64,000 bases of DNA from Chloroflexota bacterium (GTDB taxonomy: Bacteria > Chloroflexota > Ktedonobacteria > Ktedonobacterales > JADMIN01). A program made the translations under genes and the position numbers. The notes beneath the pieces are model-generated. The model did not search any database. It was not told the origin of the DNA and saw only the letters and a program-made list of their open reading frames with translations. Positions within the stretch are counted from its first letter, which is position 1; each line of letters starts with the position of its first letter. Positions 1-64,000 of the stretch are shown here, piece by piece. The stretch is from contig JAJPKE010000045.1 of assembly GCA_021323855.1 (NCBI GenBank), forward strand, positions 558,001 through 622,000. The letters run 5' to 3'.

Positions 1-980
1 GCCAGATAGTGAATGCGGTCCTGGACGGTCTCCCCCGGTGCGCGCATTGGCTCGACATGCACCACGACATCTGTCCCACTCTGCGGGAAGCTTTCATGGA
101 TGGCGGCGGTCGCCACTCCCTCAATGCGCTCGCTCAAGTCGTGCGTCTGCTCGAAGCTGAGCGTGCGCGGCGCCTCCACCACCACATCAGCGAACATCTT
201 GTTGCCCGCGCGCCGCACGCGTGTCCGCCGCACCTCCACGACATCCTCCACGCCCGCCACTGCCGTTTGCAGTCGCTCCAGCACTACCTCCGGCGCGCGG
301 TCCAGCAGCGCATCTATCGTGTCGCGCGCCAGACGCAGGCTCACCCAGATGACAATGCCAGTGACGCCAAGCGCCGCGAGCGCATCCGCCTGTTTCAGCC
401 AATCCGGCAGGTGGAGTTGCTGCGCCAGGAAGACGATGAAGAGTCCGGCAATGACCACCGAGGAACTCCAGATGTCGGTACTGAAGTGCAGCGCATCGGC
501 TTCGAGCGCCTGGCTACCGAGCCGCCGTGCCGTGCGCAGCAGCGCCCGCGAGCGTGTGAAATCCACGGCAATCGAGACAGCCATCACCAGGAAGGCCCAG
601 CCGATGTTATCTACCTGTCCCTCGTGCAGAATCAAGCGACGCAACGCCTCGAAGATGATCCAGCCTGCGGTGATGAGGAGGAGACAGGCTTCGAGGAAGG
701 CGGAGAGGTTTTCGGCCTTCTCGTGGCCGTAGGGATGGCTGGCGTCGGCGGGGCGGTCTGCATAGCGCACGGCGAAGAACGTTAGCAACGCCGCCACTAG
801 GTCCAGCCCGGAGTGTGCCGCCTCTGCCAGAATGCCCAGGCTGCCGGTGAAGAGGCCGACGCTGAGTTTGAGGCTGGTCAGCCCGATGGCTGCACCGACC
901 GACGCCAGCGCCACCAGCCGTTTTTCGCGTAGCGCCGCCTGTGCCGCCTGCGCCTCACGACTTGTCACCATACCGCTCAT
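1..980 (-). CDS. Cation diffusion facilitator (CDF) family metal efflux transporter, 3' end cut by window edge
   Basis: Reading the minus strand from the ATG at 980 gives an open frame to the left edge, beginning MSGMVTSREAQAAQAALREK. It continues with membrane segments such as LTSLKLSVGLFTGSLGILAE. CDF proteins export Zn, Fe, Co or Mn by proton antiport across the cytoplasmic membrane. Two family metal-site signatures are visible: HSGLD in TM2 and the HxxxD of ADALHFSTDIWSS in TM5. A C-terminal cytoplasmic beta-alpha-beta domain (VEDVVEVRRTRVRRAG) follows. The frame is missing from the ORF track because it is open at the edge; the plus-strand ORFs listed here are its shadows. Its ATG overlaps the stop of the methyltransferase gene (ATGA), implying translational coupling. 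Metal specificity cannot be read. Confidence 0.93.
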   Translation of the reverse strand, partial: MSGMVTSREAQAAQAALREKRLVALASVGAAIGLTSLKLSVGLFTGSLGILAEAAHSGLDLVAALLTFFAVRYADRPADASHPYGHEKAENLSAFLEACLLLITAGWIIFEALRRLILHEGQVDNIGWAFLVMAVSIAVDFTRSRALLRTARRLGSQALEADALHFSTDIWSSSVVIAGLFIVFLAQQLHLPDWLKQADALAALGVTGIVIWVSLRLARDTIDALLDRAPEVVLERLQTAVAGVEDVVEVRRTRVRRAGNKMFADVVVEAPRTLSFEQTHDLSERIEGVATAAIHESFPQSGTDVVVHVEPMRAPGETVQDRIHYL

Positions 981-1936
981 ATTCTGGCCACCGCCCTCAT
1001 CTGCGATGTCTCCACGTTATTCCACTCACGACGCACCATTGGCTTTATATGCTCAGCATCCACCGCGCGTGCAAAGCCAGGCTTGATGAGTAGCGCCTCA
1101 TCCATTGCATTGCGCAGCCGTTCCTCCGAGCCGATGTGATAAAAATGGGAGCAGACGCGCATTTCCACGTCCGCCCAGCATGCCTCGATATGGTGATTGC
1201 GCCGGTGACGGTTTTCCAGCCACATCGAAAGCGCATAGCCACAGGGCAACGCCTGCACATGCCGCGCTAGCTTCTCGGCTTCGCGCTCATCCCATTGATT
1301 GTAATAGCCGGTGTGCCGTCCAGTGTAGGGAGGGTCAAGATAGACGAAATCATCCGCCTGCGCTTCTGGCAGGATATCCTCCCACTTGGCGACGCGAAAC
1401 TCCCAGGCTTTGCCTTGCATCTGTCGCGCGACCCAGTTCACCTGATTGGCGATTTTGGTAATATAGGCTGGCGCGAACCGTTGCGCCTTGTGTCCAAAGG
1501 GCACGTTGAACTTGCCTGCGCGGTTGAAGCGCATGACGCCATTGAAGCACGAGCGATTGAGAAACAGGAAATCCAGAGGCGCGCCATCCGCATTGAAGCG
1601 TTCGCGCACCTCGTAATAATAATCAGCGCCGCCACGCTCCAGCTTTTTCCCCTCCGCCTGAAGAAACGCGCGGACGCTGCTCGCGGTGATACGGCCATCC
1701 TGAATTGCCTGATAGAGCGCGATGATGTGCCGGTTGGTGTCTGCGAGCAGGGCGCGGTTGGGCGCCAGATTGAAGGCGACGACGCCCGACCCCAGAAACG
1801 GTTCGATCCAGCGCGCACCCTCTGCCGGAGACCAGCGGATGCTGTCTAGAATAAACGGCACCAGTTTGGTCTTGATGCCCTGGCATTTCACAGGAGGCAC
1901 GCCAACATGACCGATGGCTACCGGCAACATCGTCAC
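977..1936 (-). CDS. D12-class (Dam-like) N6-adenine DNA methyltransferase, solitary
   Basis: The 319-residue protein should transfer a methyl group from S-adenosylmethionine to N6 of adenine in a short DNA site. Visible motifs are the motif X region (QGIKTKLVPFI), the SAM-binding motif I (EPFLGSG, about residue 45) and the catalytic motif IV DPPY (about residue 198), in the alpha-class order typical of Dam/DpnII enzymes. The GTG start at 1936 is preceded by AGGAGG at good spacing; an ATG two codons later is the alternative. No restriction endonuclease lies next to it, so it looks like an orphan enzyme. It starts 28 bases after the cbs stop and overlaps the CDF start by 4 bases, so the three genes are probably one operon. 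The recognition site is unknown. Confidence 0.9.
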   Translation of the reverse strand: MTMLPVAIGHVGVPPVKCQGIKTKLVPFILDSIRWSPAEGARWIEPFLGSGVVAFNLAPNRALLADTNRHIIALYQAIQDGRITASSVRAFLQAEGKKLERGGADYYYEVRERFNADGAPLDFLFLNRSCFNGVMRFNRAGKFNVPFGHKAQRFAPAYITKIANQVNWVARQMQGKAWEFRVAKWEDILPEAQADDFVYLDPPYTGRHTGYYNQWDEREAEKLARHVQALPCGYALSMWLENRHRRNHHIEACWADVEMRVCSHFYHIGSEERLRNAMDEALLIKPGFARAVDAEHIKPMVRREWNNVETSQMRAVARI

Positions 1937-1964
1937 GTGGATGCCTCCTCGTGCAAACCGCCCG

Positions 1965-3356
1965 CTACTTGCCGCCGCTGCTGGCGTTGCCGACGCCGGA
2001 GGTCTGCGCCCAGAACTCCATCAGGTCGCTCTTGGAGATCACCCCGCGCAGCAAATCGCCTTCCATGACGGCAACAGCCGTCTGCCCGCCGACGAGCAAC
2101 GTATAGGCGTCACGCACCGGCGCGCTTTCGGGCAGCATTGGCAGCGGCGGACCCGCCCACTCGCCCGCGCGTTGATCGTGCAGCCGTTCGCCGGAGGCAA
2201 AGCGTTGCAGCAGCGAGTTTTCGGTGAGCGAGCCGACTACGCGCCCATCCTCGATGACCGGCAATTGCGAGATGCCATAGCGATGGAAGCGGCTGATTGC
2301 CTCGGCTATCGAATCGTCTGGCGCAATCCCCACCACCAGCGGCACATCCGGCGAGAGGCTGTTCCTGAAGGCCAGCACATCGGCCAGTGTCGGCTGCGCG
2401 GGCGCTTCGTAGAAGCCGTTTTCGCGCATCCATGTATCATTGAAGAGTTTCGAGAGGTAGCCGCGTCCGCCATCCGGCAGCAGCGTCACCACCACGTCGT
2501 CCGGCCCCAGCCGCTTAGCGTATTCAAGCGCCGCCGCCATCGCCGTGCCGCTCGATCCGCCGACGAAGAGACCCTCCTCGCGTACCAGCCGGCGCATTAC
2601 ATGGAACGAGGTGCGGTCGTCCACGCGAATCACCTCATCCACCACCGACGGGTCCCAGTTCTCCGGAAACTTCTCAGTGCCGATGCCCTCGACCTTATAC
2701 GGGCGCGGCGTATCGCCAGAATAGATTGAGCCAGCGGGGTCCGCGCCAATGATCTTGACATCCGCGCTCTGCTCTTTCAGGTAGCGCGCCGTGCCGATGA
2801 TCGTGCCAGCGGTGCCGACGCCAGCCACGAACGCCGTCACTTTGCCGTCGGTATCTTCCCAGATTTCGGGGCCGGTGCCGCGATAGTGCGCCAGCGGATT
2901 GGCGGGATTGGAGTATTGATCGGGGCTGAAGGCGTTAGGAATTTCCTTTGCCAGCCGCGCCGCGACGTTGTGATAGTTGCCCGGCGCATCCGGTGGTTCG
3001 CTATTGGGGCAGATGACCACTTCGGCGCCCAGCGCACGCAGCAGGCTACGCTTTTCCTCGGAGACTTTATCGGTCATCACGAAAATGCAGTGATAGCCCT
3101 TGACCAGCGCCGCCAGCGCCAGGCCGGTGCCGGTATTGCCGCTGGTCGGCTCGACAATTGTGCTGCCCGGTTTGAGCAAGCCAGCCTTTTCGCTGGCCTC
3201 AATCATCGAGATGCCGATGCGATCCTTCACGCTGCCACCTGGATTGAAATATTCCACCTTTGCCAGCATCAACGGGCGTACATCCTGGCCGATTTTGTTC
3301 AGACGGAGTAAGGGCGTATGCCCAATCGTTTCCAGGATGGATGAATAATAGCGCAT
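1965..3356 (-). CDS. cbs: Cystathionine beta-synthase (PLP enzyme with C-terminal CBS-domain pair)
   Basis: The 463-residue protein is a fold-type II PLP enzyme that condenses serine (or O-acetylserine) with homocysteine in transsulfuration. The N-terminal catalytic domain carries the Schiff-base lysine in GGSVKDR (Lys44), the substrate loop TSGNTGTG (about 71-78), the phosphate-binding GVGTAGT and the GGSSGTA motif. After about residue 335 two CBS repeats follow (VGIAPDDSIAEAISRFHRYG and the end region MEGDLLRGVISKSDLMEFW), as in regulated cystathionine beta-synthases rather than plain CysK/CysM. It heads the cbs-methyltransferase-CDF operon. A leader of about 300 bases separates it from the divergent membrane-protein gene. 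Cysteine synthase activity with the same fold is the alternative. Confidence 0.93.
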   Translation of the reverse strand: MRYYSSILETIGHTPLLRLNKIGQDVRPLMLAKVEYFNPGGSVKDRIGISMIEASEKAGLLKPGSTIVEPTSGNTGTGLALAALVKGYHCIFVMTDKVSEEKRSLLRALGAEVVICPNSEPPDAPGNYHNVAARLAKEIPNAFSPDQYSNPANPLAHYRGTGPEIWEDTDGKVTAFVAGVGTAGTIIGTARYLKEQSADVKIIGADPAGSIYSGDTPRPYKVEGIGTEKFPENWDPSVVDEVIRVDDRTSFHVMRRLVREEGLFVGGSSGTAMAAALEYAKRLGPDDVVVTLLPDGGRGYLSKLFNDTWMRENGFYEAPAQPTLADVLAFRNSLSPDVPLVVGIAPDDSIAEAISRFHRYGISQLPVIEDGRVVGSLTENSLLQRFASGERLHDQRAGEWAGPPLPMLPESAPVRDAYTLLVGGQTAVAVMEGDLLRGVISKSDLMEFWAQTSGVGNASSGGK

Positions 3357-3664
3357 ATCCCCTCACGCGGCGTTTGCTCGCGCCGCCTCCTCTGTTCGCT
3401 TGCGGCCACGGCGAAGCGCGTTTCATTCGCTCCACCGGACCACGACAACATCGTCTCTAGCGTCTCTGGCGTCTGCACCATTGCCACGCCATCCCCATGA
3501 TACTACAGCAAAGACTATCCAGCTGGAAAGAGGATATTTGTTGCTGCTGTGCCTGATGCGCGCAGGAACGTTATAATCCTTGTGGCGCGCCTTCATTCGT
3601 TCAATCGTTCAATAGGGCGCATCCATCATATTGCTTGTCATCATCATGGAGAAATACACGCATT
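3357..3664. other. Divergent intergenic region between cbs and the plus-strand membrane gene
   Basis: No conserved ORF is seen. On the plus strand a TATAAT box sits at 3572-3577, about 90 bases before the membrane-protein start, without a good -35. Two short direct repeats lie here: CGTCTCTAG/CGTCTCTGG/CGTCTGC at 3452-3475 (period 9) and CGTTCAAT twice near 3598-3613 (period 8). I looked for a T-box or SAM-type leader ahead of cbs and found no convincing consensus. Confidence 0.5.
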
Positions 3665-4291
3665 ATGCTTTCCGCCGCCAAGTGGGGCGCTCTGGTTGGA
3701 GTTTGCTCCTATCTCGTGCTTATCGTCGGGCTGACGCTGCTGAATGCGGCGCTCTTCGGCAACAGTCCTGCCGATCTCGACCATCCCGGCGCGCTCACGT
3801 TTGTCTGCCTGGGCATCTTCGGCCTGCTCTTCGCCTTCTCCGCCGCCGGGTACTTCACCGGACGTGAGACGTTGCGCGCGGGGTTGGGCGCGCTCTCCGC
3901 CGTCATCGCCTTTGCCGTTTACTATCTGCTTTCGCTGATCTATACGCCGGACCGCAGCGCGGCGAGTACCGCATCCACCACGACAACCCCTGCCGGTGCG
4001 CATCCGCTGCCCGCTGTTTTCCAGGCGCTTGCCGCCATCGTCGCCGGATTGATCGTGGCGGGGTTTGCCGCGCTGATGGGCTGGCTGGGCGCGCGGCCCG
4101 CCGTGCAACAGGCGCGCAAGCGGCTCAATCTCGCCACGGCAACAGACGCAACGGACTCAACGGACTCAACGGAGCCTGATGAGATTCCTGCATCACTGAA
4201 GGCCATACCGCTGGCAGATGCAACGGAGGCGCCGGAATCCACAGAAGCGCCAGCGACAACAGCGGAGCGCGACGATACGGTCGTCGGCTAG
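3665..4291 (+). CDS. Small multi-spanning membrane protein of unknown function
   Basis: I do not recognise a family. Starting at the ATG of MLSAAKWGALVGVC the protein has 208 residues; the track's ATG at 3635 adds ten residues that look unconserved. Four hydrophobic segments are visible: SYLVLIVGLTLLN, the ALTFVCLGIFGLLFAFSAAG region, LSAVIAFAVYYLLSLIY and VFQALAAIVAGLIVAGFAALM. The order resembles small integral membrane proteins of the DUF4199/YrvD type, but this is not claimed. The last 60 residues are acidic and repetitive (TDATDSTDSTEPDE) and encoded by a 9-base direct repeat. It is transcribed away from cbs and stands alone, about 250 bases before the FAD enzyme gene. Confidence 0.75.
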   Translation: MLSAAKWGALVGVCSYLVLIVGLTLLNAALFGNSPADLDHPGALTFVCLGIFGLLFAFSAAGYFTGRETLRAGLGALSAVIAFAVYYLLSLIYTPDRSAASTASTTTTPAGAHPLPAVFQALAAIVAGLIVAGFAALMGWLGARPAVQQARKRLNLATATDATDSTDSTEPDEIPASLKAIPLADATEAPESTEAPATTAERDDTVVG

Positions 4292-4454
4292 CCGCAGCAG
4301 CCGCACGGCTATGTATCTGTATGTATCTGAAGGACATGTTGGCGTGCCCATTGAAGCAACTACCCTGTGTTGACTAGGAATTATGGCATGGTCACTGCGC
4401 AATATGGATTACTAGAAGGATAGATTGGCGTCACAATGATTGCAGCGGACGTGT

Positions 4455-4486
4455 ATGACATCGTGCTTTTATGACATCGTGCTTTG
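4455..4486. repeat. 16-bp tandem duplication upstream of the FAD-enzyme gene
   Basis: ATGACATCGTGCTTTT is followed directly by ATGACATCGTGCTTTG, differing only in the last base. It lies in the leader 55-85 bases ahead of the likely start, where it could be a recent slippage product or a paired protein-binding site. Confidence 0.8.
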
Positions 4487-4540
4487 GTTTCCATCTTGAT
4501 AAGGAGTAACCAAATAACCACGTTGACGGGGGAGTTCTTG

Positions 4541-6085
4541 GTGGATATGCAGCAGCCTGGTGATGCTCAGTCTCAATCGCAACATGCTCAACATGTGGTC
4601 GTTATGGGCGCGGGGCCGGCTGGCCTCACAGCGGCCTACGAATTGCAGAAGCATGCGGTTCCGGTGACGGTGCTGGAGAAAGACCCACAGTTTGTCGGCG
4701 GTATCTCGCGCACCGTCGAGCATCGCGGCTATCGCTTCGATATCGGCGGCCACCGCTTCTTTAGCAAGAGCCAGGAAATCGAAGACCTGTGGAGCGAAGT
4801 GCTGGGCAATGAGTTGCGCACCTGTGGACGCCTCTCGCGCATCTACTATCGAAATCGCTATTTCGACTATCCCCTCAAAGCGACCAATGCGCTCTTCAAC
4901 CTGGGACCATTCGAGACGATTCGCTGCATGTCGAGTTACGCCTGGGCGCGTATCCATCCGGTCAAGAACCCACAAACGCTGGAAGATTGGGTCAGCAATC
5001 AGTTTGGGCATCGCCTCTTCAGCATCTTTTTCGAGGTCTACAACGAAAAGGTCTGGGGGATGAGCGCGAAGGAAGTATCCGCCGACTGGGCCGCCCAGCG
5101 CATCAAAGGGCTGAATCTGGGCGCGGCGATCAAAGGCGCGCTGCTCCCCAAACCCAAAGCAAAGAAGGGCAAGGGCACGGTCATCACGACATTGATTGAC
5201 GAGTTTCGCTATCCGCGCCTCGGTCCTGGGCAGATGTGGGAGCGCGTGCGCGATATCCTGCGCGAGCGCGGGCAGACGGTGGCGATGGGCCAATCCGTTG
5301 AGGCAATTCGCCATGCGAATGGGCGTGTCACCAGCGTTACCGTGCGCGATGCGCAGGGCAATGTCAGCGAAGTTGGTGGCTCGGACTTCATCTCTACGCT
5401 TCCTGTGCGCGAACTCGTGGACAAGCTGGAGCCAGCGGCGCCGGATGCGGTGCGACAGGCGGCCAACAGCCTGCGCTACCGCGATTTCCTGACAGTCGCG
5501 GTGGTCGTCAACAAGGATCAGATGTTTCCCGACAACTGGATTTATATTCATGATCCAACCGTCAAAGTCGGCAGAATCCAGAACTTCAAGAACTGGAGCA
5601 AAGACATGCTGGCCGACCCCAAGACGACCTGCCTGGGTATGGAATATTTCTGCTTCGAGGGTGACGGCCTCTGGACTTCTAGCGATCAAGACCTGGTGGA
5701 GCTGGCGCGGCGCGAGTTGGTGGCGCTGGGCATGTGCCAGCCGGGAGACGTTGCCTGGGGCGTGGTGGTGCGCCAGCCGAAGGCCTACCCGGTCTACGAT
5801 GATGTCTACAAGCAACATCTGAAGGTCGTCAAGGACTATGTAGAGGCGAATCTGCCCAATCTCTGGCTGGTCGGGCGCAACGGTATGCACCACTACAACA
5901 ATCAGGATCACTCGATGATGACAGCGCTCCTGGTGGCGCGCAACATCGCCACCGGCGCCCACTTCGACCCCTGGAAGGTCAACACCGACGCGGAATATCA
6001 CGAAGAGGCGCGCTTCGACGAGGAAGACCGCTCCGGCAGGCTCGTGCCCAAAGCCGCCCCTGCGCTCGCCCATGTCGAGAAGTAG
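4541..6085 (+). CDS. FAD/NAD(P)-dependent amine-oxidase-like protein of the UDP-galactopyranose mutase/protoporphyrinogen oxidase superfamily
   Basis: The protein opens with a textbook dinucleotide-binding motif, VVVMGAGPAGLTAAYEL, followed by EK at the end of beta-2 and the GGHRFFSKS segment that family members place over the flavin. The long conserved middle (FYSIFFEVYN-like region, VWGMSAKEVSADWAAQRIKG) and C-terminal NLWLVGRNGMHHYNNQDHSM match proteins found in polysaccharide biosynthesis loci, so a flavin-dependent sugar-nucleotide or lipid-linked step is plausible but not proven. The track begins at a TTG at 4484. I prefer GTG 4541 (514 residues) because GGGGGAG lies 7 bases upstream; ATG 4547 is the next choice. 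It is monocistronic, convergent with the sensor kinase 27 bases downstream. Confidence 0.85.
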   Translation: MDMQQPGDAQSQSQHAQHVVVMGAGPAGLTAAYELQKHAVPVTVLEKDPQFVGGISRTVEHRGYRFDIGGHRFFSKSQEIEDLWSEVLGNELRTCGRLSRIYYRNRYFDYPLKATNALFNLGPFETIRCMSSYAWARIHPVKNPQTLEDWVSNQFGHRLFSIFFEVYNEKVWGMSAKEVSADWAAQRIKGLNLGAAIKGALLPKPKAKKGKGTVITTLIDEFRYPRLGPGQMWERVRDILRERGQTVAMGQSVEAIRHANGRVTSVTVRDAQGNVSEVGGSDFISTLPVRELVDKLEPAAPDAVRQAANSLRYRDFLTVAVVVNKDQMFPDNWIYIHDPTVKVGRIQNFKNWSKDMLADPKTTCLGMEYFCFEGDGLWTSSDQDLVELARRELVALGMCQPGDVAWGVVVRQPKAYPVYDDVYKQHLKVVKDYVEANLPNLWLVGRNGMHHYNNQDHSMMTALLVARNIATGAHFDPWKVNTDAEYHEEARFDEEDRSGRLVPKAAPALAHVEK

Positions 6086-6111
6086 CCGAGAAATAGCGAT
6101 GTGATATCTGC

Positions 6112-8304
6112 TCACTTCCCTGAATCCATGAGGACTACCGGGAAGCGCAGTTCAGTGACGGTCCAGCGACGGGCGGCCATCGCCTCGGCGTCGGCGTCAG
6201 ATTCTGCTGACACGACAGGCAGGCGCGGATCGGTGATGCGCACGCCCAGGTCGTCGGGAATCGCGAGCAAATCGGGATTGCCTTCCTGTTCATAAATAGT
6301 CACAGCGCCGCGCAACTCGGACTCTACCAGTTGCCGCACCAGTTGCAGCCCCATGCCCTCAGCCTGCTCGATGGAGAACCCGTCTGGCAACCCCTGCCCG
6401 TCGTCAGCGATGCGCAGGACGATGGCGCTGCCTTTCAGCGTGGCGCTGATGCGAATTTCGCCCCGTTCGCGCCCCTCGAAGCCATGCTCGATGGCGTTGG
6501 CAATTAACTCATTAAGGACGATGGCCAGTGTCGTCGCCTGCTCGCTCGGCATATCAAACGGCGCATGACTGATATGGAAGTGGATGTGCAGTTCCGGCGG
6601 CACGAGGTTGCCGCGCACGATACCGACGATCTTGCGGGCGATTTCATCCACTGGCGCCATGCCAAGTTGTGCTGTGGAGAGTAGATCATGCGTCGCGGCG
6701 ATGCCTTGAATGCGCGACACATTCTCTTCGAGAATCTGCTCCAACTCTGGCGATTTCGCGCGTCGCCGCTGCATATTGAGGATCGAAGCCACCTGTTGCA
6801 GATTGTTCTTGACACGGTGGTGCATCTCACGTAGCAGCGCCTCTTTGGTGCGTAGCCCTTCGCGGGTCTGTGTGAAGAGGCGCGCATTCTCCATCGCAAT
6901 CGCCGCGACATTGGCGAATGTGACGACAAGCTGTAACTGATGCGCGTTCAACATGTGACGCTGGCTGCTAAAGACACAGAGCGACCCCAGCGGACCGTGT
7001 ACCGTCGTCAGTGGGGCGCAGAGAACGGCATGCTGGTCGCCGATGACATCGGAGAGGTCGTGCAGGAAACAGCCGACATCCTGGCGCATGCAATCCACCT
7101 GCATACTCGGCTCGCCGGAATGGATGACGCGCCCGACGCAGCACTGCCCGGCGTGAACCGTGGCGTTAGCAAGCGCGGCGGTGTCGAATCCGTGGCTGGC
7201 GACCGCTCGTAACCGCTGCGTCGCCGGGTCCAGCTCGAAGAGAATTGAGCGGTCCGCGCCGCTCAGCAGGACTGCCTGCGACACGATCATGTTCAACACG
7301 TTGTCGAGGTCCAGCGAAGAGGTGACGACGGCGGAGACGCGGTGCAGTGTGCTGAGTTCATGTACCTTGCGGCGCAACTCCTCGTCGGTCTGCTCGTAGA
7401 GTCGCCCATTCTCGATGTTCATTGCCAATTGTCCCGCCACGATTTCGAGGAACCGCACTTCTTCTTCGCTGAAATAGCGCGGCTCGCGGGATTGGACGGC
7501 GATGACCCCTTGCAGCTTGACCAGCGTGAAGAAGATGATCGGCACGGCGAGCAGCCCACGATAGGGTTCTCCATACGCCACGGCCTCATGGGTGAAACGC
7601 GCATCCTCGAAAGCGTCGCGCACAATCAGCGGATGCCCATGTTCCGCCACCCAGCCGGTATATCCCTGGCCAAGTTGAAGTGAGAAGTGCTGGCCGCTGC
7701 TGGGGTAGGGTCCGCTGCTGGCGCGCAGTTGCAACTCATGAGTGATATCGTCGAAGAGGAAAATGACGCAGAGATCGGCGTTCATCTCCTCGGCAACCGC
7801 TTTGGCGGCGGTATGTAGCGTTTGATCGAGTTCGAGAATCGAGTTGGCGGCGGCGTTGATGCGCTGCAACGCTTCCAGCCGGGTTGCGCCGCGCCGCGCG
7901 TGTTCGGCGTCTTCCGCTGCCTGGCGCGCGGTCACTTCCTGGAAGGCGCGCGTTTGTGTGATGAGGATATCGGCGGTGCGTGCGCCGAGAAACGCCTGCG
8001 CTTGAATCGCCAGATTTGGCTGATCTGCGAGCAACATGCTGATGGCCTCGGCCAGCACTTTGCTCCACCGCTGGATACTTTCCAGGCGCACTTCCAGGCG
8101 GCCACCCTGCTCCGCCAGCCGCCGCGCAGAGGCTTCATACGCCGGGCGATACTGTTTCGGTGGCAGGCCACAGAGCGCATCGAGCAGTAATCCTGCGTCG
8201 CTGCCGGGCTGTGGCTCGACGCCCTCACCTGCCTCTTTGCACAGATATTGGCGCAGTTCCGCCTCATGCGCTTTGAGCGCGGCAGTGATTTCGCTCTTCG
8301 ACAT
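6112..8304 (-). CDS. Sensor histidine kinase, GAF-GAF-HisKA_2-HATPase_c, cytoplasmic
   Basis: This 730-residue kinase has no membrane segments or signal peptide. An N-terminal helical region of about 150 residues is followed by two GAF sensor domains (about 160-300 and 318-470). A HisKA_2 dimerisation/phosphoacceptor domain comes next, with LLREMHHRVKNNLQQVASIL (His about 494), then a HATPase_c domain with N box VLNELIANAIEHG (about 600) and G box DDGQGLPDG (about 635). HisKA_2 kinases often pass phosphate to PhyR-like or stand-alone regulators in general stress or light responses. No response regulator is encoded within the window next to it. The C-terminal tail (about 680-730) is extra. The ligand of the GAF domains cannot be read. 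Confidence 0.93.
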   Translation of the reverse strand: MSKSEITAALKAHEAELRQYLCKEAGEGVEPQPGSDAGLLLDALCGLPPKQYRPAYEASARRLAEQGGRLEVRLESIQRWSKVLAEAISMLLADQPNLAIQAQAFLGARTADILITQTRAFQEVTARQAAEDAEHARRGATRLEALQRINAAANSILELDQTLHTAAKAVAEEMNADLCVIFLFDDITHELQLRASSGPYPSSGQHFSLQLGQGYTGWVAEHGHPLIVRDAFEDARFTHEAVAYGEPYRGLLAVPIIFFTLVKLQGVIAVQSREPRYFSEEEVRFLEIVAGQLAMNIENGRLYEQTDEELRRKVHELSTLHRVSAVVTSSLDLDNVLNMIVSQAVLLSGADRSILFELDPATQRLRAVASHGFDTAALANATVHAGQCCVGRVIHSGEPSMQVDCMRQDVGCFLHDLSDVIGDQHAVLCAPLTTVHGPLGSLCVFSSQRHMLNAHQLQLVVTFANVAAIAMENARLFTQTREGLRTKEALLREMHHRVKNNLQQVASILNMQRRRAKSPELEQILEENVSRIQGIAATHDLLSTAQLGMAPVDEIARKIVGIVRGNLVPPELHIHFHISHAPFDMPSEQATTLAIVLNELIANAIEHGFEGRERGEIRISATLKGSAIVLRIADDGQGLPDGFSIEQAEGMGLQLVRQLVESELRGAVTIYEQEGNPDLLAIPDDLGVRITDPRLPVVSAESDADAEAMAARRWTVTELRFPVVLMDSGK

Positions 8305-8484
8305 GATCGTTTCGCCCGCCCCTACCTGATGTACCCTGTTTGCCTATCACCCCAGAACCCCAGGACGCTAGCGTCTTGTCTCCATCCTTCTGTTGGATTG
8401 TAGGCAGCGTACCAGCGCCTTGTCAAACGCAACAGATGCGCTTATCCGCAAAGATCGAACGCATGCCGTATGGTCCTGGGTTGA

Positions 8485-8513
8485 TTGTCTGCCGTCCCCT
8501 GGTAGAGTACAAT
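8485..8513 (+). promoter_or_regulatory. Sigma70-type promoter candidate
   Basis: TTGTCT, a 17-base spacer and TACAAT lie about 75 bases ahead of the preferred ATG at 8587. The spacing is ideal and both boxes are one or two changes from consensus. Confidence 0.55.
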
Positions 8514-8586
8514 CGGGCAGGGTATCGGCCTTGCGATGCAGCGCAGGCAGATGCCTCGATCTCATGGGCACCGGGAGGCAAACACG

Positions 8587-9495
8587 ATGGGGCCAGGAAC
8601 GAATCAGCCGGCCACCGCTTTTCATAGATCTCAAATGTCTCATACATCTGAGCAACCGGCAGTGGCTTCCGCCAATGGGGCCGGCTGGGAGCAACGGCTC
8701 TATACCGGATTGCGAATGGCCAGTGTGCCGGGCGAAGTTCGTGCTGCGCTGGCCAATGCGCTGGGCGAGTTGGGAGTTGAGGCGGAGTTCTTCTTGCTGC
8801 TTATCAACAATTTCCCCGGCGGAGGCGCGCCATCTCGCGTCCGTGGCGAGTCCTTTCTGGGGCGGTTGGAAGCGGCGGCGCGGCGTCTCGTGCGCACGGC
8901 GGATACGCTGGAGGTGGCGACGCAAGGATATCTGACGGCTCTGGAAGCCGATGATCCCGGCATTCGCAATGCTGCCGCCGAGGCTGACCCCTGGTGGCCG
9001 CCAGCGCCAGATTTTGAGATCACCGGCGAATCCATCGAGCTACGGCTGCGGCGCTGCGGCTTTGCCTACCGGCACGTCGTTGCGGCGTATCTGGCTGCCA
9101 ATATCGAGGCCATCGCCACACATCTCTCACTGGTTCTCCACGCGCTCTCCACGTTGCCGCCCGCTGGCGTCTTGCCGACGAGTTCGCTCTATCAGGGACT
9201 CTACGAACTCTCCTCGGCGTTTCAGGGCTATCTCATTCCTCAGCACATTGTGCATGCAGACACGCAAACCCCTGGGCTGCTCACCGGCATTGCCCGGCTG
9301 CGCGCGCTGGATGCCCAGGAAGATACCTCGCTGCAAAGTGATCTCGCCTGGGCGGAGACACAACTGGCCGCGACACAAACCTTTCTGCACACGCAGCACA
9401 TCTCTGCTGCGCAACGCCAGTGGGCGCTGGCAGCCGCCCAGGAATGGCAGGAGACGATCAATTTGCTCAAAACAGTGCGCGAACCGGCACGCTGA
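8587..9495 (+). CDS. Uncharacterised mostly helical protein
   Basis: I do not recognise this family. The ATG at 8587 has GGGAGG 8 bases upstream and gives 302 residues; the track's upstream extension to 8536 is unlikely. The sequence is soluble and largely alpha-helical. After about 40 Ser/Thr/Gln-rich residues come repeated amphipathic helices (VPGEVRAALANALGELGVEA, FLGRLEAAARRLVRTADTLE) and a C-terminal pair (DLAWAETQLAATQTFLHT, AQRQWALAAAQEWQETINLL). No catalytic motif, signal peptide or membrane segment is visible. It lies between the sensor kinase (divergent) and the MerR-like regulator (same strand), so a signalling or scaffold role is possible but unsupported. Confidence 0.75.
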   Translation: MGPGTNQPATAFHRSQMSHTSEQPAVASANGAGWEQRLYTGLRMASVPGEVRAALANALGELGVEAEFFLLLINNFPGGGAPSRVRGESFLGRLEAAARRLVRTADTLEVATQGYLTALEADDPGIRNAAAEADPWWPPAPDFEITGESIELRLRRCGFAYRHVVAAYLAANIEAIATHLSLVLHALSTLPPAGVLPTSSLYQGLYELSSAFQGYLIPQHIVHADTQTPGLLTGIARLRALDAQEDTSLQSDLAWAETQLAATQTFLHTQHISAAQRQWALAAAQEWQETINLLKTVREPAR

Positions 9496-9589
9496 TTGCT
9501 AGGCGAGGCATGGCAGAGAAGAGCAGGTGAGGCGTGGGCGAAAAAGTGAAGCAGGCGACAACGCCGCTTTTTCTTTCCGTCTCGCCGCA

Positions 9590-9598
9590 TGGTATAAT
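9590..9598 (+). promoter_or_regulatory. Extended -10 promoter candidate
   Basis: TGGTATAAT is a perfect extended -10 element (TGn plus TATAAT) with a weak -35. It lies 110-170 bases ahead of the MerR/B12-fold regulator gene, depending on the start used. Confidence 0.5.
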
Positions 9599-9711
9599 CT
9601 TTTCGTTGCGCTCCGGTCGCTGGCAACGCGCGTCATCTCAGCAGTTTACGGTCGTTCAATTCACTCAAGCATGAGAGATGGGTCATTAGAGAACGCGATA
9701 GTCGGTGGAGT

Positions 9712-11499
9712 GTGGGGACACCTGCCAACATATCGAGGGGTGTGGGAGATGGGACTGGTTACAATATGAGATATGGTGGACCAACTGGGCCAATTAGTAG
9801 CGGAAGACCTAACTTCTCCTTTGCGAAGGGGAGCAATCCTCCTAATCTGGCGGACTATTCAGACGAACCCAAGTACGACCTGGCGACCGTCGTACAGATC
9901 GTTCGTGTGCGACCAATGATCCTCTGGGGATGGGAGCAGCAGCTTGGCATCCCCTCGCCCACCCATGTGCCAGATGACCCCGCCAGCAACGGACGCCGCT
10001 ATTCAGAGCGCGACATTGCTGCTTCAATCTGGCTGCGCGAGCAAATCCTCAACGGTATCTCGCCAAATGAAGCCGCCGCCAGACTGCTTGGGCCACGCGG
10101 CACAGGGCGAGTGAATACAGGATCGCTGGCCGGTTCCGGCGCGCTTTCGGGGCCGCTCGATGATGCGCAACGCAATCGCGCGGCGATTTCACCACTGAGC
10201 GAAACGGGCCCGGCACCACGCACGGCCAAGCCGACGGTCCGCTTGAGCGATCTGGAACAAGCGCCGAATTCCGGCCCATTGCCGCCTGCGCCACCTGCGC
10301 CGCCAGAGCGAGCGCCGCAGATGTCCGGTCCGCTGGTGGATGCCACGCAACGGGCCATGCCCTCCGGTCAGCTTGGCTCCAGCTATCCAGGAGCGCCAGG
10401 AGCGCCCACTACCCGCACCTCTGGCAAACTGCCGGACATCTATGCTGCGCCGGCCTCCGGCCCGTTGCCGGGGTCAGGCACGCTCGCACCAGATGCAGCA
10501 GGCACAATGGGACAGGCGCCCTATCACTATGGTAATCAGTACGGCACCGGCGGACTCGGCAATCAGAATCCGAAGACCACCGGACCAATTGGCTGGCAGA
10601 CCGGTGAGGCGGTGAATCCACCGGCAGAGGCTAGCGGACCGCACTGGTATCAGCCGCCGGATACCTCGTTGCCACCACTGGCCCAGCCACAGGGGCAGCA
10701 TCCCAGCGGCGCGTATGGGCAATTGAACCCGGTGAATACCGGGCAGACGCGCCAGACGGGTCCATTCGGCCAATTACCCGAGACAAGCGCGCCCGGCGTC
10801 CCCTGGTCTGGCCCCGGCGCGCCACAGGCCCGTGGCCGCGAGTTGCGCCTGCTCCTGCCGCAATTCATTCGCGCCTTTAATGCTTTCGATACGATAGGCG
10901 CCAACCGCATCATCAACGAGGCATTGAACTCTCGTTCCGTTGAGATGATCTGTCTCGGCCTCTTGTTGCCCGCACTCACCCGCATCAGCGATCTGACGGC
11001 GCGGCACGAGGCCTCCACGCCGGAGGAACGCTATGCGCTGAACTATGCGCGCTCGTTCCTCTTCTCAGTGTTTTATCGCACGGTGGAGCGTCCCGATGGT
11101 CCGCTGGTGTTCGTATGCTGTGGCCCGAAAGAGATGAGCGAAATCAGCGCGCTGACGCTGGCGGTCTTCTGGCGGCGCGCGGGGCTACGTGTGGCCTATT
11201 TCGGCGCTGATATGGACGCTGGCAGCCTGATCGAGGAGGTGCGTAAGCGCCGTCCGGCGCTCGTCTCGCTCTCGGTGTCGGCCACGCAGCGTATCAGGTC
11301 GCTGGCGCGACTGGTGAAGGCGCTGAACCAGCTCGATGCGCCGCGTCCGTATGTAGGCTTCAGCGGTCCGATCTTCGTGCGCAATCCGGAGCTTCAGCAC
11401 AAGGTAAACGGTATCTATCTGGGCGACGACGCCTCCGCCGCCACCTGGCATGTGACGAATCTACTCGGCACCGACCGGGGCGTCGCGGTGGGCAGTTAG
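9712..11499 (+). CDS. MerR-type HTH regulator fused through a Pro/Gly linker to a cobalamin-binding-fold domain lacking the ligand His
   Basis: Near residues 55-125 there is a MerR-like winged helix (YDLATVVQIVRVRPMILWGWEQ, then NGRRYSERDIAASIWLREQI). A linker of about 240 residues follows, rich in Pro and Gly, in which short SGPL/TGPI-type motifs recur. The last 220 residues match the helical plus Rossmann halves of CarH/LitR B12 sensors (RAFNAFDTIGANRIINEAL, LRVAYFGADMDAGSLIEEV). The B12 signature ExHxxG reads EMSEIS, so the axial His is Ser, and the helical Trp and EH pair are also gone (DLTARHEASTPEER). It may therefore be a ligand-free or differently tuned regulator. Start is uncertain: GTG 9712, GTG 9742 or ATG 9766, none with an ideal Shine-Dalgarno. 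Confidence 0.82.
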   Translation: MGTPANISRGVGDGTGYNMRYGGPTGPISSGRPNFSFAKGSNPPNLADYSDEPKYDLATVVQIVRVRPMILWGWEQQLGIPSPTHVPDDPASNGRRYSERDIAASIWLREQILNGISPNEAAARLLGPRGTGRVNTGSLAGSGALSGPLDDAQRNRAAISPLSETGPAPRTAKPTVRLSDLEQAPNSGPLPPAPPAPPERAPQMSGPLVDATQRAMPSGQLGSSYPGAPGAPTTRTSGKLPDIYAAPASGPLPGSGTLAPDAAGTMGQAPYHYGNQYGTGGLGNQNPKTTGPIGWQTGEAVNPPAEASGPHWYQPPDTSLPPLAQPQGQHPSGAYGQLNPVNTGQTRQTGPFGQLPETSAPGVPWSGPGAPQARGRELRLLLPQFIRAFNAFDTIGANRIINEALNSRSVEMICLGLLLPALTRISDLTARHEASTPEERYALNYARSFLFSVFYRTVERPDGPLVFVCCGPKEMSEISALTLAVFWRRAGLRVAYFGADMDAGSLIEEVRKRRPALVSLSVSATQRIRSLARLVKALNQLDAPRPYVGFSGPIFVRNPELQHKVNGIYLGDDASAATWHVTNLLGTDRGVAVGS

Positions 11500-11539
11500 C
11501 CCCCCACCCCTAACCCCTCCCCCGTGCGCGGGAGAGGGG
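11500..11539. repeat. C-rich/G-rich intergenic repeat, copy 1
   Basis: A CCCCTAACCCCTCCCCCG arm is followed by GGGAGAGGGGAACC, forming a loose hairpin. Related copies occur at 19311-19353 and 31007-31057. It follows the stop codon of the MerR-like gene directly. Confidence 0.6.
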
Positions 11540-11578
11540 AACCAGAGACCATGTGGCTAACGAGGCGACACACGCAGA

Positions 11579-11604
11579 GAGCCAGCGAATTCATTCGCTG
11601 GCTC
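11579..11604. terminator. Strong hairpin between convergent genes
   Basis: GAGCCAGCGAA and TTCGCTGGCTC form a perfect 11-bp stem with a TTCA loop, followed on the plus strand by GTTTCG. It lies between the stops of the MerR-like gene and the GNAT gene and probably ends transcription, although the U tract is short. Confidence 0.65.
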
Positions 11605-11615
11605 GTTTCGCCGCA

Positions 11616-12599
11616 TTATAGGATGCGGCGGTAGGCATGGAGACGGTTGACGACGCGGAAGCCAGCCGACTCGTAGAGCGATTTGGCAGTGGTGGCGGCG
11701 AACTTGGGCGGGTGGTCTTGCGCGCCGGTGTTGACGGTCGCCAGCGTTGCGCCGAGCGCCTGTAAGCGGCGCATCCCTTCGCGTAGCACGGCACTGCTGA
11801 GGCCGCGCTGGCGATAGTCTGGATGCGTGCCGACCGGCTCGAACTCGCCAGTGTGGTTGACCTCGTCGTACCAGCAGATGCAATACGACGCGAAGACGCC
11901 ATCCGGCCCGACGGCCACCAGATCGAGATCGGGGCGGTAAAAGGGCGCTTCCTGCCGCAGACGGCGATACGACTCAACGGTGACGCGGGAAGGATGCCAG
12001 ACCACGCGGTGCAACTCCACGCGCTGCGCGAATTCCTCTTCACCCGCGACTGGGCGCACGGTCCAGCCATCTGGCAGCGCAGGCGGGGCCAGCGGCGCGG
12101 TGAGTGGCTGATCGAAGAGATACTCTGTGAATCCCCCATCGCGATAGCCACGCCGGGTGAGCGCCTGCGTATAGAGCGTGTCGTCTTCCAGCGCATAGAC
12201 CGTGAAGGTTGTGTCTGTCGCATTTGCTGGCGTCTCAGTGGTCGCCGTTGCTGCTGTTTCGCGCAGATGATGAGTAAATTGGTCTTCGCCCCAGGCCAGG
12301 ATGCTTTCCAGCAGCGCCTCACCACGTCCGTCCTGCCGTGCGCTGGGATGCAACTGCACAATCATTTCTTGTGGCGTGTCGCACCAGGTAAAGGCAAGCA
12401 ACACGCCTGCGTCATCTTCCCACAGAGAGATATGCTGGCGTGGATCGAAACCCGGCGCATGTGTCTGCCAGGAGACATCGCCAATCTGATAGTAGGCGTG
12501 TTTCGTTCCCTCGGTTGCGCCCGCGCGGGCGAGCGCAAGCATCGCATGGAGATCTTCCTCGTCACGATATGGGCGCGCCTGTGCAAGAGTTGGTGGCAT
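11616..12599 (-). CDS. Tandem GNAT-fold N-acetyltransferase
   Basis: The 327-residue protein contains two GNAT-like halves. The N-terminal half (PYRDEEDLHAMLALARAG to about 150) is degenerate. The C-terminal half carries a recognisable acetyl-CoA pyrophosphate loop region, VGTHPDYRQRGLSSAVLREG, followed by the late helix AKSLYESAGFRVVNRLHAYR. Such double-GNAT enzymes acetylate small amines or protein N-termini; the substrate is not readable. AGGA lies 9 bases ahead of the ATG. The gene is convergent with the MerR-like gene and shares a terminator hairpin with it. It starts about 120 bases after the permease stop, so it may be co-transcribed. Confidence 0.85.
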   Translation of the reverse strand: MPPTLAQARPYRDEEDLHAMLALARAGATEGTKHAYYQIGDVSWQTHAPGFDPRQHISLWEDDAGVLLAFTWCDTPQEMIVQLHPSARQDGRGEALLESILAWGEDQFTHHLRETAATATTETPANATDTTFTVYALEDDTLYTQALTRRGYRDGGFTEYLFDQPLTAPLAPPALPDGWTVRPVAGEEEFAQRVELHRVVWHPSRVTVESYRRLRQEAPFYRPDLDLVAVGPDGVFASYCICWYDEVNHTGEFEPVGTHPDYRQRGLSSAVLREGMRRLQALGATLATVNTGAQDHPPKFAATTAKSLYESAGFRVVNRLHAYRRIL

Positions 12600-12720
12600 T
12601 GATGGTTCCTCGTGCTATCCCTAAGTTTCGCGTTGATAGTTGGTAGGACAAACAAGAATGTCTGCCCTACCATATTGATGAGACTCCTTCAGTATCAGAT
12701 GAGCAGCACGCGCGTGGCTA

Positions 12721-15285
12721 TCAGTTTTCTGGCCCTTTTTCGCGCTCCGGCGATTCTGGCGTTTCCTGTGGCGCAGTGTGTTCGCTGGCGGCGTTCTGTT
12801 GGCTCTGCTGATTGCTGGCCGCCTCCTGTGCGGCCAGTTCCTCTCTGCTCACCAGCGAGGTTCCCGTCCAGACGTAGTTCGAGACATCAATGCCGCCGGA
12901 TGGCTGCGCATCCTCTCCTCCGGTCTGGTTCGTCTCATCGGCAACTGGCTGCTGAGACGCAGGCGGCGTCGCTGGCTTCGCTGTCCGCTCCGGACGCGCG
13001 CCGTTCGCCTGGACTGGTTCGGCGCCACCAGTCCCGCTGAAGGTATTGCGCAACTGGCCGGCTTCCGCCTGGGTCTTTCCATTGCCGTTGCCGCTGTCGC
13101 TGGTATCTGCGCGTGCGCCCGCCGTTGATGCTGGCGGCGTTGGATTGGTGGCAGCGGTGACGGTGGCGGGGCCGTTCGCGGTTGCTGCTCCGCCGTTCCC
13201 TGTCCTATTGGTCGCCAATCCCTCGACGTAATGTTTGACATAATGAGCGATACGCACGCCATCCACCTGCTGAAAGCGAACATACTGGGGTGCCACGCGC
13301 TTCGAGATGGCTTTGGCGGTATCGGCGTCCGCGATGATTTCCGCCGGGCGCACGATGCGCCAGGCATCCAGCACGGCGTTCGGCCCACCGGTGCGATAGA
13401 CGAATTGCGCGGGCACTTTTTCGCGCCCCGCCGCCACAGCAGCCTGTGACAGGGTTGCCTGCGCCTGCTGGTCGAAGAGATAGGGGTCGTTGAACTCTAA
13501 CCGCTTGACATCACGGGCGATGGGCTGGCCGAGATAGAGATAGACCAGCGTGCGGCCATCGGCGGACTCTGTGGCCGCCTGGATGACCTGCTCGTTGTGT
13601 TCGGACGTGGCCGTTAGCACGACGAGCAGCGAGCGCGGCAGTTGCCGCAACGCCGACATGACGAAGACCGGCGTGCGCCCGGCGCGTTGCTGGTAGCGAT
13701 AATGGATGACGGCGATACCGACGCCCAGAACGGTCAAGCCGCCGCCGAACGCCGTCGCCAGTGGCTTGGATTTGAGATTGGTGAGCCAGGCGAGGCCAAC
13801 CAGCGCGGTCGTCAGGAAGCCGAGATAATATTTGATATCCGGCCACCACGCTTTGAGCCGCACCGTCACCGGCTGCGCCGTCTGCGCGACGCCCTGTCCC
13901 GCCGACGACACCACCTGATCTACTCGTCGCAGTCGTTCTATTGCCTGCGGGCTGAGCCGTGCCCGCAGCAGCGACGTGATCTGCCCACGGAAGCCGCCAT
14001 CCGCATAATCGTCTACCTCATCTTCATCCAGATGCCGGCCAGCGATTTCTTCGCCATGCCGCTCACGCCAGCGAATGACATCCAGCGCGATACAGGTCAG
14101 CGAGAAGGCGCCCAAGAGGCCGAAAGCGTACATATCGCCGAGAATGTTCACGTCGCCATGTACGGCTATCAACACCAACAGAGGAATGCCCGTAGCCAGC
14201 GCAATCGAGACGTGTGGTGTGCCGCGCAAACGGTTATGCTTCTCAACGATCTTGGGGAAGAATTGCATACGCGACAGCGCCAGAAAGACATGATATGCGC
14301 CAATGATAGCCGTGTTGCTTGCGAAGACCAGCAGAATCGAGGCGGTAACTGAGGTCAGGATGCCGATGATTGTGCCGCCGTAGGCTTGCCCCAAAATTGA
14401 GATAAGCCGCGTGGAATCGGGAGTTCCGGCTTGATGGAAAGACGAGGCTGCTGTTGCGTGCAGCACGACCGGATCATAGAGCAGCGTCGTGGAGAAAACT
14501 GTGAGCAGTGGGCTGGTGACGCCAACGGTGATGACGACGAAGGCCAGCGCCCAGGTGACTGTTTTGTGGCGCGGCGTCTTCATCACCGGCGAAAGCTGCG
14601 AGATGCTTTCCAGGCCGGAGAACGCCAGGAATGCGCCGGCGAAGCCCGTCAGGACAATGGGCACCGTCAGATGACGCCCGGAGAACATCTCCTGAAAGAC
14701 CAGGCCAATGATGTGCGGCGGCACACGCAGCACGACCACCAGCAGAATCAGCAGGTCGCTGACGAAAGCCGCGACGGCGATGGTGGCGCTGAAGATGGCG
14801 CTCTCTTTGATGCCATACCAGTTCAGCACGCCCAACAGGATCACGACGATAATGGTAATGAGGAGAACGTATGGCGCGATGGCAGGAATCACCGTCTTCA
14901 GGTAATCTAAGCCGGAGAGCGAACTGATCGCCGAGGTGAGGAAGTAATCTACCAGAATGAACATGCCGCCCACCGCGCCAGCCCAGGGATTCAGCCCACG
15001 CGCGGCCACCGTCACGACGCCGCCGCCTTCGGGGAAGCGCACGCTGACCTCAGCGTATTTGAGCGTCAACAGCAGGAAGACCACCAACGTCAAGATGACG
15101 AAGAGGCCGGCCAGCTTACCGACCTGTGATTGGAGGATGCCAGGAGTATAGTAGACCGATGTTCCAATATCGGCAAAGACGACCGCCCAACAGAGAAACG
15201 CGCCTAAGCGGTTGCTCCCATGCTCACCGTGAGACTGTGACGGCGCTGGCTTCTTTGCCAGCGTCGTTCCGGTATTACTAACCAC
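12721..15285 (-). CDS. APC-superfamily amino-acid/polyamine permease with UspA-like and low-complexity C-terminal regions
   Basis: The first 500 residues hold about 12 hydrophobic helices of the amino acid-polyamine-organocation type (LCWAVVFADIGTSVYYTPGI, LDYLKTVIPAIAPYVLL, LVFASNTAIIGAYHVFLALS). After the membrane core, residues about 540-690 look like a universal-stress-like alpha/beta domain (SALRQLPRSLLVVLTATSEH, RIVRPAEIIADADTAKAIS). The final 160 residues are Ala/Thr/Gln/Asn-rich and probably disordered. The total of 854 residues is far above the usual 450-500. GTG start at 15285, Shine-Dalgarno AGGA at about 10 bases. APC proteins with fused cytoplasmic domains import amino acids or cations; substrate unknown. 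It is the last gene downstream of the FHA-FtsW cluster but separated from it by a hairpin. Confidence 0.87.
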   Translation of the reverse strand: MVSNTGTTLAKKPAPSQSHGEHGSNRLGAFLCWAVVFADIGTSVYYTPGILQSQVGKLAGLFVILTLVVFLLLTLKYAEVSVRFPEGGGVVTVAARGLNPWAGAVGGMFILVDYFLTSAISSLSGLDYLKTVIPAIAPYVLLITIIVVILLGVLNWYGIKESAIFSATIAVAAFVSDLLILLVVVLRVPPHIIGLVFQEMFSGRHLTVPIVLTGFAGAFLAFSGLESISQLSPVMKTPRHKTVTWALAFVVITVGVTSPLLTVFSTTLLYDPVVLHATAASSFHQAGTPDSTRLISILGQAYGGTIIGILTSVTASILLVFASNTAIIGAYHVFLALSRMQFFPKIVEKHNRLRGTPHVSIALATGIPLLVLIAVHGDVNILGDMYAFGLLGAFSLTCIALDVIRWRERHGEEIAGRHLDEDEVDDYADGGFRGQITSLLRARLSPQAIERLRRVDQVVSSAGQGVAQTAQPVTVRLKAWWPDIKYYLGFLTTALVGLAWLTNLKSKPLATAFGGGLTVLGVGIAVIHYRYQQRAGRTPVFVMSALRQLPRSLLVVLTATSEHNEQVIQAATESADGRTLVYLYLGQPIARDVKRLEFNDPYLFDQQAQATLSQAAVAAGREKVPAQFVYRTGGPNAVLDAWRIVRPAEIIADADTAKAISKRVAPQYVRFQQVDGVRIAHYVKHYVEGLATNRTGNGGAATANGPATVTAATNPTPPASTAGARADTSDSGNGNGKTQAEAGQLRNTFSGTGGAEPVQANGARPERTAKPATPPASQQPVADETNQTGGEDAQPSGGIDVSNYVWTGTSLVSREELAAQEAASNQQSQQNAASEHTAPQETPESPEREKGPEN

Positions 15286-15442
15286 GACGCTCTATCCTAA
15301 GAATGTTGCCGTACATACATCGCCCAAAAGCAGCATGTCGTGCTGCGAGGCACCACTTGCCGCGAACTAGAGCATAATTCAGACCGATACCATCGCGCAA
15401 CCATTTTCTTGTGATATCCTGTACTATGCCACGAAATGCCAG

Positions 15443-15480
15443 GAATCGCCGCGAAAGTGCCCAGGTGTTCGCGGCGATTC
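15443..15480 (-). terminator. 13-bp perfect hairpin downstream of ftsW/rodA
   Basis: GAATCGCCGCGAA pairs exactly with TTCGCGGCGATTC around a 12-base loop, just past the stop of the FtsW/RodA gene. No U run follows on the minus strand, so it may be a transcript-stabilising or Rho-assisted hairpin. Confidence 0.6.
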
Positions 15481-15505
15481 AGCGAGGCGGTGGTATCCAT
15501 CCTCC

Positions 15506-16843
15506 CTATGACTTATCCTGAGAGAGACGTAACAATAGGCCGATGATGATGTAGTTGGCGATGAGCGAGCTACCACCATAGGCGACGAACGGCAACGGGA
15601 TGCCGGTGAGCGGCATGATCTTCAGGTTGCCGGCGAGAATGACGATGGTCTGGATGGCGAATACCGCCGTCAGGCCGACCGCCATCAATTGATTGAAGCT
15701 GGCGCGCGGGCGGGTGGCGATGTGCATGCCGCGATAGACCAGCAGCATGAAAAGGCCAATCAGCGCCAGCACACCAGCGAAGCCAAACTCCTCGCCAAAC
15801 GACGCCGCAATGTAGTCGGTATGGGAAAAGGGTACGATCCAGCTCTTACCCAGCCCCAGGCCAGCGCCGAAGACACCGCCATTGCCGAAGGCGATCAGCC
15901 CTTGCACGATCTGAAAGCCGGCGTTGTAGGCAATTCTAGCTGGCGGCGTGGTATCGAAGGCATTACCAACAATGGCGATACGCTGCTGTGCATAGGGGAA
16001 AATCCGGTAGATGACCAGCGCACCCAAAGCGAACGCTACCACCGAGCCAATGATATAGGATGGGCGGTTGCTCGCCACATAGAGCATCGAGAGGAACAAG
16101 CCGAAGACCAGGATTGCCAGGCCCAGTTCTTTGACGCCGAGGAAGATCAACAGCGCCAGGCCAAGCATGGCAATCAATGGGCCGAGATGTTTGAGCGGCG
16201 GCAGCTTGAGTGGACCAACGCGCAGGTTGGAGATGGCCAGCATTTCGCGGTTTTCGCTGAGGTAGCCTGCGAAGAAGATGACGAGACAGATTTTCAGGAT
16301 TTCCGATGGCTGGAACGAGAGGCCACCGGAGCCGATGTTCAGCACGTCACGGCTCGGCGCATTGGTGCTAAGACTATGGCTGTGCAGTAAGGTAATTCCC
16401 ACCAGCACGATACCGACAGCAGCCCACGTATACTTGTAGTTGCGAAGCCAACGGAGATCGCGTGTGGCCCAGACGGTTAGCACACAGACAGCGAGACCAG
16501 CAATCGCAAATGCCAATTGTTTGAGGCCAAGTGTCGGTACTCCGATATCTGGTCCGAGTCTGAGTGACATCAGCACGCCAATGCTGGTGAGCATACCGGC
16601 AATCGGCAGCAGCGTCTGGTCGGCATCTGGAGCGATGATGACGAGGAGCAGATGCGCGCCGAAGAGCGCCGCAATCAGGCCAAATATCGGCGTGAAGGCA
16701 TCCAGCGGCGGCAAATTATGCGACGTGACCGGCACGCTCAAGTTGTGGACGATCAGTAGCTCGAAATAGCCCACCAGCAGAAAGACCGAAGGCAACAGCA
16801 GCAACCATAGCTCGGTCCAGCGATAGCGTTGCCGATTGAACAT
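15506..16843 (-). CDS. FtsW/RodA/SpoVE (SEDS) family peptidoglycan glycosyltransferase
   Basis: The 445-residue polytopic protein has about 10-12 membrane helices and SEDS hallmarks: LNIGSGGLSFQPSEILKICL, GGVFGAGLGLGKSW, FSHTDYIAASFGEEFGFAGV and the C-terminal PLPFVAYGGSSLIANYI. SEDS proteins polymerise lipid II into glycan strands during elongation or division, paired with a class B penicillin-binding protein. GGGAG lies about 9 bases ahead of the ATG. It is the third gene of a tight minus-strand group after the two FHA genes, in the order FhaA-FhaB-RodA known from actinobacterial pknB clusters. No PBP gene follows. RodA-like rather than FtsW-like identity is suggested only by this context. 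Confidence 0.93.
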   Translation of the reverse strand: MFNRQRYRWTELWLLLLPSVFLLVGYFELLIVHNLSVPVTSHNLPPLDAFTPIFGLIAALFGAHLLLVIIAPDADQTLLPIAGMLTSIGVLMSLRLGPDIGVPTLGLKQLAFAIAGLAVCVLTVWATRDLRWLRNYKYTWAAVGIVLVGITLLHSHSLSTNAPSRDVLNIGSGGLSFQPSEILKICLVIFFAGYLSENREMLAISNLRVGPLKLPPLKHLGPLIAMLGLALLIFLGVKELGLAILVFGLFLSMLYVASNRPSYIIGSVVAFALGALVIYRIFPYAQQRIAIVGNAFDTTPPARIAYNAGFQIVQGLIAFGNGGVFGAGLGLGKSWIVPFSHTDYIAASFGEEFGFAGVLALIGLFMLLVYRGMHIATRPRASFNQLMAVGLTAVFAIQTIVILAGNLKIMPLTGIPLPFVAYGGSSLIANYIIIGLLLRLSQDKS

Positions 16844-16863
16844 CGTATGGTTCTCCCTTGCGC

Positions 16864-17319
16864 TCAGGCGGCGGCAAACTCAAAGCGCACGTCGCCCACC
16901 TGTAGCAGCGCGCCGGGCGCAACGGCCACCGGCTGCGCAATCGTTTGCCCGTTCACCAGCGTGCCGTTGCGGCTGCCCATGTCTTCTACCCAGAGCGATT
17001 TGTCTTTGTAGAGGATGCGCGTATGCTCGGTAGAGACGAAGGTGCTATCGAGGACGATGCTGTTCGTCGGCGCGCGCCCGATGGTGGTGATTGGCTCCAA
17101 CGCGAACTCCTGGCCCGGCTTATAGGGCGTGGAGCCGCTGTCAATCAGAATCAGGCGGCCAACCACCTGACGGGCGCGGGTGGTGGCGACGCCCGCCGCC
17201 ACCGGCTTTTCCGCTCGCTTCAGATCGCGCCGGGAAACCAGAACAATCTGTAAGATGACCAGGTAGAGAATTGCGACCAGGCCGATCCGAAGGTAGAGCA
17301 ATAGCTGATAATTATCCAC
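16864..17319 (-). CDS. FhaB-like membrane-anchored FHA-domain protein
   Basis: The 151-residue protein has one N-terminal membrane helix (LRIGLVAILYLVILQIVLV) and a C-terminal FHA domain. That domain carries the phosphothreonine-binding signature GRAPTNSIVLDSTFVSTEH and the SRNGTLVNG loop. FHA domains dock phosphorylated threonines on Ser/Thr kinases and their targets. Size and layout match mycobacterial FhaB/FipA, which links kinase signalling to cell division. GTG start; its Shine-Dalgarno GGAGGTGA covers the end of the upstream fhaA-like gene, only 7 bases away, so translation is probably coupled. It precedes the SEDS gene by 20 bases. Confidence 0.9.
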   Translation of the reverse strand: MDNYQLLLYLRIGLVAILYLVILQIVLVSRRDLKRAEKPVAAGVATTRARQVVGRLILIDSGSTPYKPGQEFALEPITTIGRAPTNSIVLDSTFVSTEHTRILYKDKSLWVEDMGSRNGTLVNGQTIAQPVAVAPGALLQVGDVRFEFAAA

Positions 17320-17326
17320 GCCGCGA

Positions 17327-18106
17327 TCACCTCCGCTGGAAGATAAACTCGTGGCTGCCCACTGTGACGAGATCGTTGTTTTTGAGCGGCACCGGATTGT
17401 GCGTCATCACGCCGTTGACGCCGATGCCGTTCGTGCTATGCAGGTCATAGATGATGAATTGGCCGTTCTCATAGCGAATCACCGCATGCTGGCGTGAGAC
17501 CTTCTTGTCGTTGACGACAACATCATTGGTCAGGTGCCGCCCGATATGCAGCACCGGACCCGGAAACGGCACCGGATTCCCCTTGACCGGACGATAAAGC
17601 GTCAGCCAGGCGGGAGGCATCGGCGCCGCCATTGCGCCGTTCTTCTGCGCCAGCGCCGCCGCCTGTTGCGGCGACATCGAAACCGTTTCATCCACGCCAT
17701 CTATCGGCGCAGCAGCGGGATTCGCCTGCGCCAGACGTGGGTCCACTGTCTCACATTCGATGCGCGCCTGCCCGGTGACGATGCCCTCGGCTTCGATGAA
17801 GCGAATCACGGGCCTGGAGGTCAGCGTGTAGCCACGGTCGCGCGCCACATCAATCAATACCTGCGCCAGTTGTTGCTGAAGGGACTGCGCGTAGGCGTTG
17901 AAGCGCACGTAGTCGTTCTTGTTCAGGTAGACATGATACAGATTCGGCGCCAGTTTTTTATCATGGCCAATCTGAAGATGGCTCTCCATTACACGTATCA
18001 GCTTGTTGGAGAGTTCAACTGGTTCCAGGCGCGTGCGGAACAGCCGGTTGAAGGGGCCTTCCACCGCACCCTGCATCGCATTTTCGAGTTTACTGAACAC
18101 GCCCAT
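17327..18106 (-). CDS. FhaA-like protein: DUF3662 domain plus C-terminal FHA domain
   Basis: The 259-residue cytoplasmic protein begins MGVFSKLENAMQGAVEGPF, typical of DUF3662, which occupies about residues 1-120. A linker follows, then an FHA domain with IGRHLTNDVVVNDKKVSRQH and DLHSTNGIGVNG. In mycobacteria FhaA binds the phosphorylated pseudokinase domain of MviN/MurJ and so controls peptidoglycan synthesis; the same role is inferred here from the adjacent FhaB-like and SEDS genes. It is the first gene of the group. The roughly 180 bases upstream may hold the operon promoter, but I saw no clear -35/-10 pair. Confidence 0.92.
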   Translation of the reverse strand: MGVFSKLENAMQGAVEGPFNRLFRTRLEPVELSNKLIRVMESHLQIGHDKKLAPNLYHVYLNKNDYVRFNAYAQSLQQQLAQVLIDVARDRGYTLTSRPVIRFIEAEGIVTGQARIECETVDPRLAQANPAAAPIDGVDETVSMSPQQAAALAQKNGAMAAPMPPAWLTLYRPVKGNPVPFPGPVLHIGRHLTNDVVVNDKKVSRQHAVIRYENGQFIIYDLHSTNGIGVNGVMTHNPVPLKNNDLVTVGSHEFIFQRR

Positions 18107-18288
18107 GTTCTTGCCCTACCGCTTTCTTGTGCCTGTTTGCCTCCGTGCCAATTGCCGGACTGTTCTGCACGCTGCATATGTCTGCACACGCTTATCTCTT
18201 ATCTATGACACTACCGCTTTGCGTTACTCTCTCTTGTTATACGTTCGCGCTCGATGGGTCGCTCTCATCATCCGCAGGATGGCAATTG

Positions 18289-19242
18289 CTAGCCTATCGC
18301 CAGCAAACTGCGTGCCTGTTCCACATCGGCGCTGATCTGCGCCTTCAGCGCCTCTATGCCGTTGAAGCGTTGCTCGTCGCGCAGCCGCGCCACGAACTCC
18401 ACCGCCAGAGGCAACCCATAGAGGTCCATACTCCCATCGAGCACGTGAACCTCCACCATCAGGCGTGGCTCCCCGCCGAAGGTCGGGCGAACGCCGATGT
18501 TGCAGACACCCGCATGACCAGCCTTCGTTTCGCCAGGAAGCCGCACGCGGACGGCGTAGACACCATTGGCTGGCAGCGTCTTCACGGCAGGAAGCCGCAG
18601 ATTTGCCGTAGGAAAGCCGATCAGGCGGCCACGTTGATCGCCGGTCACTACTTCCCCTATCAGAGTATACGCTCTGCCCAGGAGCCGTGTCGCATCGGTG
18701 AGCGTTCCGGCGCGGAGCAGCCCACGGATGCGGGTGCTGCTGACGCGCTCGTCGCCATCGCGCACCTCGTAGCTCTCCACGCTAAAGCCGCGTGCCTCGC
18801 CCAACCCGCGCAGATACTCGACGGTGCCCAATCGCTTGTGTCCGAGCGCGAAATCCGTGCCCTCCACCAACGCAATCGGTTGGCAGACGCTCGCCAGCAG
18901 GTCGAGAAACGCTTCCGGACTCAGGCTCGCCGTCTCCGTATCGAACGGGACCACCAGGGCGGCATCGAGCTGCCCCAGGCTGGCGAACAGCGCCAGTTTT
19001 TCATCGAGTGTCGAGAGCAGTTGCACCGTCGTATCAGGCCGCACGACCGATAGCGGCGACGGCCAGAATGTCACGGCGACCGCCTGTGCCCCACGCGCAT
19101 GCGCCAGTTCGGCGGCACGGGCGATCAACCGCTGATGGCCGAGATGAACGCCGTCAAAGAACCCGATGGTCAACACAGCGGGACCGAGCGGCTGGATAGT
19201 TCCCTTGAACGCTTGTAGATATTCGACGCGCATAATCCTCAT
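18289..19242 (-). CDS. ribF: Bifunctional riboflavin kinase/FMN adenylyltransferase
   Basis: RibF phosphorylates riboflavin to FMN and adenylates FMN to FAD. The N-terminal nucleotidyltransferase domain shows GFFDGVHLGHQRLI (HxGH-like motif) and the SSTRIR motif. The C-terminal flavokinase domain shows GRLIGFPTANL, NGVYAVRV and GVRPTFGG. The track opens at 19317, but the first 25 residues are not family-like. I place the start at the ATG of MRIMRVEYLQ (317 residues); the ATG 9 bases later, with GAGG just upstream, is equally possible. Its usual partner truB is absent. The gene stands about 180 bases beyond the FhaA-like gene on the same strand. Confidence 0.93.
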   Translation of the reverse strand: MRIMRVEYLQAFKGTIQPLGPAVLTIGFFDGVHLGHQRLIARAAELAHARGAQAVAVTFWPSPLSVVRPDTTVQLLSTLDEKLALFASLGQLDAALVVPFDTETASLSPEAFLDLLASVCQPIALVEGTDFALGHKRLGTVEYLRGLGEARGFSVESYEVRDGDERVSSTRIRGLLRAGTLTDATRLLGRAYTLIGEVVTGDQRGRLIGFPTANLRLPAVKTLPANGVYAVRVRLPGETKAGHAGVCNIGVRPTFGGEPRLMVEVHVLDGSMDLYGLPLAVEFVARLRDEQRFNGIEALKAQISADVEQARSLLAIG

Positions 19243-19310
19243 TTTCTCCGTCTCGCCCGCTATCGTATCACGGCTGAGGCGCCGTCGCAACGAATGCGGA
19301 CAGGCGGTGA

Positions 19311-19353
19311 ACCTCACCCCCTGGCCCCCTCTCCCGCGAGGAGAGGGGGAACC
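19311..19353. repeat. C-rich/G-rich intergenic repeat, copy 2
   Basis: ACCTCACCCCCTGGCCCCCT is followed by CTCCCGCGAGGAGAGGGGGAACC. It is related to the copies at 11500 and 31007 and lies in the 360-base non-coding gap 19243-19605 between ribF and the osmolyte transporter. Confidence 0.6.
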
Positions 19354-19535
19354 AGCGTCGAACCCTCGCCCTCTGACCCCGTTCCTGCCGAGAGCGGGAG
19401 AACGACGGCGGAGTGATTATAGTGCGCGAACTATCTCTTGCGTTCACTCTAATAGAACGACATGGAAGCCGCGCCTGCGTGTGATTCGCCTCACATTTCC
19501 TGGTATGTCTGCATATTTCCGCACAGATTCAGATA

Positions 19536-19577
19536 AAAATGAGGGATGGCAAGACACCGTATATGTCTCGCCATCCC
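19536..19577 (-). terminator. Rho-independent terminator of the osmolyte ABC transporter operon
   Basis: On the minus strand GGGATGGCGAGAC and GTCTTGCCATCCC pair (one mismatch) around ATATACG and are followed by CATTTTTATC. It lies about 30 bases past the substrate-binding protein stop, exactly where the operon should end. Confidence 0.88.
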
Positions 19578-19605
19578 CACATGGTTGCCGGGCAACCGAA
19601 TCGGT

Positions 19606-20520
19606 TTACAACAGGCCGACGCTGGTCAGCCAGTCTTTGGCCACCTGATGTACTGTTTCATGCTGCACCTGTACCTTAGCGATCAGTTGCAGGATGATAT
19701 CGGTCGTCAGTTTGCTCTCCAACGGTTTGAGAATATTGGCGATCTGTGGCGACTGCGAGAGCACATCGTCGCGGATGATCGGCGCAGGATTATAGATCGG
19801 GAAGACATTCTGCGTGTCTTTGAGGACCACGAAGTTGTCGGTGACGATGCTGGTGTCCGTGGTGTAGCACACATTCAGGTCGGCATCGCCATGCTGAACC
19901 GACTGATAGGTCAATTCGGCGTCTTCCTGCACGACATTCTTGAAGGTCACATTATACCCATGCTCCACCGGCTGCACTGCCGCTGTCAAACCATCCGGCG
20001 GGGTCGCAATGGTGAGCTGACCGTTGTGGGCTGTCAGGTCATTCAGCGAGCTGAGGCCGTCACTCTGCGCCTTTGACTGCGACGTGCAGATGCCGTAACT
20101 GTCGTTCAGGCCATAGGCGGGGTCGAGCCAGGTGATGTGGTATTTTTGCTCGTATTGCTGTTTGACGGTGTTGTAGGCCGCCTGAGCGTCCTGAGTCGCA
20201 GGAAGTTTGAGGATGGCGCTCAGCGCAGTTCCGGTAAACTCCGGATACATGCTCACCTGATTGCTCTGAATCGCCTGAAAGAGAATCGGCGTATCGCCCA
20301 GGGCGAGCTTCAAGGTGACGTTGTAGCCATTCTTCTGCAAGAGCAGTGAGTACATGGTGGCAAGCAATTGACCATCAGTATCTTTCTTGCTGCCAATCGT
20401 CAGATTGGGTTTGCCAGAACCGCTCCCACCGCCGCCGCAACCGGCCAGCGTCAATACGACCATCAACAGGACCACGCCTAGCAGCTTGGCGATGTGCGAG
20501 GTCCGAACTTGCGAAATCAT
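19606..20520 (-). CDS. Glycine betaine/choline-type ABC transporter substrate-binding lipoprotein (OpuAC/OpuCC-like)
   Basis: The 304-residue protein has a signal peptide ending in a lipobox, LTLAGC (Cys28), followed by a Gly/Ser linker. The mature part begins NLTIGSKKDTDGQLLATMYS and contains SNQVSMYPEFTGTALSAIL, TDTSIVTDNFVVLKD and the C-terminal TTDIILQLIAKV, all typical of the OpuAC (PF04069) quaternary-ammonium binding fold. It would deliver betaine, choline or carnitine to the two permeases encoded upstream. GGAGGAACGAGA precedes the ATG. It is the last gene of the four-gene unit, separated by 214 bases from the preceding permease. Confidence 0.92.
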   Translation of the reverse strand: MISQVRTSHIAKLLGVVLLMVVLTLAGCGGGGSGSGKPNLTIGSKKDTDGQLLATMYSLLLQKNGYNVTLKLALGDTPILFQAIQSNQVSMYPEFTGTALSAILKLPATQDAQAAYNTVKQQYEQKYHITWLDPAYGLNDSYGICTSQSKAQSDGLSSLNDLTAHNGQLTIATPPDGLTAAVQPVEHGYNVTFKNVVQEDAELTYQSVQHGDADLNVCYTTDTSIVTDNFVVLKDTQNVFPIYNPAPIIRDDVLSQSPQIANILKPLESKLTTDIILQLIAKVQVQHETVHQVAKDWLTSVGLL

Positions 20521-20734
20521 TCTCGTTCCTCCGAAACATACTCACTAATGGTGAAGAACTGTGTACCAGGTGGCAACCCCCATTGCCATCTGTCAACCGG
20601 CACGGACTTCAATCGAAGGAATCCGTGGGTGCGTATAGACACATGCGGCCCCTCCCAGATGGATTCGCATGGATACGCCTGAGAACAGGCTGGATAACAG
20701 CACAACAATAGTGTGCTGCTGAGAGATACACGCT

Positions 20735-21457
20735 TCATGCCGCCAGTGGTTGATCGCTGCTGGCGGCTGCCTGCGTAGGCGCTTCTTCGGCGCTGGGTTG
20801 CGATACACGTAGGCCGGCAGGCGTCAATAGACGCTGGACCCCAGCTAACGCTACCTCAAAGAGTAAGGCCAGCAACGCGACCGGGATAACACCAGCCAGC
20901 ACGATTGGGATATTGATCAACCCCAAACCGCCGATGATATAGTCGCCGTAGCCAGCGCCACCGATCAGCGCAGCCAGCGGCGCGGTCGCCACGATCTGTA
21001 CGGCGGCGGTGCGGACGCCAGCCGCCACAACGGGCAACGTCAGCGGAATCTGGATGCGCCACAAGACCTGTAGGGAGGTCATTCCCATGCCGCGAGCGGC
21101 GTCTACGGTTGCGGCATCAATACCGCGCAGACCAGCAATTGTATTCAGCAAGATCGGCGGAATGCCGATGACGGTCAGCGCAATTACCGCTGGCTTGAAT
21201 CCGAGTCCCAGATAGGGATAGGCAAGCGCAAAAAAGACCAGCGTCGGCACTGCGCGCATCAATCCCGTGAAGTTGGTGAGCAGGAACGCTGAAATCTGGC
21301 GTTGTGCCACGAGAATGCCAAGCGGAAGCGCGACGACGATAGCCAGAAGCGTTGAGACGATGCACAGTTGCAGGTAGATCACCGTCTCTGAGATGAAAGA
21401 AGGCTCTGGCGCTGGATTTTGGATGAATTGCCACATTTGTCCGAGCAACTCGAACAT
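20735..21457 (-). CDS. Osmolyte ABC transporter permease (OpuCB/OpuCD-like)
   Basis: The 240-residue integral membrane protein has five to six helices and the cytoplasmic EAA-loop pattern AATVDAARGMGMTSLQVLWRIQIPLTLPVV that couples to the ATPase. The segment GAGYGDYIIGGLGLINIPIVLAG is characteristic of betaine/choline permeases. It pairs with the neighbouring permease to form the channel. AGGGGAGG lies 5 bases before the ATG. The extreme C-terminus is Ala/Gln-rich and probably disordered. Spacing to the upstream permease gene is 53 bases. Confidence 0.92.
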   Translation of the reverse strand: MFELLGQMWQFIQNPAPEPSFISETVIYLQLCIVSTLLAIVVALPLGILVAQRQISAFLLTNFTGLMRAVPTLVFFALAYPYLGLGFKPAVIALTVIGIPPILLNTIAGLRGIDAATVDAARGMGMTSLQVLWRIQIPLTLPVVAAGVRTAAVQIVATAPLAALIGGAGYGDYIIGGLGLINIPIVLAGVIPVALLALLFEVALAGVQRLLTPAGLRVSQPSAEEAPTQAAASSDQPLAA

Positions 21458-21510
21458 TGTGCCTCCCCTTTCTCCCTACCTTCCAACAGGATATCGTTTG
21501 AGTTCGTGCG

Positions 21511-22176
21511 CTAAGCAGCGGACACGACCTGCTGGCCACGCGCCAGGAACGATTGCAATCCCAGCAACAGTAAATCGGCTCCGACTGCCAGGACGATAAT
21601 GGTAATAGCACCGGCAATCAGTTGTTCGGGATAATGATTGCTGATACCCTGAAAGATTAAAAAGCCCAGGCTTTCCACACCGACCAGCGGTGCGACGGTG
21701 GCGATACCGATAGTGGTGACGACGACCACTCGTATGCCTGCGACGATCACTGGCAGCGCCAGCGGCAGCGTCACGCGCAACTGAAGCTGGATGGGATTCA
21801 TTCCCATTGCCCGCCCTACCTCAATTAAGGCCGGATCAACCGCCCGGACGGCGGCGACAATATTCCGGATCAGCACCACCTGTGCATACAGCACCAGCGG
21901 AATGACAACAGTTGAGTCATTGCTCAAGCCACCGAACGGTGTGGAAACCAGTAGCGGGAGCAACGCCAGGCTGGGGATGGTATAGATGATGCCTGCCGCA
22001 GTTACCACCGGCAGATAGAGCCGCTTGTAACGCACGACCAGGAAGGCCAGCGGAAAGGCGATGATGAGCGCAATTGCCAGGCTCACGAATGTGAGGCGCA
22101 AATGTGTCAGCAGCAAATTGGGAATGCTCATCGGGTCTGTCATATCCCAGTTGGCGCCGTTGAAGATGTAGCTCAT
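21511..22176 (-). CDS. Osmolyte ABC transporter permease (OpuCB/OpuCD-like), second subunit
   Basis: The 221-residue protein is a paralogue of the next permease. It has an N-terminal short periplasmic or cytoplasmic start, then helices such as LRLTFVSLAIALIIAFPLAF and VTAAGIIYTIPSLALLPLLV, and the EAA loop DPALIEVGRAMGMNPIQLQL followed by TLPLALPVIVAG. Two different permease subunits per importer are usual for OpuB/OpuC systems. It follows the ATPase gene by about 80 bases. Confidence 0.92.
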   Translation of the reverse strand: MSYIFNGANWDMTDPMSIPNLLLTHLRLTFVSLAIALIIAFPLAFLVVRYKRLYLPVVTAAGIIYTIPSLALLPLLVSTPFGGLSNDSTVVIPLVLYAQVVLIRNIVAAVRAVDPALIEVGRAMGMNPIQLQLRVTLPLALPVIVAGIRVVVVTTIGIATVAPLVGVESLGFLIFQGISNHYPEQLIAGAITIIVLAVGADLLLLGLQSFLARGQQVVSAA

Positions 22177-22254
22177 GCCAGGATCGCTTTCCTTTGTCCT
22201 CTGCCCTCACGCGCTCCTCGATACATCGGTAGAAGCGGCGCTCTCATTGATGCG

Positions 22255-23292
22255 CTAGCGCGAAACGGGCGCTGCGTCTCCAGCACTCTCTGGCTCAACA
22301 TCCGGCGTAACACCTGCGTCAACCAGATGGCCGCCACCAGCGCGCAGCCCGCGCGAGATGCTTGCCAGCGAAACCTGTCCGGCAATCGTCTTGTCGCCGT
22401 TCTCGATGGTCAGCGCGGTGGCGTCGCTCTGCATCAGCCGCAGCATCGCTTGTAGCAGCGACGTATCGGCGGCGATGCGTTCGCCTGCGCCATCAGCGCC
22501 GTTGTGCGTGGCCGGTTCCAGCGCCGCCGTCACCGGCAAATACTCGAACTGGCGCAGGATATTGTCAGCGCCAAGCAATTTGCGCACAAAGTCATCAGCC
22601 GGTCGCGCCAGTAGTTCCACCGGCGTCCCTTCCTGAATCAGCTTGCCATCGGACATCACGACAATTTGATCGCCCAGCTTGAGGGCTTCTTCGACATCGT
22701 GCGTTACGAAGAGGATGGTCTTGCGCACGCCCTGCTGAATGCGCAACAGTTCGTCCTGCATACGTTCGCGGGTGATGGCGTCCAGCGCGCCGAACGGCTC
22801 ATCCATCAGCAGCACTTCCGGGTCGGCGGCCAGCGCTCGCGCCAGGCCGACACGCTGCTGTTGTCCACCGCTGAGCTGGCGCGGATAGCGTTTGCGATAT
22901 TCGGCGGGATCGAGGCCGACGAGGCGGAGCAACTCATCTACACGTTCGCGCGTCTCGCTGGCGGATTTGCCGAGAATCGAGGGCACGACGCGCACGTTGT
23001 CTTCGATGGAAAGATGCGGGAACAACCCCACCTGTTGAATGACATAGCCGATGCCGCGTCGCAATTCGATGGGATTCTGCGCGGTTGTGGCAATGCCGTT
23101 GATCTGAATCTCGCCGGAGGTGGGATCAATCAGGCGGTTGACCATGCGTAGGAGCGTCGTCTTGCCGGAGCCGGAGGTGCCCAGCAGCATGCAAATTGCA
23201 CCCTCGCGCACCGTAAAACTGACATGATCTACAGCAGCGGCTTTGGCGCCCTCATACGTTTTGGTCACGTCTCTAAACGCGATCTTTGCCAT
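22255..23292 (-). CDS. Osmolyte ABC transporter ATP-binding protein (OpuCA-like)
   Basis: The 345-residue ATPase shows Walker A GTSGSGKTT (Lys44), the signature LSGGQQQR, Walker B VLLMDEPFGALD and the switch His in FVTHDVEEALK. The first 240 residues match the glycine betaine/proline ATPase branch. The remaining 100 residues sit where OpuCA proteins carry CBS domains that sense ionic strength, but only one weak CBS-like stretch (DTSLLQAMLRLMQSDATALTI) can be seen. AAAGGAGG lies 8 bases ahead of the ATG. It opens the operon. An inverted repeat at 23437-23479 lies upstream and might be its operator. Confidence 0.93.
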   Translation of the reverse strand: MAKIAFRDVTKTYEGAKAAAVDHVSFTVREGAICMLLGTSGSGKTTLLRMVNRLIDPTSGEIQINGIATTAQNPIELRRGIGYVIQQVGLFPHLSIEDNVRVVPSILGKSASETRERVDELLRLVGLDPAEYRKRYPRQLSGGQQQRVGLARALAADPEVLLMDEPFGALDAITRERMQDELLRIQQGVRKTILFVTHDVEEALKLGDQIVVMSDGKLIQEGTPVELLARPADDFVRKLLGADNILRQFEYLPVTAALEPATHNGADGAGERIAADTSLLQAMLRLMQSDATALTIENGDKTIAGQVSLASISRGLRAGGGHLVDAGVTPDVEPESAGDAAPVSR

Positions 23293-23436
23293 GTCCGCGC
23301 CTCCTTTCGTGGGCTGGATATCATCTCACATTGCTCAGTTATCGCATTGGATATCCAGCGTCGGGCAAGCTCTCGAACCGGCTGTTAGACAATACCGTCT
23401 GGGGACGCCTAAAGTCAAGGTCAGAAAACATAAGAA

Positions 23437-23479
23437 GTGAACATTCGTTCTTCTGTCAGGATTCGTCAGGAATGTTCAC
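23437..23479. promoter_or_regulatory. Perfect 10-bp inverted repeat between DUF427 and the osmolyte operon
   Basis: GTGAACATTC at 23437-23446 is matched exactly by GAATGTTCAC at 23470-23479, with a 23-base spacer. It sits about 145 bases upstream of the ABC operon start and just past the DUF427 stop. It has no U tract, so an operator or mRNA-end hairpin are both possible. Confidence 0.5.
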
Positions 23480-23485
23480 ATCTTC

Positions 23486-23785
23486 TCACGACTCTGCGGC
23501 GGAGTCCGTCACCTGAACGCCATGCCAGAAGGCGACATAGTTGGTGATCTGCTTCGCCGCGTCTTTGGGTGCGGGATAGTACCACGCGGCGTCTTTGTTC
23601 TCCTGGCCGTTGACCACGACGGAGTAATAGCTGGCCTCGCCCTTCCAGGGGCAGGTAGTATGGGTGGCGCTTTCGCTGAAATAGGCGCGATTCACCGCAT
23701 CCGGTGGGAAATAGTGGTTGCCCTCGGTGATGATAGTTTTATCGCTCTCTGCCAGCGTCGCGCCATTCCAAACGGCTTTCATCAT
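23486..23785 (-). CDS. DUF427 family protein
   Basis: The 99-residue protein matches DUF427 throughout: MKAVWNGATLAESDKTIITE, the HYFPPDAV segment, the conserved TTCPWKGEASYYSV motif and AAWYYPAPKDAA ending in YVAFWHGVQV. The family has a small beta-rich fold of unknown biochemical role, common in environmental bacteria and fungi. GAGGAG lies about 8 bases before the first ATG. It is transcribed towards the osmolyte operon but is separated from it by the inverted repeat. Confidence 0.9.
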   Translation of the reverse strand: MMKAVWNGATLAESDKTIITEGNHYFPPDAVNRAYFSESATHTTCPWKGEASYYSVVVNGQENKDAAWYYPAPKDAAKQITNYVAFWHGVQVTDSAAES

Positions 23786-23912
23786 GGTGCTTGCTCCTCT
23801 GCCTGCTACATGTGTGTTTTGCTGTGTAGTGCTCTAAGCTACACAAAATGAAGTATAGGGTGACATGGGCAGGCGAGTCAACCGCTGTGACATGCCAAAG
23901 GGATATCGAGGC

Positions 23913-24464
23913 TTACTGATGCTTTCTGTAACGACGGCTGGCAGCTATTGCTGTGATGATTGCGCCAAATATGATTGCAGCATATCCTAACAATGAGAGG
24001 TATCCACCAATATCGGTCTGAGGGGCAAAAGCCCCGTCATTGCTCGGAGAAATGAGCAGAAATTGGGTTCCGAAAAATCCGCAGATGCCAACAATACCAC
24101 TGAGCAGCAGTACAGGTAACAAAAAGCGTAGCCTGCCTCTCGCTACCAGTATCAGCAGTAGCCCGCTTACGGTACCCAGCACAGGCAAAGAGAGCAGGAC
24201 TGGGAGTAATTGCGGGAGGGCAAAGGGATTATTTGGAGGCATGGGCACAAACGGCTGCGTGTCAGCAGGGCCGAGGTCGGCACATGAAATGTGCATATCA
24301 GGCGTAGGGCAGTAATGTTTCCACTGAAAATAGAGCGCAGCAAATGCCACTCCACTGCCAAGAAGCATCAGTCCAATGCCTGAGAGAAATTGCCAGTCGG
24401 GGCGTCTCCTGGTGCGTGGAGTATTTGCTCTCTCACTTGCTTCAGTTGGGGGCTGCAACGACAT
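23913..24464 (-). CDS. Membrane protein of unknown function
   Basis: From the ATG at 24464 (Shine-Dalgarno AAGGGAA about 5 bases upstream) the protein has 183 residues; the 46 extra residues in the ORF track are unlikely. Four hydrophobic segments are visible: FLSGIGLMLLGSGVAFAALY, QLLPVLLSLPVLGTVSGLLL, FLLPVLLLSGIVGICGFFG and LSLLGYAAIIFGAIITAIAA. The Cys-containing loop after the first segment would face outward. I do not recognise a family. It is divergent from the Fur-family gene, with about 220 bases between. Confidence 0.7.
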   Translation of the reverse strand: MSLQPPTEASERANTPRTRRRPDWQFLSGIGLMLLGSGVAFAALYFQWKHYCPTPDMHISCADLGPADTQPFVPMPPNNPFALPQLLPVLLSLPVLGTVSGLLLILVARGRLRFLLPVLLLSGIVGICGFFGTQFLLISPSNDGAFAPQTDIGGYLSLLGYAAIIFGAIITAIAASRRYRKHQ

Positions 24465-24688
24465 GTACTTCCCTTTTCTGGCTAATATCCTCCTAATTAT
24501 GAGTGTTATAGCGGGAAAGGAGGAGCCTACTTCTATCTCCTCGAACGCATCATACAGCACATTGTGACAGGGAAGAGTGTCATGCTGGCAATACTGCTGC
24601 ACAGCGAACAGTGCCTCCCCAAACCAATAATGTAGAAGCCAATGGTATGCTATGCTGACGGAAACAGCTTTTCAGGGATGCACATGTC

Positions 24689-25174
24689 ATGAGCCATCAT
24701 TCAGACGCTACACCACAACAGCAAAGGGCGGATTTCGCGGCGCGGCTGCGCGCACTGAAGCTCCGTGTGACGCCGCCGCGCATCCTGGTGCTGGAAACGC
24801 TCAGCGCCGCCGGGGGACACATGACGGCGGACGCCATCATGCAGCATATCGCTGAGCGCTATCCGTCGGTCAATCTGACGACGGTGTATCGCACGCTCGA
24901 TACGCTGGTCTCGGCTGGGCTGGTGACGCAGACGGACCTGGGCAACGGCGCAACCTCTTTTGAATTGCAGGGCGACACCCCACACCATCACCTCGTCTGT
25001 TCGCGTTGCGGTGGCGCCATCGAGGTGGATGATGCGCTGCTGGCCCCGTTGCGCGAGCGTCTGCTGCGCGACTACGGGTTCCGCGCGGAAACGCACCACC
25101 TGGCGATCTTCGGCCTCTGCGCCGGCTGCCAGCGTTCCCAGGAACCGGCAGACCAGGATACTCCTCTTCTGTAG
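24689..25174 (+). CDS. Fur-family metal-responsive repressor (Fur/Zur/PerR/Nur type)
   Basis: The 161-residue protein has the N-terminal winged helix (LRVTPPRILVLETLSAAGGH, then NLTTVYRTLDTLVSAGLVT) and a C-terminal dimerisation/metal domain with HHHLVCSRCGG and a second CAGC pair. These supply the structural Zn(Cys)4 site and part of the regulatory site. Which metal or peroxide it senses cannot be told. A NiCoT nickel/cobalt transporter lies 1.8 kb downstream, so a Nur-like role is one hypothesis. An extended -10 candidate (TGGTATGCT, about 24643-24651) lies 40 bases ahead of the ATG. Confidence 0.92.
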   Translation: MSHHSDATPQQQRADFAARLRALKLRVTPPRILVLETLSAAGGHMTADAIMQHIAERYPSVNLTTVYRTLDTLVSAGLVTQTDLGNGATSFELQGDTPHHHLVCSRCGGAIEVDDALLAPLRERLLRDYGFRAETHHLAIFGLCAGCQRSQEPADQDTPLL

Positions 25175-25231
25175 TGAATTGCACCATCGCTCGCCCTTGA
25201 CCTTTTCCATTTTCTGTCTTAGTGTATTCTG

Positions 25232-25249
25232 TGAATGAACGTTCTTTCA
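25232..25249. promoter_or_regulatory. TetR-type operator
   Basis: TGAATGAACGTTCTTTCA is an 18-bp palindrome with a single mismatched pair (ideal TGAATGAACGTTCATTCA). It is 28 bases upstream of the TetR start and matches the usual form of TetR-family operators, so autoregulation of the TetR-hydrolase operon is likely. Confidence 0.75.
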
Positions 25250-25276
25250 TCATAATAAACGAGAGTGGAAGGTGAA

Positions 25277-25912
25277 ATGCCTATGCCACGGCCAGCAGCG
25301 AGCGAATCCACGCGCCAGGAGCTACGAACGCAACGACGCATGGAAATTCTCCAGGCTGCTGCTCCAGTCTTTGCGCGCAAAGGGTTCGCCGGTACAAAGA
25401 TTACCGATCTTATGGCTGCTGCGCAGATGAGCCAGGGGCTACTGTATCGCTACTTCACCAGCAAAGATGACGTGTTCATTGCTATTGTCGAGGCGGCGGT
25501 TCAGCACTCCATTGACATCGCCCGGCAGGCAGAGGCGCGAAGCGGTAGCCCGCTGGAACGGCTGCGGTGGTTTGTCGAGACATATCTGCCGCCGCAATAC
25601 GAGCATCCCGAATACGCGCTCGTCGTTGCCCATGCGCTCACCAATGAGGCGGTTCCGGCGGAGGTGCGTGTGCATACCTCACGCTATCTTATCGAGTTTA
25701 TTGGCATCATCCGCGATCTTATTAGCGAAGGCCAAATGGCCGGTGAGATCATCCAGCGGGATGCCGAGCAACTTGCCGTCCATCTGCTCGCTGCGTTGCA
25801 TGGGCTTGCCGCCGGAACCGCCTTTCTTGGGGCAGCCTCTGCCCAAGAGCAGGCCCTCCGCTTTCCCGAACCAGAGATTTTGTTGCTGGCGTTGCGGCCA
25901 GACCATTCCTAA
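25277..25912 (+). CDS. TetR/AcrR family transcriptional repressor
   Basis: The 211-residue protein begins with basic residues and a TetR HTH (RRMEILQAAAPVFARKGFAG, then LMAAAQMSQGLLYRYFTSKD, residues about 20-67), followed by an all-helical ligand and dimer domain. TetR proteins repress adjacent genes until a small ligand binds. The start is ATG 25277 with GGAAGG just upstream; ATG 25283 and the track's GTG 25265 are alternatives. A palindromic operator lies directly upstream. The alpha/beta hydrolase gene begins 51 bases downstream with its own GGAGG, so the two form a probable operon. Confidence 0.93.
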   Translation: MPMPRPAASESTRQELRTQRRMEILQAAAPVFARKGFAGTKITDLMAAAQMSQGLLYRYFTSKDDVFIAIVEAAVQHSIDIARQAEARSGSPLERLRWFVETYLPPQYEHPEYALVVAHALTNEAVPAEVRVHTSRYLIEFIGIIRDLISEGQMAGEIIQRDAEQLAVHLLAALHGLAAGTAFLGAASAQEQALRFPEPEILLLALRPDHS

Positions 25913-25963
25913 ACACAGGCAACAACATCGCCAACCCCATAAACACCCACAGGAGGTGTACGT

Positions 25964-26764
25964 ATGTATCTCCCAGTTGATGGAGCTAACATTTATCTCA
26001 CCGAGGCTGGAACTGGCTCCTCCACGCTCTTTTTGCATGGCGTTCCCGATTCGGCTGAGATGTGGCAGCCGATCATACGGCTCATGCAGGGGCGCTATCA
26101 CTGCTATGCGCCGGATTTACCCGGGTTGGGTCGCTCAACCGCGCCCGGCGACTTCGCGCTGACGCTCGGCCACATGGCAAGCTTTACCGATGCGCTAGTG
26201 GACCGTGCTGGAATTGCGACGCCGCTCAACCTGGTAGTGACGGACTTCGGCGCTCCCTATGGCCTTTCGTGGGCAGTGACACATCCGGAAAAGGTGCGGC
26301 GGATGGCGCTGGTCGGCGGTGTAAATTTCTTTTCGGATTATCAGTGGCATCGCAACGCGCAACTGGTGCGGCGTCCTATCGTCGGTGAGCTGGGCATGGC
26401 GATGATGCGCAGTTATGCGATGTTTGCGCGCTCCATGAACCCGAACAGCCAATTGCTCGATGACGCACACTGGCGCGCCGTCTATCCACTTTCGTTTGCC
26501 AAACCGTCTGTACGTCGGATGACGTTACGCCTCTATCGTAGCCTGAACCCGCAAGATTTCGCTGGCTGGGAGGATAAACTGGTTGCGCTGACGCACCGCG
26601 TGCCAACGCTGGTGCTGTGGGGCGACCGCGACCCCTTTATCGCGCCGTCCTTTGCGGACCGCTATGGCGCGGCTCAGGTAGTGCATTTCAGTGAGTACGA
26701 TCACTGGCTGGCAATCGAAGCGCCGGAGGCAGTCGCAGATCGCCTGTTGGCTTTCTTCGCGTGA
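25964..26764 (+). CDS. Alpha/beta hydrolase with Asp nucleophile (haloalkane dehalogenase/epoxide hydrolase type)
   Basis: The 266-residue protein has the family N-terminus with oxyanion motif LFLHGVPDSAEMW. The nucleophile elbow reads VVTDFGAPYG, so Asp replaces the Ser of esterases, as in dehalogenases and epoxide hydrolases. The acid Asp is in VLWGDRDPFI and the catalytic His in YDHWLAIE. A cap domain spans about residues 130-210. The reaction is probably hydrolysis of a C-halogen or epoxide bond, but the exact substrate is open. Its position behind a TetR repressor suggests induction by the substrate. GGAGG precedes the ATG. Confidence 0.87.
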   Translation: MYLPVDGANIYLTEAGTGSSTLFLHGVPDSAEMWQPIIRLMQGRYHCYAPDLPGLGRSTAPGDFALTLGHMASFTDALVDRAGIATPLNLVVTDFGAPYGLSWAVTHPEKVRRMALVGGVNFFSDYQWHRNAQLVRRPIVGELGMAMMRSYAMFARSMNPNSQLLDDAHWRAVYPLSFAKPSVRRMTLRLYRSLNPQDFAGWEDKLVALTHRVPTLVLWGDRDPFIAPSFADRYGAAQVVHFSEYDHWLAIEAPEAVADRLLAFFA

Positions 26765-26843
26765 TGAGATGCACTTATTTGCAGATGTGAATAGTTGCAT
26801 CTTGCGCTCATCTGCTGCTACGCTCTATGGCGCCGGTTATTCC

Positions 26844-26880
26844 AACTATTCCGCATATGTTGCATACAAATCGAATAGTT
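26844..26880. promoter_or_regulatory. Inverted repeat ahead of the nickel/cobalt transporter gene
   Basis: AACTATTC at 26844-26851 pairs exactly with GAATAGTT at 26873-26880, spaced by 21 bases. A further GAATAGTTGCAT occurs near 26789. The repeat is 65-100 bases upstream of the transporter start. It does not match the NikR consensus (GTATGA-N16-TCATAC) and I found no cobalamin-riboswitch core. Confidence 0.4.
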
Positions 26881-26944
26881 CGAGAGATGGCGGCAACGTT
26901 GCAGTTGAGACTTTTATAGTACGGGGAAGTGAGCAGCGACGATT

Positions 26945-28042
26945 ATGATTGCCAACGTGCGCCGGGTTCTACGTGATGATACTCCTGGGCTACGCTCGAA
27001 GGTCATCGGCATGTATAGCGGTCTCATCAGCGTCAATGTGTTGCTCTGGACCGTGACGCTGCTCGCCTCATTCCGTTACCCTATTCTGCTGGCGCTGGCG
27101 CTGCCGGCATATACCTTCGGGCTGCGGCACGCGGTGGATGCCGACCATATCTCCGCCATAGATAATGTGACACGCAAGCTGATGCAGGAGCGCAAACGCC
27201 CGGTGGCGGTCGGCTTCTTCTTCTCGCTCGGCCACTCCACCGTCGTTTTTTTATTGGCGGCTGGCATCGCCGCTGGCTCTGCGTATCTGCGCACGAACCT
27301 CAGCAGTGACAATTCATCGCTGCGCAATCTCGGCGGACTCATCGGCACTAGCGTCTCCGCTGCGTTCCTCTATCTGATCGCCATCATCAATATCCTGATT
27401 TTGCTGGATGTCTTCAAGGCATTCCGCAAGGTGACACGCGGCGGTGCATATGATGAAGATGCGATAGATACGTATCTAAACAAGCGTGGACTGCTGGCGC
27501 GCATCTTTCGCCCGCTCTTCAAAGGCATTGATGCCAGTTGGAAAATGTACCCCATTGGCTTTTTATTTGGCCTGGGTTTTGACACTGCCTCAGAAATTGC
27601 CATTCTGGCGATTGCCGGTACCAGTGCAGCCAAAGGCGTGCCCTTCCTGGCGATCATGCTGCTGCCGCTGCTCTTCACTGCTGGCATGAGCCTGGCGGAC
27701 ACCACCGACGGCGTGATGATGCTCGGCGCGTACGGCTGGGCTTTTGTCAGGCCTATCCGCAAGCTCTACTATAATCTTACCATCACACTGATCTCGGTGC
27801 TGGTGGCGCTGGTCGTCGGCACCTTTGAGACGCTGAGCATCATCGCCGGACAACTCAACCTCAGCGGCGCCTTCTGGGACGGCATCGCCAATATCAACAA
27901 CAATTTTGGCCTGGTGGGCGCGGTCATCATCGGCGTCTTCATCCTCAGTTGGGCCGTCTCGACGCTCATTTATCGCGTCAAACGCTACGAGGACCTCGAT
28001 ATCAACCGGCAAGACCCACCAGTGATGGTGGCCGGTGGGTAG
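26945..28042 (+). CDS. NiCoT family nickel/cobalt high-affinity transporter (HoxN/NixA type)
   Basis: The 365-residue, roughly eight-helix protein carries the NiCoT signatures: RHAVDADHISAIDNVTRKLM in TM2, FFFSLGHSTVVFLLA in TM3, the FGLGFDTASEIAIL motif and a later LFTAGMSLADTTDGVMM. The family imports Ni2+ or Co2+ for urease, hydrogenase or B12 enzymes. None of those genes lies in the window, so the client enzyme is unknown. The region before the ATG has only a weak Shine-Dalgarno (GTGAGCAGCG). It is convergent with the MFS gene; the stop codons lie about 10 bases apart. Confidence 0.94.
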   Translation: MIANVRRVLRDDTPGLRSKVIGMYSGLISVNVLLWTVTLLASFRYPILLALALPAYTFGLRHAVDADHISAIDNVTRKLMQERKRPVAVGFFFSLGHSTVVFLLAAGIAAGSAYLRTNLSSDNSSLRNLGGLIGTSVSAAFLYLIAIINILILLDVFKAFRKVTRGGAYDEDAIDTYLNKRGLLARIFRPLFKGIDASWKMYPIGFLFGLGFDTASEIAILAIAGTSAAKGVPFLAIMLLPLLFTAGMSLADTTDGVMMLGAYGWAFVRPIRKLYYNLTITLISVLVALVVGTFETLSIIAGQLNLSGAFWDGIANINNNFGLVGAVIIGVFILSWAVSTLIYRVKRYEDLDINRQDPPVMVAGG

Positions 28043-28052
28043 GGGGTGCGGT

Positions 28053-29456
28053 CTATTCGCTGCTCCCTTTTGCCACGCTATCTAACACCTCTTGCTCCCT
28101 GAAGGATGCGCCGACGGCTGGCCCCTCCGCATTGAGCGCGCCCTGGGTGGACCACGGTTCATCGAGAACAGTCGCACCATCTGGCGCTGGTCCGGATGCT
28201 TCAGCCGGAGCCACCGCTTTTGTCTTGCGCGGCAGCAGCGCAATGAGCAGCAGACCCGCGACGACATAGCCTGCGCCCTGGATGTTGAGGACCGTGACGA
28301 CGCCCAGGTGATCGGTGATAGTGCCAGCGGTGATGGTGCCGATGAGGCCGAGCAGCCCGATCATCGCGCCCATCGCACCGAAGGCACGGCCACGGTAGGC
28401 ATCCGGCGAGGCGGACTGGAAAAGCGATTGCGCGCCGACGATCATGCCGATGCCAGGGATGCCGACAGCGATGAAGAGGCCAACCGAGAGCCAGAAATAC
28501 GGGAAGAAGGCTGGCGTGTTGAAAATGGCGAGGTCCAGCGCGCCAAAGGCGATGCCACAGAGACCAATCGCCCAGCGCGAGGTGATGCGCTGACCAATCC
28601 AGCCGACCAGCAGCCCGCCGATCAATCCACCGACCGCCTGCGCGCTCATCAGTTCACCGATCTGGAGCGCCGCGCCATGCAGCACGCGATTGACGAAGAC
28701 CGGATAGAGGACGCCCATCACACCCTCGCCCAGCCCAGTGATGGCGAAGGCGACCATCAGCACCAGCAGCGTGCGCGTGGAGACGATCATGCGCATGCCG
28801 TCACGCCACTCGCGCCAGACCCGCACCAGCGCATGTTCGGCAACGGCATGTGCATCCCCGGCAGCCACCGTAGGGGCAACGGTTGGCCGCGACGTGGCAG
28901 TGATACCGGCAATCAGCAGGCCGGCGATCAGGAATGAGGCGACATCCACCAGCACGAAACCATTCAGCCCGAAGACGCCAGCGATGACACCGCCAAACGC
29001 TGGACCGACCAGCCGGGCGAGATTGCTGCTCAGCGAGTTGAGCGAATTGGCGGGAACGAGATGCTCTTCGCCAACCAATGTGGGCAGGAGGGCATTCTGA
29101 GCGGGCGTAAAGAATTGCGTCACACAGGACTCGAAGAAAGCGACGAGATACGTAATCCAGACGTGATCCGGCGTGCGCACCAGCAGCAGTGGCAGCAGGC
29201 CCACCGCCAGCAGTAGATTCGTTACGACCATCGTGCGCTTGCGGTTCCAGCGGTCCACAAAGACGCCCGCCACCGAACCGAGCAGCACGTTTGGTACGCT
29301 GACGGCCAGCAAGGTGATGCTAGTCGCCAGCACCGAATGGGTCAGCAGGAAGATATAGATTGGCAGGCCGATATCGAGCACCCAGTCACCGGCCAGCGAG
29401 ATCAGGCCGCCGAGCCAGAGCAGCGCAAAATTGCGATTGCGCAGTGTTGCAAGCAT
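28053..29456 (-). CDS. MFS transporter (macrolide-efflux-like)
   Basis: The protein has about 12 membrane helices and the MFS signature loop after TM2, GVFVDRWNRKRTMVV. The opening LRNRNFALLWLGGLISLAGDW and LNSLSSNLARLVGPAFGGVIAG are typical of MefA-type and related exporters. The preferred start is the ATG at 29456 (467 residues), with GGAGGG 7 bases upstream; the track's ATG at 29471 overlaps that Shine-Dalgarno. The last 60 residues are Pro/Ala-rich and cytoplasmic. Efflux of a hydrophobic drug or metabolite is inferred from the family only. Confidence 0.9.
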   Translation of the reverse strand: MLATLRNRNFALLWLGGLISLAGDWVLDIGLPIYIFLLTHSVLATSITLLAVSVPNVLLGSVAGVFVDRWNRKRTMVVTNLLLAVGLLPLLLVRTPDHVWITYLVAFFESCVTQFFTPAQNALLPTLVGEEHLVPANSLNSLSSNLARLVGPAFGGVIAGVFGLNGFVLVDVASFLIAGLLIAGITATSRPTVAPTVAAGDAHAVAEHALVRVWREWRDGMRMIVSTRTLLVLMVAFAITGLGEGVMGVLYPVFVNRVLHGAALQIGELMSAQAVGGLIGGLLVGWIGQRITSRWAIGLCGIAFGALDLAIFNTPAFFPYFWLSVGLFIAVGIPGIGMIVGAQSLFQSASPDAYRGRAFGAMGAMIGLLGLIGTITAGTITDHLGVVTVLNIQGAGYVVAGLLLIALLPRKTKAVAPAEASGPAPDGATVLDEPWSTQGALNAEGPAVGASFREQEVLDSVAKGSSE

Positions 29457-29514
29457 AAAGAGACCCTCCATACGGAATGTCTATGACATGCGGTTGGCGA
29501 TTCTTTGGTTGTGC

Positions 29515-29630
29515 GCCCGGCTTTGAAAAGCCGGGGCACGGACGGATGACTGAAGTCTATGGGGAGTGGCGCGGCCTTTTCCGGGCTTCAGCCCATTCAT
29601 TGCGTGCGCTGGCAGTTTACTGCCGCGACA
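29515..29630. repeat. Composite palindromic intergenic repeat
   Basis: Four palindromic modules lie in a row: CGGCTTTGAAAAGCCG, GACTGAAGTC, GGGCTTCAGCCC and GGCAGTTTACTGCC. The first (with GGGGCACGGACGG) recurs inverted at 54433-54464. The second and fourth recur at 31159-31203. The element fills the gap between the ECF sigma gene and the MFS gene. Confidence 0.7.
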
Positions 29631-29643
29631 GCCACCAAGCCAC

Positions 29644-30888
29644 TTAGCCCCGGTTGTAGATGCCGATGATATCGTGGGTAGCGCGCAGGGAGACGACATC
29701 GAACCGCGCGTTATCTGTCATGCTCTGGAAGCTCGTGACGAACGCTGGACTGCCCTCAACCTCAATTTCACGCAGGGGTAGTGCGCGTATGCGGGGATGC
29801 TGGCGCCAGAATGGCTGCATCTCTGGTGTATCGAGCGCCAGATGCCAGAGCGATGCGCCATCCTCTTCTTCCTGGCAGGCGGGACAATAGATGAGAATGC
29901 CGTGGTATTCTGGAAGCGAGGTGGCAAATTCCGGCGGCAGCGCCGTCAGCACCAGGCAGGGAGCGCCACAACGCGAGCAGGACGAACTGCCCGTGCGCAA
30001 CGCCTGACGATAGCGACTATGGTGTGACAGCAATTGGCGTGTCAGGATGGGCTTGGGACTCTTGAGGCCGCTGACTTCGGGCAGAAAGCCGTGGGCGCTG
30101 ATTGGCTGGTGAATCTCATTGCTCACCACCTGGCCCCCAAAGGCGAGGCAGGAGCCAGGGCAACGGAACGCCAGCCTGCTGGAATCCTGACGCATGTGCA
30201 ACCGGTGCGCTGCGCAGAATGGGCACCAGATACGTGTCTCCTGCCAGTCGTCGTGTTCTGCCCGCAGCAGGAGACCGAACGCCGCCGCTTCGTCGCGCAG
30301 ATTAGTCGTCATGATCGTGCGGAGCGTCAATTTGCCGCGATGCAGCCGTTGCGCAACGACATCTTCGCTTATCCGCAGCCGCGCCGCGATCTCCGCCTGC
30401 GGCAACTCACGGATGTAGCGCTCGATCAGCACCGTGCGCGTCACCGGCGGCAAGAGCGCCAGCGCGCGGTCCAGCAGCGCCGCCAGTTCATCGCGCTCCA
30501 ACTCTATCTCGACCTCTGTGCCATCAGCAGCAAGATCATCGAGCGGGTTTGCCTCATCTTCTGCATCATCGGCGGCAACTAGCGTCGCTAGCCGCGCCGC
30601 CTCATGGCCGCGCTGGCGTCCCCAGCGCAGGCAGACATTGCGCGCGATGCCAGTGAGCCACTTCGCGCGGGCCGCTTCCTCCGCTGGCCCGGCCAGCTTC
30701 GTCAGATGGCGCCATGCTTCCAGCAGCGTCTCCTGCGCCAGATCTTCAGCCGCCTCACGGTCGCCCGTCAGATAGGCGCAGAAGCGCACCAGCCGTGTTC
30801 GTTCGTGGGCAAGCGCGGCTACGAGTTCGTCGGTCCGTCTATCGGTTGTCGTTTGTATGGATAGTTGTGCTGTTGCCAACGCGATCAC
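29644..30888 (-). CDS. ECF-type RNA polymerase sigma factor with Cys-rich C-terminal extension
   Basis: Residues about 25-95 form sigma-2 (LVRFCAYLTGDREAAEDLAQ, then RAKWLTGIARNVCLRWGRQR) and residues about 135-190 form sigma-4 (LPPVTRTVLIERYIRELPQA, then IAARLRISEDVVAQRLHRGK). This is a complete ECF sigma factor. A further 220 residues are unusual: they hold paired cysteines CPFC, CPGSC, CSRCGAPC and CPAC, suggesting two zinc-binding modules, and end VVSLRATHDIIGIYNRG. No anti-sigma gene is adjacent, so the extension may sense a signal itself. GTT-rich leader, ATG at 30888. Confidence 0.9.
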   Translation of the reverse strand: MIALATAQLSIQTTTDRRTDELVAALAHERTRLVRFCAYLTGDREAAEDLAQETLLEAWRHLTKLAGPAEEAARAKWLTGIARNVCLRWGRQRGHEAARLATLVAADDAEDEANPLDDLAADGTEVEIELERDELAALLDRALALLPPVTRTVLIERYIRELPQAEIAARLRISEDVVAQRLHRGKLTLRTIMTTNLRDEAAAFGLLLRAEHDDWQETRIWCPFCAAHRLHMRQDSSRLAFRCPGSCLAFGGQVVSNEIHQPISAHGFLPEVSGLKSPKPILTRQLLSHHSRYRQALRTGSSSCSRCGAPCLVLTALPPEFATSLPEYHGILIYCPACQEEEDGASLWHLALDTPEMQPFWRQHPRIRALPLREIEVEGSPAFVTSFQSMTDNARFDVVSLRATHDIIGIYNRG

Positions 30889-31006
30889 CTCATCTCAGCG
30901 TAGCAATGATATCATCGTCAAAATCATCGCCACTCAGTGAATTATCGCAGGTACCGCACATTTCCTGACACATTTTTTCGCCAATTTTCCGCAAGAGCCG
31001 AAAATA

Positions 31007-31057
31007 GACCTCACCTTCAATCTCCCTTGCGCGAAGAGAGGGGTTGGGGGTGAGGTC
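31007..31057. repeat. C-rich/G-rich intergenic repeat, copy 3
   Basis: GACCTCACC at 31007-31015 pairs exactly with GGTGAGGTC at 31049-31057. The inside (CTCCCTTGCGCGAAGAGAGG) resembles copies at 11500 and 19311. Confidence 0.6.
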
Positions 31058-31158
31058 TCCCCAGCGGTATACTCACATTAATGAAACTACGCGGCGACGG
31101 CAGCCGTTTGTATGCCCGGTGTACCAGTGTACTGATGTACCGGCGCACCTCATCTGCG

Positions 31159-31203
31159 GACTTCAGTCAGTTCCAGGCGCGCGCCGCCAGTTCACTGCCG
31201 CGA
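31159..31203. repeat. Partial copy of the palindromic repeat
   Basis: GACTTCAGTC is the exact reverse complement of the module at 29547, and GCCAGTTCACTGCCGCGA matches GGCAGTTTACTGCCGCGA at 29611 with three differences. It lies 30 bases before the thiolase start. Confidence 0.6.
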
Positions 31204-31233
31204 TGAGCAACGACAACGAGAGGATGGCAGCGT

Positions 31234-32379
31234 ATGCGAGAAGTGGTGATCGTCGAGGCCGTGCGCACGCCCATAGGCCGGCGCAACGGCGCGCTCAAAG
31301 ACACGCATCCGGTGGTGCTTGGCGCGATGGCGCTGCGCGAGCTGGTGAAACGCGCAGGCATTGAGCCAGCAATCGTTGAGGATGTCGTGATGGGCTGCGT
31401 CAGCCAGGTGGGCGAGCAGGGCGTCAACATTGCGCGCAACGCCGTCTTGCAGGCTGGTTTCCCCATCGAGGTGCCGGCGACGACGGTGGACCGCCAGTGC
31501 GGTTCCGGCCAGCAGGGGTTGCACTTCGCTGCCAATCTCATCCAGGCTGGTGTCTGCGATGTCACGATTGCTGGTGGCGTGGAGAGCATGACACGCCTGC
31601 CTATCGGCTCCAACATTGCCACCGGCGGCCATCCCTTTCCGCCGTCGCTGCTGGAAGAATACCCAATGGTGCATCAGGGCATCTCCGCTGAGATGATTGC
31701 CGAGCAGTGGGGCATCTCCCGCGAAGAACTGGACGCCTTTGGGCTGCGCAGCCACCAACTTGCCGCCGCTGCCCAGGATGACGGCGCGTTCGACCGCGAA
31801 ATCGCGCCACTGGCGCTGGCAGATGGCACTATCTTTGCTCGTGATGAGGGCGTGCGTCGCGATACGACGCTGGAGAAGCTGGCGGGATTGCAGCCCGCCT
31901 TCAAGCCGGATGGACGCATCACCGCTGGCAGCAGCAGCCAGGTCAGCGACGGCGCGGCGGCGCTGCTGCTGACGACGCCGGAGAAAGCGGCGGAACTTGG
32001 ACTGCGGCCACGCGCCCGTATCGTCGCACAGAAAGTCGTCGGCGTGGACCCGGTGCTGATGCTGACTGGCCCCATCCCTTCCACCCGCGCGGTGCTGGCG
32101 AAGGCTGGTCTCGCACTCGATCAGATTGATCTCTTTGAGGTCAACGAAGCCTTTGCCTCGGTGGTGCTGGCGTGGGAGCGCGAACTGCATCCTGATATGG
32201 CGAAAGTCAATGTCAACGGCGGCGCCATCGCACTTGGCCATCCGCTCGGCTGCTCTGGCGCGCGGCTGATGGTGACGCTGCTGCATGCGCTGGAAGCGCG
32301 CGGTAGGCGCTACGGCTTGCAGACGATGTGCTGCGGCGGCGGGCTGGGCACGGCGACCATTATCGAGCGACTGGATTAG
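31234..32379 (+). CDS. Thiolase (acetyl-CoA acetyltransferase type)
   Basis: The 381-residue enzyme catalyses reversible condensation of two acyl-CoA molecules. It begins [20 protein letters not shown] and has the acyl-enzyme cysteine in [11 protein letters not shown] (Cys89). The VNEAFA motif, the catalytic His in [17 protein letters not shown] and the C-terminal [12 protein letters not shown] with the proton-shuttling Cys are all present, so it should be active. GAGAGG lies about 10 bases before the ATG. No other beta-oxidation, PHB or mevalonate gene is adjacent, so degradative and biosynthetic roles cannot be separated. Confidence 0.93.
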
Positions 32380-32570
32380 TCGCGTCGTTTGCTCGCTCGA
32401 CTTCCATCATCTCTACACAACAAACGGGGTCGCATCCTGCTCGTTCCGGGCGCTGCGGCCCCGGCCACTTCATCGTCACGATATCCCAATAAGTCATTCA
32501 CCTGCTAGCAAGTTGACATATCCTCGCATATTCGCCAGTACAGACGGTTCTTGGGGCGGCAAGGGAAGCA

Positions 32571-32579
32571 TGCTATACT
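32571..32579 (+). promoter_or_regulatory. Extended -10 promoter candidate
   Basis: TGCTATACT matches the extended -10 form TGnTATAAT with one change. A CTTGGG sequence lies about 17 bases upstream. A transcript from here would cover the hairpin-rich leader and the secreted-protein gene 400 bases downstream. Confidence 0.5.
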
Positions 32580-32710
32580 ATCCGCATTCGCCCAATCCAA
32601 TCAGTCACAAAGCGCCACGCGCGCCAAAACAGAGGCGTATTGTAGACAAGATATTGCTCTGTTGTTATCATCGGCGCGTTCACTCGTCCTATTTAGATAG
32701 GATCAGACTG

Positions 32711-32854
32711 GCATACTCCATTGTGTCCCATAATCCAGGCGGCACGGAGTATGCTAACGGGATCGTGCTACATCATACTGGGTTGATTGTCCAATCGGGG
32801 ATACCCGATGAGGCAATAGCAGGTGGGAACTCGTAAAGGCATGCCAACCTTTAC
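32711..32854 (+). ncRNA. Candidate structured RNA/leader with three perfect hairpins
   Basis: The 612-base gap 32380-32990 contains no convincing gene. Within it three exact hairpins follow each other: GCATACTCC/GGAGTATGC (32711-32719 with 32746-32754), ATCGGG-GATA-CCCGAT (32794-32809) and GTAAAGG-CATGCCAA-CCTTTAC (32833-32854). G-rich single strands lie between and after them (GCAGGTGGGAACT, GGGGCAGGTGAGAGGAGGG). An extended -10 lies 130 bases upstream and the next gene starts 137 bases downstream. The pattern suggests a riboswitch-like leader or a stand-alone RNA. It does not match the TPP, SAM, cobalamin, glycine, c-di-GMP-I, ydaO or guanidine-I cores that I can recall. Confidence 0.45.
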
Positions 32855-32990
32855 TGGGGCAGGTGAGAGGAGGGTCCAGTAGCACAGTAGAACCACGGAT
32901 GTAGTTTCTTCATTCCTCAATGGCTGATTGTTCGCATGTAGCTTCTACCAGGGCGCTCTCCTCATGTGAGCGTTCGCTAGGGAGACCACA

Positions 32991-34124
32991 GTGTCAAAGA
33001 AGACCATTCTCAAGATCGCCTTTTCCGCGATTGGCCTGGTGGCCGTCGCAGCAGTGGTGTTCGCCTTCTTCCCGCGCTCAGGCGCAAGCGCTGCACCCGC
33101 CACGTTCAAGCCGAAGTTCGCCATGACGACAGACTATCCGCTTGATGCGGGAGTCAGCCCAACCACGGCTGGCGTTGCTACCATCCCGTTCTGGAAGTCA
33201 TCCTTCACCAGTGGCGGCGTAACGTATCCGTTCCAGATGGTGGGCACCGACCCGCGCGCTGGCTCGGCCACGACGGTCGTTCCGGTGAATCTGGTGCCGA
33301 TCAAGTTCGTCTTCTCCAACGGCGCCGTCCTCGACGGCACCAGCAAGGTTCGCCGCACAGAAGATTCGCCGATCTTCCATCCGTATCAGTTCACTGACAA
33401 CGGCACGAATGTCGGCTACACCCAGTATAACGACGCCATTCAGCGCGCCGAGTTCTGGAACTATGTCTCGACCGTCAGCCCGAACTACCATGTCAAACTG
33501 GGTCAGCCGACCGTCTGGCCGACGATCACGATCAACGTCCCGCACAACTGGGGCGAAGAAGTCGTCACCACGACCAATGTGCGCCTGGGCCTGATTGATG
33601 CCGGTTGGTTCGGCAAGCAGTTGAATGCGCTGATTGATCAGTATCACTACGATCCGACGCAGTTCCTGCTCTTCGGCACGTACAATATCGTGCTGTACAT
33701 TGGCTACCAGAACTACAACAACTGCTGTATCATCGGCTACCACACGGCCCGCCATGTCAAGACCAGCACTGGCGGCAAGGGCATCCTGACCTATGCCTTC
33801 GCCTCCTATGTGGATCCGGGCATCTTCACGGCCTCCGGCATTCAGGACATTCACCCGCTGAGCCATGAGATGGCTGAGTGGATGAACGACCCGTTCGTTG
33901 ACAATCCTGCGCCGAACTGGTATTCACCAATTGCGCCGCAGTACGGCTGCTCGAACATCCTCGAAGTCGGTGACCCGCTGGTTGGTGTAGCCATCAACGT
34001 TGGGGTCTGGCATCCGCAGGATGAGGCGTTCTTCTCCTGGTTCGCGCGCCAGTCGCCTTCACTTGGCGTCAATGGCCAGTACACCTACCTCGGCACGTTC
34101 AGCACCTACTCGCCAAGCTGCTAG
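32991..34124 (+). CDS. Secreted or membrane-anchored protein of unknown function
   Basis: The 377-residue protein starts at GTG with GGGAG 7 bases upstream. It has an N-terminal signal or anchor: positive MSKKTILK followed by IAFSAIGLVAVAAVVFAFF and an Ala-rich stretch with a possible cleavage site near GASAAPA. The rest is extracytoplasmic and rich in Tyr, Asn, Thr and Pro. A motif HPLSHEMAEWMNDPF resembles the HExxE/HExxH helix of zincins, but the second His is Glu, so peptidase activity is not claimed. Paired Cys (NNCC, YGC, final SC) suggest disulfides. It is preceded by the hairpin-rich leader and followed by a perfect terminator, so it is its own transcription unit. Confidence 0.8.
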   Translation: MSKKTILKIAFSAIGLVAVAAVVFAFFPRSGASAAPATFKPKFAMTTDYPLDAGVSPTTAGVATIPFWKSSFTSGGVTYPFQMVGTDPRAGSATTVVPVNLVPIKFVFSNGAVLDGTSKVRRTEDSPIFHPYQFTDNGTNVGYTQYNDAIQRAEFWNYVSTVSPNYHVKLGQPTVWPTITINVPHNWGEEVVTTTNVRLGLIDAGWFGKQLNALIDQYHYDPTQFLLFGTYNIVLYIGYQNYNNCCIIGYHTARHVKTSTGGKGILTYAFASYVDPGIFTASGIQDIHPLSHEMAEWMNDPFVDNPAPNWYSPIAPQYGCSNILEVGDPLVGVAINVGVWHPQDEAFFSWFARQSPSLGVNGQYTYLGTFSTYSPSC

Positions 34125-34160
34125 CTCCATCCTGGCGCTAGTACATTAGCAAGGCAAAGC

Positions 34161-34200
34161 GATTCCCTCCTCCGGTCTCCGGCAGGAGGGAATCTTTTTT
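34161..34200 (+). terminator. Rho-independent terminator of the secreted-protein gene
   Basis: GATTCCCTCCT and AGGAGGGAATC form an exact 11-bp stem directly followed by TTTTTT, 37 bases past the stop codon. Confidence 0.95.
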
Positions 34201-34241
34201 CTGTCATGGGGATGTCTCTAGAGAAGGGCTTGTCATGGCAA

Positions 34242-34688
34242 CTAATTGGAAGCCTCTAGCCGCGCCTTCAGCCTGCGCAGCGCCTCCGCCGACTCCGCTG
34301 TAATGCGCCGCCGTACCACCAGCAGATCGAGCAGCGCCAGCAACGGATTTGGCACGGCATAGACGAACTCGCGCATGAAGCGCGTGCCAGCGTCTTCCGG
34401 CATCAGCGTGTAGGTGATCGTCCCGCCGCCACCACCAGCGATATTCCCGCGTATCACCCAGCGGTTGGGAGCCTCGCGTTCGGCAACGGTCCAGACGACG
34501 GTGCCTTCACGTCCGGCCACGCGAAAATGTTCGGTGCATTGCTCACCCACATCGAGCGAGTGATCGGTTGCGCCCGTCACACTCAGCGAGGATGGATGCC
34601 ACTCCGGCCAGTGTCCTGGTGTCGTTACGAAGTCGAACACCACCGCTGGCGGTCGTCGAATCGTGGCGACGGTCACGATGCGTGTCAT
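34242..34688 (-). CDS. SRPBCC (START-like/polyketide cyclase) family protein
   Basis: The 148-residue protein begins VTVATIRRPPAVVFDFVTTP followed by WPEWHPSSLSV, the usual N-terminal strand-helix of SRPBCC ligand-binding folds, and continues through HFRVAGREGTVVWTVAERE and TITYTLMPEDAGTRFMREFV to a long C-terminal helix. Such proteins bind hydrophobic ligands in a deep pocket; without context no ligand can be given. AGGAG precedes the ATG. The Gly-rich GGGGGT loop in the middle is unusual but not diagnostic. Confidence 0.85.
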   Translation of the reverse strand: MTRIVTVATIRRPPAVVFDFVTTPGHWPEWHPSSLSVTGATDHSLDVGEQCTEHFRVAGREGTVVWTVAEREAPNRWVIRGNIAGGGGGTITYTLMPEDAGTRFMREFVYAVPNPLLALLDLLVVRRRITAESAEALRRLKARLEASN

Positions 34689-35094
34689 GGTTACTCACTC
34701 CTGATTCATAGGACAATGACCATCGCAAGCGAACCTGCGACCAGTCTAACACAAGCGGGCGAGAACAGAGAGGCAGTGGCGGGCAGCAAACGCGCGCTTG
34801 AATACTTCCACGTTGCAACGTCTACCATTCCTCTATCCCAGCGCGCACAACCCCTCTATCCTCTATGGCGTACAATAGATGTAGAGATAAGGGATTGCCC
34901 TGTTGGGAGCATCGCGCCACTCGCGTTACCTCAGCAATACCGGCACTACTGGCATTGTCTGTGCTGGCGTGAATTGTGCTATGCTCTGCGCACATACTGA
35001 ATTTCATTGGTGGCACTTTGTTTTCGAGTTCTGTGCGCCGCGACATCCGCTTTCCCGCGCGCTTCTGCAAACTTGTGCCTGATGGAGGCCATGC
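34689..35094. other. Intergenic region with ftsH promoter candidates
   Basis: No gene is seen in these 406 bases; the minus-strand ORF 34822-35184 is unlike any family and overlaps the ftsH start. Two -10 candidates point to ftsH: TACAAT at 34870-34875 and the extended -10 TGCTATGCT ending near 34984, about 110 bases before the GTG. Confidence 0.5.
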
Positions 35095-37245
35095 GTGATA
35101 CAACCACCCGATCAACGAAATGATGATCCGGGCATGCCGCGTCCGGGTCCTGGTCCGTTTCCACCGAACCAGCAAAATCAACAAAATAATTTTCCAAATC
35201 AGCAGGGGCAGCAGCCACGTCCGAGTTTCTGGCGGCGCTATCTGATTTGGATCGTCCTGCTGCTGGTGATTCCCTGGGGAATCTTCCTATTTTACCAGGC
35301 GAACAATTCTTCAGCAGGCGCCGAGCCAGTGAGCTACAGCCTGTTCATGCAACAGGTGACCGATCATAACGTCAAAGATGTAACGTTGACCGATAACTCG
35401 GTTGTTGGCGACTTCAAGAATCCCGTGCATTCTGATAATACCAATCAGACTGGGACGAAGTTCACAACTACGATTCCTAATCTTACCAGCGAGCAGACGA
35501 TGAAGACGCTGGGTGATCCACAGTACGGTGTAAAGGTCAACGCCAACAGCGACAATAACAACAATCTCTGGTTGACGTTGCTGCTCCAGTGGGGACCCTT
35601 CGTACTACTGGGCATCATCATCTACTTCTTCATCCGGCGCTCCAGCCAGGCGCAGAACGGCATCTTCAGTTTCGGCCAGAGCCGCGCCCGGATGTATATG
35701 GGCGGCAAGACGAAGACGACCTTCGCTGATGTCGCCGGCGTGGATGAGGCAAAAGTAGACCTCGAAGAAGTGGTGGACTTCCTCAAGAATCCCGACCGCT
35801 ACATGCGGCTCGGCGGCAAGCTGCCAAAAGGCGTGTTGCTGGTTGGCCCTCCGGGAACTGGTAAGACGTTGCTGGCGAAGGCCGTCGCCGGTGAGGCTGA
35901 TGTGCCGTTCTTCTCGATGTCCGGCTCCGAATTCGTGGAGATGCTGGTCGGCGTTGGCGCCAGCCGCGTGCGCGACCTCTTCGAGCGCGCCAAGAAGGCT
36001 GCCCCCTGTATCGTCTTCATTGACGAGCTGGATGCCGTTGGTCGCCAGCGCGGCGCGGGCCTCGGCGGCGGCAACGATGAGCGCGAGCAAACGCTGAACC
36101 AGATCCTGGTGGAGATGGACGGCTTCGATGGCCGCCAGGCCGTCATCGTGATGGCCGCCACCAACCGCCCGGATGTCCTCGATCCGGCGCTGATGCGTCC
36201 TGGCCGCTTCGACCGTCAGGTCGTGGTAGATCGCCCGGACCGCCCTGGACGCGAAGCCATTCTGATGGTGCATACGCGCGGCATGCCACTGGCGCAGGAC
36301 GTTGATCTGCGCATCCTGGCGCGCGGCACACCCGGTATGGTCGGCGCGGACCTCGCCAACATCTGTAACGAGGCGGCGCTGCTGGCGGCGCGGCGCAACA
36401 AGCAACTGATCGGCATGCAGGAGTTCGAGGACGCGATTGACCGCATCATGATGGGCGCGCAACGTCCGCTGCTGCTTTCGCCAGAAGAACGCAACATCAT
36501 CGCCTACCACGAAGGCGGCCATGCGCTCGTCGCGCTGCTGACGCCGGGGAGCGATGCCGTGCGCAAGGTGACGATTGTGCCACGCGGGCAGGCGCTGGGT
36601 GTGACACAGTTCATGCCGCTGGATGATCGCCACAACTATCCGCGCGGCTATCTGCTGAACCGCATCGCCGTCGGCCTGGGCGGGCGCGTTGCCGAACAGG
36701 TGGCCATCGGTGAGATTACCACTGGCGCCGAGAACGACCTCCAGCAGGTCACGAATCTGGCGCGCGAGATGGTGACGCGCTGGGGCATGAGCGGCAAGAT
36801 CGGCACCGTCTTCTTCGGGCACGAGCGTGACGTGTTCCTGGGCCGCGAGATGAGCCTGGGCCAGCAGCGCGACTACTCCGAGACGACGGCCACCGCCATT
36901 GACGCCGAGGTGCGCCGCATCATATCCGAACGCTACAGCTATGTGGAGATGGTGTTGACACGCTATCGCCCGCTGCTCGACGAAATCGCCCGGCGCTTGC
37001 TGGAGAAAGAGGTCGTTGAAGAGGCAGAACTGCGTGAGATCGTCGCAGGTGTGCCGGCTTCGGAGATCATGCAGCTCGCCTCCACCGTCGGCGATATGGG
37101 CGTGCCAAGCGGCTACGGTTCGCTGCCTACGCCCACCAGCGCCGATGTCAGTGGCAACGGCTCGTCCAAGAACGCCTCTAACACAGGCTCCGGGTCGGTT
37201 GCTTTGGCTTCCAACGACCCCACATCATCAGGTGAGGTAAACTGA
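35095..37245 (+). CDS. ftsH: ATP-dependent zinc metalloprotease FtsH
   Basis: The 716-residue membrane AAA protease degrades misfolded membrane proteins and short-lived regulators. A Pro/Gln/Asn-rich N-terminal tail of about 40 residues is followed by TM1 ([19 protein letters not shown]), an extracytoplasmic domain and TM2 ([19 protein letters not shown]). The AAA module has Walker A GPPGTGKT (about 252), Walker [11 protein letters not shown] and the second region of homology with RPGRFDR. The M41 protease active site is HEGGH (about 472). The C-terminus is Ser/Asn-rich. GTG start with GGAGG 5 bases upstream. It is a single-gene unit ended by a strong terminator. Confidence 0.97.
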
Positions 37246-37268
37246 GCGAACAACTTATAGCGTCGTTA

Positions 37269-37311
37269 AAGCGCCCTGCCACGCATCAAGAGTGGCAGGG
37301 CGCTTCTTTTT
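37269..37311 (+). terminator. Rho-independent terminator of ftsH
   Basis: AAGCGCCCTGCCAC and GTGGCAGGGCGCTT form an exact 14-bp stem followed by CTTTTT, 24 bases after the ftsH stop. Confidence 0.95.
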
Positions 37312-37371
37312 CGCCGTAGAGCTTGTTGAGCTAGCGGGACGAAGTGGAAGCGATGAAAGCCTCACCAAGCC

Positions 37372-39384
37372 TCACGACGTTGGCGGTTTCATCGGCCCAG
37401 GCGAGACATGCGGCATCACCGGCTGCGGCATGTCTGCGCTTCGGGGTGCTTTCGGCGTCGTTGGTCTAACGCTCACCCGGTCGCTGGGTCCACGGAAGAC
37501 AAAGGGTGACGGGACGGGGAAGATGTTGTGAACGAGCGCCACCACAATCGCGACGACGAGCAGCGCAATAATCACCGTGAGAAGCCCATCGGAGATATGC
37601 CCCACCTGATTGATGGCGCGATACAGATAGGCTACCACCGTCTCGAAGGGATTGGACCCCACCTGTGCCTTCGCCAGTTGCCGCCCAATCTGCGCAAAGA
37701 TAGCCGTCAGAAAGGTGATATTGCTGAGTAGCAGACCGATATCATTGAGGATGGCGTGCCCTAACCGCGCGTTGGGTAAGCCATAGTACAGTGTTGCCAG
37801 CCCAGCGGCGGCGCCCGCAATCAACGCCAGCGAGGAGCGCCACGCGACACGCCAGCGCCGGAGCAACACATCATCAGCCGTCGCCAGATGTGCCTCCACC
37901 AGCGTCTCTAGCTCCGGCGTCCCGCGCACCAGTTCGCTGGCAATCGGCCCAATCACCTGCTCGCTATTCTCCCAATAGCTCACATGGTCGGTGAAGAGGC
38001 TGTCGTGGTTGACCACGCGCACATTCTCCACCCGTTTGAGCGTTTCGCGAATGGCGGCGTCCGGATTCGGCTGATCGGGATCGTTCCAATCGCGCGCCGG
38101 TGGCAGTGCGCTGGTATCGAGGTCTCCGGCAGCAACGGGATCGTAGCGCGCCCAGAAGTGAATCCAGCGCACATTGCCCGGCAGCACGCCGCGCAGCCGG
38201 TGCGCGTCGGTGCGCGAAAGCGGCCAGATGCGGCGCAACGCCTGCGAGAGACAGATGAACGTCACCTCTTTGCCTGGATTATTCTCCGCCAGCGCCGTCG
38301 TCAACCCTTCATAGGCGACAACGGCGCCCATTGAATGTGCAATCACGACGATGCGCTGGCAGCGGTCATCTTGCAGGAATGGTTGCAGTTGGCGCTGGAA
38401 CCGTTGCCGGATGCTGGCAGAGTTGGTGTAGTCAAGCAGATAGACCTGCATCGCCGCGATCCAGTGCAGCGAAACGGTCTCGATCAGCGCCGCAATGCCG
38501 CGCAGCAGCGTCCGAAAGCCCGGCAATGGCGCCAGCACGCGCACGATACCTGCCACCCAGAGCAGCAGCATCACCAGCGGAATGCCCAGCAACCACTGGA
38601 ATGTTTTCCAGACATCCTGTACGAAATCATAGAGCGAGAGCAGCACCGCTAGCGGTGCGCGCACCACCCAGGGCAGCCGGTGTTCGCGCTGGCTGTTGGG
38701 CGCATGCCCAAACGACTGCGATGGGTCGTCTCCTGGCTTGGCTGCCGTCTTCCGGTGCCGGCGTGCATTCTGAACGGCGCGCGCTGGGATGGTGAGGCGC
38801 TGCCCAATCGGCAGGAGGATGCCATACGTTTCCTGGCGAAACTGGAGCCGCGCCCAGGCTAACGCCGAGCGCGTGGATGGCACGCCGAACGCCTGTGCCC
38901 ACCAGACCTCGCGCATCTCCAGATAGAGCGAATCAGGCGCTTCGCCATGTGGCCCGGCATGGCCGCAGAGTTCGACAGTGGCGTGCGAGGCAGGGACATC
39001 GGGATTATTCTCTTCCAGCAGATGCGTCTGCATCCAGATACGGTCAGGGCCGGATTCGCGCAACGCCAGGCCAGCGGTATGGTTGAACCAGTAACCCAGC
39101 GCGTTGAGCGCCTCCTGCAAGGTATCGTTTTTCTTCTCGCTGCCGATGCCATGAATGATGACGACGCCAGTGTACGGCTGATCGCGTCGCAGTGGCGGCT
39201 GCTCGTCGCCCTCGGTCGCCTCGCTGGTCTGGCTGCCTGCGCTGCCTGCGTGCGCCATCCGTGCCGTGCGGCTCACCAGTCGTTGCTGTTGCTCAGAGAA
39301 CTGCTGCGCCTGTGCCATCTGCGCCATCTGCTCCAAGTCCCGCGTCCGTATATTCTGCGTCGTTTCCCTATCTTGCTCGCTCAT
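37372..39384 (-). CDS. Large membrane-associated alpha/beta hydrolase (lipase-like)
   Basis: From the ATG of MSEQDRETTQ the protein has 670 residues; the 73 upstream residues in the track look non-coding, although an ATG ten codons earlier is possible. After a Gln/Met-rich start the fold begins at GVVIIHGIGSEKKNDTLQEA, with an oxyanion-type HGIG. The nucleophile elbow is IVVIAHSMGAVVAYEGL (AHSMG, Ser nucleophile). Hydrophobic segments lie between these motifs (FQWLLGIPLVMLLLWVAGIV) and near the C-terminus (LALIAGAAAGLATLYYG, DGLLTVIIALLVVAIVVALV), so it is probably membrane bound. The substrate is unknown. The C-terminal tail is Pro-rich. Codes towards ftsH; the ftsH terminator separates them. 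Confidence 0.8.
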   Translation of the reverse strand: MSEQDRETTQNIRTRDLEQMAQMAQAQQFSEQQQRLVSRTARMAHAGSAGSQTSEATEGDEQPPLRRDQPYTGVVIIHGIGSEKKNDTLQEALNALGYWFNHTAGLALRESGPDRIWMQTHLLEENNPDVPASHATVELCGHAGPHGEAPDSLYLEMREVWWAQAFGVPSTRSALAWARLQFRQETYGILLPIGQRLTIPARAVQNARRHRKTAAKPGDDPSQSFGHAPNSQREHRLPWVVRAPLAVLLSLYDFVQDVWKTFQWLLGIPLVMLLLWVAGIVRVLAPLPGFRTLLRGIAALIETVSLHWIAAMQVYLLDYTNSASIRQRFQRQLQPFLQDDRCQRIVVIAHSMGAVVAYEGLTTALAENNPGKEVTFICLSQALRRIWPLSRTDAHRLRGVLPGNVRWIHFWARYDPVAAGDLDTSALPPARDWNDPDQPNPDAAIRETLKRVENVRVVNHDSLFTDHVSYWENSEQVIGPIASELVRGTPELETLVEAHLATADDVLLRRWRVAWRSSLALIAGAAAGLATLYYGLPNARLGHAILNDIGLLLSNITFLTAIFAQIGRQLAKAQVGSNPFETVVAYLYRAINQVGHISDGLLTVIIALLVVAIVVALVHNIFPVPSPFVFRGPSDRVSVRPTTPKAPRSADMPQPVMPHVSPGPMKPPTS

Positions 39385-39624
39385 GCCTTCATCACCAACG
39401 CTTTCCTGTCTCATCCCATCAACACACACGCCTACGGCGAATCGGAAGCGACCGGCAAGACACAGCATACGTTCGCCATGAGCAGTATCGCAGCAAGAGA
39501 GGGACCGTTTCAAGAGGGCAGTATGACTATTTCGCTCAGGTGTGATGTACGAGACACTGGCTATGAGGAGGATATGCAGCGGAATGGTTAGTGTCTTGCC
39601 CAATTGGCCATAACATAAAGACGA

Positions 39625-39656
39625 CGAGAGCAGAAGTCCCTCATGTTCTGCTCTCG
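39625..39656 (-). terminator. Hairpin downstream of the HicA-like gene
   Basis: CGAGAGCAGAA pairs exactly with TTCTGCTCTCG (11 bp, 10-base loop). On the minus strand it is 20 bases past the hicA-like stop and is followed by a weak T run (CTTTATG). Confidence 0.65.
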
Positions 39657-39675
39657 CTGTATGTGTCGGATTTTC

Positions 39676-39891
39676 CTAATAATTCCTGAAAAACTCTTCG
39701 CGGCTGATGCCTAGTTGTTTTAATAGCTGACTGAGGAGCCACTCATCAATTGGATCATCATGAGCATTTGGCCATCTGGCTTTGTGTCCTCCATATTGGA
39801 CCGTTGCATGTTTTCTTCCCTTCTGCTGCTGGAACGTCGCCCCCATTTGCTTGAGACTGCGTTGGACCTTGCGCAAGGGATAGGTCGGCAT
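39676..39891 (-). CDS. hicA: HicA-family toxin (mRNA interferase)
   Basis: The start at ATG 39891 is fixed by AAAGGAG 5 bases upstream and gives 71 residues, the family's usual size; the longer track ORF is not needed. The sequence has the double-stranded-RNA-binding-like fold pattern: LRKVQRSLKQMGATFQQQKG, a catalytic His in GRKHAT (His28), a short strand, then HDDPIDEWLLSQLLKQLGIS and the ending REEFFRNY. HicA cleaves mRNA and is neutralised by HicB. Here it is divergent from the antitoxin gene rather than co-directional. Its promoter is TTGACA-17-TATGCT on the minus strand. Confidence 0.83.
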   Translation of the reverse strand: MPTYPLRKVQRSLKQMGATFQQQKGRKHATVQYGGHKARWPNAHDDPIDEWLLSQLLKQLGISREEFFRNY

Positions 39892-39945
39892 GTGGCTCCT
39901 TTCGCCAGTTTTCGGAAAAACAATTTCACGAAACCGCCAAACACT

Positions 39946-40043
39946 AGCATACCATGCTTCTGGCAAATTGTCAAATACTGTATAATTACGTTGATTAATT
40001 TGACATGAAATATGCGATATGTTACACTACTAACGAATTGTCA
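39946..40043. promoter_or_regulatory. Divergent promoters and repeated AATTGTCAA boxes of the hicA/hicB-like pair
   Basis: Minus strand: TTGACA (39974-39969), 17 bases, TATGCT (39951-39946) drives hicA. Plus strand: TTGACA (40000-40005), 17 bases, TACACT (40023-40028) drives hicB. The box AATTGTCAA or its complement occurs three times (about 39966, 39997 and 40034), overlapping both -35 elements. This suggests that the HTH antitoxin represses both promoters. The stretch is much richer in A and T than its surroundings. Confidence 0.75.
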
Positions 40044-40082
40044 AGAGTGATGTCGCGTTCATAGTAAAGTAAAGGGTAGCGC

Positions 40083-40685
40083 ATGACCATGCAAGTAGAA
40101 CATCAACGGGGTATCGCGCTCCCAATGTTGCGGGAGGCGCGTGAACGGCGTGGGCTGAGCCAGGAGTCGCTGGCAGAGCTGGTTGGCGTAACACGCGCAA
40201 CTATCGTCAACCTCGAACATGGAGCGACCCACGCCCGCGCATCCAATGCGCAGCGGCTGGCGGCGGCGCTGGCGGTGCCACTAGACGTGCTGACCGGCGC
40301 GCAACCGTTCCCCGAATCGCAGGATGAGCCGGAGCCGCCGGGTGGCGTGTTATCAGACTATTTCGCGGCGGCGATGCGCCATGCCGTCTATCGTCGTGTG
40401 CGCGGCGAGCCGGAGCGCATTTACGCGGCGATTCCCGGTATCTCTGGCCTCTGGGCGCGTGGGCAGTCCCGCGAAGAGGCCGAACGCGATCTGCGTGAGG
40501 CGCTCGAATGGTACGTGCTGACGGCGATCTTCGATCACCAGCCGCTGCCCGCCTTTGACGATGTTTCGCTCGAAATCACCGAAGAAAGCCGCGACGGCGC
40601 AACGGTTCTCTATCCGATTGCGCCGCCGGACCGGGCGAGCTTTCTGGATGATAGCGATGCCGTCGTCTCACCACTCGAAAGCTGA
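40083..40685 (+). CDS. hicB: HicB-like antitoxin with N-terminal XRE-type HTH
   Basis: The 200-residue protein starts with a lambda-repressor/XRE HTH (MLREARERRGLSQESLAELV, TRATIVNLEHG; about residues 15-70). An acidic linker follows, then a HicB-type partial RNase-H fold in the region ERIYAAIPGISGLWARGQSREEAERDLREALEWYVL (about 115-150). It should bind HicA and repress the shared control region. In standard hicAB units HicB has a C-terminal DNA-binding domain and lies directly downstream of hicA; here the HTH is N-terminal and the genes diverge. AAGGG lies 7 bases before the ATG. Confidence 0.8.
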   Translation: MTMQVEHQRGIALPMLREARERRGLSQESLAELVGVTRATIVNLEHGATHARASNAQRLAAALAVPLDVLTGAQPFPESQDEPEPPGGVLSDYFAAAMRHAVYRRVRGEPERIYAAIPGISGLWARGQSREEAERDLREALEWYVLTAIFDHQPLPAFDDVSLEITEESRDGATVLYPIAPPDRASFLDDSDAVVSPLES

Positions 40686-40694
40686 GGCGGTGTA

Positions 40695-41351
40695 TCACCA
40701 TCCATCCCAATGGGTGACGGACTCGACCGGCTCACGTTTGGCTGGCGCAAAAGTGGGCGTGTCGGTGTAGGCGACGGGAATCAGCGCCGCCTGCGTGACG
40801 CGCTCATAAGGGATGCCCAGCGCCTCCGCCGCGTCGCGCTCGAAGAGCAGATGCACCGAGGTCCAGGAGCTACCCAGGCCACGCGCCCGCGCCGCCAGCA
40901 TAAAGCTCCACGCCGCCGGCAGAATTGAACCCCAGAGGCCCGCCTGTTCCGCAACGGAAAGCCCCTCCGCCCGGCCAGCGATGCAGGGAATGAGCAGCAC
41001 CGGTGCTTCGTGCATATGCTCGGCCAGATAGTCCGCCGAACTCAGCACACGCATCTGTGTCTGCGCGCGTTCTGGATAGCGTGCCGCCAGTTTCTCCATC
41101 ACCGGCTGTTGTTGCGCGCGGTAGAGCGCCCAGCCACGCCGGTAAATATCGCCAATTGCCTGTCGTTTCGCCGCGTCCGTCACGACGACGAAATGCCATT
41201 GCTGGCGATTGCCGCCGGTTGGCGCCTGCAACGCCAGTTCCAGGCACTCGCGGATGATCTCCGGCTCGACGGGACGCGAAAAGTCCAGCCGTTTGCGCAC
41301 GGAGCGGGTGGTCGCCAGCACTTCATCAGGCGTCAGATTGAGTAGTGTCAT
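40695..41351 (-). CDS. Nitroreductase family FMN-dependent oxidoreductase
   Basis: The 218-residue protein has the family FMN-binding N-terminus (VRKRLDFSRPVEPEIIRECLELALQAPTGGNRQQW) and the mid segment LWGSILPAAWSFMLAARARGLGS that packs over the flavin. The C-terminal part VTQAALIPVAYTDTPTFAPAKREPV carries the late Arg that contacts the FMN phosphate. Substrates range from nitroaromatics and quinones to flavins. It is convergent with the HicB-like gene, with only 9 bases between stops. An additional insertion at 90-120 is family variable. Confidence 0.92.
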   Translation of the reverse strand: MTLLNLTPDEVLATTRSVRKRLDFSRPVEPEIIRECLELALQAPTGGNRQQWHFVVVTDAAKRQAIGDIYRRGWALYRAQQQPVMEKLAARYPERAQTQMRVLSSADYLAEHMHEAPVLLIPCIAGRAEGLSVAEQAGLWGSILPAAWSFMLAARARGLGSSWTSVHLLFERDAAEALGIPYERVTQAALIPVAYTDTPTFAPAKREPVESVTHWDGW

Positions 41352-41406
41352 CGGTTTCTCTTATCCTCTCAGCTCTATCGTCAACGACTGGATACCTCAT
41401 CATATC

Positions 41407-42609
41407 TTAATGGATGCTCAACCCGATGAGCGGAACGAACCAGTATGGCAGCGAGATCACAATCAAACCAGCCACAATCAGTGCAATGCCGCCCATAGAG
41501 CGTGCTACGCCTTGTCGGCTTTCCCCTTTTTCCGCACGGTGCCAGAGCAACGCGACACCTGCACCCAGGATAACGCCGCTACACAGACCAGCAATCAAAC
41601 CGCTCTGCCCAGCCTGTGTGTCTGGCAAAGGGGCATTCATTATCAATGGACCGCCCACATAGCGCTGAAGCAGACCAATGCTCAGGCCGCTTAATAGGCC
41701 GAGGAAGAGAGCAGGGGTAAATGTTGCCCAGTGTGGTTGGTTATGGCTTCCTGCCCCAGCATCAGCAGAGGTATTGGCAACCTCACGATATTGCAACGCC
41801 GAGAGACCACCGGCAATGCCGCCAAGCAGCAGGCCAATCAATGAGAACACGCCGTAACCATAGAGCAACCCCAGGGTATTCTGTTGTGGCGTGGACGTAT
41901 CCATACCAACTTGCGCGGCGTAGGGCAACATAAAAGTAAATACACCAGCCAGCGAGCCTATGAACGCCAGGAGGAGCGCGCTCGCTATGCCGATGGCGGA
42001 GCCACTCAATAAACGCCGCCAGAAGTCTGTGCGTCTACTGGCGATACCTACCACGATAACGCTTAGCAAGGCTCCCAGCAGCCCGCCTGACAGGGCAAAT
42101 ACCAGCGCCACATCACCGCCAATCCCTTCACCAACATCGGGGCCGTATCCAGCCGTCACGCCAAAGCGCAGCAGAAACACTAACAGCCCCACGCCCATCC
42201 CTGTGACAAGACCGATTGCCAAACTACGTGGCGTCCGTGACAAGCGCCCCAGTGACAGCGCACACATCATTCCAAGACCTAGACCGCAGAACAGACCGCT
42301 CAGTAGCGAATACGGCGGCAGGAAAAAGAGATAACCCATGTGCGACTGCGCAAACTCGAAGGCCATGCCACCCAGCAGACCGCACCCAATCCCCAGCAGC
42401 ACGCCACTACTCGCGCCATTCACGATGTCGCTGCGTGTGACGGCGCTCAGCACAGGGATGGTGCGACCATTCATCCCTGCGCCAGCCACGCGCGACACGA
42501 GTGCCAGCGCCCCAAACGCGCAGAGCGACAATCCAGCCACGAGCAGACACAGCCACGCGAAACTTCCCTCGATGCCCCCAACCAGCGAGATATTCCCGAT
42601 AGACACCAT
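41407..42609 (-). CDS. Multi-spanning membrane protein of unknown function
   Basis: The preferred ATG at 42609 has GAAAGG 6 bases upstream and gives 400 residues; the track ORF adds 29 residues. At least ten hydrophobic segments alternate with glycine-rich turns (GVLLGIGCGLLGGMAFEFAQ, LLSGLFCGLGLGMMCALSLG, GLIAGLCSGVILGAGVALLW). The repeated GLxxGLxxG spacing makes it look internally duplicated. There is no transporter signature that I recognise. It is divergent from the DUF1269-like gene; the 286 bases between should hold both promoters. Confidence 0.75.
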   Translation of the reverse strand: MVSIGNISLVGGIEGSFAWLCLLVAGLSLCAFGALALVSRVAGAGMNGRTIPVLSAVTRSDIVNGASSGVLLGIGCGLLGGMAFEFAQSHMGYLFFLPPYSLLSGLFCGLGLGMMCALSLGRLSRTPRSLAIGLVTGMGVGLLVFLLRFGVTAGYGPDVGEGIGGDVALVFALSGGLLGALLSVIVVGIASRRTDFWRRLLSGSAIGIASALLLAFIGSLAGVFTFMLPYAAQVGMDTSTPQQNTLGLLYGYGVFSLIGLLLGGIAGGLSALQYREVANTSADAGAGSHNQPHWATFTPALFLGLLSGLSIGLLQRYVGGPLIMNAPLPDTQAGQSGLIAGLCSGVILGAGVALLWHRAEKGESRQGVARSMGGIALIVAGLIVISLPYWFVPLIGLSIH

Positions 42610-42895
42610 TGTCTGCCTTTCTACAACAGCGAGTTGTGAACGTTCATGACAACCGTTCCGGCACTGTTGCCGACCGATTTGCTCAGTGGTCAGCAAAGCA
42701 AACCAGTTTGCGTCTGTTGAAAACTATAGCGAACGATGACGAATAGCGAAAGGATGAGCATAAATGGGCATAAAGGAGCAGCCATTCTGGACACTTTCAC
42801 CTACAACCACCCTTCAGCAGTCGCGTACTTGTTGCATGGGGAACAGTCTCCATGCTCTTTCAGAACCGAACACGCTTTCAGAGAGGATAAAGACA

Positions 42896-43402
42896 ATGGC
42901 CGATACCAACAACACACAGCAGGAACAGAAACTGCTGGTCATCGCGTATGAAGGTGAGACGCGCGCTAACGAGGTCTTGCGCGCGCTCCAGCAGATGGAG
43001 AAGGCGCATCTCGTGCGCCTGCGCAACGCCGCCGTCGTCTCACGCAACGCGCAGGGCAAGATTGCGCTCCACGAAACACACGACTTCGACGCTAAAGAGG
43101 GCGCGTTGGCTGGTGCGCTCGCGGGTGGACTGCTGGGCCTCATCAGAGGCGAAATCGTGGAAGATGCGCTGCTCGGCGCTGGCGCGGGTTTCCTCGCCAG
43201 CAAAGTGATGGACCTGGGCTTTAAGGACGACTATCTCAAAGAGATTGGCGAACACCTGACGCCTAATAGCTCCGCCATCGTCGCCGTCGTTCACTTTGAG
43301 CAGGTGGACCCGGCGGTGCAGGAATTGCGCCAGTTCGGCGGCCACCTCTTGCAGCAAACCTTACCGGCGGATGTGGCGCAGAAACTGGTCGCTGTCGCCT
43401 GA
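42896..43402 (+). CDS. DUF1269-like membrane-associated protein
   Basis: The ATG at 42896 with GAGAGG 9 bases upstream gives 168 residues. The protein begins KLLVIAYEGETRANEVLRAL, a ferredoxin-like half, and contains KIALHETHDFDAKEGALAGAL followed by the glycine zipper AGGLLGLIRGEIVEDALLGAGAGFLAS. This layout matches the DUF1269 family. The second half, TPNSSAIVAVVHFEQVDPAV, repeats the beta-alpha element. The glycine-zipper helix probably inserts in or near the membrane. The biochemical role of the family is unknown. It is convergent with the adenosine deaminase gene. Confidence 0.82.
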   Translation: MADTNNTQQEQKLLVIAYEGETRANEVLRALQQMEKAHLVRLRNAAVVSRNAQGKIALHETHDFDAKEGALAGALAGGLLGLIRGEIVEDALLGAGAGFLASKVMDLGFKDDYLKEIGEHLTPNSSAIVAVVHFEQVDPAVQELRQFGGHLLQQTLPADVAQKLVAVA

Positions 43403-43429
43403 TTTCAGGCGTTGCTAGAATATCGCTGC

Positions 43430-44464
43430 TCAATCTGCCAGGCGCTGACGTAATGCCGCGCGTTCGTCTTCATCCAGGAAGGCGATTTCGATGGCGTTAC
43501 GCTGCGCCTGGCGTATCTGTGCTGGGCTGAGGCCGGCGGCGGGCGCAGCCACCCGCAATTCATATGGCAGGTCAATGCCGCTGATCGCCGGGTCATCGGT
43601 GTTGATCGTCGCCAGGACGCCGTGTTCGAGGAACTGGCGCAATGGATGGCTGGCGTAATCCGGCACCGTGCTGGTCTGGACGTTGCTAGTGAGGCTGATC
43701 TCCAGCCCGATGCCCTGCCGCGCCAACACCTCTACCAGTGAAGGATCGTCAATTGCGCGCACGCCATGCCCGATGCGCTCGGCTCCCAACTCGGTGATCG
43801 CCTGCCACACGCCGGGCGCGCCCGCCGCCTCGCCTGCATGCACTGTAATGTGCCAGCCCGCATCACGTCCGCGCCGGAAATGCTCGATGAACAGCTCGCC
43901 GGGGAAATGCGCCTCATCGCCCGCCAGATCGAGCGCCGTCAGATGCTCGCGCTGCGTCAGCAGGGCATCCAGTTCGCGCATCGCGGACTCCGGCCCATAG
44001 GTGCGGCAGAGAATGCCAATCAGGTTGGTGCGCACGCCGTAGTCGCGTTCGGCCAGCCGCGCAGCGTCTACTATCGCCTCCACGACGCCAGCGGGATCGA
44101 GATCGTGCGACTGCGCTATAAAGCACGGGCTGAAGCGCAGTTCCAGGTAGGATATGCCTTCGCGGGCGGCGTCTTCGACGTTCTCGCGCGTGATGCGGGC
44201 GCAGGCGTCCAGCGTCATCAATGGCAGCGCCGCGCAATCAATTTTAGCGAGGAACGCCACCAAATCAGGCTCCGGCGATGTCACTTGCACCAGCGGGCGC
44301 AACGCTTCCAGTTCGCGTGGCAGTGGCATATTGTATTGCTCCGCCAGTTCCAGCACCGTCTGCGGGCGGATCGCGCCTTCCAGATGCCGGTGCAGATCAA
44401 TCAACGGGATAGAGGAGGATTCTGGAGGGATGGGAGATGCTGTGGTTTCGCCTGAGTCATTCAT
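43430..44464 (-). CDS. add: Adenosine deaminase
   Basis: The 344-residue TIM-barrel metalloenzyme deaminates adenosine (or 2'-deoxyadenosine) to inosine in purine salvage. The metal-binding HRHLEG near residue 25, the catalytic HAGEA, SLTSNVQT and NTDDPAISG motifs, and the HPLRQFLEHG turn are all present and in order. ATG start at 44464. Adenine deaminase (the sister family) lacks some of these features, but the two can be hard to separate by eye. No neighbouring purine gene exists; upp 15 kb away serves pyrimidine salvage. Confidence 0.93.
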   Translation of the reverse strand: MNDSGETTASPIPPESSSIPLIDLHRHLEGAIRPQTVLELAEQYNMPLPRELEALRPLVQVTSPEPDLVAFLAKIDCAALPLMTLDACARITRENVEDAAREGISYLELRFSPCFIAQSHDLDPAGVVEAIVDAARLAERDYGVRTNLIGILCRTYGPESAMRELDALLTQREHLTALDLAGDEAHFPGELFIEHFRRGRDAGWHITVHAGEAAGAPGVWQAITELGAERIGHGVRAIDDPSLVEVLARQGIGLEISLTSNVQTSTVPDYASHPLRQFLEHGVLATINTDDPAISGIDLPYELRVAAPAAGLSPAQIRQAQRNAIEIAFLDEDERAALRQRLAD

Positions 44465-44651
44465 GGCATGCGCTCCGTTTGGTCTTCTGATGTGTTTCTC
44501 AATAGCCTAGCGCACACCGTCAAGAGCCGACCGGCAATCGCCGCACCACCGGGCTTGCACGACTACGTATGCCTTGCTGCCGAGTAAACCGGCGCTGCGT
44601 CAGACGCGATGAGGAGCATGACAGCCGCTTACTGAGAAGTATGGATGAGCA

Positions 44652-44660
44652 TGGTACAAT
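44652..44660 (+). promoter_or_regulatory. Extended -10 promoter candidate
   Basis: TGGTACAAT matches an extended -10 element and lies 103 bases ahead of the next plus-strand gene. The 298-base divergent gap 44465-44762 holds nothing else except a period-9 direct repeat (GCAGCATGA twice) at 44727-44748. Confidence 0.5.
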
Positions 44661-44762
44661 ACAGACTGGGATGCCCTGGGTATCTCTGGATGGTACGGCG
44701 CTGCGCTGCTGGCAGGCACGGCAAGGGCAGCATGAGCAGCATGAGAAGACGGCAAGTGGCAG

Positions 44763-45296
44763 ATGGATGACGAGACGCGCAACGACGAGCAAGATGAGGT
44801 ATCTGACGAGATATCTCCAGCAGACGATGAGATAGCCGGTGGCGTGGAAACCAGCGAGAGCGAAACACCACCACTGGCACGGGTCCGCTACGGTCTGGGC
44901 AAGGAACTGCGGCTCTATCCCGATGCGTTTGTCGTCTTGCTGCGCGAGGAACACGAAGAACTGCGTTATTCCCTCGCCAATATCCGCCGTATCATCCTGA
45001 CTCCCGGCGAGTATACGCCAAGCAAACTGGTGCTGATGTTCGAGCTTGACGACGGCAACACCGTCATCGCTGCGGAAGGCATGAGCAACGTGCGCGGCTT
45101 CCGCACGCTCCTCAAGCGGCTCGACGAATTGCACCTGCCCATTGAACTGGACCCGCCGGATATGGATGAGCAGTTGCGGCAGGCATTGGTCATTCGCTCG
45201 CGCTATCAGATGGGGTGTTATGGCCTGATTCTCGGCGTCTGCCTCATCCTGACAATCATCTACTTGGTCGTCGCCTTCATCGGCGCGCATCACTGA
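44763..45296 (+). CDS. Single-pass membrane protein of unknown function
   Basis: The 177-residue protein opens with about 38 acidic residues (MDDETRNDEQDEVSDEISPA), then a beta-rich domain (VRYGLGKELRLYPDAFVVLL, SLANIRRIILTPGEYTPSKL, MFELDDGNTVIAAEG) that looks like a PH-like or GRAM-like barrel. One C-terminal helix, MGCYGLILGVCLILTIIYLVVAF, ends it, so the bulk is cytoplasmic if tail anchored. No family is claimed. It is followed by the kinase gene 83 bases downstream. Confidence 0.75.
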   Translation: MDDETRNDEQDEVSDEISPADDEIAGGVETSESETPPLARVRYGLGKELRLYPDAFVVLLREEHEELRYSLANIRRIILTPGEYTPSKLVLMFELDDGNTVIAAEGMSNVRGFRTLLKRLDELHLPIELDPPDMDEQLRQALVIRSRYQMGCYGLILGVCLILTIIYLVVAFIGAHH

Positions 45297-45379
45297 GCAA
45301 TCGCCGAGCGATGTCGCGGTGCCAAGAACTCAATAGATGCACCGCCTGTACAAACAACAAATACACAGGAGTTGCGGCA

Positions 45380-45925
45380 GTGATTCAGGTTATCATCTTG
45401 AATGGCGGGTCGAGTTCGGGCAAAACGACCATTGCAACTGCTCTTCAGGATATCTTACCGTCGCCCTGGTTGCGGCTGAGCATTGATACGCTAGTTGATG
45501 CCATGCCGCCGAGGCTCCTCACCTCAGAAACCGGCATCGCATTCGGTGCTGACGGCTCGGTTCGTCCGGGGCAAGAATTTCGGCGATTGGAATCGGCCTG
45601 GATGCAGGGTATCGCCGCTATGGCCCATGCCGGAGCGCGTGTTATCTTTGATGATGTATTCCTCAGTGGTGTTGACGCTCGCAACAGATGGCAGGCGGCA
45701 TTGGCCGGTGTATTGGTCTTGTGGGTGGGAGTGCGATGTGACCCTGCTGTCGCAGCCGAACGCGAACGAGGACGCGGAGACCGTGTAACAGGCATGGCGG
45801 TGTTACAGGCGCAGACGGTTCATGCAGGCATTGAGTATGACATCGAGGTTGACACAACCAAAACATCAGCGATGGAGTGCGCTCAACGCATTGCTCAATT
45901 GGTAGATGACAGATCGGTGGGCTAG
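45380..45925 (+). CDS. Chloramphenicol 3-O-phosphotransferase-like P-loop kinase
   Basis: The GTG at 45380 with AGGAG 8 bases upstream gives 181 residues. The protein begins VIILNGGSSSGKTTIATALQ with a Walker A motif (GGSSSGKT, residues 9-16), followed by LSIDTLVDAMPP. Asp36 there aligns with the catalytic Asp of Streptomyces chloramphenicol phosphotransferase. GARVIFDDVFLS and VGVRCDPAVAAERERGRGDR (the Arg lid) complete the pattern. Family members phosphorylate chloramphenicol or unidentified metabolites, so resistance is not assured. The longer track ORF overlapping the upstream gene is not used. Confidence 0.85.
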   Translation: MIQVIILNGGSSSGKTTIATALQDILPSPWLRLSIDTLVDAMPPRLLTSETGIAFGADGSVRPGQEFRRLESAWMQGIAAMAHAGARVIFDDVFLSGVDARNRWQAALAGVLVLWVGVRCDPAVAAERERGRGDRVTGMAVLQAQTVHAGIEYDIEVDTTKTSAMECAQRIAQLVDDRSVG

Positions 45926-45949
45926 TGTCTGCTCATCTCTGATATGCTT

Positions 45950-46627
45950 TCACTCAACCTCATAGGCGATATAGCCCGTCTCCGTATCCAGAATCAGCAG
46001 CGATTTCGGTAGGCGGCGCATACGCTTGACAACCGCCAGATCGCCCACCGCGCCGGAGACGTTGCCCGCAAGGCCGAAGATCAGGCAGATGCCAGCCTCC
46101 GGCGCAAACCAGAGGATGACGACGCCAACCAGACTGAGGACGATGAGCGGCGCAATCGCCACAGCGATGTAGCCATTGCGCGTAAAGAGTTGCCCCGGCG
46201 CGGTGCAATACGCCGCCAGCGGCCACTTGAGGCCGAAAGTTGGTCTGCCGCCCAGCGCCAGAATCACCGCCGCGTGAACCGCCTCGTGCAGCGGAATCAT
46301 CACGACATACGCCAGCACGTTCAGCGCGATGAGCAGCACCACGGTCAGCGCGGAGACGTTGATGAGGGTCTCTCGATGAAGAGAAGCAGCAATCATCCCA
46401 AACACGACGAACGCGCAGCCAGAGAGAATCAGCAGCACGAGACTCCACATGGCAAGTTGCGGTAGCCGCTCCTGCGAGAGAATGTCAATCTGTTCGCGCT
46501 GCCGCAGCCTTCCCGCCGCCAGCGCCTGCGTCAGCCGCTTGCGTTCGCTGGCGGAGAGTAGACGCGCGATCAACCGGAACGGCGCGTGCGTACCGGTGGT
46601 AGTGGTGGGTACTGTTTGCTCCGGCAC
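45950..46627 (-). CDS. DUF3267-like putative membrane zinc metalloprotease
   Basis: The 225-residue protein starts at GTG and has four to five membrane helices. A zincin motif HEAVHAAVI lies at the membrane surface in VVMIPLHEAVHAAVILALGG, followed by GRPTFGLKWPLAAYC. That is the pattern of DUF3267 proteins, thought to be intramembrane or membrane-bound peptidases. A distal Asp (VSGAVGDLAVVKRM) could be the third zinc ligand as in site-2 proteases. Substrates are unknown. The C-terminal strand LLILDTETGYIAYEVE is typical for the family. It starts 16 bases after the GNAT stop, so the two are probably co-transcribed. Confidence 0.83.
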   Translation of the reverse strand: MPEQTVPTTTTGTHAPFRLIARLLSASERKRLTQALAAGRLRQREQIDILSQERLPQLAMWSLVLLILSGCAFVVFGMIAASLHRETLINVSALTVVLLIALNVLAYVVMIPLHEAVHAAVILALGGRPTFGLKWPLAAYCTAPGQLFTRNGYIAVAIAPLIVLSLVGVVILWFAPEAGICLIFGLAGNVSGAVGDLAVVKRMRRLPKSLLILDTETGYIAYEVE

Positions 46628-46643
46628 CGCCTCTCGTCCTTTC

Positions 46644-47420
46644 TCAGCGCAGACCGAGCGTGAACGTCATCGTTGAAATGATGGGCACGAATCCCAGATC
46701 GGTATAGAGGTTGCGGGCAGGGTTCGCGCGCTCCACAAAGAGGCAGCAGATATCATGGTCCGGCCTCACCATCTGATTGACTGTCTCAGCAATCATGCGG
46801 GTGGCGACGCCGCGCTTTCGCACCTCCGGCAACGTATAGACGCCCATCAGCGTAGGAATATCCTCGAAGAGGCTGATATAGCAGCCGCCGACCAGCCGCC
46901 CGTCGAGCAGCGCAGCGTAATAGCGATACCAACCGTTTTGCTGCTCGCGCCAGCGGTCCGTTGCGCGTTGCTGCACCCAGCCTTCCAGCGGCGCGGGGTC
47001 ATCATAGAAGCACTGGCGGCTGCCATATTCATACTCCAGCATGGTTTGCCAGCGCATGATCGGCTGAATCGTCACGCGCGTGTCGCCGGTAGCCTCTATC
47101 GGGCCGGCGTGCGCCATCAGCAGCAAATCTTCAGTGCGGGTGAAACCGGCCTCTTTGAGCGCGGCGGCCAAATCTTCTTCGCCGGAACGCTCCGGCACCA
47201 CCGACCATTGCACCTGCAATTGCTTGCCCCGCGCATACTGGACGACCCGCGCGACCAGCGCCGCCGCCTGCCCTGGCCGCGCCTGGGCATACCCCACGCG
47301 CACCCGGCCAGCCTCATGATGAAAGCGCGCCGTTCCGGCGGGAGCCAGCGATGGGCCAGCCTCGTTATAGCGGGTCGCGCGCTGGGCGAGAATACGTTGC
47401 GCAACATCCTGCGTATCCAT
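46644..47420 (-). CDS. GNAT family N-acetyltransferase
   Basis: The protein of about 258 residues has an N-terminal region without clear motif and a C-terminal GNAT fold. The visible motifs are GGCYISLFEDIPTLMGVYTL, the acetyl-CoA loop VRKRGVATRMIAETVNQMV, and the closing helix-strand ERANPARNLYTDLGFVPI. The substrate cannot be read. The start is uncertain between ATG 47420 and TTG 47432 (GGAG is close to the latter). It precedes the DUF3267-like gene by 16 bases on the same strand. Confidence 0.85.
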   Translation of the reverse strand: MDTQDVAQRILAQRATRYNEAGPSLAPAGTARFHHEAGRVRVGYAQARPGQAAALVARVVQYARGKQLQVQWSVVPERSGEEDLAAALKEAGFTRTEDLLLMAHAGPIEATGDTRVTIQPIMRWQTMLEYEYGSRQCFYDDPAPLEGWVQQRATDRWREQQNGWYRYYAALLDGRLVGGCYISLFEDIPTLMGVYTLPEVRKRGVATRMIAETVNQMVRPDHDICCLFVERANPARNLYTDLGFVPIISTMTFTLGLR

Positions 47421-47610
47421 GCTCGGCAACAAACTCCACGATTCGCTAGAACAGTATCACAATGTCTCACCAATCAATGTTAGCAGTGTAGAGCAGCGCA
47501 TAAGCGCCATGCAAGGGAGCCGGCGCTATCAGCGCCAATGACATGTTCACCGTTGACGCCGTTCAGTTCGCGTGATATGCTAGACAAGCGCCGGGGCAAA
47601 AGCACACTGC

Positions 47611-47686
47611 GGGTGGTTAGCTCAGCCGGCAGAGCGCGTCGTTCACACCGACGAGGTCACTGGTTCGAGTCCAGTACCACCCACCA
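47611..47686 (+). tRNA. tRNA-Val (anticodon CAC)
   Basis: Cloverleaf: acceptor GGGTGGT with ACCACCC, D arm GCTCAGCCGGCAGAGC, anticodon stem CGTCG/CGACG with loop TTCACAC (anticodon CAC, reading GUG), variable loop GGTCA, T arm CTGG-TTCGAGT-CCAG, discriminator A and an encoded CCA. All stems pair and the length is 76 bases. It stands alone in a 600-base gap and was not in the ORF track. Confidence 0.97.
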
Positions 47687-47703
47687 ATTCCTCTGGCGCA
47701 TGG

Positions 47704-47738
47704 GCCACTCAAAGCCTGTTGAGAAGGCATTGGGTGGC
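47704..47738 (+). terminator. Terminator of tRNA-Val
   Basis: GCCAC pairs with GTGGC around an inner CAAAGCCT/AGGCATTG stem, followed by TTCTTCACTTTCTCT. It begins 18 bases after the tRNA end. It argues against the ORF-track start of the mannosidase at 47719. Confidence 0.7.
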
Positions 47739-48024
47739 TTCTTCACTTTCTCTGGGATTCTCTTTTCCAGCTAGCCAGGATACGACAAAGCGTGACGCTT
47801 CATCAGATTTCCACCAAGCCCTCATGCTTGCTCCTTCCTACCTCATCCCATCTGGTCTTACACGTCATTGTTGTCGCAATGATCCTCATGAGTCCCATGA
47901 GTCGCATGAGCATGCGATGGCTACGCTTTCTTTCGCCGGTGCGCTATACTGGGCGCAACATCTCTTGCTGGGCGGGGCTACGAATGCAACCAACGGCGCA
48001 TACAACAGGAGTACGGGGGTAAAC

Positions 48025-50946
48025 ATGAGCGAAGAAGAGACAGAACTGTTGATCGTGCCGCATACGCACTGGGACCGGGAGTGGTATCTCACCTTTCAAC
48101 AGTTCCGCATGAAACTGGTGGATACAGTGGATAGGCTGCTCGATATCCTGGAATCCGACCCGGCGTTTAGCTTCTTCATGCTCGATGGGCAGACGATCAT
48201 CCTGGAGGATTATCTGGAACTGCGCCCGGAAAACGCCGAGCGGCTTCAGAGGCTCGCCCGCCAGGGAAGAATTCTGCTCGGCCCCTGGTATCTCCAGCCA
48301 GATGAATTCCTTGTCAGTGGCGAATCGCTGATACGCAATCTTCAGAAGGGCCTGCGTATGGCCAACGCCTATGGCGGCGCCATGCCAATTGGTTATGTGC
48401 CCGACACCTTTGGCCATATCGCCCAGCTTCCCCAACTCTTGCGCGGCTTTGGCATTGACAACGCCGTCTTCTGGCGTGGCGTCTGGCCGGAGGTCAATCG
48501 CGATTCGTTTCACTGGCGCGCTCCCGATGGCAGCGACGTATTGGTCGCCTGGCTGCATGACGATACGGGCTACTCGAACGCCGTGTTGCTCCCGCTCGCT
48601 GCGGAGGCGCTCGCCACGCGCCTGCAACTCATCGCATCGCGTATGCGCCCCTATGCGACGACGAGCACGTTGCTGCTGATGAACGGTAGTGACCATCAGA
48701 TGCCCCAGGCGGGGTTGCCAGCCGCCATCGCCGCCGCCAATGCGCAACTGCGCGACAGCAAACTTCATGCGCGCATCGGCACCCTCCCGCAATACATCGC
48801 CCAACTGCGCGAAGCCAATGGAGAACTCCCGACCTACGAAGGCGAAATGACCAGCAGTTACAGCGCGCACTTGTTGCCGGGCGTTTATTCCTCGCGCATG
48901 TGGATCAAACAGCGCAATGCCGCCGGTGAGGCGCTGCTGACGCGCTGGACAGAACCCGCCACCTGCCTGGCGTGGCTGCTGGGCGAACGCTATCCTGGAA
49001 CCGAGTTGCAGCTTGCCTGGAAGTTCCTGTTGCACAATCATCCGCATGACAGTATTTGTGGGTGCAGCATAGATCAGGTACATGCGGAGATGATGACGCG
49101 CTTCGCCCAGAGCGAGCAGATTGCCAGCGAACTGACGCGGCGCGCATTGCAGGCAGTGGCGAGCAATGTCACGACGCGGGGACCAGAGCGCAGCGTACCG
49201 GTGGTCGTCTTCAACGCCGCTGGCGGTCCGCGAACCGATGTAGTGCGTTGCGCGGCGCAGGTCAATTTCACACGATTCCAGGTGGTAGATGACGAGGGCA
49301 TGCCACTGCCGCATCAGGTGCTGGCGCGCGATGGCGCGGAACTTTTGAACCAGACCGCCGATAAATCGCTGGTGCTGGGCATGCTCGGCATCATCAGCGA
49401 GGGGCAGGCGCTTGGCTATACCCTGCTGGATGCGCACCTCGGCGCGATGGAAGAAGGTGGCGTCATACCCATCGAGATCGTCGCCGCGCAACAGGGAACG
49501 CCCAACCTGCCGGCAATCGAAGAACTACTGGCGCGGGTGCGCGAATTGGCGGAGCAGGACGACGTGGCAGCGTTTCGTGTCATCGCCCATGAGGCGCCCA
49601 CCACCGATTTCATCTTCCTGGCGCGTGATGTGCCGTCATTCGGTGGGCGCACCTTCTTCATTCAGCCGAATGGCTCTATGAGCGGCCACACGGAGCGCCA
49701 GCCCTCCGCTGCGCCAGTCGTGGGTACACTGCGCACTGGCCCCAACTGGATCGAGAACGCGCATCTGCGGGTAGAGGTAGATAGCGCCAGTGGCACGATG
49801 CAGCTTCACGACAAAGCGACCGGCAGCGTCTATGCCGGGCTGCATCAGTTCATAGATAGCGGCGATGTAGGCGACCTCTATACCTACTGCCCGCCCGCGC
49901 AGGATACCGTCATTGCTGCGCCGGAGGAAGCGCCCACCATTGAACTGGTAGAGCATGGCCCAGCGCGTGCAACGTTGCAGATTCGGCAGACTTATTGCTT
50001 ACCATCCAGTTGCACAGCAGACCGCGCCGCGCGTTCGGCGCATCATGCGCCGTGCGCCATCGTCACAGAGGTGTCGTTGGGCGAGGGAAGCCGCCGGGTG
50101 GAGTTCCGCACGACCGTTGAGAACACCGCCAGCGATCACCGGCTGCGCGTCTTCTTTCCGGCGCCGTTTGTCTGCGAGTCGGTGGATGTGGAGGGCAGCT
50201 TCGCAGTGACGCGCCGCCCCGCGCGCCAGCAGCCGCCACAGAGCGGCGAGCGGCCCTGGTCGGAGTGGATGGAAACGCCGGTGAACACGCATCCGCAGAA
50301 GCGCTTTGCGGACCTGAGCAACGGTGAATCTGGCCTGGCGGTGCTCAATCGCGGCCTGGCGGAATATGAGGTGGTGCAAACGGAGCAGGGCAGCGCCCTT
50401 GCATTGACGTTGCTGCGCTGCACGGGCTGGCTCTCGCGTGATGATCTGTCCACGCGCCGGGGTCATGCGGGACCGCCATTGCAGACGCCGGAGGCGCAGG
50501 GAATCGGCACGCATACGTTTGAGTACGCGCTAGTACCACATGCTGGCACATGGCAGACCGATGATGCGTTTGTACTACAAGAGGCACAAGCCTATGAAGC
50601 GCCACTCCGCGCGGCAGTCACCACTCAACATGGGGGGCGGTTGCCGGCGGCCTGGAGCTTCGTTCAGGTTGCGCCGGCCAGCGTCGCCGTCAGCGCCATC
50701 AAGCGCGCCGACACAGACGACGGGCTGATTCTGCGTCTCTACAATCCGCTGGCGGAACACATCGAGGCGACGATTACGCTGGCCGTCCCTTTTGAGACGG
50801 TCGAACTCGTTGACCTGGCGGAGCAGAAGCAGCGCGACGAAACGGCGACACCGTTGGCACGCAACTTGAGTACGGGGGTACGTACAACGATTCGCGGCGG
50901 AGCAATCCAAACACTGCGATTTGGTATGGCCCCATCCGAGAGATAA
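48025..50946 (+). CDS. GH38 family alpha-mannosidase
   Basis: The ATG at 48025 with GGGGG 5 bases upstream gives 973 residues; the track's extra 102 residues run back through the tRNA terminator. The catalytic domain opens IVPHTHWDREWYLTFQQFRM, with the zinc-binding HTHWD motif. The nucleophile Asp lies in GYVPDTFGHIAQLPQLL (about residue 126). A zinc His appears in HNHPHDSICGCSIDQVH. The C-terminal half is the beta-sandwich glycoside hydrolase 38 domain (RVEFRTTVENTASDHRLRVF). The enzyme trims alpha-linked mannose from oligosaccharides. No signal peptide is seen, so it is probably cytoplasmic. Confidence 0.95.
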   Translation: MSEEETELLIVPHTHWDREWYLTFQQFRMKLVDTVDRLLDILESDPAFSFFMLDGQTIILEDYLELRPENAERLQRLARQGRILLGPWYLQPDEFLVSGESLIRNLQKGLRMANAYGGAMPIGYVPDTFGHIAQLPQLLRGFGIDNAVFWRGVWPEVNRDSFHWRAPDGSDVLVAWLHDDTGYSNAVLLPLAAEALATRLQLIASRMRPYATTSTLLLMNGSDHQMPQAGLPAAIAAANAQLRDSKLHARIGTLPQYIAQLREANGELPTYEGEMTSSYSAHLLPGVYSSRMWIKQRNAAGEALLTRWTEPATCLAWLLGERYPGTELQLAWKFLLHNHPHDSICGCSIDQVHAEMMTRFAQSEQIASELTRRALQAVASNVTTRGPERSVPVVVFNAAGGPRTDVVRCAAQVNFTRFQVVDDEGMPLPHQVLARDGAELLNQTADKSLVLGMLGIISEGQALGYTLLDAHLGAMEEGGVIPIEIVAAQQGTPNLPAIEELLARVRELAEQDDVAAFRVIAHEAPTTDFIFLARDVPSFGGRTFFIQPNGSMSGHTERQPSAAPVVGTLRTGPNWIENAHLRVEVDSASGTMQLHDKATGSVYAGLHQFIDSGDVGDLYTYCPPAQDTVIAAPEEAPTIELVEHGPARATLQIRQTYCLPSSCTADRAARSAHHAPCAIVTEVSLGEGSRRVEFRTTVENTASDHRLRVFFPAPFVCESVDVEGSFAVTRRPARQQPPQSGERPWSEWMETPVNTHPQKRFADLSNGESGLAVLNRGLAEYEVVQTEQGSALALTLLRCTGWLSRDDLSTRRGHAGPPLQTPEAQGIGTHTFEYALVPHAGTWQTDDAFVLQEAQAYEAPLRAAVTTQHGGRLPAAWSFVQVAPASVAVSAIKRADTDDGLILRLYNPLAEHIEATITLAVPFETVELVDLAEQKQRDETATPLARNLSTGVRTTIRGGAIQTLRFGMAPSER

Positions 50947-51198
50947 TAGCAACGGTAAGAGCAACGGCAATAGCCAGGTAGGCATGTTCAGTTTACAGAT
51001 ACGCAGCGATGCTGTTATGCTGTAGCAGCACGCCTCGTTCTTGTAAAGGTGTTTAGGATTTCGCGCGTGCTTTCGATCCGCCAACTGCTATTTTGGCAGA
51101 TCAGGGGTATGCGCGTGAATGGGCCGCCACTGCTACTTCGCGGCATGTCGCTGCGGCAAGCAAGTAATTCGTAGTGCGGCTGAAAGAGGTGGAACTCC

Positions 51199-51813
51199 GT
51201 GAGTATTCTGCTACAGCCAGCCATTCATCATGTCGCCCAGGCCATCGCAGCAGCAAGCCCGACGGCCAGCGCGTCGGCGACGACCGCGCCCGTCTCATCG
51301 GTCCCGCCGACGCAGGCGAGCAGTGGATCGGCGCTGGATAGCATCAAGCCGCTGTTGACGGTCGTGGTCTTTTTTGCGGTCGCCTTCTCGGTGATCTTCT
51401 GGGTGGCCCTGGTCTACTGGACCTGGCGCGATGTGCGGTCGCGCACCCAGGACACCATCCTTCAGATTACAGCGACCATTCTCGTCGCGGTCTTCAACCT
51501 GGGTGGTCTCTTCATTTATCTGATCGTTCGCCCGCGCCAGACGCTGGCAGAACTCTATGAGCGCCAGCTCGAAGAGGAATCATTGCTGGCAGAGATGACC
51601 GAACGCCAGACCTGCCCCACCTGTCATTATCGCGTCGAGCCAGACTTCCAGGCGTGTCCGTCCTGCGGCACAAAGCTGCGGCGCCCCTGCCCGCGCTGCG
51701 AGCATCTCCTCGAACTCAAGTGGAACGTGTGCCCGTATTGCGGCTATGGCGGCGGCGCAATGGATGGCGGCAGCCGGGCCCCTTCACGGCAACCGGCACG
51801 CGCTGAACGCTGA
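51199..51813 (+). CDS. Membrane protein with C-terminal double zinc ribbon
   Basis: The 204-residue protein (GTG start with AAAGAGG upstream) has a Ser/Thr/Ala-rich N-terminus, two membrane helices (TVVVFFAVAFSVIFWVALVYW and ILVAVFNLGGLFIYLIVRP) and a cytoplasmic C-terminal double zinc ribbon: CPTC with CPSC, then CPRC with CPYC. The helix ELYERQLEEESLLAEMTERQ joins them. Such DZR tails occur in uncharacterised actinobacterial and Chloroflexota membrane proteins. It stands alone between the mannosidase and the convergent membrane-anchored protein. Confidence 0.8.
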   Translation: MSILLQPAIHHVAQAIAAASPTASASATTAPVSSVPPTQASSGSALDSIKPLLTVVVFFAVAFSVIFWVALVYWTWRDVRSRTQDTILQITATILVAVFNLGGLFIYLIVRPRQTLAELYERQLEEESLLAEMTERQTCPTCHYRVEPDFQACPSCGTKLRRPCPRCEHLLELKWNVCPYCGYGGGAMDGGSRAPSRQPARAER

Positions 51814-51848
51814 GGAGCGGCCAGCGAGAGCGAGGCATCTGCCCGAAG

Positions 51849-51886
51849 AAAACGAGAGGCGACCCAAACAGGTTGCCTCTCGTTTT
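51849..51886. terminator. Bidirectional terminator between convergent genes
   Basis: AAAACGAGAGGCGACC and GGTTGCCTCTCGTTTT pair over 16 bases (one G-U) around CAAACA, with T and A runs on either side. It serves both the zinc-ribbon gene and the gene at 51915. Confidence 0.93.
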
Positions 51887-51914
51887 GTCATCACTCCCCT
51901 ACAATGGCAATGGC

Positions 51915-52934
51915 TTATGGATGCGGAAGAGCGCCGGTGGTCATGAGGACGATTCCCAGCCCCACGATCACCAGGATGACGATAATGCCGACGATCAGCC
52001 AGGGGATGCCGCCAGCCGCGCCGGAGACATCTGGCAGTGGGATATTGCCATCACCCGAAGCTGGCGCCGAACTGGGAGCCGGCTGCTCCGTCGCGCCGAT
52101 GGGGAACGGATTGCCATTCGCCGGCAGATTGAGTTGTCCGTTCTGGGCAATGGTGGTCAGCCGGCTCAGGAAATCCTGGAAGCCCTGCGCTGGGTCTTTG
52201 CCCGTCAACGTCTGATAGCAGGCGCCAAGTGATCCGCCAGCCGCAGCGACGATCTGTGCCCAGCTAAAGTTGAGCTGGCTATGCAAATAATAGAGGAACA
52301 GCGGACCGCAGCCGTTGCTATCCTGGTTCTGGTCGGTGGCATCGTTGTTGGTCACATAGTCGGCGTGGCCATTGCTCCACCAGGACTGCGCCGGGTCAGT
52401 CTGAACGGAGGCCAGCGATGGCGCCTGCTGAATCGCCAGCACGCGCGAGAGGGCTTCGCCGTTGGTCTGGCCGCAGGCCCAGCCTTTATTCTGCGCCGCC
52501 TCGAAGACCTCTACCAATTCGGCAACCATCAAACCTTCCGCCTGATCGGGCACCGGCTGCACATAGAGATCTGTGGCGTTGCAGCCATAATGATAGGCGC
52601 CGCCAGCATTGGGGTCCATCAGGACATGGAGCGGGGTCGCCGTGCGCGGATTCGTCTGATCGTCGCCCTCCTGGCCAGGAGGAAGCGAAATGCCACCAAA
52701 GAAGCCGGCGATGGCAGCAAAATCGGCCTCGCAGGATTGCAGGATTGCCTGGGCGGAGGCATTGCCATCGGCACTGCCATCAGAGTAGACGACGAAATGC
52801 GCCGTCGTGCCCACCGGATTCTGCGTGCTGGCGAGCGCCCGCGATGCGCTCAGTTGAAACTCTCTGGTCACTGATGGATTTGACGATGGGCGAATGAACA
52901 CATGTGCACGCGGACTGATGATCGTATCTGACAC
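51915..52934 (-). CDS. C-terminally membrane-anchored protein of unknown function
   Basis: The GTG at 52934 with AAGGAG 6 bases upstream gives 339 residues; the 54 residues upstream in the track are not supported. There is no signal peptide, but one C-terminal hydrophobic helix (IPWLIVGIIVILVIVGLGIVLM) follows a Pro/Ser linker. The central domain has paired Cys and a helix LMVAELVEVFEAAQNKGWACG, followed by NGEALSRVLAI. It then has HADYVTNNDATDQNQDSNGC. The VAELVEVF pattern sits where related hypothetical proteins could hold a degenerate peptidase-like motif, but I see no HExxH and claim no activity. Confidence 0.75.
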   Translation of the reverse strand: MSDTIISPRAHVFIRPSSNPSVTREFQLSASRALASTQNPVGTTAHFVVYSDGSADGNASAQAILQSCEADFAAIAGFFGGISLPPGQEGDDQTNPRTATPLHVLMDPNAGGAYHYGCNATDLYVQPVPDQAEGLMVAELVEVFEAAQNKGWACGQTNGEALSRVLAIQQAPSLASVQTDPAQSWWSNGHADYVTNNDATDQNQDSNGCGPLFLYYLHSQLNFSWAQIVAAAGGSLGACYQTLTGKDPAQGFQDFLSRLTTIAQNGQLNLPANGNPFPIGATEQPAPSSAPASGDGNIPLPDVSGAAGGIPWLIVGIIVILVIVGLGIVLMTTGALPHP

Positions 52935-53168
52935 TACGTTCTCCTTTTGAAATCGCGCTGAGCGCAACAGAGAAACAAGACGCGGCGAATTCCGCCTGCC
53001 GGCACGGATGCCCCACCTGCCGGACGGAAAACACCTGGCGCACGTAGTATGCCAGAAACACAAGAGAAAAGAAAGTGTTTGTTTGTCACACTGCAAGAAA
53101 TTACTGAGGGCAGGCGAGCAATTTGACAGATACTTTACAATGCGGTCGCCATCCCTGCAACCACTATC

Positions 53169-53750
53169 CTAGCTTCTGAAATTGTCCAGCGTTGCAGGCT
53201 GTGCCCCCGCCGCCAGCATCTCGTGGATGGCGCGGTCGCCATCGCCCTGCGCAACATCTACCGCGCGAATGGCATCTGTGAGGAGCGTCGCGCTGATGCC
53301 CGCGCGCAGCGCATCCAGCACGGTTGCGCGGACGCAATAGTCGGTCGCCAGTCCACCGACATACACCCGAGTGACGCCCATCTCCCGCAGCGTATCTAAC
53401 AGGGTGCGACCATCCGGCAAGAGCGCTTCCATCGCGGAGTAGCCGTCGTCTTTGGTCCCCATGCCTTTCGAGACCACGACGGTGCCGGAAGGCAGGCGTA
53501 AGGCAGGGTGAAACGCTGCGCCAGGCGTCCCCTGTACGCAGTGCGGCGGCCAGGGTCCACCCCACGCGGCAAAGTGTGATGTCTCGCGCGGATGCCAGTC
53601 GCGGCTGGCAAAGATCGGCATACCGCTGGCTGCGGCTCGTTCGGCGTACTGGTTGAGGACGGGAACGACGGCATCGCCTTCTGCCACGGCGAGCGCGCCG
53701 CCCGGACAAAAATCGTTCTGCACATCTACAATGATGAGCGCCGCTGCCAT
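53169..53750 (-). CDS. pncA: Nicotinamidase (PncA-type isochorismatase-fold hydrolase)
   Basis: From the ATG at 53750 the enzyme has 193 residues; the 13-residue extension in the track is not needed. It hydrolyses nicotinamide to nicotinate in the NAD salvage route. The catalytic triad is visible: Asp in LIIVDVQNDFCPGGALAV, Lys in VVSKGMGTKDDGY and Cys in LATDYCVRATVLDALRAG. The metal-binding DWHPRETSHF matches Asp-His-His of PncA. A NrtR-like regulator gene lies 1.3 kb away, which supports an NAD-metabolism context. It follows the SHOCT-like gene by 100 bases. Confidence 0.94.
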   Translation of the reverse strand: MAAALIIVDVQNDFCPGGALAVAEGDAVVPVLNQYAERAAASGMPIFASRDWHPRETSHFAAWGGPWPPHCVQGTPGAAFHPALRLPSGTVVVSKGMGTKDDGYSAMEALLPDGRTLLDTLREMGVTRVYVGGLATDYCVRATVLDALRAGISATLLTDAIRAVDVAQGDGDRAIHEMLAAGAQPATLDNFRS

Positions 53751-53850
53751 TGTCCCACGCCCTTTCTCGTGTTTCGCCAGCCTAGCCAATCTAAAGTCGC
53801 CAACGCTGCTAACACTGCTATCTACACGATCCTCCTGATCCTCCTGGCGC

Positions 53851-54219
53851 TCATTCTATCCTATTTTCCATGCTCTGGGTGCTTTGGGTGCTTTGCGAAC
53901 GCTCGACGAGTGCGCGGATACTCTGCATCCGCTCGCGTTCTTCAGACGCCATCAGTTCTCCCAGCATCTCCTCGAACGTCAGTGTGTCAATCTCGCCCGC
54001 CACATAGCGCCGCCGCAACAGTTCTACCGCTGAGGGTTCGCTGGCCTGCGCCAACGGTGGCGCGGCGTTCTGGCGCTGGCGCGACTGGATGGCTAGCCAG
54101 ACGAATAGCATCGGTAGCCCGATCCAGAAGAGCGTCGAAAGTCCCCAGACGACGAGTTGGGCGAGTGGCGACCAGGGATGAGGCCCATAAGCCCCTCCAT
54201 CACCGAAATGTCCTGGCAT
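53851..54219 (-). CDS. Small membrane protein with SHOCT-like C-terminal region
   Basis: The 122-residue protein has one N-terminal helix (LVVWGLSTLFWIGLPMLFVW) and then a helical region SAVELLRRRYVAGEIDTLTFEEMLGEL, which resembles SHOCT (short C-terminal) oligomerisation segments. AAAGGAG precedes the ATG. The tail is a repeat, SQSTQSTQS, encoded by a 9-base direct repeat (GGGTGCTTT twice on the plus strand). Function unknown. It reads into pncA and may share its transcript. Confidence 0.78.
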   Translation of the reverse strand: MPGHFGDGGAYGPHPWSPLAQLVVWGLSTLFWIGLPMLFVWLAIQSRQRQNAAPPLAQASEPSAVELLRRRYVAGEIDTLTFEEMLGELMASEERERMQSIRALVERSQSTQSTQSMENRIE

Positions 54220-54432
54220 AAATACTGCTGCTCCTTTCTCTTACCTCACAGTTTGTTACACCTCACCTGCGTCACCTGCGTGACGTACTCTGCTGGCCGG
54301 AGCATAAGCGCAAATTATGTGAAATAGATGAGAGGAGCGCCCAGAAATGCTGCGCAAGATGTATTAAGACAGATGGGAGGCACTGGCGAGAGATATTCCT
54401 CGCTAGTGCCTCTAGAATGAGCTTTAGCTTGC

Positions 54433-54464
54433 CCGTCCGTGCGTGGGCTTTTCAAAGCCGCGCC
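54433..54464. repeat. Palindromic repeat, inverted copy of the module at 29515
   Basis: CCGTCCGTGCGTGGGCTTTTCAAAGCCGCGCC is nearly the reverse complement of the 29515-29545 module, differing at four positions. Its core GGCTTTTCAAAGCC is a perfect hairpin. Confidence 0.65.
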
Positions 54465-54478
54465 AGACGATGAAAAGC

Positions 54479-54730
54479 TTATTGGTTTCTGCCCATCATA
54501 TCGTCGAGCTTTTCGCCCAATCCTCCTGGCAGGTCGCCCTCATGGCTCTGGGCCTGCTGGGCAATTTGATCGAGTCCGCTGCCAGCGGCGTCTTTCGCCT
54601 GCTGAGCAGCCTGCTCGCCACCAGGGACTTTGTTTGCAAACTGATCAATCTCATTGTTGATGGCGTCTTGCGCCTGCTGCTGCATCCCGCCCAGGTCTTG
54701 ACCACTCTGATTCATGTCTTGATTCGACAT
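54479..54730 (-). CDS. Small hydrophilic Gln/Gly-rich protein of unknown function
   Basis: The 83-residue protein (GGAGGG 6 bases upstream of ATG) is hydrophilic and low in aromatics: MSNQDMNQSGQDLGGMQQQA continues as helical DAINNEIDQFANKVPGGEQA and ends GGLGEKLDDMMGRNQ. It resembles the MT0933-like small antitoxin/LEA-type stress proteins in composition, but no toxin gene is adjacent and I do not assign a family. The Shine-Dalgarno and codon use make it a real gene. Confidence 0.7.
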   Translation of the reverse strand: MSNQDMNQSGQDLGGMQQQAQDAINNEIDQFANKVPGGEQAAQQAKDAAGSGLDQIAQQAQSHEGDLPGGLGEKLDDMMGRNQ

Positions 54731-55062
54731 CGCACACCCTCCGGTTCAGATGTTCTCCCGGCTGGCGGTTGTTCACTCTTGGATCACCCGCCATACCAGG
54801 ATCAACGCGCCTCCTACGATGAGGCTCTGCGGGCGATACGCCTGCTCCTGTCTCCGCTTGAGACGCGCTGGCAAGAGAGAGGCGCGAAGATGCTGTCTTG
54901 CGCGAGCATATCGGCCCTGGTCTTCGCGACGCACATGATAACGAGCGCCACTATCCAACCACTACTCAAGAGGGAACTGCAATGTACATGCCACCTGAGC
55001 AGATTTCTCGCAGTTGCGTATCCTCATGTGGCATTCATTGGGATTGCAGGACCACGGGACCG
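54731..55062. other. 332-base stretch with no supported gene
   Basis: The longest minus-strand frame (54773-54958) ends in a hydrophobic SLIVGGALILVWRVIQE and could be a tiny membrane protein, but it begins at TTG with no Shine-Dalgarno. I see no RNA gene or promoter here. Confidence 0.5.
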
Positions 55063-55818
55063 CTAGGATTGCGCCGCATGGGGATTGAAGCGAAAGAGTT
55101 GGGCAGGGCGATGCGGTCCGACCATCCTGGTATGCGATGTCGGCTCGACGGTACGCATCATCAGCAGCTTTTTGCGGAAATTGCGTTTGTCCAGCGTGCG
55201 ATTGAGAATTGCCTGATACACATCCTGCAATTCGCTCATGGTAAACTCATGCGCCAGCAATTGAAAGCCAATCGTTGTATATTCCAGCTTGCCGCGCAGC
55301 CGCAGCAACGAATAGCGCATGATCTCTTCATGGTCGAAGGCCAGCGGCGGCAGATCATACGCCCAGCAGAATTGATAGGACGGACTACCAGGTTCCTCCG
55401 GGAGCCGCAACTGGTCCGCACGAATCAGGGCGTAATAGACAACGGTGATGACGCGCATCCGGGGGTCGCGCCCGGGGTCGCCAAAGGTATAGAGTTGTTC
55501 GAGGTACACGTCGCCAACGCCGGTAACTTCGGAGAGTTTACGCTTCGCTGCATCCTCCAGCGATTCGTCGTAGCGCACGAACCCGCCAGGGATAGACCAC
55601 AGCCCCTCAAACGGCGGGTGGTCGCGCTTGACCAGCACCACCTCGAGCCGTCCCTCGCGCACAGTGAGGATGACGACATCCACCGCAACGGCTGGCCGGT
55701 TCTGCCAGGGAACTTCCGCCGATGCTGAAGACGATTGCGCATGCCCGGTATCGTCTGTGGGTTGGGGTGACGGAGACGAAAGAGTGATCTCCGTCGAAGC
55801 TCCGGTTGATGCAGCCAC
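55063..55818 (-). CDS. nrtR: NrtR-like transcriptional regulator (degenerate Nudix domain plus winged helix)
   Basis: The GTG at 55818 preceded by AAAGGGG about 8 bases upstream gives 251 residues. After a Ser/Pro/Thr-rich start comes a Nudix domain (VDVVILTVREGRLEVVLVKR, PPFEGLWSIPGGFVRYDESL). Its Nudix box is broken: canonical REUxEExGU reads RKLSEVTGV (about residues 76-98), so the metal-binding glutamates are lost and hydrolysis is unlikely. The C-terminal region DHEEIMRYSLLRLRGKLEYT and LQDVYQAILNRTLDKRNFRK matches the winged helix of NrtR repressors, which sense ADP-ribose/NAD and control NAD genes such as pncA. The ORF-track upstream extension is out. Confidence 0.86.
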   Translation of the reverse strand: MAASTGASTEITLSSPSPQPTDDTGHAQSSSASAEVPWQNRPAVAVDVVILTVREGRLEVVLVKRDHPPFEGLWSIPGGFVRYDESLEDAAKRKLSEVTGVGDVYLEQLYTFGDPGRDPRMRVITVVYYALIRADQLRLPEEPGSPSYQFCWAYDLPPLAFDHEEIMRYSLLRLRGKLEYTTIGFQLLAHEFTMSELQDVYQAILNRTLDKRNFRKKLLMMRTVEPTSHTRMVGPHRPAQLFRFNPHAAQS

Positions 55819-55982
55819 GCTTCTCGCCCCTTTTATGTTCAACTCATCTATGCTGTCTAAGCTATCTATGCTGTCAATGCTTGCCGTTCGCCTTTCGCCG
55901 AATCTCTCTTCTCTATTATCGCACCTGATCTGTTTTTCAACACGGTGTATCCCCGCTGACCCCTCCCATCGCAGACGAACAG

Positions 55983-56387
55983 TCACGAGGGCTGCTGGTT
56001 GTACTCGTCGTCGCTGACGTGCACGCCCCAGGTTGCGCTGTTGCCCTGTTCGTCCACTTCGAGCATGGCGAGGTGCGTCATAAAACGGTTGCGCGTCGCG
56101 CCGTGCCAGTGTTCCTCTCCCGGCTCGAAGAACACGCGGTCGCCAGGGCGAATGACCTCGATTGGCCCACCGCGTCGCTGGCAGAGGCCAACACCCTCCG
56201 TGACGTAGATCGTCTGGCCGTTGGGGTGCGTGTGCCATGCCGTTCGTGCGCCCGGCGTGAAGTGAACGTTGCTTGCCGACAGTCGCGAGCCGGTGGATGG
56301 CATGGCAACCGTGTCAATGTAGACCGTGCCGGTGAACCAGGCGTCCGGCCCCGCTGCCGTTTCGAGAGCGTTCCTGGTGATCTGCAT
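55983..56387 (-). CDS. Cupin-domain protein
   Basis: The 134-residue single-domain cupin has motif 1 HFTPGARTAWHTHPNGQTIY and motif 2 RPGDRVFFEPGEEHWHGA, with His ligands for a metal. The pattern resembles RemF/quercetinase-like small cupins that act on carbonyl or phenolic substrates, but the substrate is open. It starts 15 bases after the stop of the GNAT gene, so the two form an operon. It overlaps the false 5' extension of the NrtR ORF. Confidence 0.9.
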   Translation of the reverse strand: MQITRNALETAAGPDAWFTGTVYIDTVAMPSTGSRLSASNVHFTPGARTAWHTHPNGQTIYVTEGVGLCQRRGGPIEVIRPGDRVFFEPGEEHWHGATRNRFMTHLAMLEVDEQGNSATWGVHVSDDEYNQQPS

Positions 56388-56402
56388 GTTGTTTCCGTTC
56401 TC

Positions 56403-56960
56403 CTATCTACCACTATCCAGTGTCTTGACCATATGCACATAAGGGCGTTGATACAAAGTGGTCTGGTGCGTGACCACATAGTGCTGATGGGTATAGAGAT
56501 CTATCGCCCGCGCGTTCCCCTGCGCCACATGCAGCGCAACTTTCAAGTAGTGATGCTGGCGCGCCTGCTGCTCCGCCGTTTGCAACAGGCGCGTGCCGAT
56601 TCCCTGGCGGCTCCATTGTTGGAACACCGCGAGCGCATCAATGTACCATTCATCGTCCTGCGCTTCGCGTTCGAGCCAGCTTCCCACGGCGGCGTTGAGT
56701 TGTGGTTCATCGCGCCCGCTAAAGCTCAACACCAATCCAACTACCGCTGATTTCTGCTCAGCCACCTGGGCGTTTTGATAGCTGAAGCGGTTGCCGTCCA
56801 GCCGGTAGTAGTGCCGCAAACGCTTGATCCACCCACCCACCTGTTTGTCTTCCAGTGGATAGGTGACCTGTGTATGCGTATAGGCGGAGTACAGCAGAAC
56901 CGCTGCCACCTCAGCGTCATCTGGCTGCGCTGGCCTGATCTGTAGCGAATCTTGCATCAT
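56403..56960 (-). CDS. GNAT family N-acetyltransferase
   Basis: The 185-residue acetyltransferase begins LQIRPAQPDDAEVAAVLLYS, the usual first strand-helix, and carries the acetyl-CoA loop WSRQGIGTRLLQTAEQQARQ followed by LHVAQGNARAIDLYTHQHY. All GNAT elements are present. It is expected to be active, substrate unknown. The ATG (56960) has a poor Shine-Dalgarno. It is the first gene of the pair with the cupin. Confidence 0.9.
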   Translation of the reverse strand: MMQDSLQIRPAQPDDAEVAAVLLYSAYTHTQVTYPLEDKQVGGWIKRLRHYYRLDGNRFSYQNAQVAEQKSAVVGLVLSFSGRDEPQLNAAVGSWLEREAQDDEWYIDALAVFQQWSRQGIGTRLLQTAEQQARQHHYLKVALHVAQGNARAIDLYTHQHYVVTHQTTLYQRPYVHMVKTLDSGR

Positions 56961-57332
56961 TTATCATTTCAGGAGCGCGCTCTAGGTCGCGTCTATAGTC
57001 GTCTATAGTCTATCGCATCCCGTGGCCACTCCGCGTGTCACGGGCGCAGCAGCACCTTAATGGCGCGGCGCTCGTCCAGCAGGCTGATGCGTTAGCAACA
57101 TCACGTCATACGCCCTGCAAAACAGGACAAGCACGCGAACGATCACGTCTTGCCTGTGCGTAGTACCTGTGAAGCGCGTTACAGGTATACGCGCTCAAAC
57201 GTGTTATCCTACGAAACGGATATGCTCGCGCGCTTCTGCTTGTTTACGCGCGGACAGGGGAAATGCCAATGTTGAAGAGATCATCTTCATGAATGAGCAA
57301 TCAATAGGCAATGAGCAGTGAAGGGATGGAGC
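56961..57332. other. Non-coding gap before the GH3 gene
   Basis: No complete gene is seen in these 372 bases. The perfect tandem GTCTATAGTC x2 lies at 56991-57010. An inverted repeat ACCTGT/ACAGGT lies near 57166-57187. The minus-strand end at 57038 reads SLLDERRAIKVLLRP then stop, like the last residues of a zinc-dependent alcohol dehydrogenase, but an in-frame TAA lies just before it, so it is at most a relic. Confidence 0.5.
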
Positions 57333-59162
57333 ATGGACGGGCGGGAACGCGGGCAAGGGGTACAGCAGTCACAGCACTCACAGCAGTCACAGCAGTCACA
57401 ACCATTACAGCAACAGATACCTGCCGAGATTATCGAATATTTTCCGACGACGAAGATGCCGTCGGTAGACCAGCTTCCCACACAGGAAGTGGCGGCTCCC
57501 GCGCCGGTTGAACCGCCCGCCGGTCCTTCTGCGGTTCCCGTGGACCTGCTCCCGACGCAACATATTGCTGCTGCTGACCCGGCGAATCTCCCTACTACTC
57601 CCGTTGCCCCAGTTAGCGCAGACCCACGAGCCATGCCTGCCGTGTCAACCCTACCAGCGTCCGTGTCACGTGAGATGCGGCCATCGCGCCCACTACCACC
57701 CATGTCGCAGCCATTGGAGATGGGGATGACTCACACGGCAACCGTCAATGGCTCCAATGGGATGAGGAATTCGCAGGCGGCGTCGGTTCAGTTTCCGCAG
57801 ACGCCAACATATTCACCCTACCCGTCCGCACCGGCACAGCCAATGCCGTACCCAATGCCAGCGCCCGCCGCTCTGGTGAAGCCCGGCGTAGGCCAGCGTA
57901 TAACGGGGCCGATGCGCGCGCATCCCAGCCTGACGGCACTGATCCTGGCAGGGTTGGCGCTGCTCGTCATTGCGCTACCGGTCGCGCATGGGATTGTCCA
58001 AAGCCGGGGCGATATCCAGTGGCAGCCTTCATCATCCGTACCGTCAGGGACGCTGCCAGGCGGCAAGCCACACATGGGCGCAGGCCAATGGGCGACGCAG
58101 ACCGTAAACGCGGCTGAACTGAACTATGTGAATTCGATCATCGCGCATATGACGCTCCAACAGGAAGTGGGGCAGATGATTATGATCGAGTTCGAGGAAT
58201 CGCAGATGACGCCGGGGCTGGCCTACGAGATTTCCCATTACAACGTCGGCTCGGTCATTCTCTATGCCTACAATGTGCTGAACCCAACGCAGATGCAGCA
58301 ATTCACGCAGGCGATGCAGGCGAACGCCACGCTGCCACTGCTCATCTCCACCGACCAGGAGGGCGGTCCGGTCAACCGGCTCTACAGCATTGACGGTCCG
58401 CTGCCCTCCGCTGAACAGATCGGCGCCACCAACGACCCCAATTTTGCGCGCCAGCGTGGCGAACAGGACGGGCAGGCGCTCTATAACCTGGGGATCAACA
58501 CCAATCTGGCGCCGGTAGTGGATGTGCAGAACATTCCTGATGGCGAAGGCGACCTCGGCGGGCGCATGTTTGGCACAACGCCACAGCAGGTGACGAAAAT
58601 GGCGGGCGCGTATCTGGAAGGGTTGCAGGAAGGAAATCATGTTGTCGGCTGCCTGAAACACTTCCCGGGTCTTGGCGATGTGCCGGTGGACCCGCACAAA
58701 CAACTCTATACGCTCGACCGCAGCCTGGATCAGTTGCGTCAGATTGATTGGGCGCCCTATGCCTCGCTCTTCGCCACCGGACAGGTAGGCATGGTGATGG
58801 TGACGCACGTTGTCATCCCGGCTGTAGACCCGACGCGCCCGGCCACGCTCTCCAAGCCAGTGATTACTGGTGTGCTGCGCGACCAATTGCACTTCAACGG
58901 CGTCGTCGTCACCGATGGCATCTATATGAAGTCGCTTTCGCAATACTCCTTCGATCAGATTGTCCTCTACGCCGTGGAAGCAGGCGTAGATATCATTTCC
59001 AGCACCTATTCGCTCGCCTCCACCGCCGAAGCCGAGCGCGTGATTCTCGACGCCGTGCAGAACGGCACGATCAGCAAGCAGCAAATTGACGACTCGGTGC
59101 GGCGTATCCTGCTGCTCAAGCTGCGCTACGGTGTGCTGACGATGCCCAAGCCTGCCGCGTGA
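57333..59162 (+). CDS. Membrane-anchored GH3 beta-N-acetylhexosaminidase-like enzyme (NagZ type)
   Basis: The ATG at 57333 with AAGGGA 6-7 bases upstream gives 609 residues. The first 190 residues are a Gln/Ser/Pro-rich cytoplasmic tail (encoded partly by the 9-base repeat CAGCAGTCA), followed by one membrane helix (LTALILAGLALLVIALPVAHGIV, about 199-219). The outside part is a glycoside hydrolase family 3 domain: MIMIEFEESQMTPGLAYEIS, LLISTDQEGGPVNRLY, LKHFPGLGDVPVDPHKQL and the nucleophile Asp in GVVVTDGIYMKSLS. The HxD loop keeps DPH, where NagZ enzymes have DSH, so it should hydrolyse beta-GlcNAc from muropeptides outside the cell. Confidence 0.9.
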   Translation: MDGRERGQGVQQSQHSQQSQQSQPLQQQIPAEIIEYFPTTKMPSVDQLPTQEVAAPAPVEPPAGPSAVPVDLLPTQHIAAADPANLPTTPVAPVSADPRAMPAVSTLPASVSREMRPSRPLPPMSQPLEMGMTHTATVNGSNGMRNSQAASVQFPQTPTYSPYPSAPAQPMPYPMPAPAALVKPGVGQRITGPMRAHPSLTALILAGLALLVIALPVAHGIVQSRGDIQWQPSSSVPSGTLPGGKPHMGAGQWATQTVNAAELNYVNSIIAHMTLQQEVGQMIMIEFEESQMTPGLAYEISHYNVGSVILYAYNVLNPTQMQQFTQAMQANATLPLLISTDQEGGPVNRLYSIDGPLPSAEQIGATNDPNFARQRGEQDGQALYNLGINTNLAPVVDVQNIPDGEGDLGGRMFGTTPQQVTKMAGAYLEGLQEGNHVVGCLKHFPGLGDVPVDPHKQLYTLDRSLDQLRQIDWAPYASLFATGQVGMVMVTHVVIPAVDPTRPATLSKPVITGVLRDQLHFNGVVVTDGIYMKSLSQYSFDQIVLYAVEAGVDIISSTYSLASTAEAERVILDAVQNGTISKQQIDDSVRRILLLKLRYGVLTMPKPAA

Positions 59163-59382
59163 TAGTGCAACTGATAGGATGGGATGGTCAAATAGAATCG
59201 CTATCCCTGATGCTATCTTTTGCCGTCTCTTGACCACACGGGACGGATGTGCGAAACTGCGCAGCGGTCTGCGCCTACACGCGGAATAGTGATGGCGCAC
59301 CGTCACGACACTGTAGTATCAACGACGCCGGTTGATCCTGCCTTGCGGGCCAGCGAAAACGGCGGAAAGAAGGTAGCACCGT

Positions 59383-60096
59383 ATGCCGGACGATACCATG
59401 TCAGCTTCGTTGCAGCGTGACTTCCCAATGCGCGGCGTGCCGCAGCCGAGCCGCGACGCCGTGCTGTCGCTGCCCGATGTCCACATCTCACAGCACCCGG
59501 TGATCGCACATAAGGTGAGCATGCTGCGCGACCGCCATACCAATCCACCGGACTTCTACCGGCTGGTGCGCGAGCTGGGCACGCTGCTGGCCTACGAGGC
59601 GACGGTTGACCTGCGCACGGTTCCGGCGTCCATTGAAACACCGTTGGAGCCGATGGTGGGCCAGAAACTGGCGGGAGGCGTTGGTATTGTACCCATCCTG
59701 CGCGCTGGATTGGGGCTTGCCGAAGGGTTTCGCCAGGTGTTGCCGGATGCGCAAATCTGGCATCTAGGGTTGAGGCGCGATGAACGGACTCTTGAGCCTA
59801 TCGAGTACTATAATCAACTGGCGCGGGCGGTCAACCTCCAGGTATGCTTCTCAGTAGACCCGATGCTTGCGACTGGTGGCTCGGCAATTGACGCGCTCAA
59901 CACGCTCAAACGTTATGGCGTGCCGCATCTGCGCTATACCGGGCTGATCGCGGCTCCCTATGGCTTGCTCAAATTGCGCGAGGCGCATCCCGACGTGCCT
60001 ATCTATCTGGCCGCGCTCGACGAGCGGCTCGATGAGCGCGGCTACATTTGCCCCGGTCTGGGCGACGCAGGCGACCGCCAGTTCGGCACGCTGTAG
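59383..60096 (+). CDS. upp: Uracil phosphoribosyltransferase
   Basis: The 237-residue enzyme makes UMP from uracil and PRPP. The PRPP-binding signature appears as CFSVDPMLATGGSAIDALNT, and the uracil-binding C-terminus as LDERGYICPGLGDAGDRQFG. VGIVPILRAGLGLAEGF and YNQLA are also conserved. It is about 28 residues longer than Escherichia coli Upp, all at the N-terminus. AGAAGG precedes the ATG. It is plus-oriented between the GH3 gene and the next membrane-protein gene, which begins 79 bases downstream. Confidence 0.96.
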   Translation: MPDDTMSASLQRDFPMRGVPQPSRDAVLSLPDVHISQHPVIAHKVSMLRDRHTNPPDFYRLVRELGTLLAYEATVDLRTVPASIETPLEPMVGQKLAGGVGIVPILRAGLGLAEGFRQVLPDAQIWHLGLRRDERTLEPIEYYNQLARAVNLQVCFSVDPMLATGGSAIDALNTLKRYGVPHLRYTGLIAAPYGLLKLREAHPDVPIYLAALDERLDERGYICPGLGDAGDRQFGTL

Positions 60097-60175
60097 CGGC
60101 CATTAAAGGCCACGCGCACGTGCATTCAAGCCCCGCAAGGCATACGAAACGATTCTGAAGGCAGAGATAGTAACG

Positions 60176-60877
60176 GTGGCAGACGAACCAATCGGACCAA
60201 TCGAACCAATTCCTTCGGCGCCGGAGACAGCTTCATCAGCTTTCGACCAGCAGCCAGATACTTCTCCAGATGCTGCTCAATATCCTGCTCTCGAGGCGGC
60301 GGAAGAGACTAGCGAGCAAGCCAAAGAAACCAAAGAAACCAAGCGAACTGATCTCGTGCTCGCTGATGAACACGGGCGGGAGCGCCGCGACGCAGACGAC
60401 CCATACGAAGGCGCGGTGCCGCCAGGGTATGACTGGCCGACACATGGCGGATATCTTGGCTGTCTGCTCAGCCTGATGGCCTCGTGTGTCATTGGTGGCT
60501 TCATCGGCACTACCCTCTTTGCGGCGCTCAGTGTCGGCCAGATCGTCCCGCAGTTCGTGGCTATCCTGCTGACAATAGCCGTGTACGCCATCGTGATCGT
60601 GGGCCTGGGGCGCCTGGGATGGGTGCTTGGCAAACGCTTCTTTCGCGAATATCCGCAGGAACGGTATCCGGTCTGGGGCGAGGATGACGTGGAAGATGAG
60701 GGCGATGAGGAGGATGAAGAACCGCTGCCCCAAACCATCATCACGCTTGCTGGCGAGCAACCGCAAGAGGATGCGCCGGAGCAGATAAAGGGAACGGAGC
60801 GATCTTCTGCCACCAGCGCGAGCAGTATGACCGAGACCAGTCCGCGTCGAGATGATGTCTCAGCGCACAGCCAGTAG
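60176..60877 (+). CDS. Two-helix membrane protein of unknown function
   Basis: The 233-residue protein (GTG start) opens with a repeat PIGPIEPIP encoded by a 9-base direct repeat and an acidic/Lys-rich region containing KETKETKR. Two membrane helices follow: LGCLLSLMASCVIGGFIGTTL and FVAILLTIAVYAIVIVGLGRL. A long acidic C-terminus (DDVEDEGDEEDEEPLPQ) ends it. The Gly-rich helices resemble glycine-zipper proteins, but I assign no family. The C-terminal 18 bases overlap the convergent MarR gene. Confidence 0.78.
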   Translation: MADEPIGPIEPIPSAPETASSAFDQQPDTSPDAAQYPALEAAEETSEQAKETKETKRTDLVLADEHGRERRDADDPYEGAVPPGYDWPTHGGYLGCLLSLMASCVIGGFIGTTLFAALSVGQIVPQFVAILLTIAVYAIVIVGLGRLGWVLGKRFFREYPQERYPVWGEDDVEDEGDEEDEEPLPQTIITLAGEQPQEDAPEQIKGTERSSATSASSMTETSPRRDDVSAHSQ

Positions 60878-61345
60878 CGCATCGCGCATGGTAAGCAATT
60901 CTTGCCGGTGCTGGAGCGAGAGCCGCTGCAATTTGGCTTCACCAAGCGCCGTCAGATGAATGAAGACCTGGCGGCGATCAATTTGCCCCGGCTCCCTGCG
61001 CACCAATCCCTGCACTTCCGTGCGGTCAATCAGACCGACCATACTATGCTGGCGCATTTGCAGGCGGTCAGCAAGCTCCGACACTGTGGCGGAGTCACGC
61101 CCTGGAAAGCCCTTGATGGCGAGCAACAGTTGATGTTGCTGTGGCGTAATGCCCTCTCGCCGCGCAGCTTGCTCGCTAAAGCGGAGAAAGCGGCGAATCG
61201 CGTACCGGAAAGCGGCGATGGACTCGTATTCAGCTTTGGTAATCTCCGCGTCCCGAAAGGCCGTACTCGAGTGAGCGCCGTCTCGTTCATCTCTGTGCAT
61301 CGCGATTTCCCTTGCCGCTATCTCCGCCACTACATCGCTCATCAT
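60860..61345 (-). CDS. MarR family transcriptional regulator
   Basis: From ATG 61345 the protein has 161 residues. The winged helix is at ITPQQHQLLLAIKGFPGRDS and SELADRLQMRQHSMVGLIDR, with the wing RREPGQIDRRQVFIHLTALG. The N- and C-terminal helices form the dimer. MarR proteins repress nearby efflux or stress genes and release DNA on binding phenolic ligands or on oxidation. Its ATG overlaps the stop of the zinc-ribbon gene (ATGA), so both are translated from one mRNA; the track start at 61405 lies inside that gene. Confidence 0.93.
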   Translation of the reverse strand: MMSDVVAEIAAREIAMHRDERDGAHSSTAFRDAEITKAEYESIAAFRYAIRRFLRFSEQAARREGITPQQHQLLLAIKGFPGRDSATVSELADRLQMRQHSMVGLIDRTEVQGLVRREPGQIDRRQVFIHLTALGEAKLQRLSLQHRQELLTMRDALLAVR

Positions 61346-62055
61346 TTTGCCACCAGGAAGACCAAAACAGCAGCGCCCGCAGTGAGGAGGCTCGCAGCCA
61401 GACATATCACACCCCAGACGATACGCGCCGTTCGTGCGGACGCATTCGCAGGCTGGCCTGCCAGTGGCGCTGGCGTGCCATATCCCTGGTGATAGGGTGC
61501 GCTTGCCATGCCTTGATTGTAGCGGGCAGGCATCGGAGGCGGGGGCGAAGGGACATACGCTTCGGTCAAGGCGTCACCCTGCGTTGGCGACCACATCTCC
61601 TCATCACCGACGAAATACCGCGAGGGTGAGCCACCGACGGCGCTGCGCCCTCCTGCATTGCCAAAATTATTGCCACTGGCGCCGACGGGTGTGCCGCATT
61701 GACCACAAAAGACCTCGCCACGTTCGATACGCGCGCCACAGGTACCACAATAGCGGCTGGTCCCCTGAGTGCCAGTCATGCTAGTTGCGTTGTTGCGCGT
61801 GGGGCGTGATGGCGGCGTGGCGTAGCGCGGCATATCCACGGTACGCTCGAAGAGCGGCGGCGACGCGACTCCCGATGGCTGCACAGGCGGCGTGACTCTG
61901 CCGCGATTGCCGGCCACCGTCGTCGGGATATCTGCCGCGCGGGTTTCGCCAAGCGAGGGAGCGTCATCATCCATCGCCTGCATCTCCCAGCCGCAATTCT
62001 GGCAGATGCCCCGCGCATCTACGGCATCGGCGCCACACTCTTCACAGGTTCGCAC
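61342..62055 (-). CDS. Zinc-ribbon membrane protein
   Basis: The GTG at 62055 with GGGGAGGG 6 bases upstream gives 237 residues. Two zinc ribbons are visible: CEECGADAVDARGICQNCGW at the N-terminus and YCGTCGARIERGEVFCGQCG near residue 100. A Pro/Thr-rich linker lies between, another Pro/Tyr-rich stretch (SPPPPMPARYNQGM) follows, and one C-terminal membrane helix (IVWGVICLAASLLTAGAAVL) ends it. It is thus a tail-anchored cytoplasmic zinc-ribbon protein, a type common in the window. It is co-translated with MarR. Confidence 0.85.
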   Translation of the reverse strand: MRTCEECGADAVDARGICQNCGWEMQAMDDDAPSLGETRAADIPTTVAGNRGRVTPPVQPSGVASPPLFERTVDMPRYATPPSRPTRNNATSMTGTQGTSRYCGTCGARIERGEVFCGQCGTPVGASGNNFGNAGGRSAVGGSPSRYFVGDEEMWSPTQGDALTEAYVPSPPPPMPARYNQGMASAPYHQGYGTPAPLAGQPANASARTARIVWGVICLAASLLTAGAAVLVFLVAK

Positions 62056-62270
62056 GCTTACCCTCCCCGCGTATCGCAAGACGTACCGTGTACCAGTACC
62101 ATATAGTACCCCTCAGTATAGCGCCCAGGACAGCGGTTCGCAACGGCAATAGGCGCGGAGCGTAGATATCGTGCGCTATCATCCACACGACGGCACTCTC
62201 TAGCACTTTCATCCATCCAGCTTCATGATGCGTGGTGGACGCTGGCACGCGCTGTGATACGGCTCACACT

Positions 62271-62315
62271 TGTCATATGAAATGACACACGCCGGTTCTC
62301 GCTTGCGTATACAAT
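62271..62315. promoter_or_regulatory. Inverted repeat and -10 box between the zinc-ribbon and LCP genes
   Basis: TGTCAT-N5-ATGACA (62271-62287) is a short operator-like palindrome. TACAAT at 62310-62315 lies 66 bases ahead of the LCP start, but its -35 is weak. Confidence 0.4.
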
Positions 62316-62380
62316 AGTATGTGCAGTATGCAGAGAGGTGGGGTGGAAGACAATGGAATGTGGAAAAGAGGATCAGTGAC

Positions 62381-63832
62381 ATGTCACGAATCTCTGGATT
62401 ATCAGGCGCGCCTGGGCCGTGGGACGGCCAGCAACCGGGAGACGCGCCGACCGACCCGTCCCCGGCAGCGCCAACAGCAGATGCGTCTGACTCTCGAGAC
62501 TATGACCATATGCCCTTGCCGCTGCCCTACGCGGACCAACCTCATCAACCCAATCAACCGTATCGTGGAGATGCGTCACCTGCGCCAGCACCGCCAATGC
62601 CACGCAGCGGCTTTCATGACGGAAAGTTCATTTCCCGGCGTATTCCGCCAACTTCGCCAGCCCCAGCGGCTCTACCAGCCGTTAGCGAGCGCCCGCTGTT
62701 TCGTCCCACCGCACCCATCAGTCCGCCAGCGGCCCAACAGCCTGGAATTCCGGGTGGCTATCGCGGCGGGGGCGATGGTCGCACCTACACCGCCGTCGCA
62801 GGCCGGCCACCTACGCCACCCAACGAGCGGCGGCGTTCACACTGGCGCCGCATCTTGGGCATCAGTTTGCTGATTGCCACGCTGCTCTTCGTGCTGCTGA
62901 GCGGACTGGCGCTGCATCGCTATTCAGACTTCGGCCAGGCCATTTCCAAACAAGGTCCCTTTACTACCCAGACGAACTATATGACCGGCAGCGGCAGGAT
63001 CAACCTGCTGGTGCTGGGGTACGGTGGCGCGGGACATGACGGAGCATATCTGACCGATAGCATCATCGTCATGAGCCTGATCCCCGGCGACCACGCGACG
63101 ACGATGATCTCAGTTCCGCGTGACCTGTGGGTGCAGGTGCCACCGAACTCTGGCAACTATGCCAAGATCAACGCCGCGTATCAGGATGGCTTTTACAACG
63201 GCTACAACGGCATGCCTGCCGGCAGAGACGCGGGCGGCGCAGAGGCGGCGGCGAAGGTGAGTGATGTGCTGGGCATGCCGATCACCTATTGGCTGACGAT
63301 GGACTTCGAGGGATTCCGCCAACTGGTAGATGCGCTGGGCGGCGTGGATATCAATGTGCCTACCGCCTTCACGGCGCAATATCCCGCCAACGATGACCCC
63401 AGCATCAACCCCAACTGGAAGATCATCCATTTCAACGCTGGCATGCAACACATGAACGGTGAGCAGGCCATCGAGTATGCGCGTGCCCGCTACGTGCTGA
63501 CTCCGGCGAGCGAGGGCAGTGATTTCGCGCGTTCGGTGCGCCAGCAATTGTTGATCCGCGCGATTCTCAGCCGCGCACGTCAACCAAGCGCATGGCCTGG
63601 ATTGCTCAACGCCACCAATGCCTTGCAGAATGCCATCTACACCAATCTTTCGCTGACCGATCTGGCCCTCTTCAGCCAGAAGCTCGACTTTACGCATGCG
63701 GCGCATATCGGGCTGACCGAGCAAAACGTGCTGGTGGGCGCGCAGTCGAGCGATGGGCAGGATATCCTGCTGCCGATCAATGGCGATTGGAACGCCATCC
63801 GGCAATATGTGGCGAGCAACCTGAAAAACTAG
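62381..63832 (+). CDS. LytR-CpsA-Psr (LCP) family cell-wall polymer ligase
   Basis: The ATG at 62381 (AGAGG about 10 bases upstream) gives 483 residues. A Pro/Gln-rich cytoplasmic tail of 155 residues is followed by one membrane helix (RILGISLLIATLLFVLLSGLAL) and an extracytoplasmic LCP domain. The domain shows GRINLLVLGYGGAGHDGAYL, LTDSIIVMSLIPGDHATTMI, SVPRDLWVQVPPN, NAAYQDG and later GEQAIEYARARYVLTPASEG, with the Arg and Asp residues that bind the polyprenyl pyrophosphate. LCP enzymes attach teichoic acid-, capsule- or arabinogalactan-like polymers to peptidoglycan, supporting a monoderm-type wall. Confidence 0.95.
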   Translation: MSRISGLSGAPGPWDGQQPGDAPTDPSPAAPTADASDSRDYDHMPLPLPYADQPHQPNQPYRGDASPAPAPPMPRSGFHDGKFISRRIPPTSPAPAALPAVSERPLFRPTAPISPPAAQQPGIPGGYRGGGDGRTYTAVAGRPPTPPNERRRSHWRRILGISLLIATLLFVLLSGLALHRYSDFGQAISKQGPFTTQTNYMTGSGRINLLVLGYGGAGHDGAYLTDSIIVMSLIPGDHATTMISVPRDLWVQVPPNSGNYAKINAAYQDGFYNGYNGMPAGRDAGGAEAAAKVSDVLGMPITYWLTMDFEGFRQLVDALGGVDINVPTAFTAQYPANDDPSINPNWKIIHFNAGMQHMNGEQAIEYARARYVLTPASEGSDFARSVRQQLLIRAILSRARQPSAWPGLLNATNALQNAIYTNLSLTDLALFSQKLDFTHAAHIGLTEQNVLVGAQSSDGQDILLPINGDWNAIRQYVASNLKN

Positions 63833-63870
63833 CTTGAGGCAACCTGAAAGGATTGCCCATTCCCCCAAGA

Positions 63871-63940
63871 GGAATGCCGTGTGCGTCCCTGCACCGAGGC
63901 AACGGCCTTGTGCCATCAGCCCCCATGCCAGCGGCATTCC
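63871..63940. repeat. Perfect 9-bp inverted repeat downstream of the LCP gene
   Basis: GGAATGCCG at 63871-63879 pairs exactly with CGGCATTCC at 63932-63940. GAGGCAAC occurs at 63836 and again at 63896. No T run follows. It could be an mRNA-end structure or the leader of a gene beyond the window. Confidence 0.5.
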
Positions 63941-64000
63941 ATACACCCCTATCTACCGGAATCCGGGACCTTTCTTCATCTCCAATACTGATGCCCTTCA

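Follow-up and report, generated by a model that had tools for sequence, protein, structure and literature searches.

The 5′ region of a gene for a secreted protein in this Ktedonobacterales genome carries an unusual concentration of RNA hairpins. Within the window, that is, the whole 64-kb stretch of DNA that was analysed, the hairpin-rich stretch probably serves as leader to the secreted-protein gene that starts at 32991. The best reading of its sequence, to which a probability of roughly 0.55 can be given, is that of a lineage-specific long 5′ untranslated region, whose hairpins would constitutively set mRNA lifetime and translation rate. Specifically, transcription would start from the extended -10 element at 32571, or from a second promoter near 32660, and the hairpins would then fix the stability and/or translation of the secreted-protein mRNA without responding to a signal; a constitutive effect of this kind appears to be the least demanding reading. 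The earlier proposal, made from the sequence-only reading, that the secreted-protein gene has a non-coding leader rich in hairpins is supported by structure statistics and by a promoter motif found upstream of homologous genes. As in structured 5′ leaders of bacterial mRNAs, a promoter-like site precedes the region and its structure exceeds chance. The likeness to such leaders extends to the position between promoter and start codon, to the lack of detected coding content and to stable hairpins on the sense strand; the leader of the window differs in having a sequence and a fold that are unique among the collections searched.

Table 1. Positions of the leader elements and of the flanking genes, in window coordinates
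Feature	Position	Strand	Basis or remark
Thiolase gene	31234-32379		Upstream neighbour of the gap
Extended -10 element TGCTATACT	32571-32579	+	Predicted transcript start ~32586; putative function
Long imperfect hairpin, GCGCGCC/GGCGCGT and AACAGAG/CTCTGTT	32619-32679	+	Partition-function fold
Second promoter-like site, TAGACA-17-TATCAT, TG before the -10	32643-32671	+	Consensus scan, 10/12
Small hairpin, stem TCCTAT/ATAGGA	32683-32706	+	Fold
Long hairpin, 9-bp stem with inner 7-bp stem	32709-32756	+	
Exact 9-bp stem	32711-32719/32746-32754		Loop 26
Multi-branch domain, closing helix GTGCTAC/GTAGCAC (32765-32771/32879-32885)	32765-32885	+	
Hairpin, two 6-bp stems with 2x2 internal loop, including the exact 6-bp stem	32786-32817	+	
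Exact 6-bp stem	32794-32799/32804-32809		Loop 4
Exact 7-bp stem, GTAAAGG/CCTTTAC	32833-32839/32848-32854	+	Loop 8
Ribosome-binding site AGGGAG of the secreted-protein gene	32979-32984	+	Sequence
Secreted-protein gene, 377 aa, signal-peptide-like N terminus	32991-34124	+	GTG start

The gap between the thiolase stop codon and the GTG start (32380-32990) measures 611 bases, one fewer than the 612 first given. No open frame tested in it matches Pfam, and a protein-coding reading of the gap was dropped on this ground.

That the gap is unusually hairpin-rich is a sound observation. The three exact hairpins of 9, 6 and 7 bp described earlier lie where they had been placed, covering 144 bases, with the GTG codon 137 bases further downstream. 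When the gap was shuffled 2000 times with its dinucleotides preserved, not once did three non-overlapping perfect hairpins (≥9, ≥7 and ≥6 bp) fall inside 144 bases. Since these thresholds were taken from the trio already seen, the figure flatters the result; the fairer measure is the stem count, with 7 perfect stems of at least 6 bp in the gap, a number reached by 1.5% of dinucleotide shuffles. In addition, a 6-bp hairpin at 32687-32702, a 7-bp hairpin at 32628-32663, the closing helix of the multi-branch domain and extensions that make the first two hairpins of the trio much longer had been overlooked. Compared with shuffles, the strongest element is found at 32707-32758 (folding z -6.6), followed by 32784-32819 (z -4.2), whereas the region of the third hairpin with its G-rich strands (32820-32890) reaches just z -0.65; the signal is thus carried by the first two hairpins and not by the third. 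The long imperfect hairpin is modest on its own (z -1.8 for 32612-32682), and the whole of 32678-32990 gives z -2.5. In a scan of the window by 150-base tiles, 32626-32775 on the plus strand comes second in structure among the 1704 (z -5.8, a rough value, with 20 shuffles per tile). Its opposite strand gives z -0.4, the structure being confined to the plus strand. A point against the leader reading is that comparable z-scores occur in other tiles of the window, several of which span gene ends.

Further downstream in the leader, alternative folds compete. In the isolated domain, the closing helix of the multi-branch structure forms with a pair probability of 0.98-0.99, and it gives way to other pairings in longer folds. 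The exact 7-bp hairpin competes with other pairings, being present in folds that extend to 33050 and absent from the isolated domain.

The extended -10 element postulated upstream of the hairpins is indeed there, and TGNTATACT occurs just once in the 64-kb window, both strands counted, at 32571. Of 18 homologues of the secreted-protein gene, 9 carry the hexamer TATACT no more than 400 bases upstream, nine regions that are partly related (L009 with L012, L019 with L027) and so not fully independent; in 500 shuffle runs the count among the 18 averaged 1.45 and never exceeded 5, and on the reverse strand the motif appears upstream of the homologues once. It is found 49-260 bases from the start codons, which were picked by eye, and this gene family therefore seems often to have long leaders. 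The motif speaks for a transcript beginning at ~32586, which would run for about 400 bases up to the gene. The second promoter-like site would provide an alternative start at ~32678 and a leader of about 310 bases. The first bases from this site, TATCATCGGCGCGTTCA, match the leader of one G007 paralogue at 13 of 17 positions and no other, a weak resemblance.

A different possibility, to be entertained tentatively, is that the leader is a lineage-restricted cis switch (a riboswitch, a thermometer or a protein-bound leader), in which 32765-32885 would sense some input and rearrange the pairing near the ribosome-binding site. The closed multi-branch domain and the alternative folds around the third hairpin would suit such a device, and the ribosome-binding site is paired upstream in several folds of the leader, with similar pairing predicted in the leaders of Ktedonobacter and of G007. 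Its predicted accessibility (0.42, rank 16 among 32 genes of the window) is however ordinary, which counts against the constitutive reading too, and the data consequently do not single out translational switching. A sequestered ribosome-binding site as a family trait was likewise considered and set aside: the folds of the three kinds of leader hint at it, but the 32-gene comparison is not distinctive. Moreover, no family of Rfam 15 matches the leader (best E 1.0), and the gathering cut-off is passed in the whole window by one tRNA only.

The leaders of homologous genes bear on both readings. Some of them are moderately structured (z -2.0 to -3.0 in L018, L009, L019 and L012), in favour of the constitutive leader, and others are short or unstructured (L005, L006, L007 and L020), against it. 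Those of Ktedonobacter (L009, L012) and G007 (L019, L027) resemble the leader of the window in having TATACT followed by 170-250 moderately structured bases; these same leaders, together with L011, differ from it in showing no sequence similarity, and its covariance models find no match in the homologous leaders tested. The leader sequence itself is thus not conserved. In favour of a cis switch, leaders of about 250 bases ahead of the same gene family are ~91% identical across three Ktedonobacter species (L009, L011, L012), yet just one of their 67 predicted pairs has changed on both sides, and for the leader of the window no homologue was found from which covariation could be read. For the secretion-linked riboswitch put forward earlier, too, no homologous leader turned up in any collection searched. 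No Rfam match was obtained in the Ktedonobacter leaders scanned (L009, L012). As a separate observation, the same two loci carry very long, near-perfect hairpins (~25 bp) at about 300-400 bases ahead of the gene, which may serve as terminators for the gene before it.

The search for relatives of the leader was extended well beyond the homologous genes. By BLAST, no credible relative was found in its own genome (neither a second copy nor a diverged repeat), among 46 further genomes of its class, across the phylum (400 genomes, its own among them), or in plasmids, phages and E. coli, and a viral collection was also without a match. Two covariance models built from this single sequence (R1, 32760-32890; R2, 32612-32760) gave nothing credible in the class, nor did R1 in the phylum; single-sequence models add little sensitivity over BLAST, so that distant relatives could escape, and the genus of the window is represented by one genome among those searched. 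Two candidates were taken as chance: a 36-base match of 89% identity in G028, which lies antisense within a trpC-like frame (nhmmer E 0.41), and a match of the R2 model in G010 (E 0.053), which is 72% GC, has a bias of 9.7 against 18.5 bits and overlaps open frames. Among all the collections searched, the leader is unique to this genome in sequence and in predicted fold.

Another reading takes the inverted repeats as what is left of a decayed mobile element or gene, folding by descent and with no present function. The single copy without relatives is consistent with such an origin, as is the synteny, since in relatives the secreted-protein gene does not come after the orthologous thiolase. Against it, the genome contains neither another copy nor a diverged repeat, the frames tested have no Pfam match, and phages, plasmids and the viral collection gave no match; on balance a decayed element seems unlikely. 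Distinctly improbable is the more ambitious reading of a new cis-regulatory RNA class restricted to one Ktedonobacterales genus, in which 32765-32885 and 32709-32756 would together sense a signal and control the secreted protein.

Equally improbable is a separate, trans-acting small RNA encoded between the thiolase and the secreted-protein gene. The region does have promoter-like sites of its own and a compact structured block, but 32300-33050, leader included, contains no terminator-like site, and the promoter motif also stands before other members of the secreted-protein gene family, tying it to the gene. A transcription attenuator was also discarded, the leader having no terminator hairpin with a T run.

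As for an orphan omega-RNA (HEARO) of IscB, which had been offered as one concrete hypothesis, it is refuted as far as the Rfam model is sensitive: searched at E up to 10 with relaxed filters, 32200-33200 gives no RF02033 match, and a genome-wide search at E up to 1 returns a single copy, on another contig (C42:46880-47127, 122.6 bits). The genome thus does hold a true HEARO, a structured RNA like the leader, and this copy (L106) adjoins an intact iscB with RRXRR and HNH domains; the leader, in contrast, is flanked by the thiolase and the secreted-protein gene with no iscB adjoining, a neighbour that HEARO usually has although stand-alone copies do not need it, and it has no visible similarity to the C42 copy. 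A literature search by title gave nothing on point for HEARO, IscB or structured RNA in Ktedonobacteria.

At this stage, a lineage-specific structured leader without relatives holds modest interest, and there is no reason to keep the omega-RNA idea. If the leader does regulate, it would open a way into post-transcriptional control in Ktedonobacterales and likewise into an uncharacterised family of secreted proteins of soil Chloroflexota and Acidobacteriota. Homologues of the 377-aa protein are present in 13 of the 47 genomes of the order (own genome included), as well as in Acidobacteriota, Eremiobacterota and others, its nearest relatives including Ktedonobacter, Dictyobacter and Tengunoibacter. 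The protein belongs to no Pfam or NCBIfam family. Its fold is predicted with confidence (pLDDT 85), and no solved structure resembles the prediction at E < 0.001, the best being a peptidase zymogen at E 0.03. Members of the family (L005-L033, L065-L104) share the conserved motifs HE[VIM][AS]EWxND and YGC[SN][NS]xLEVG. In G007 (contig C30, L062), three paralogues are neighbours, each with TATACT 100-193 bases upstream.
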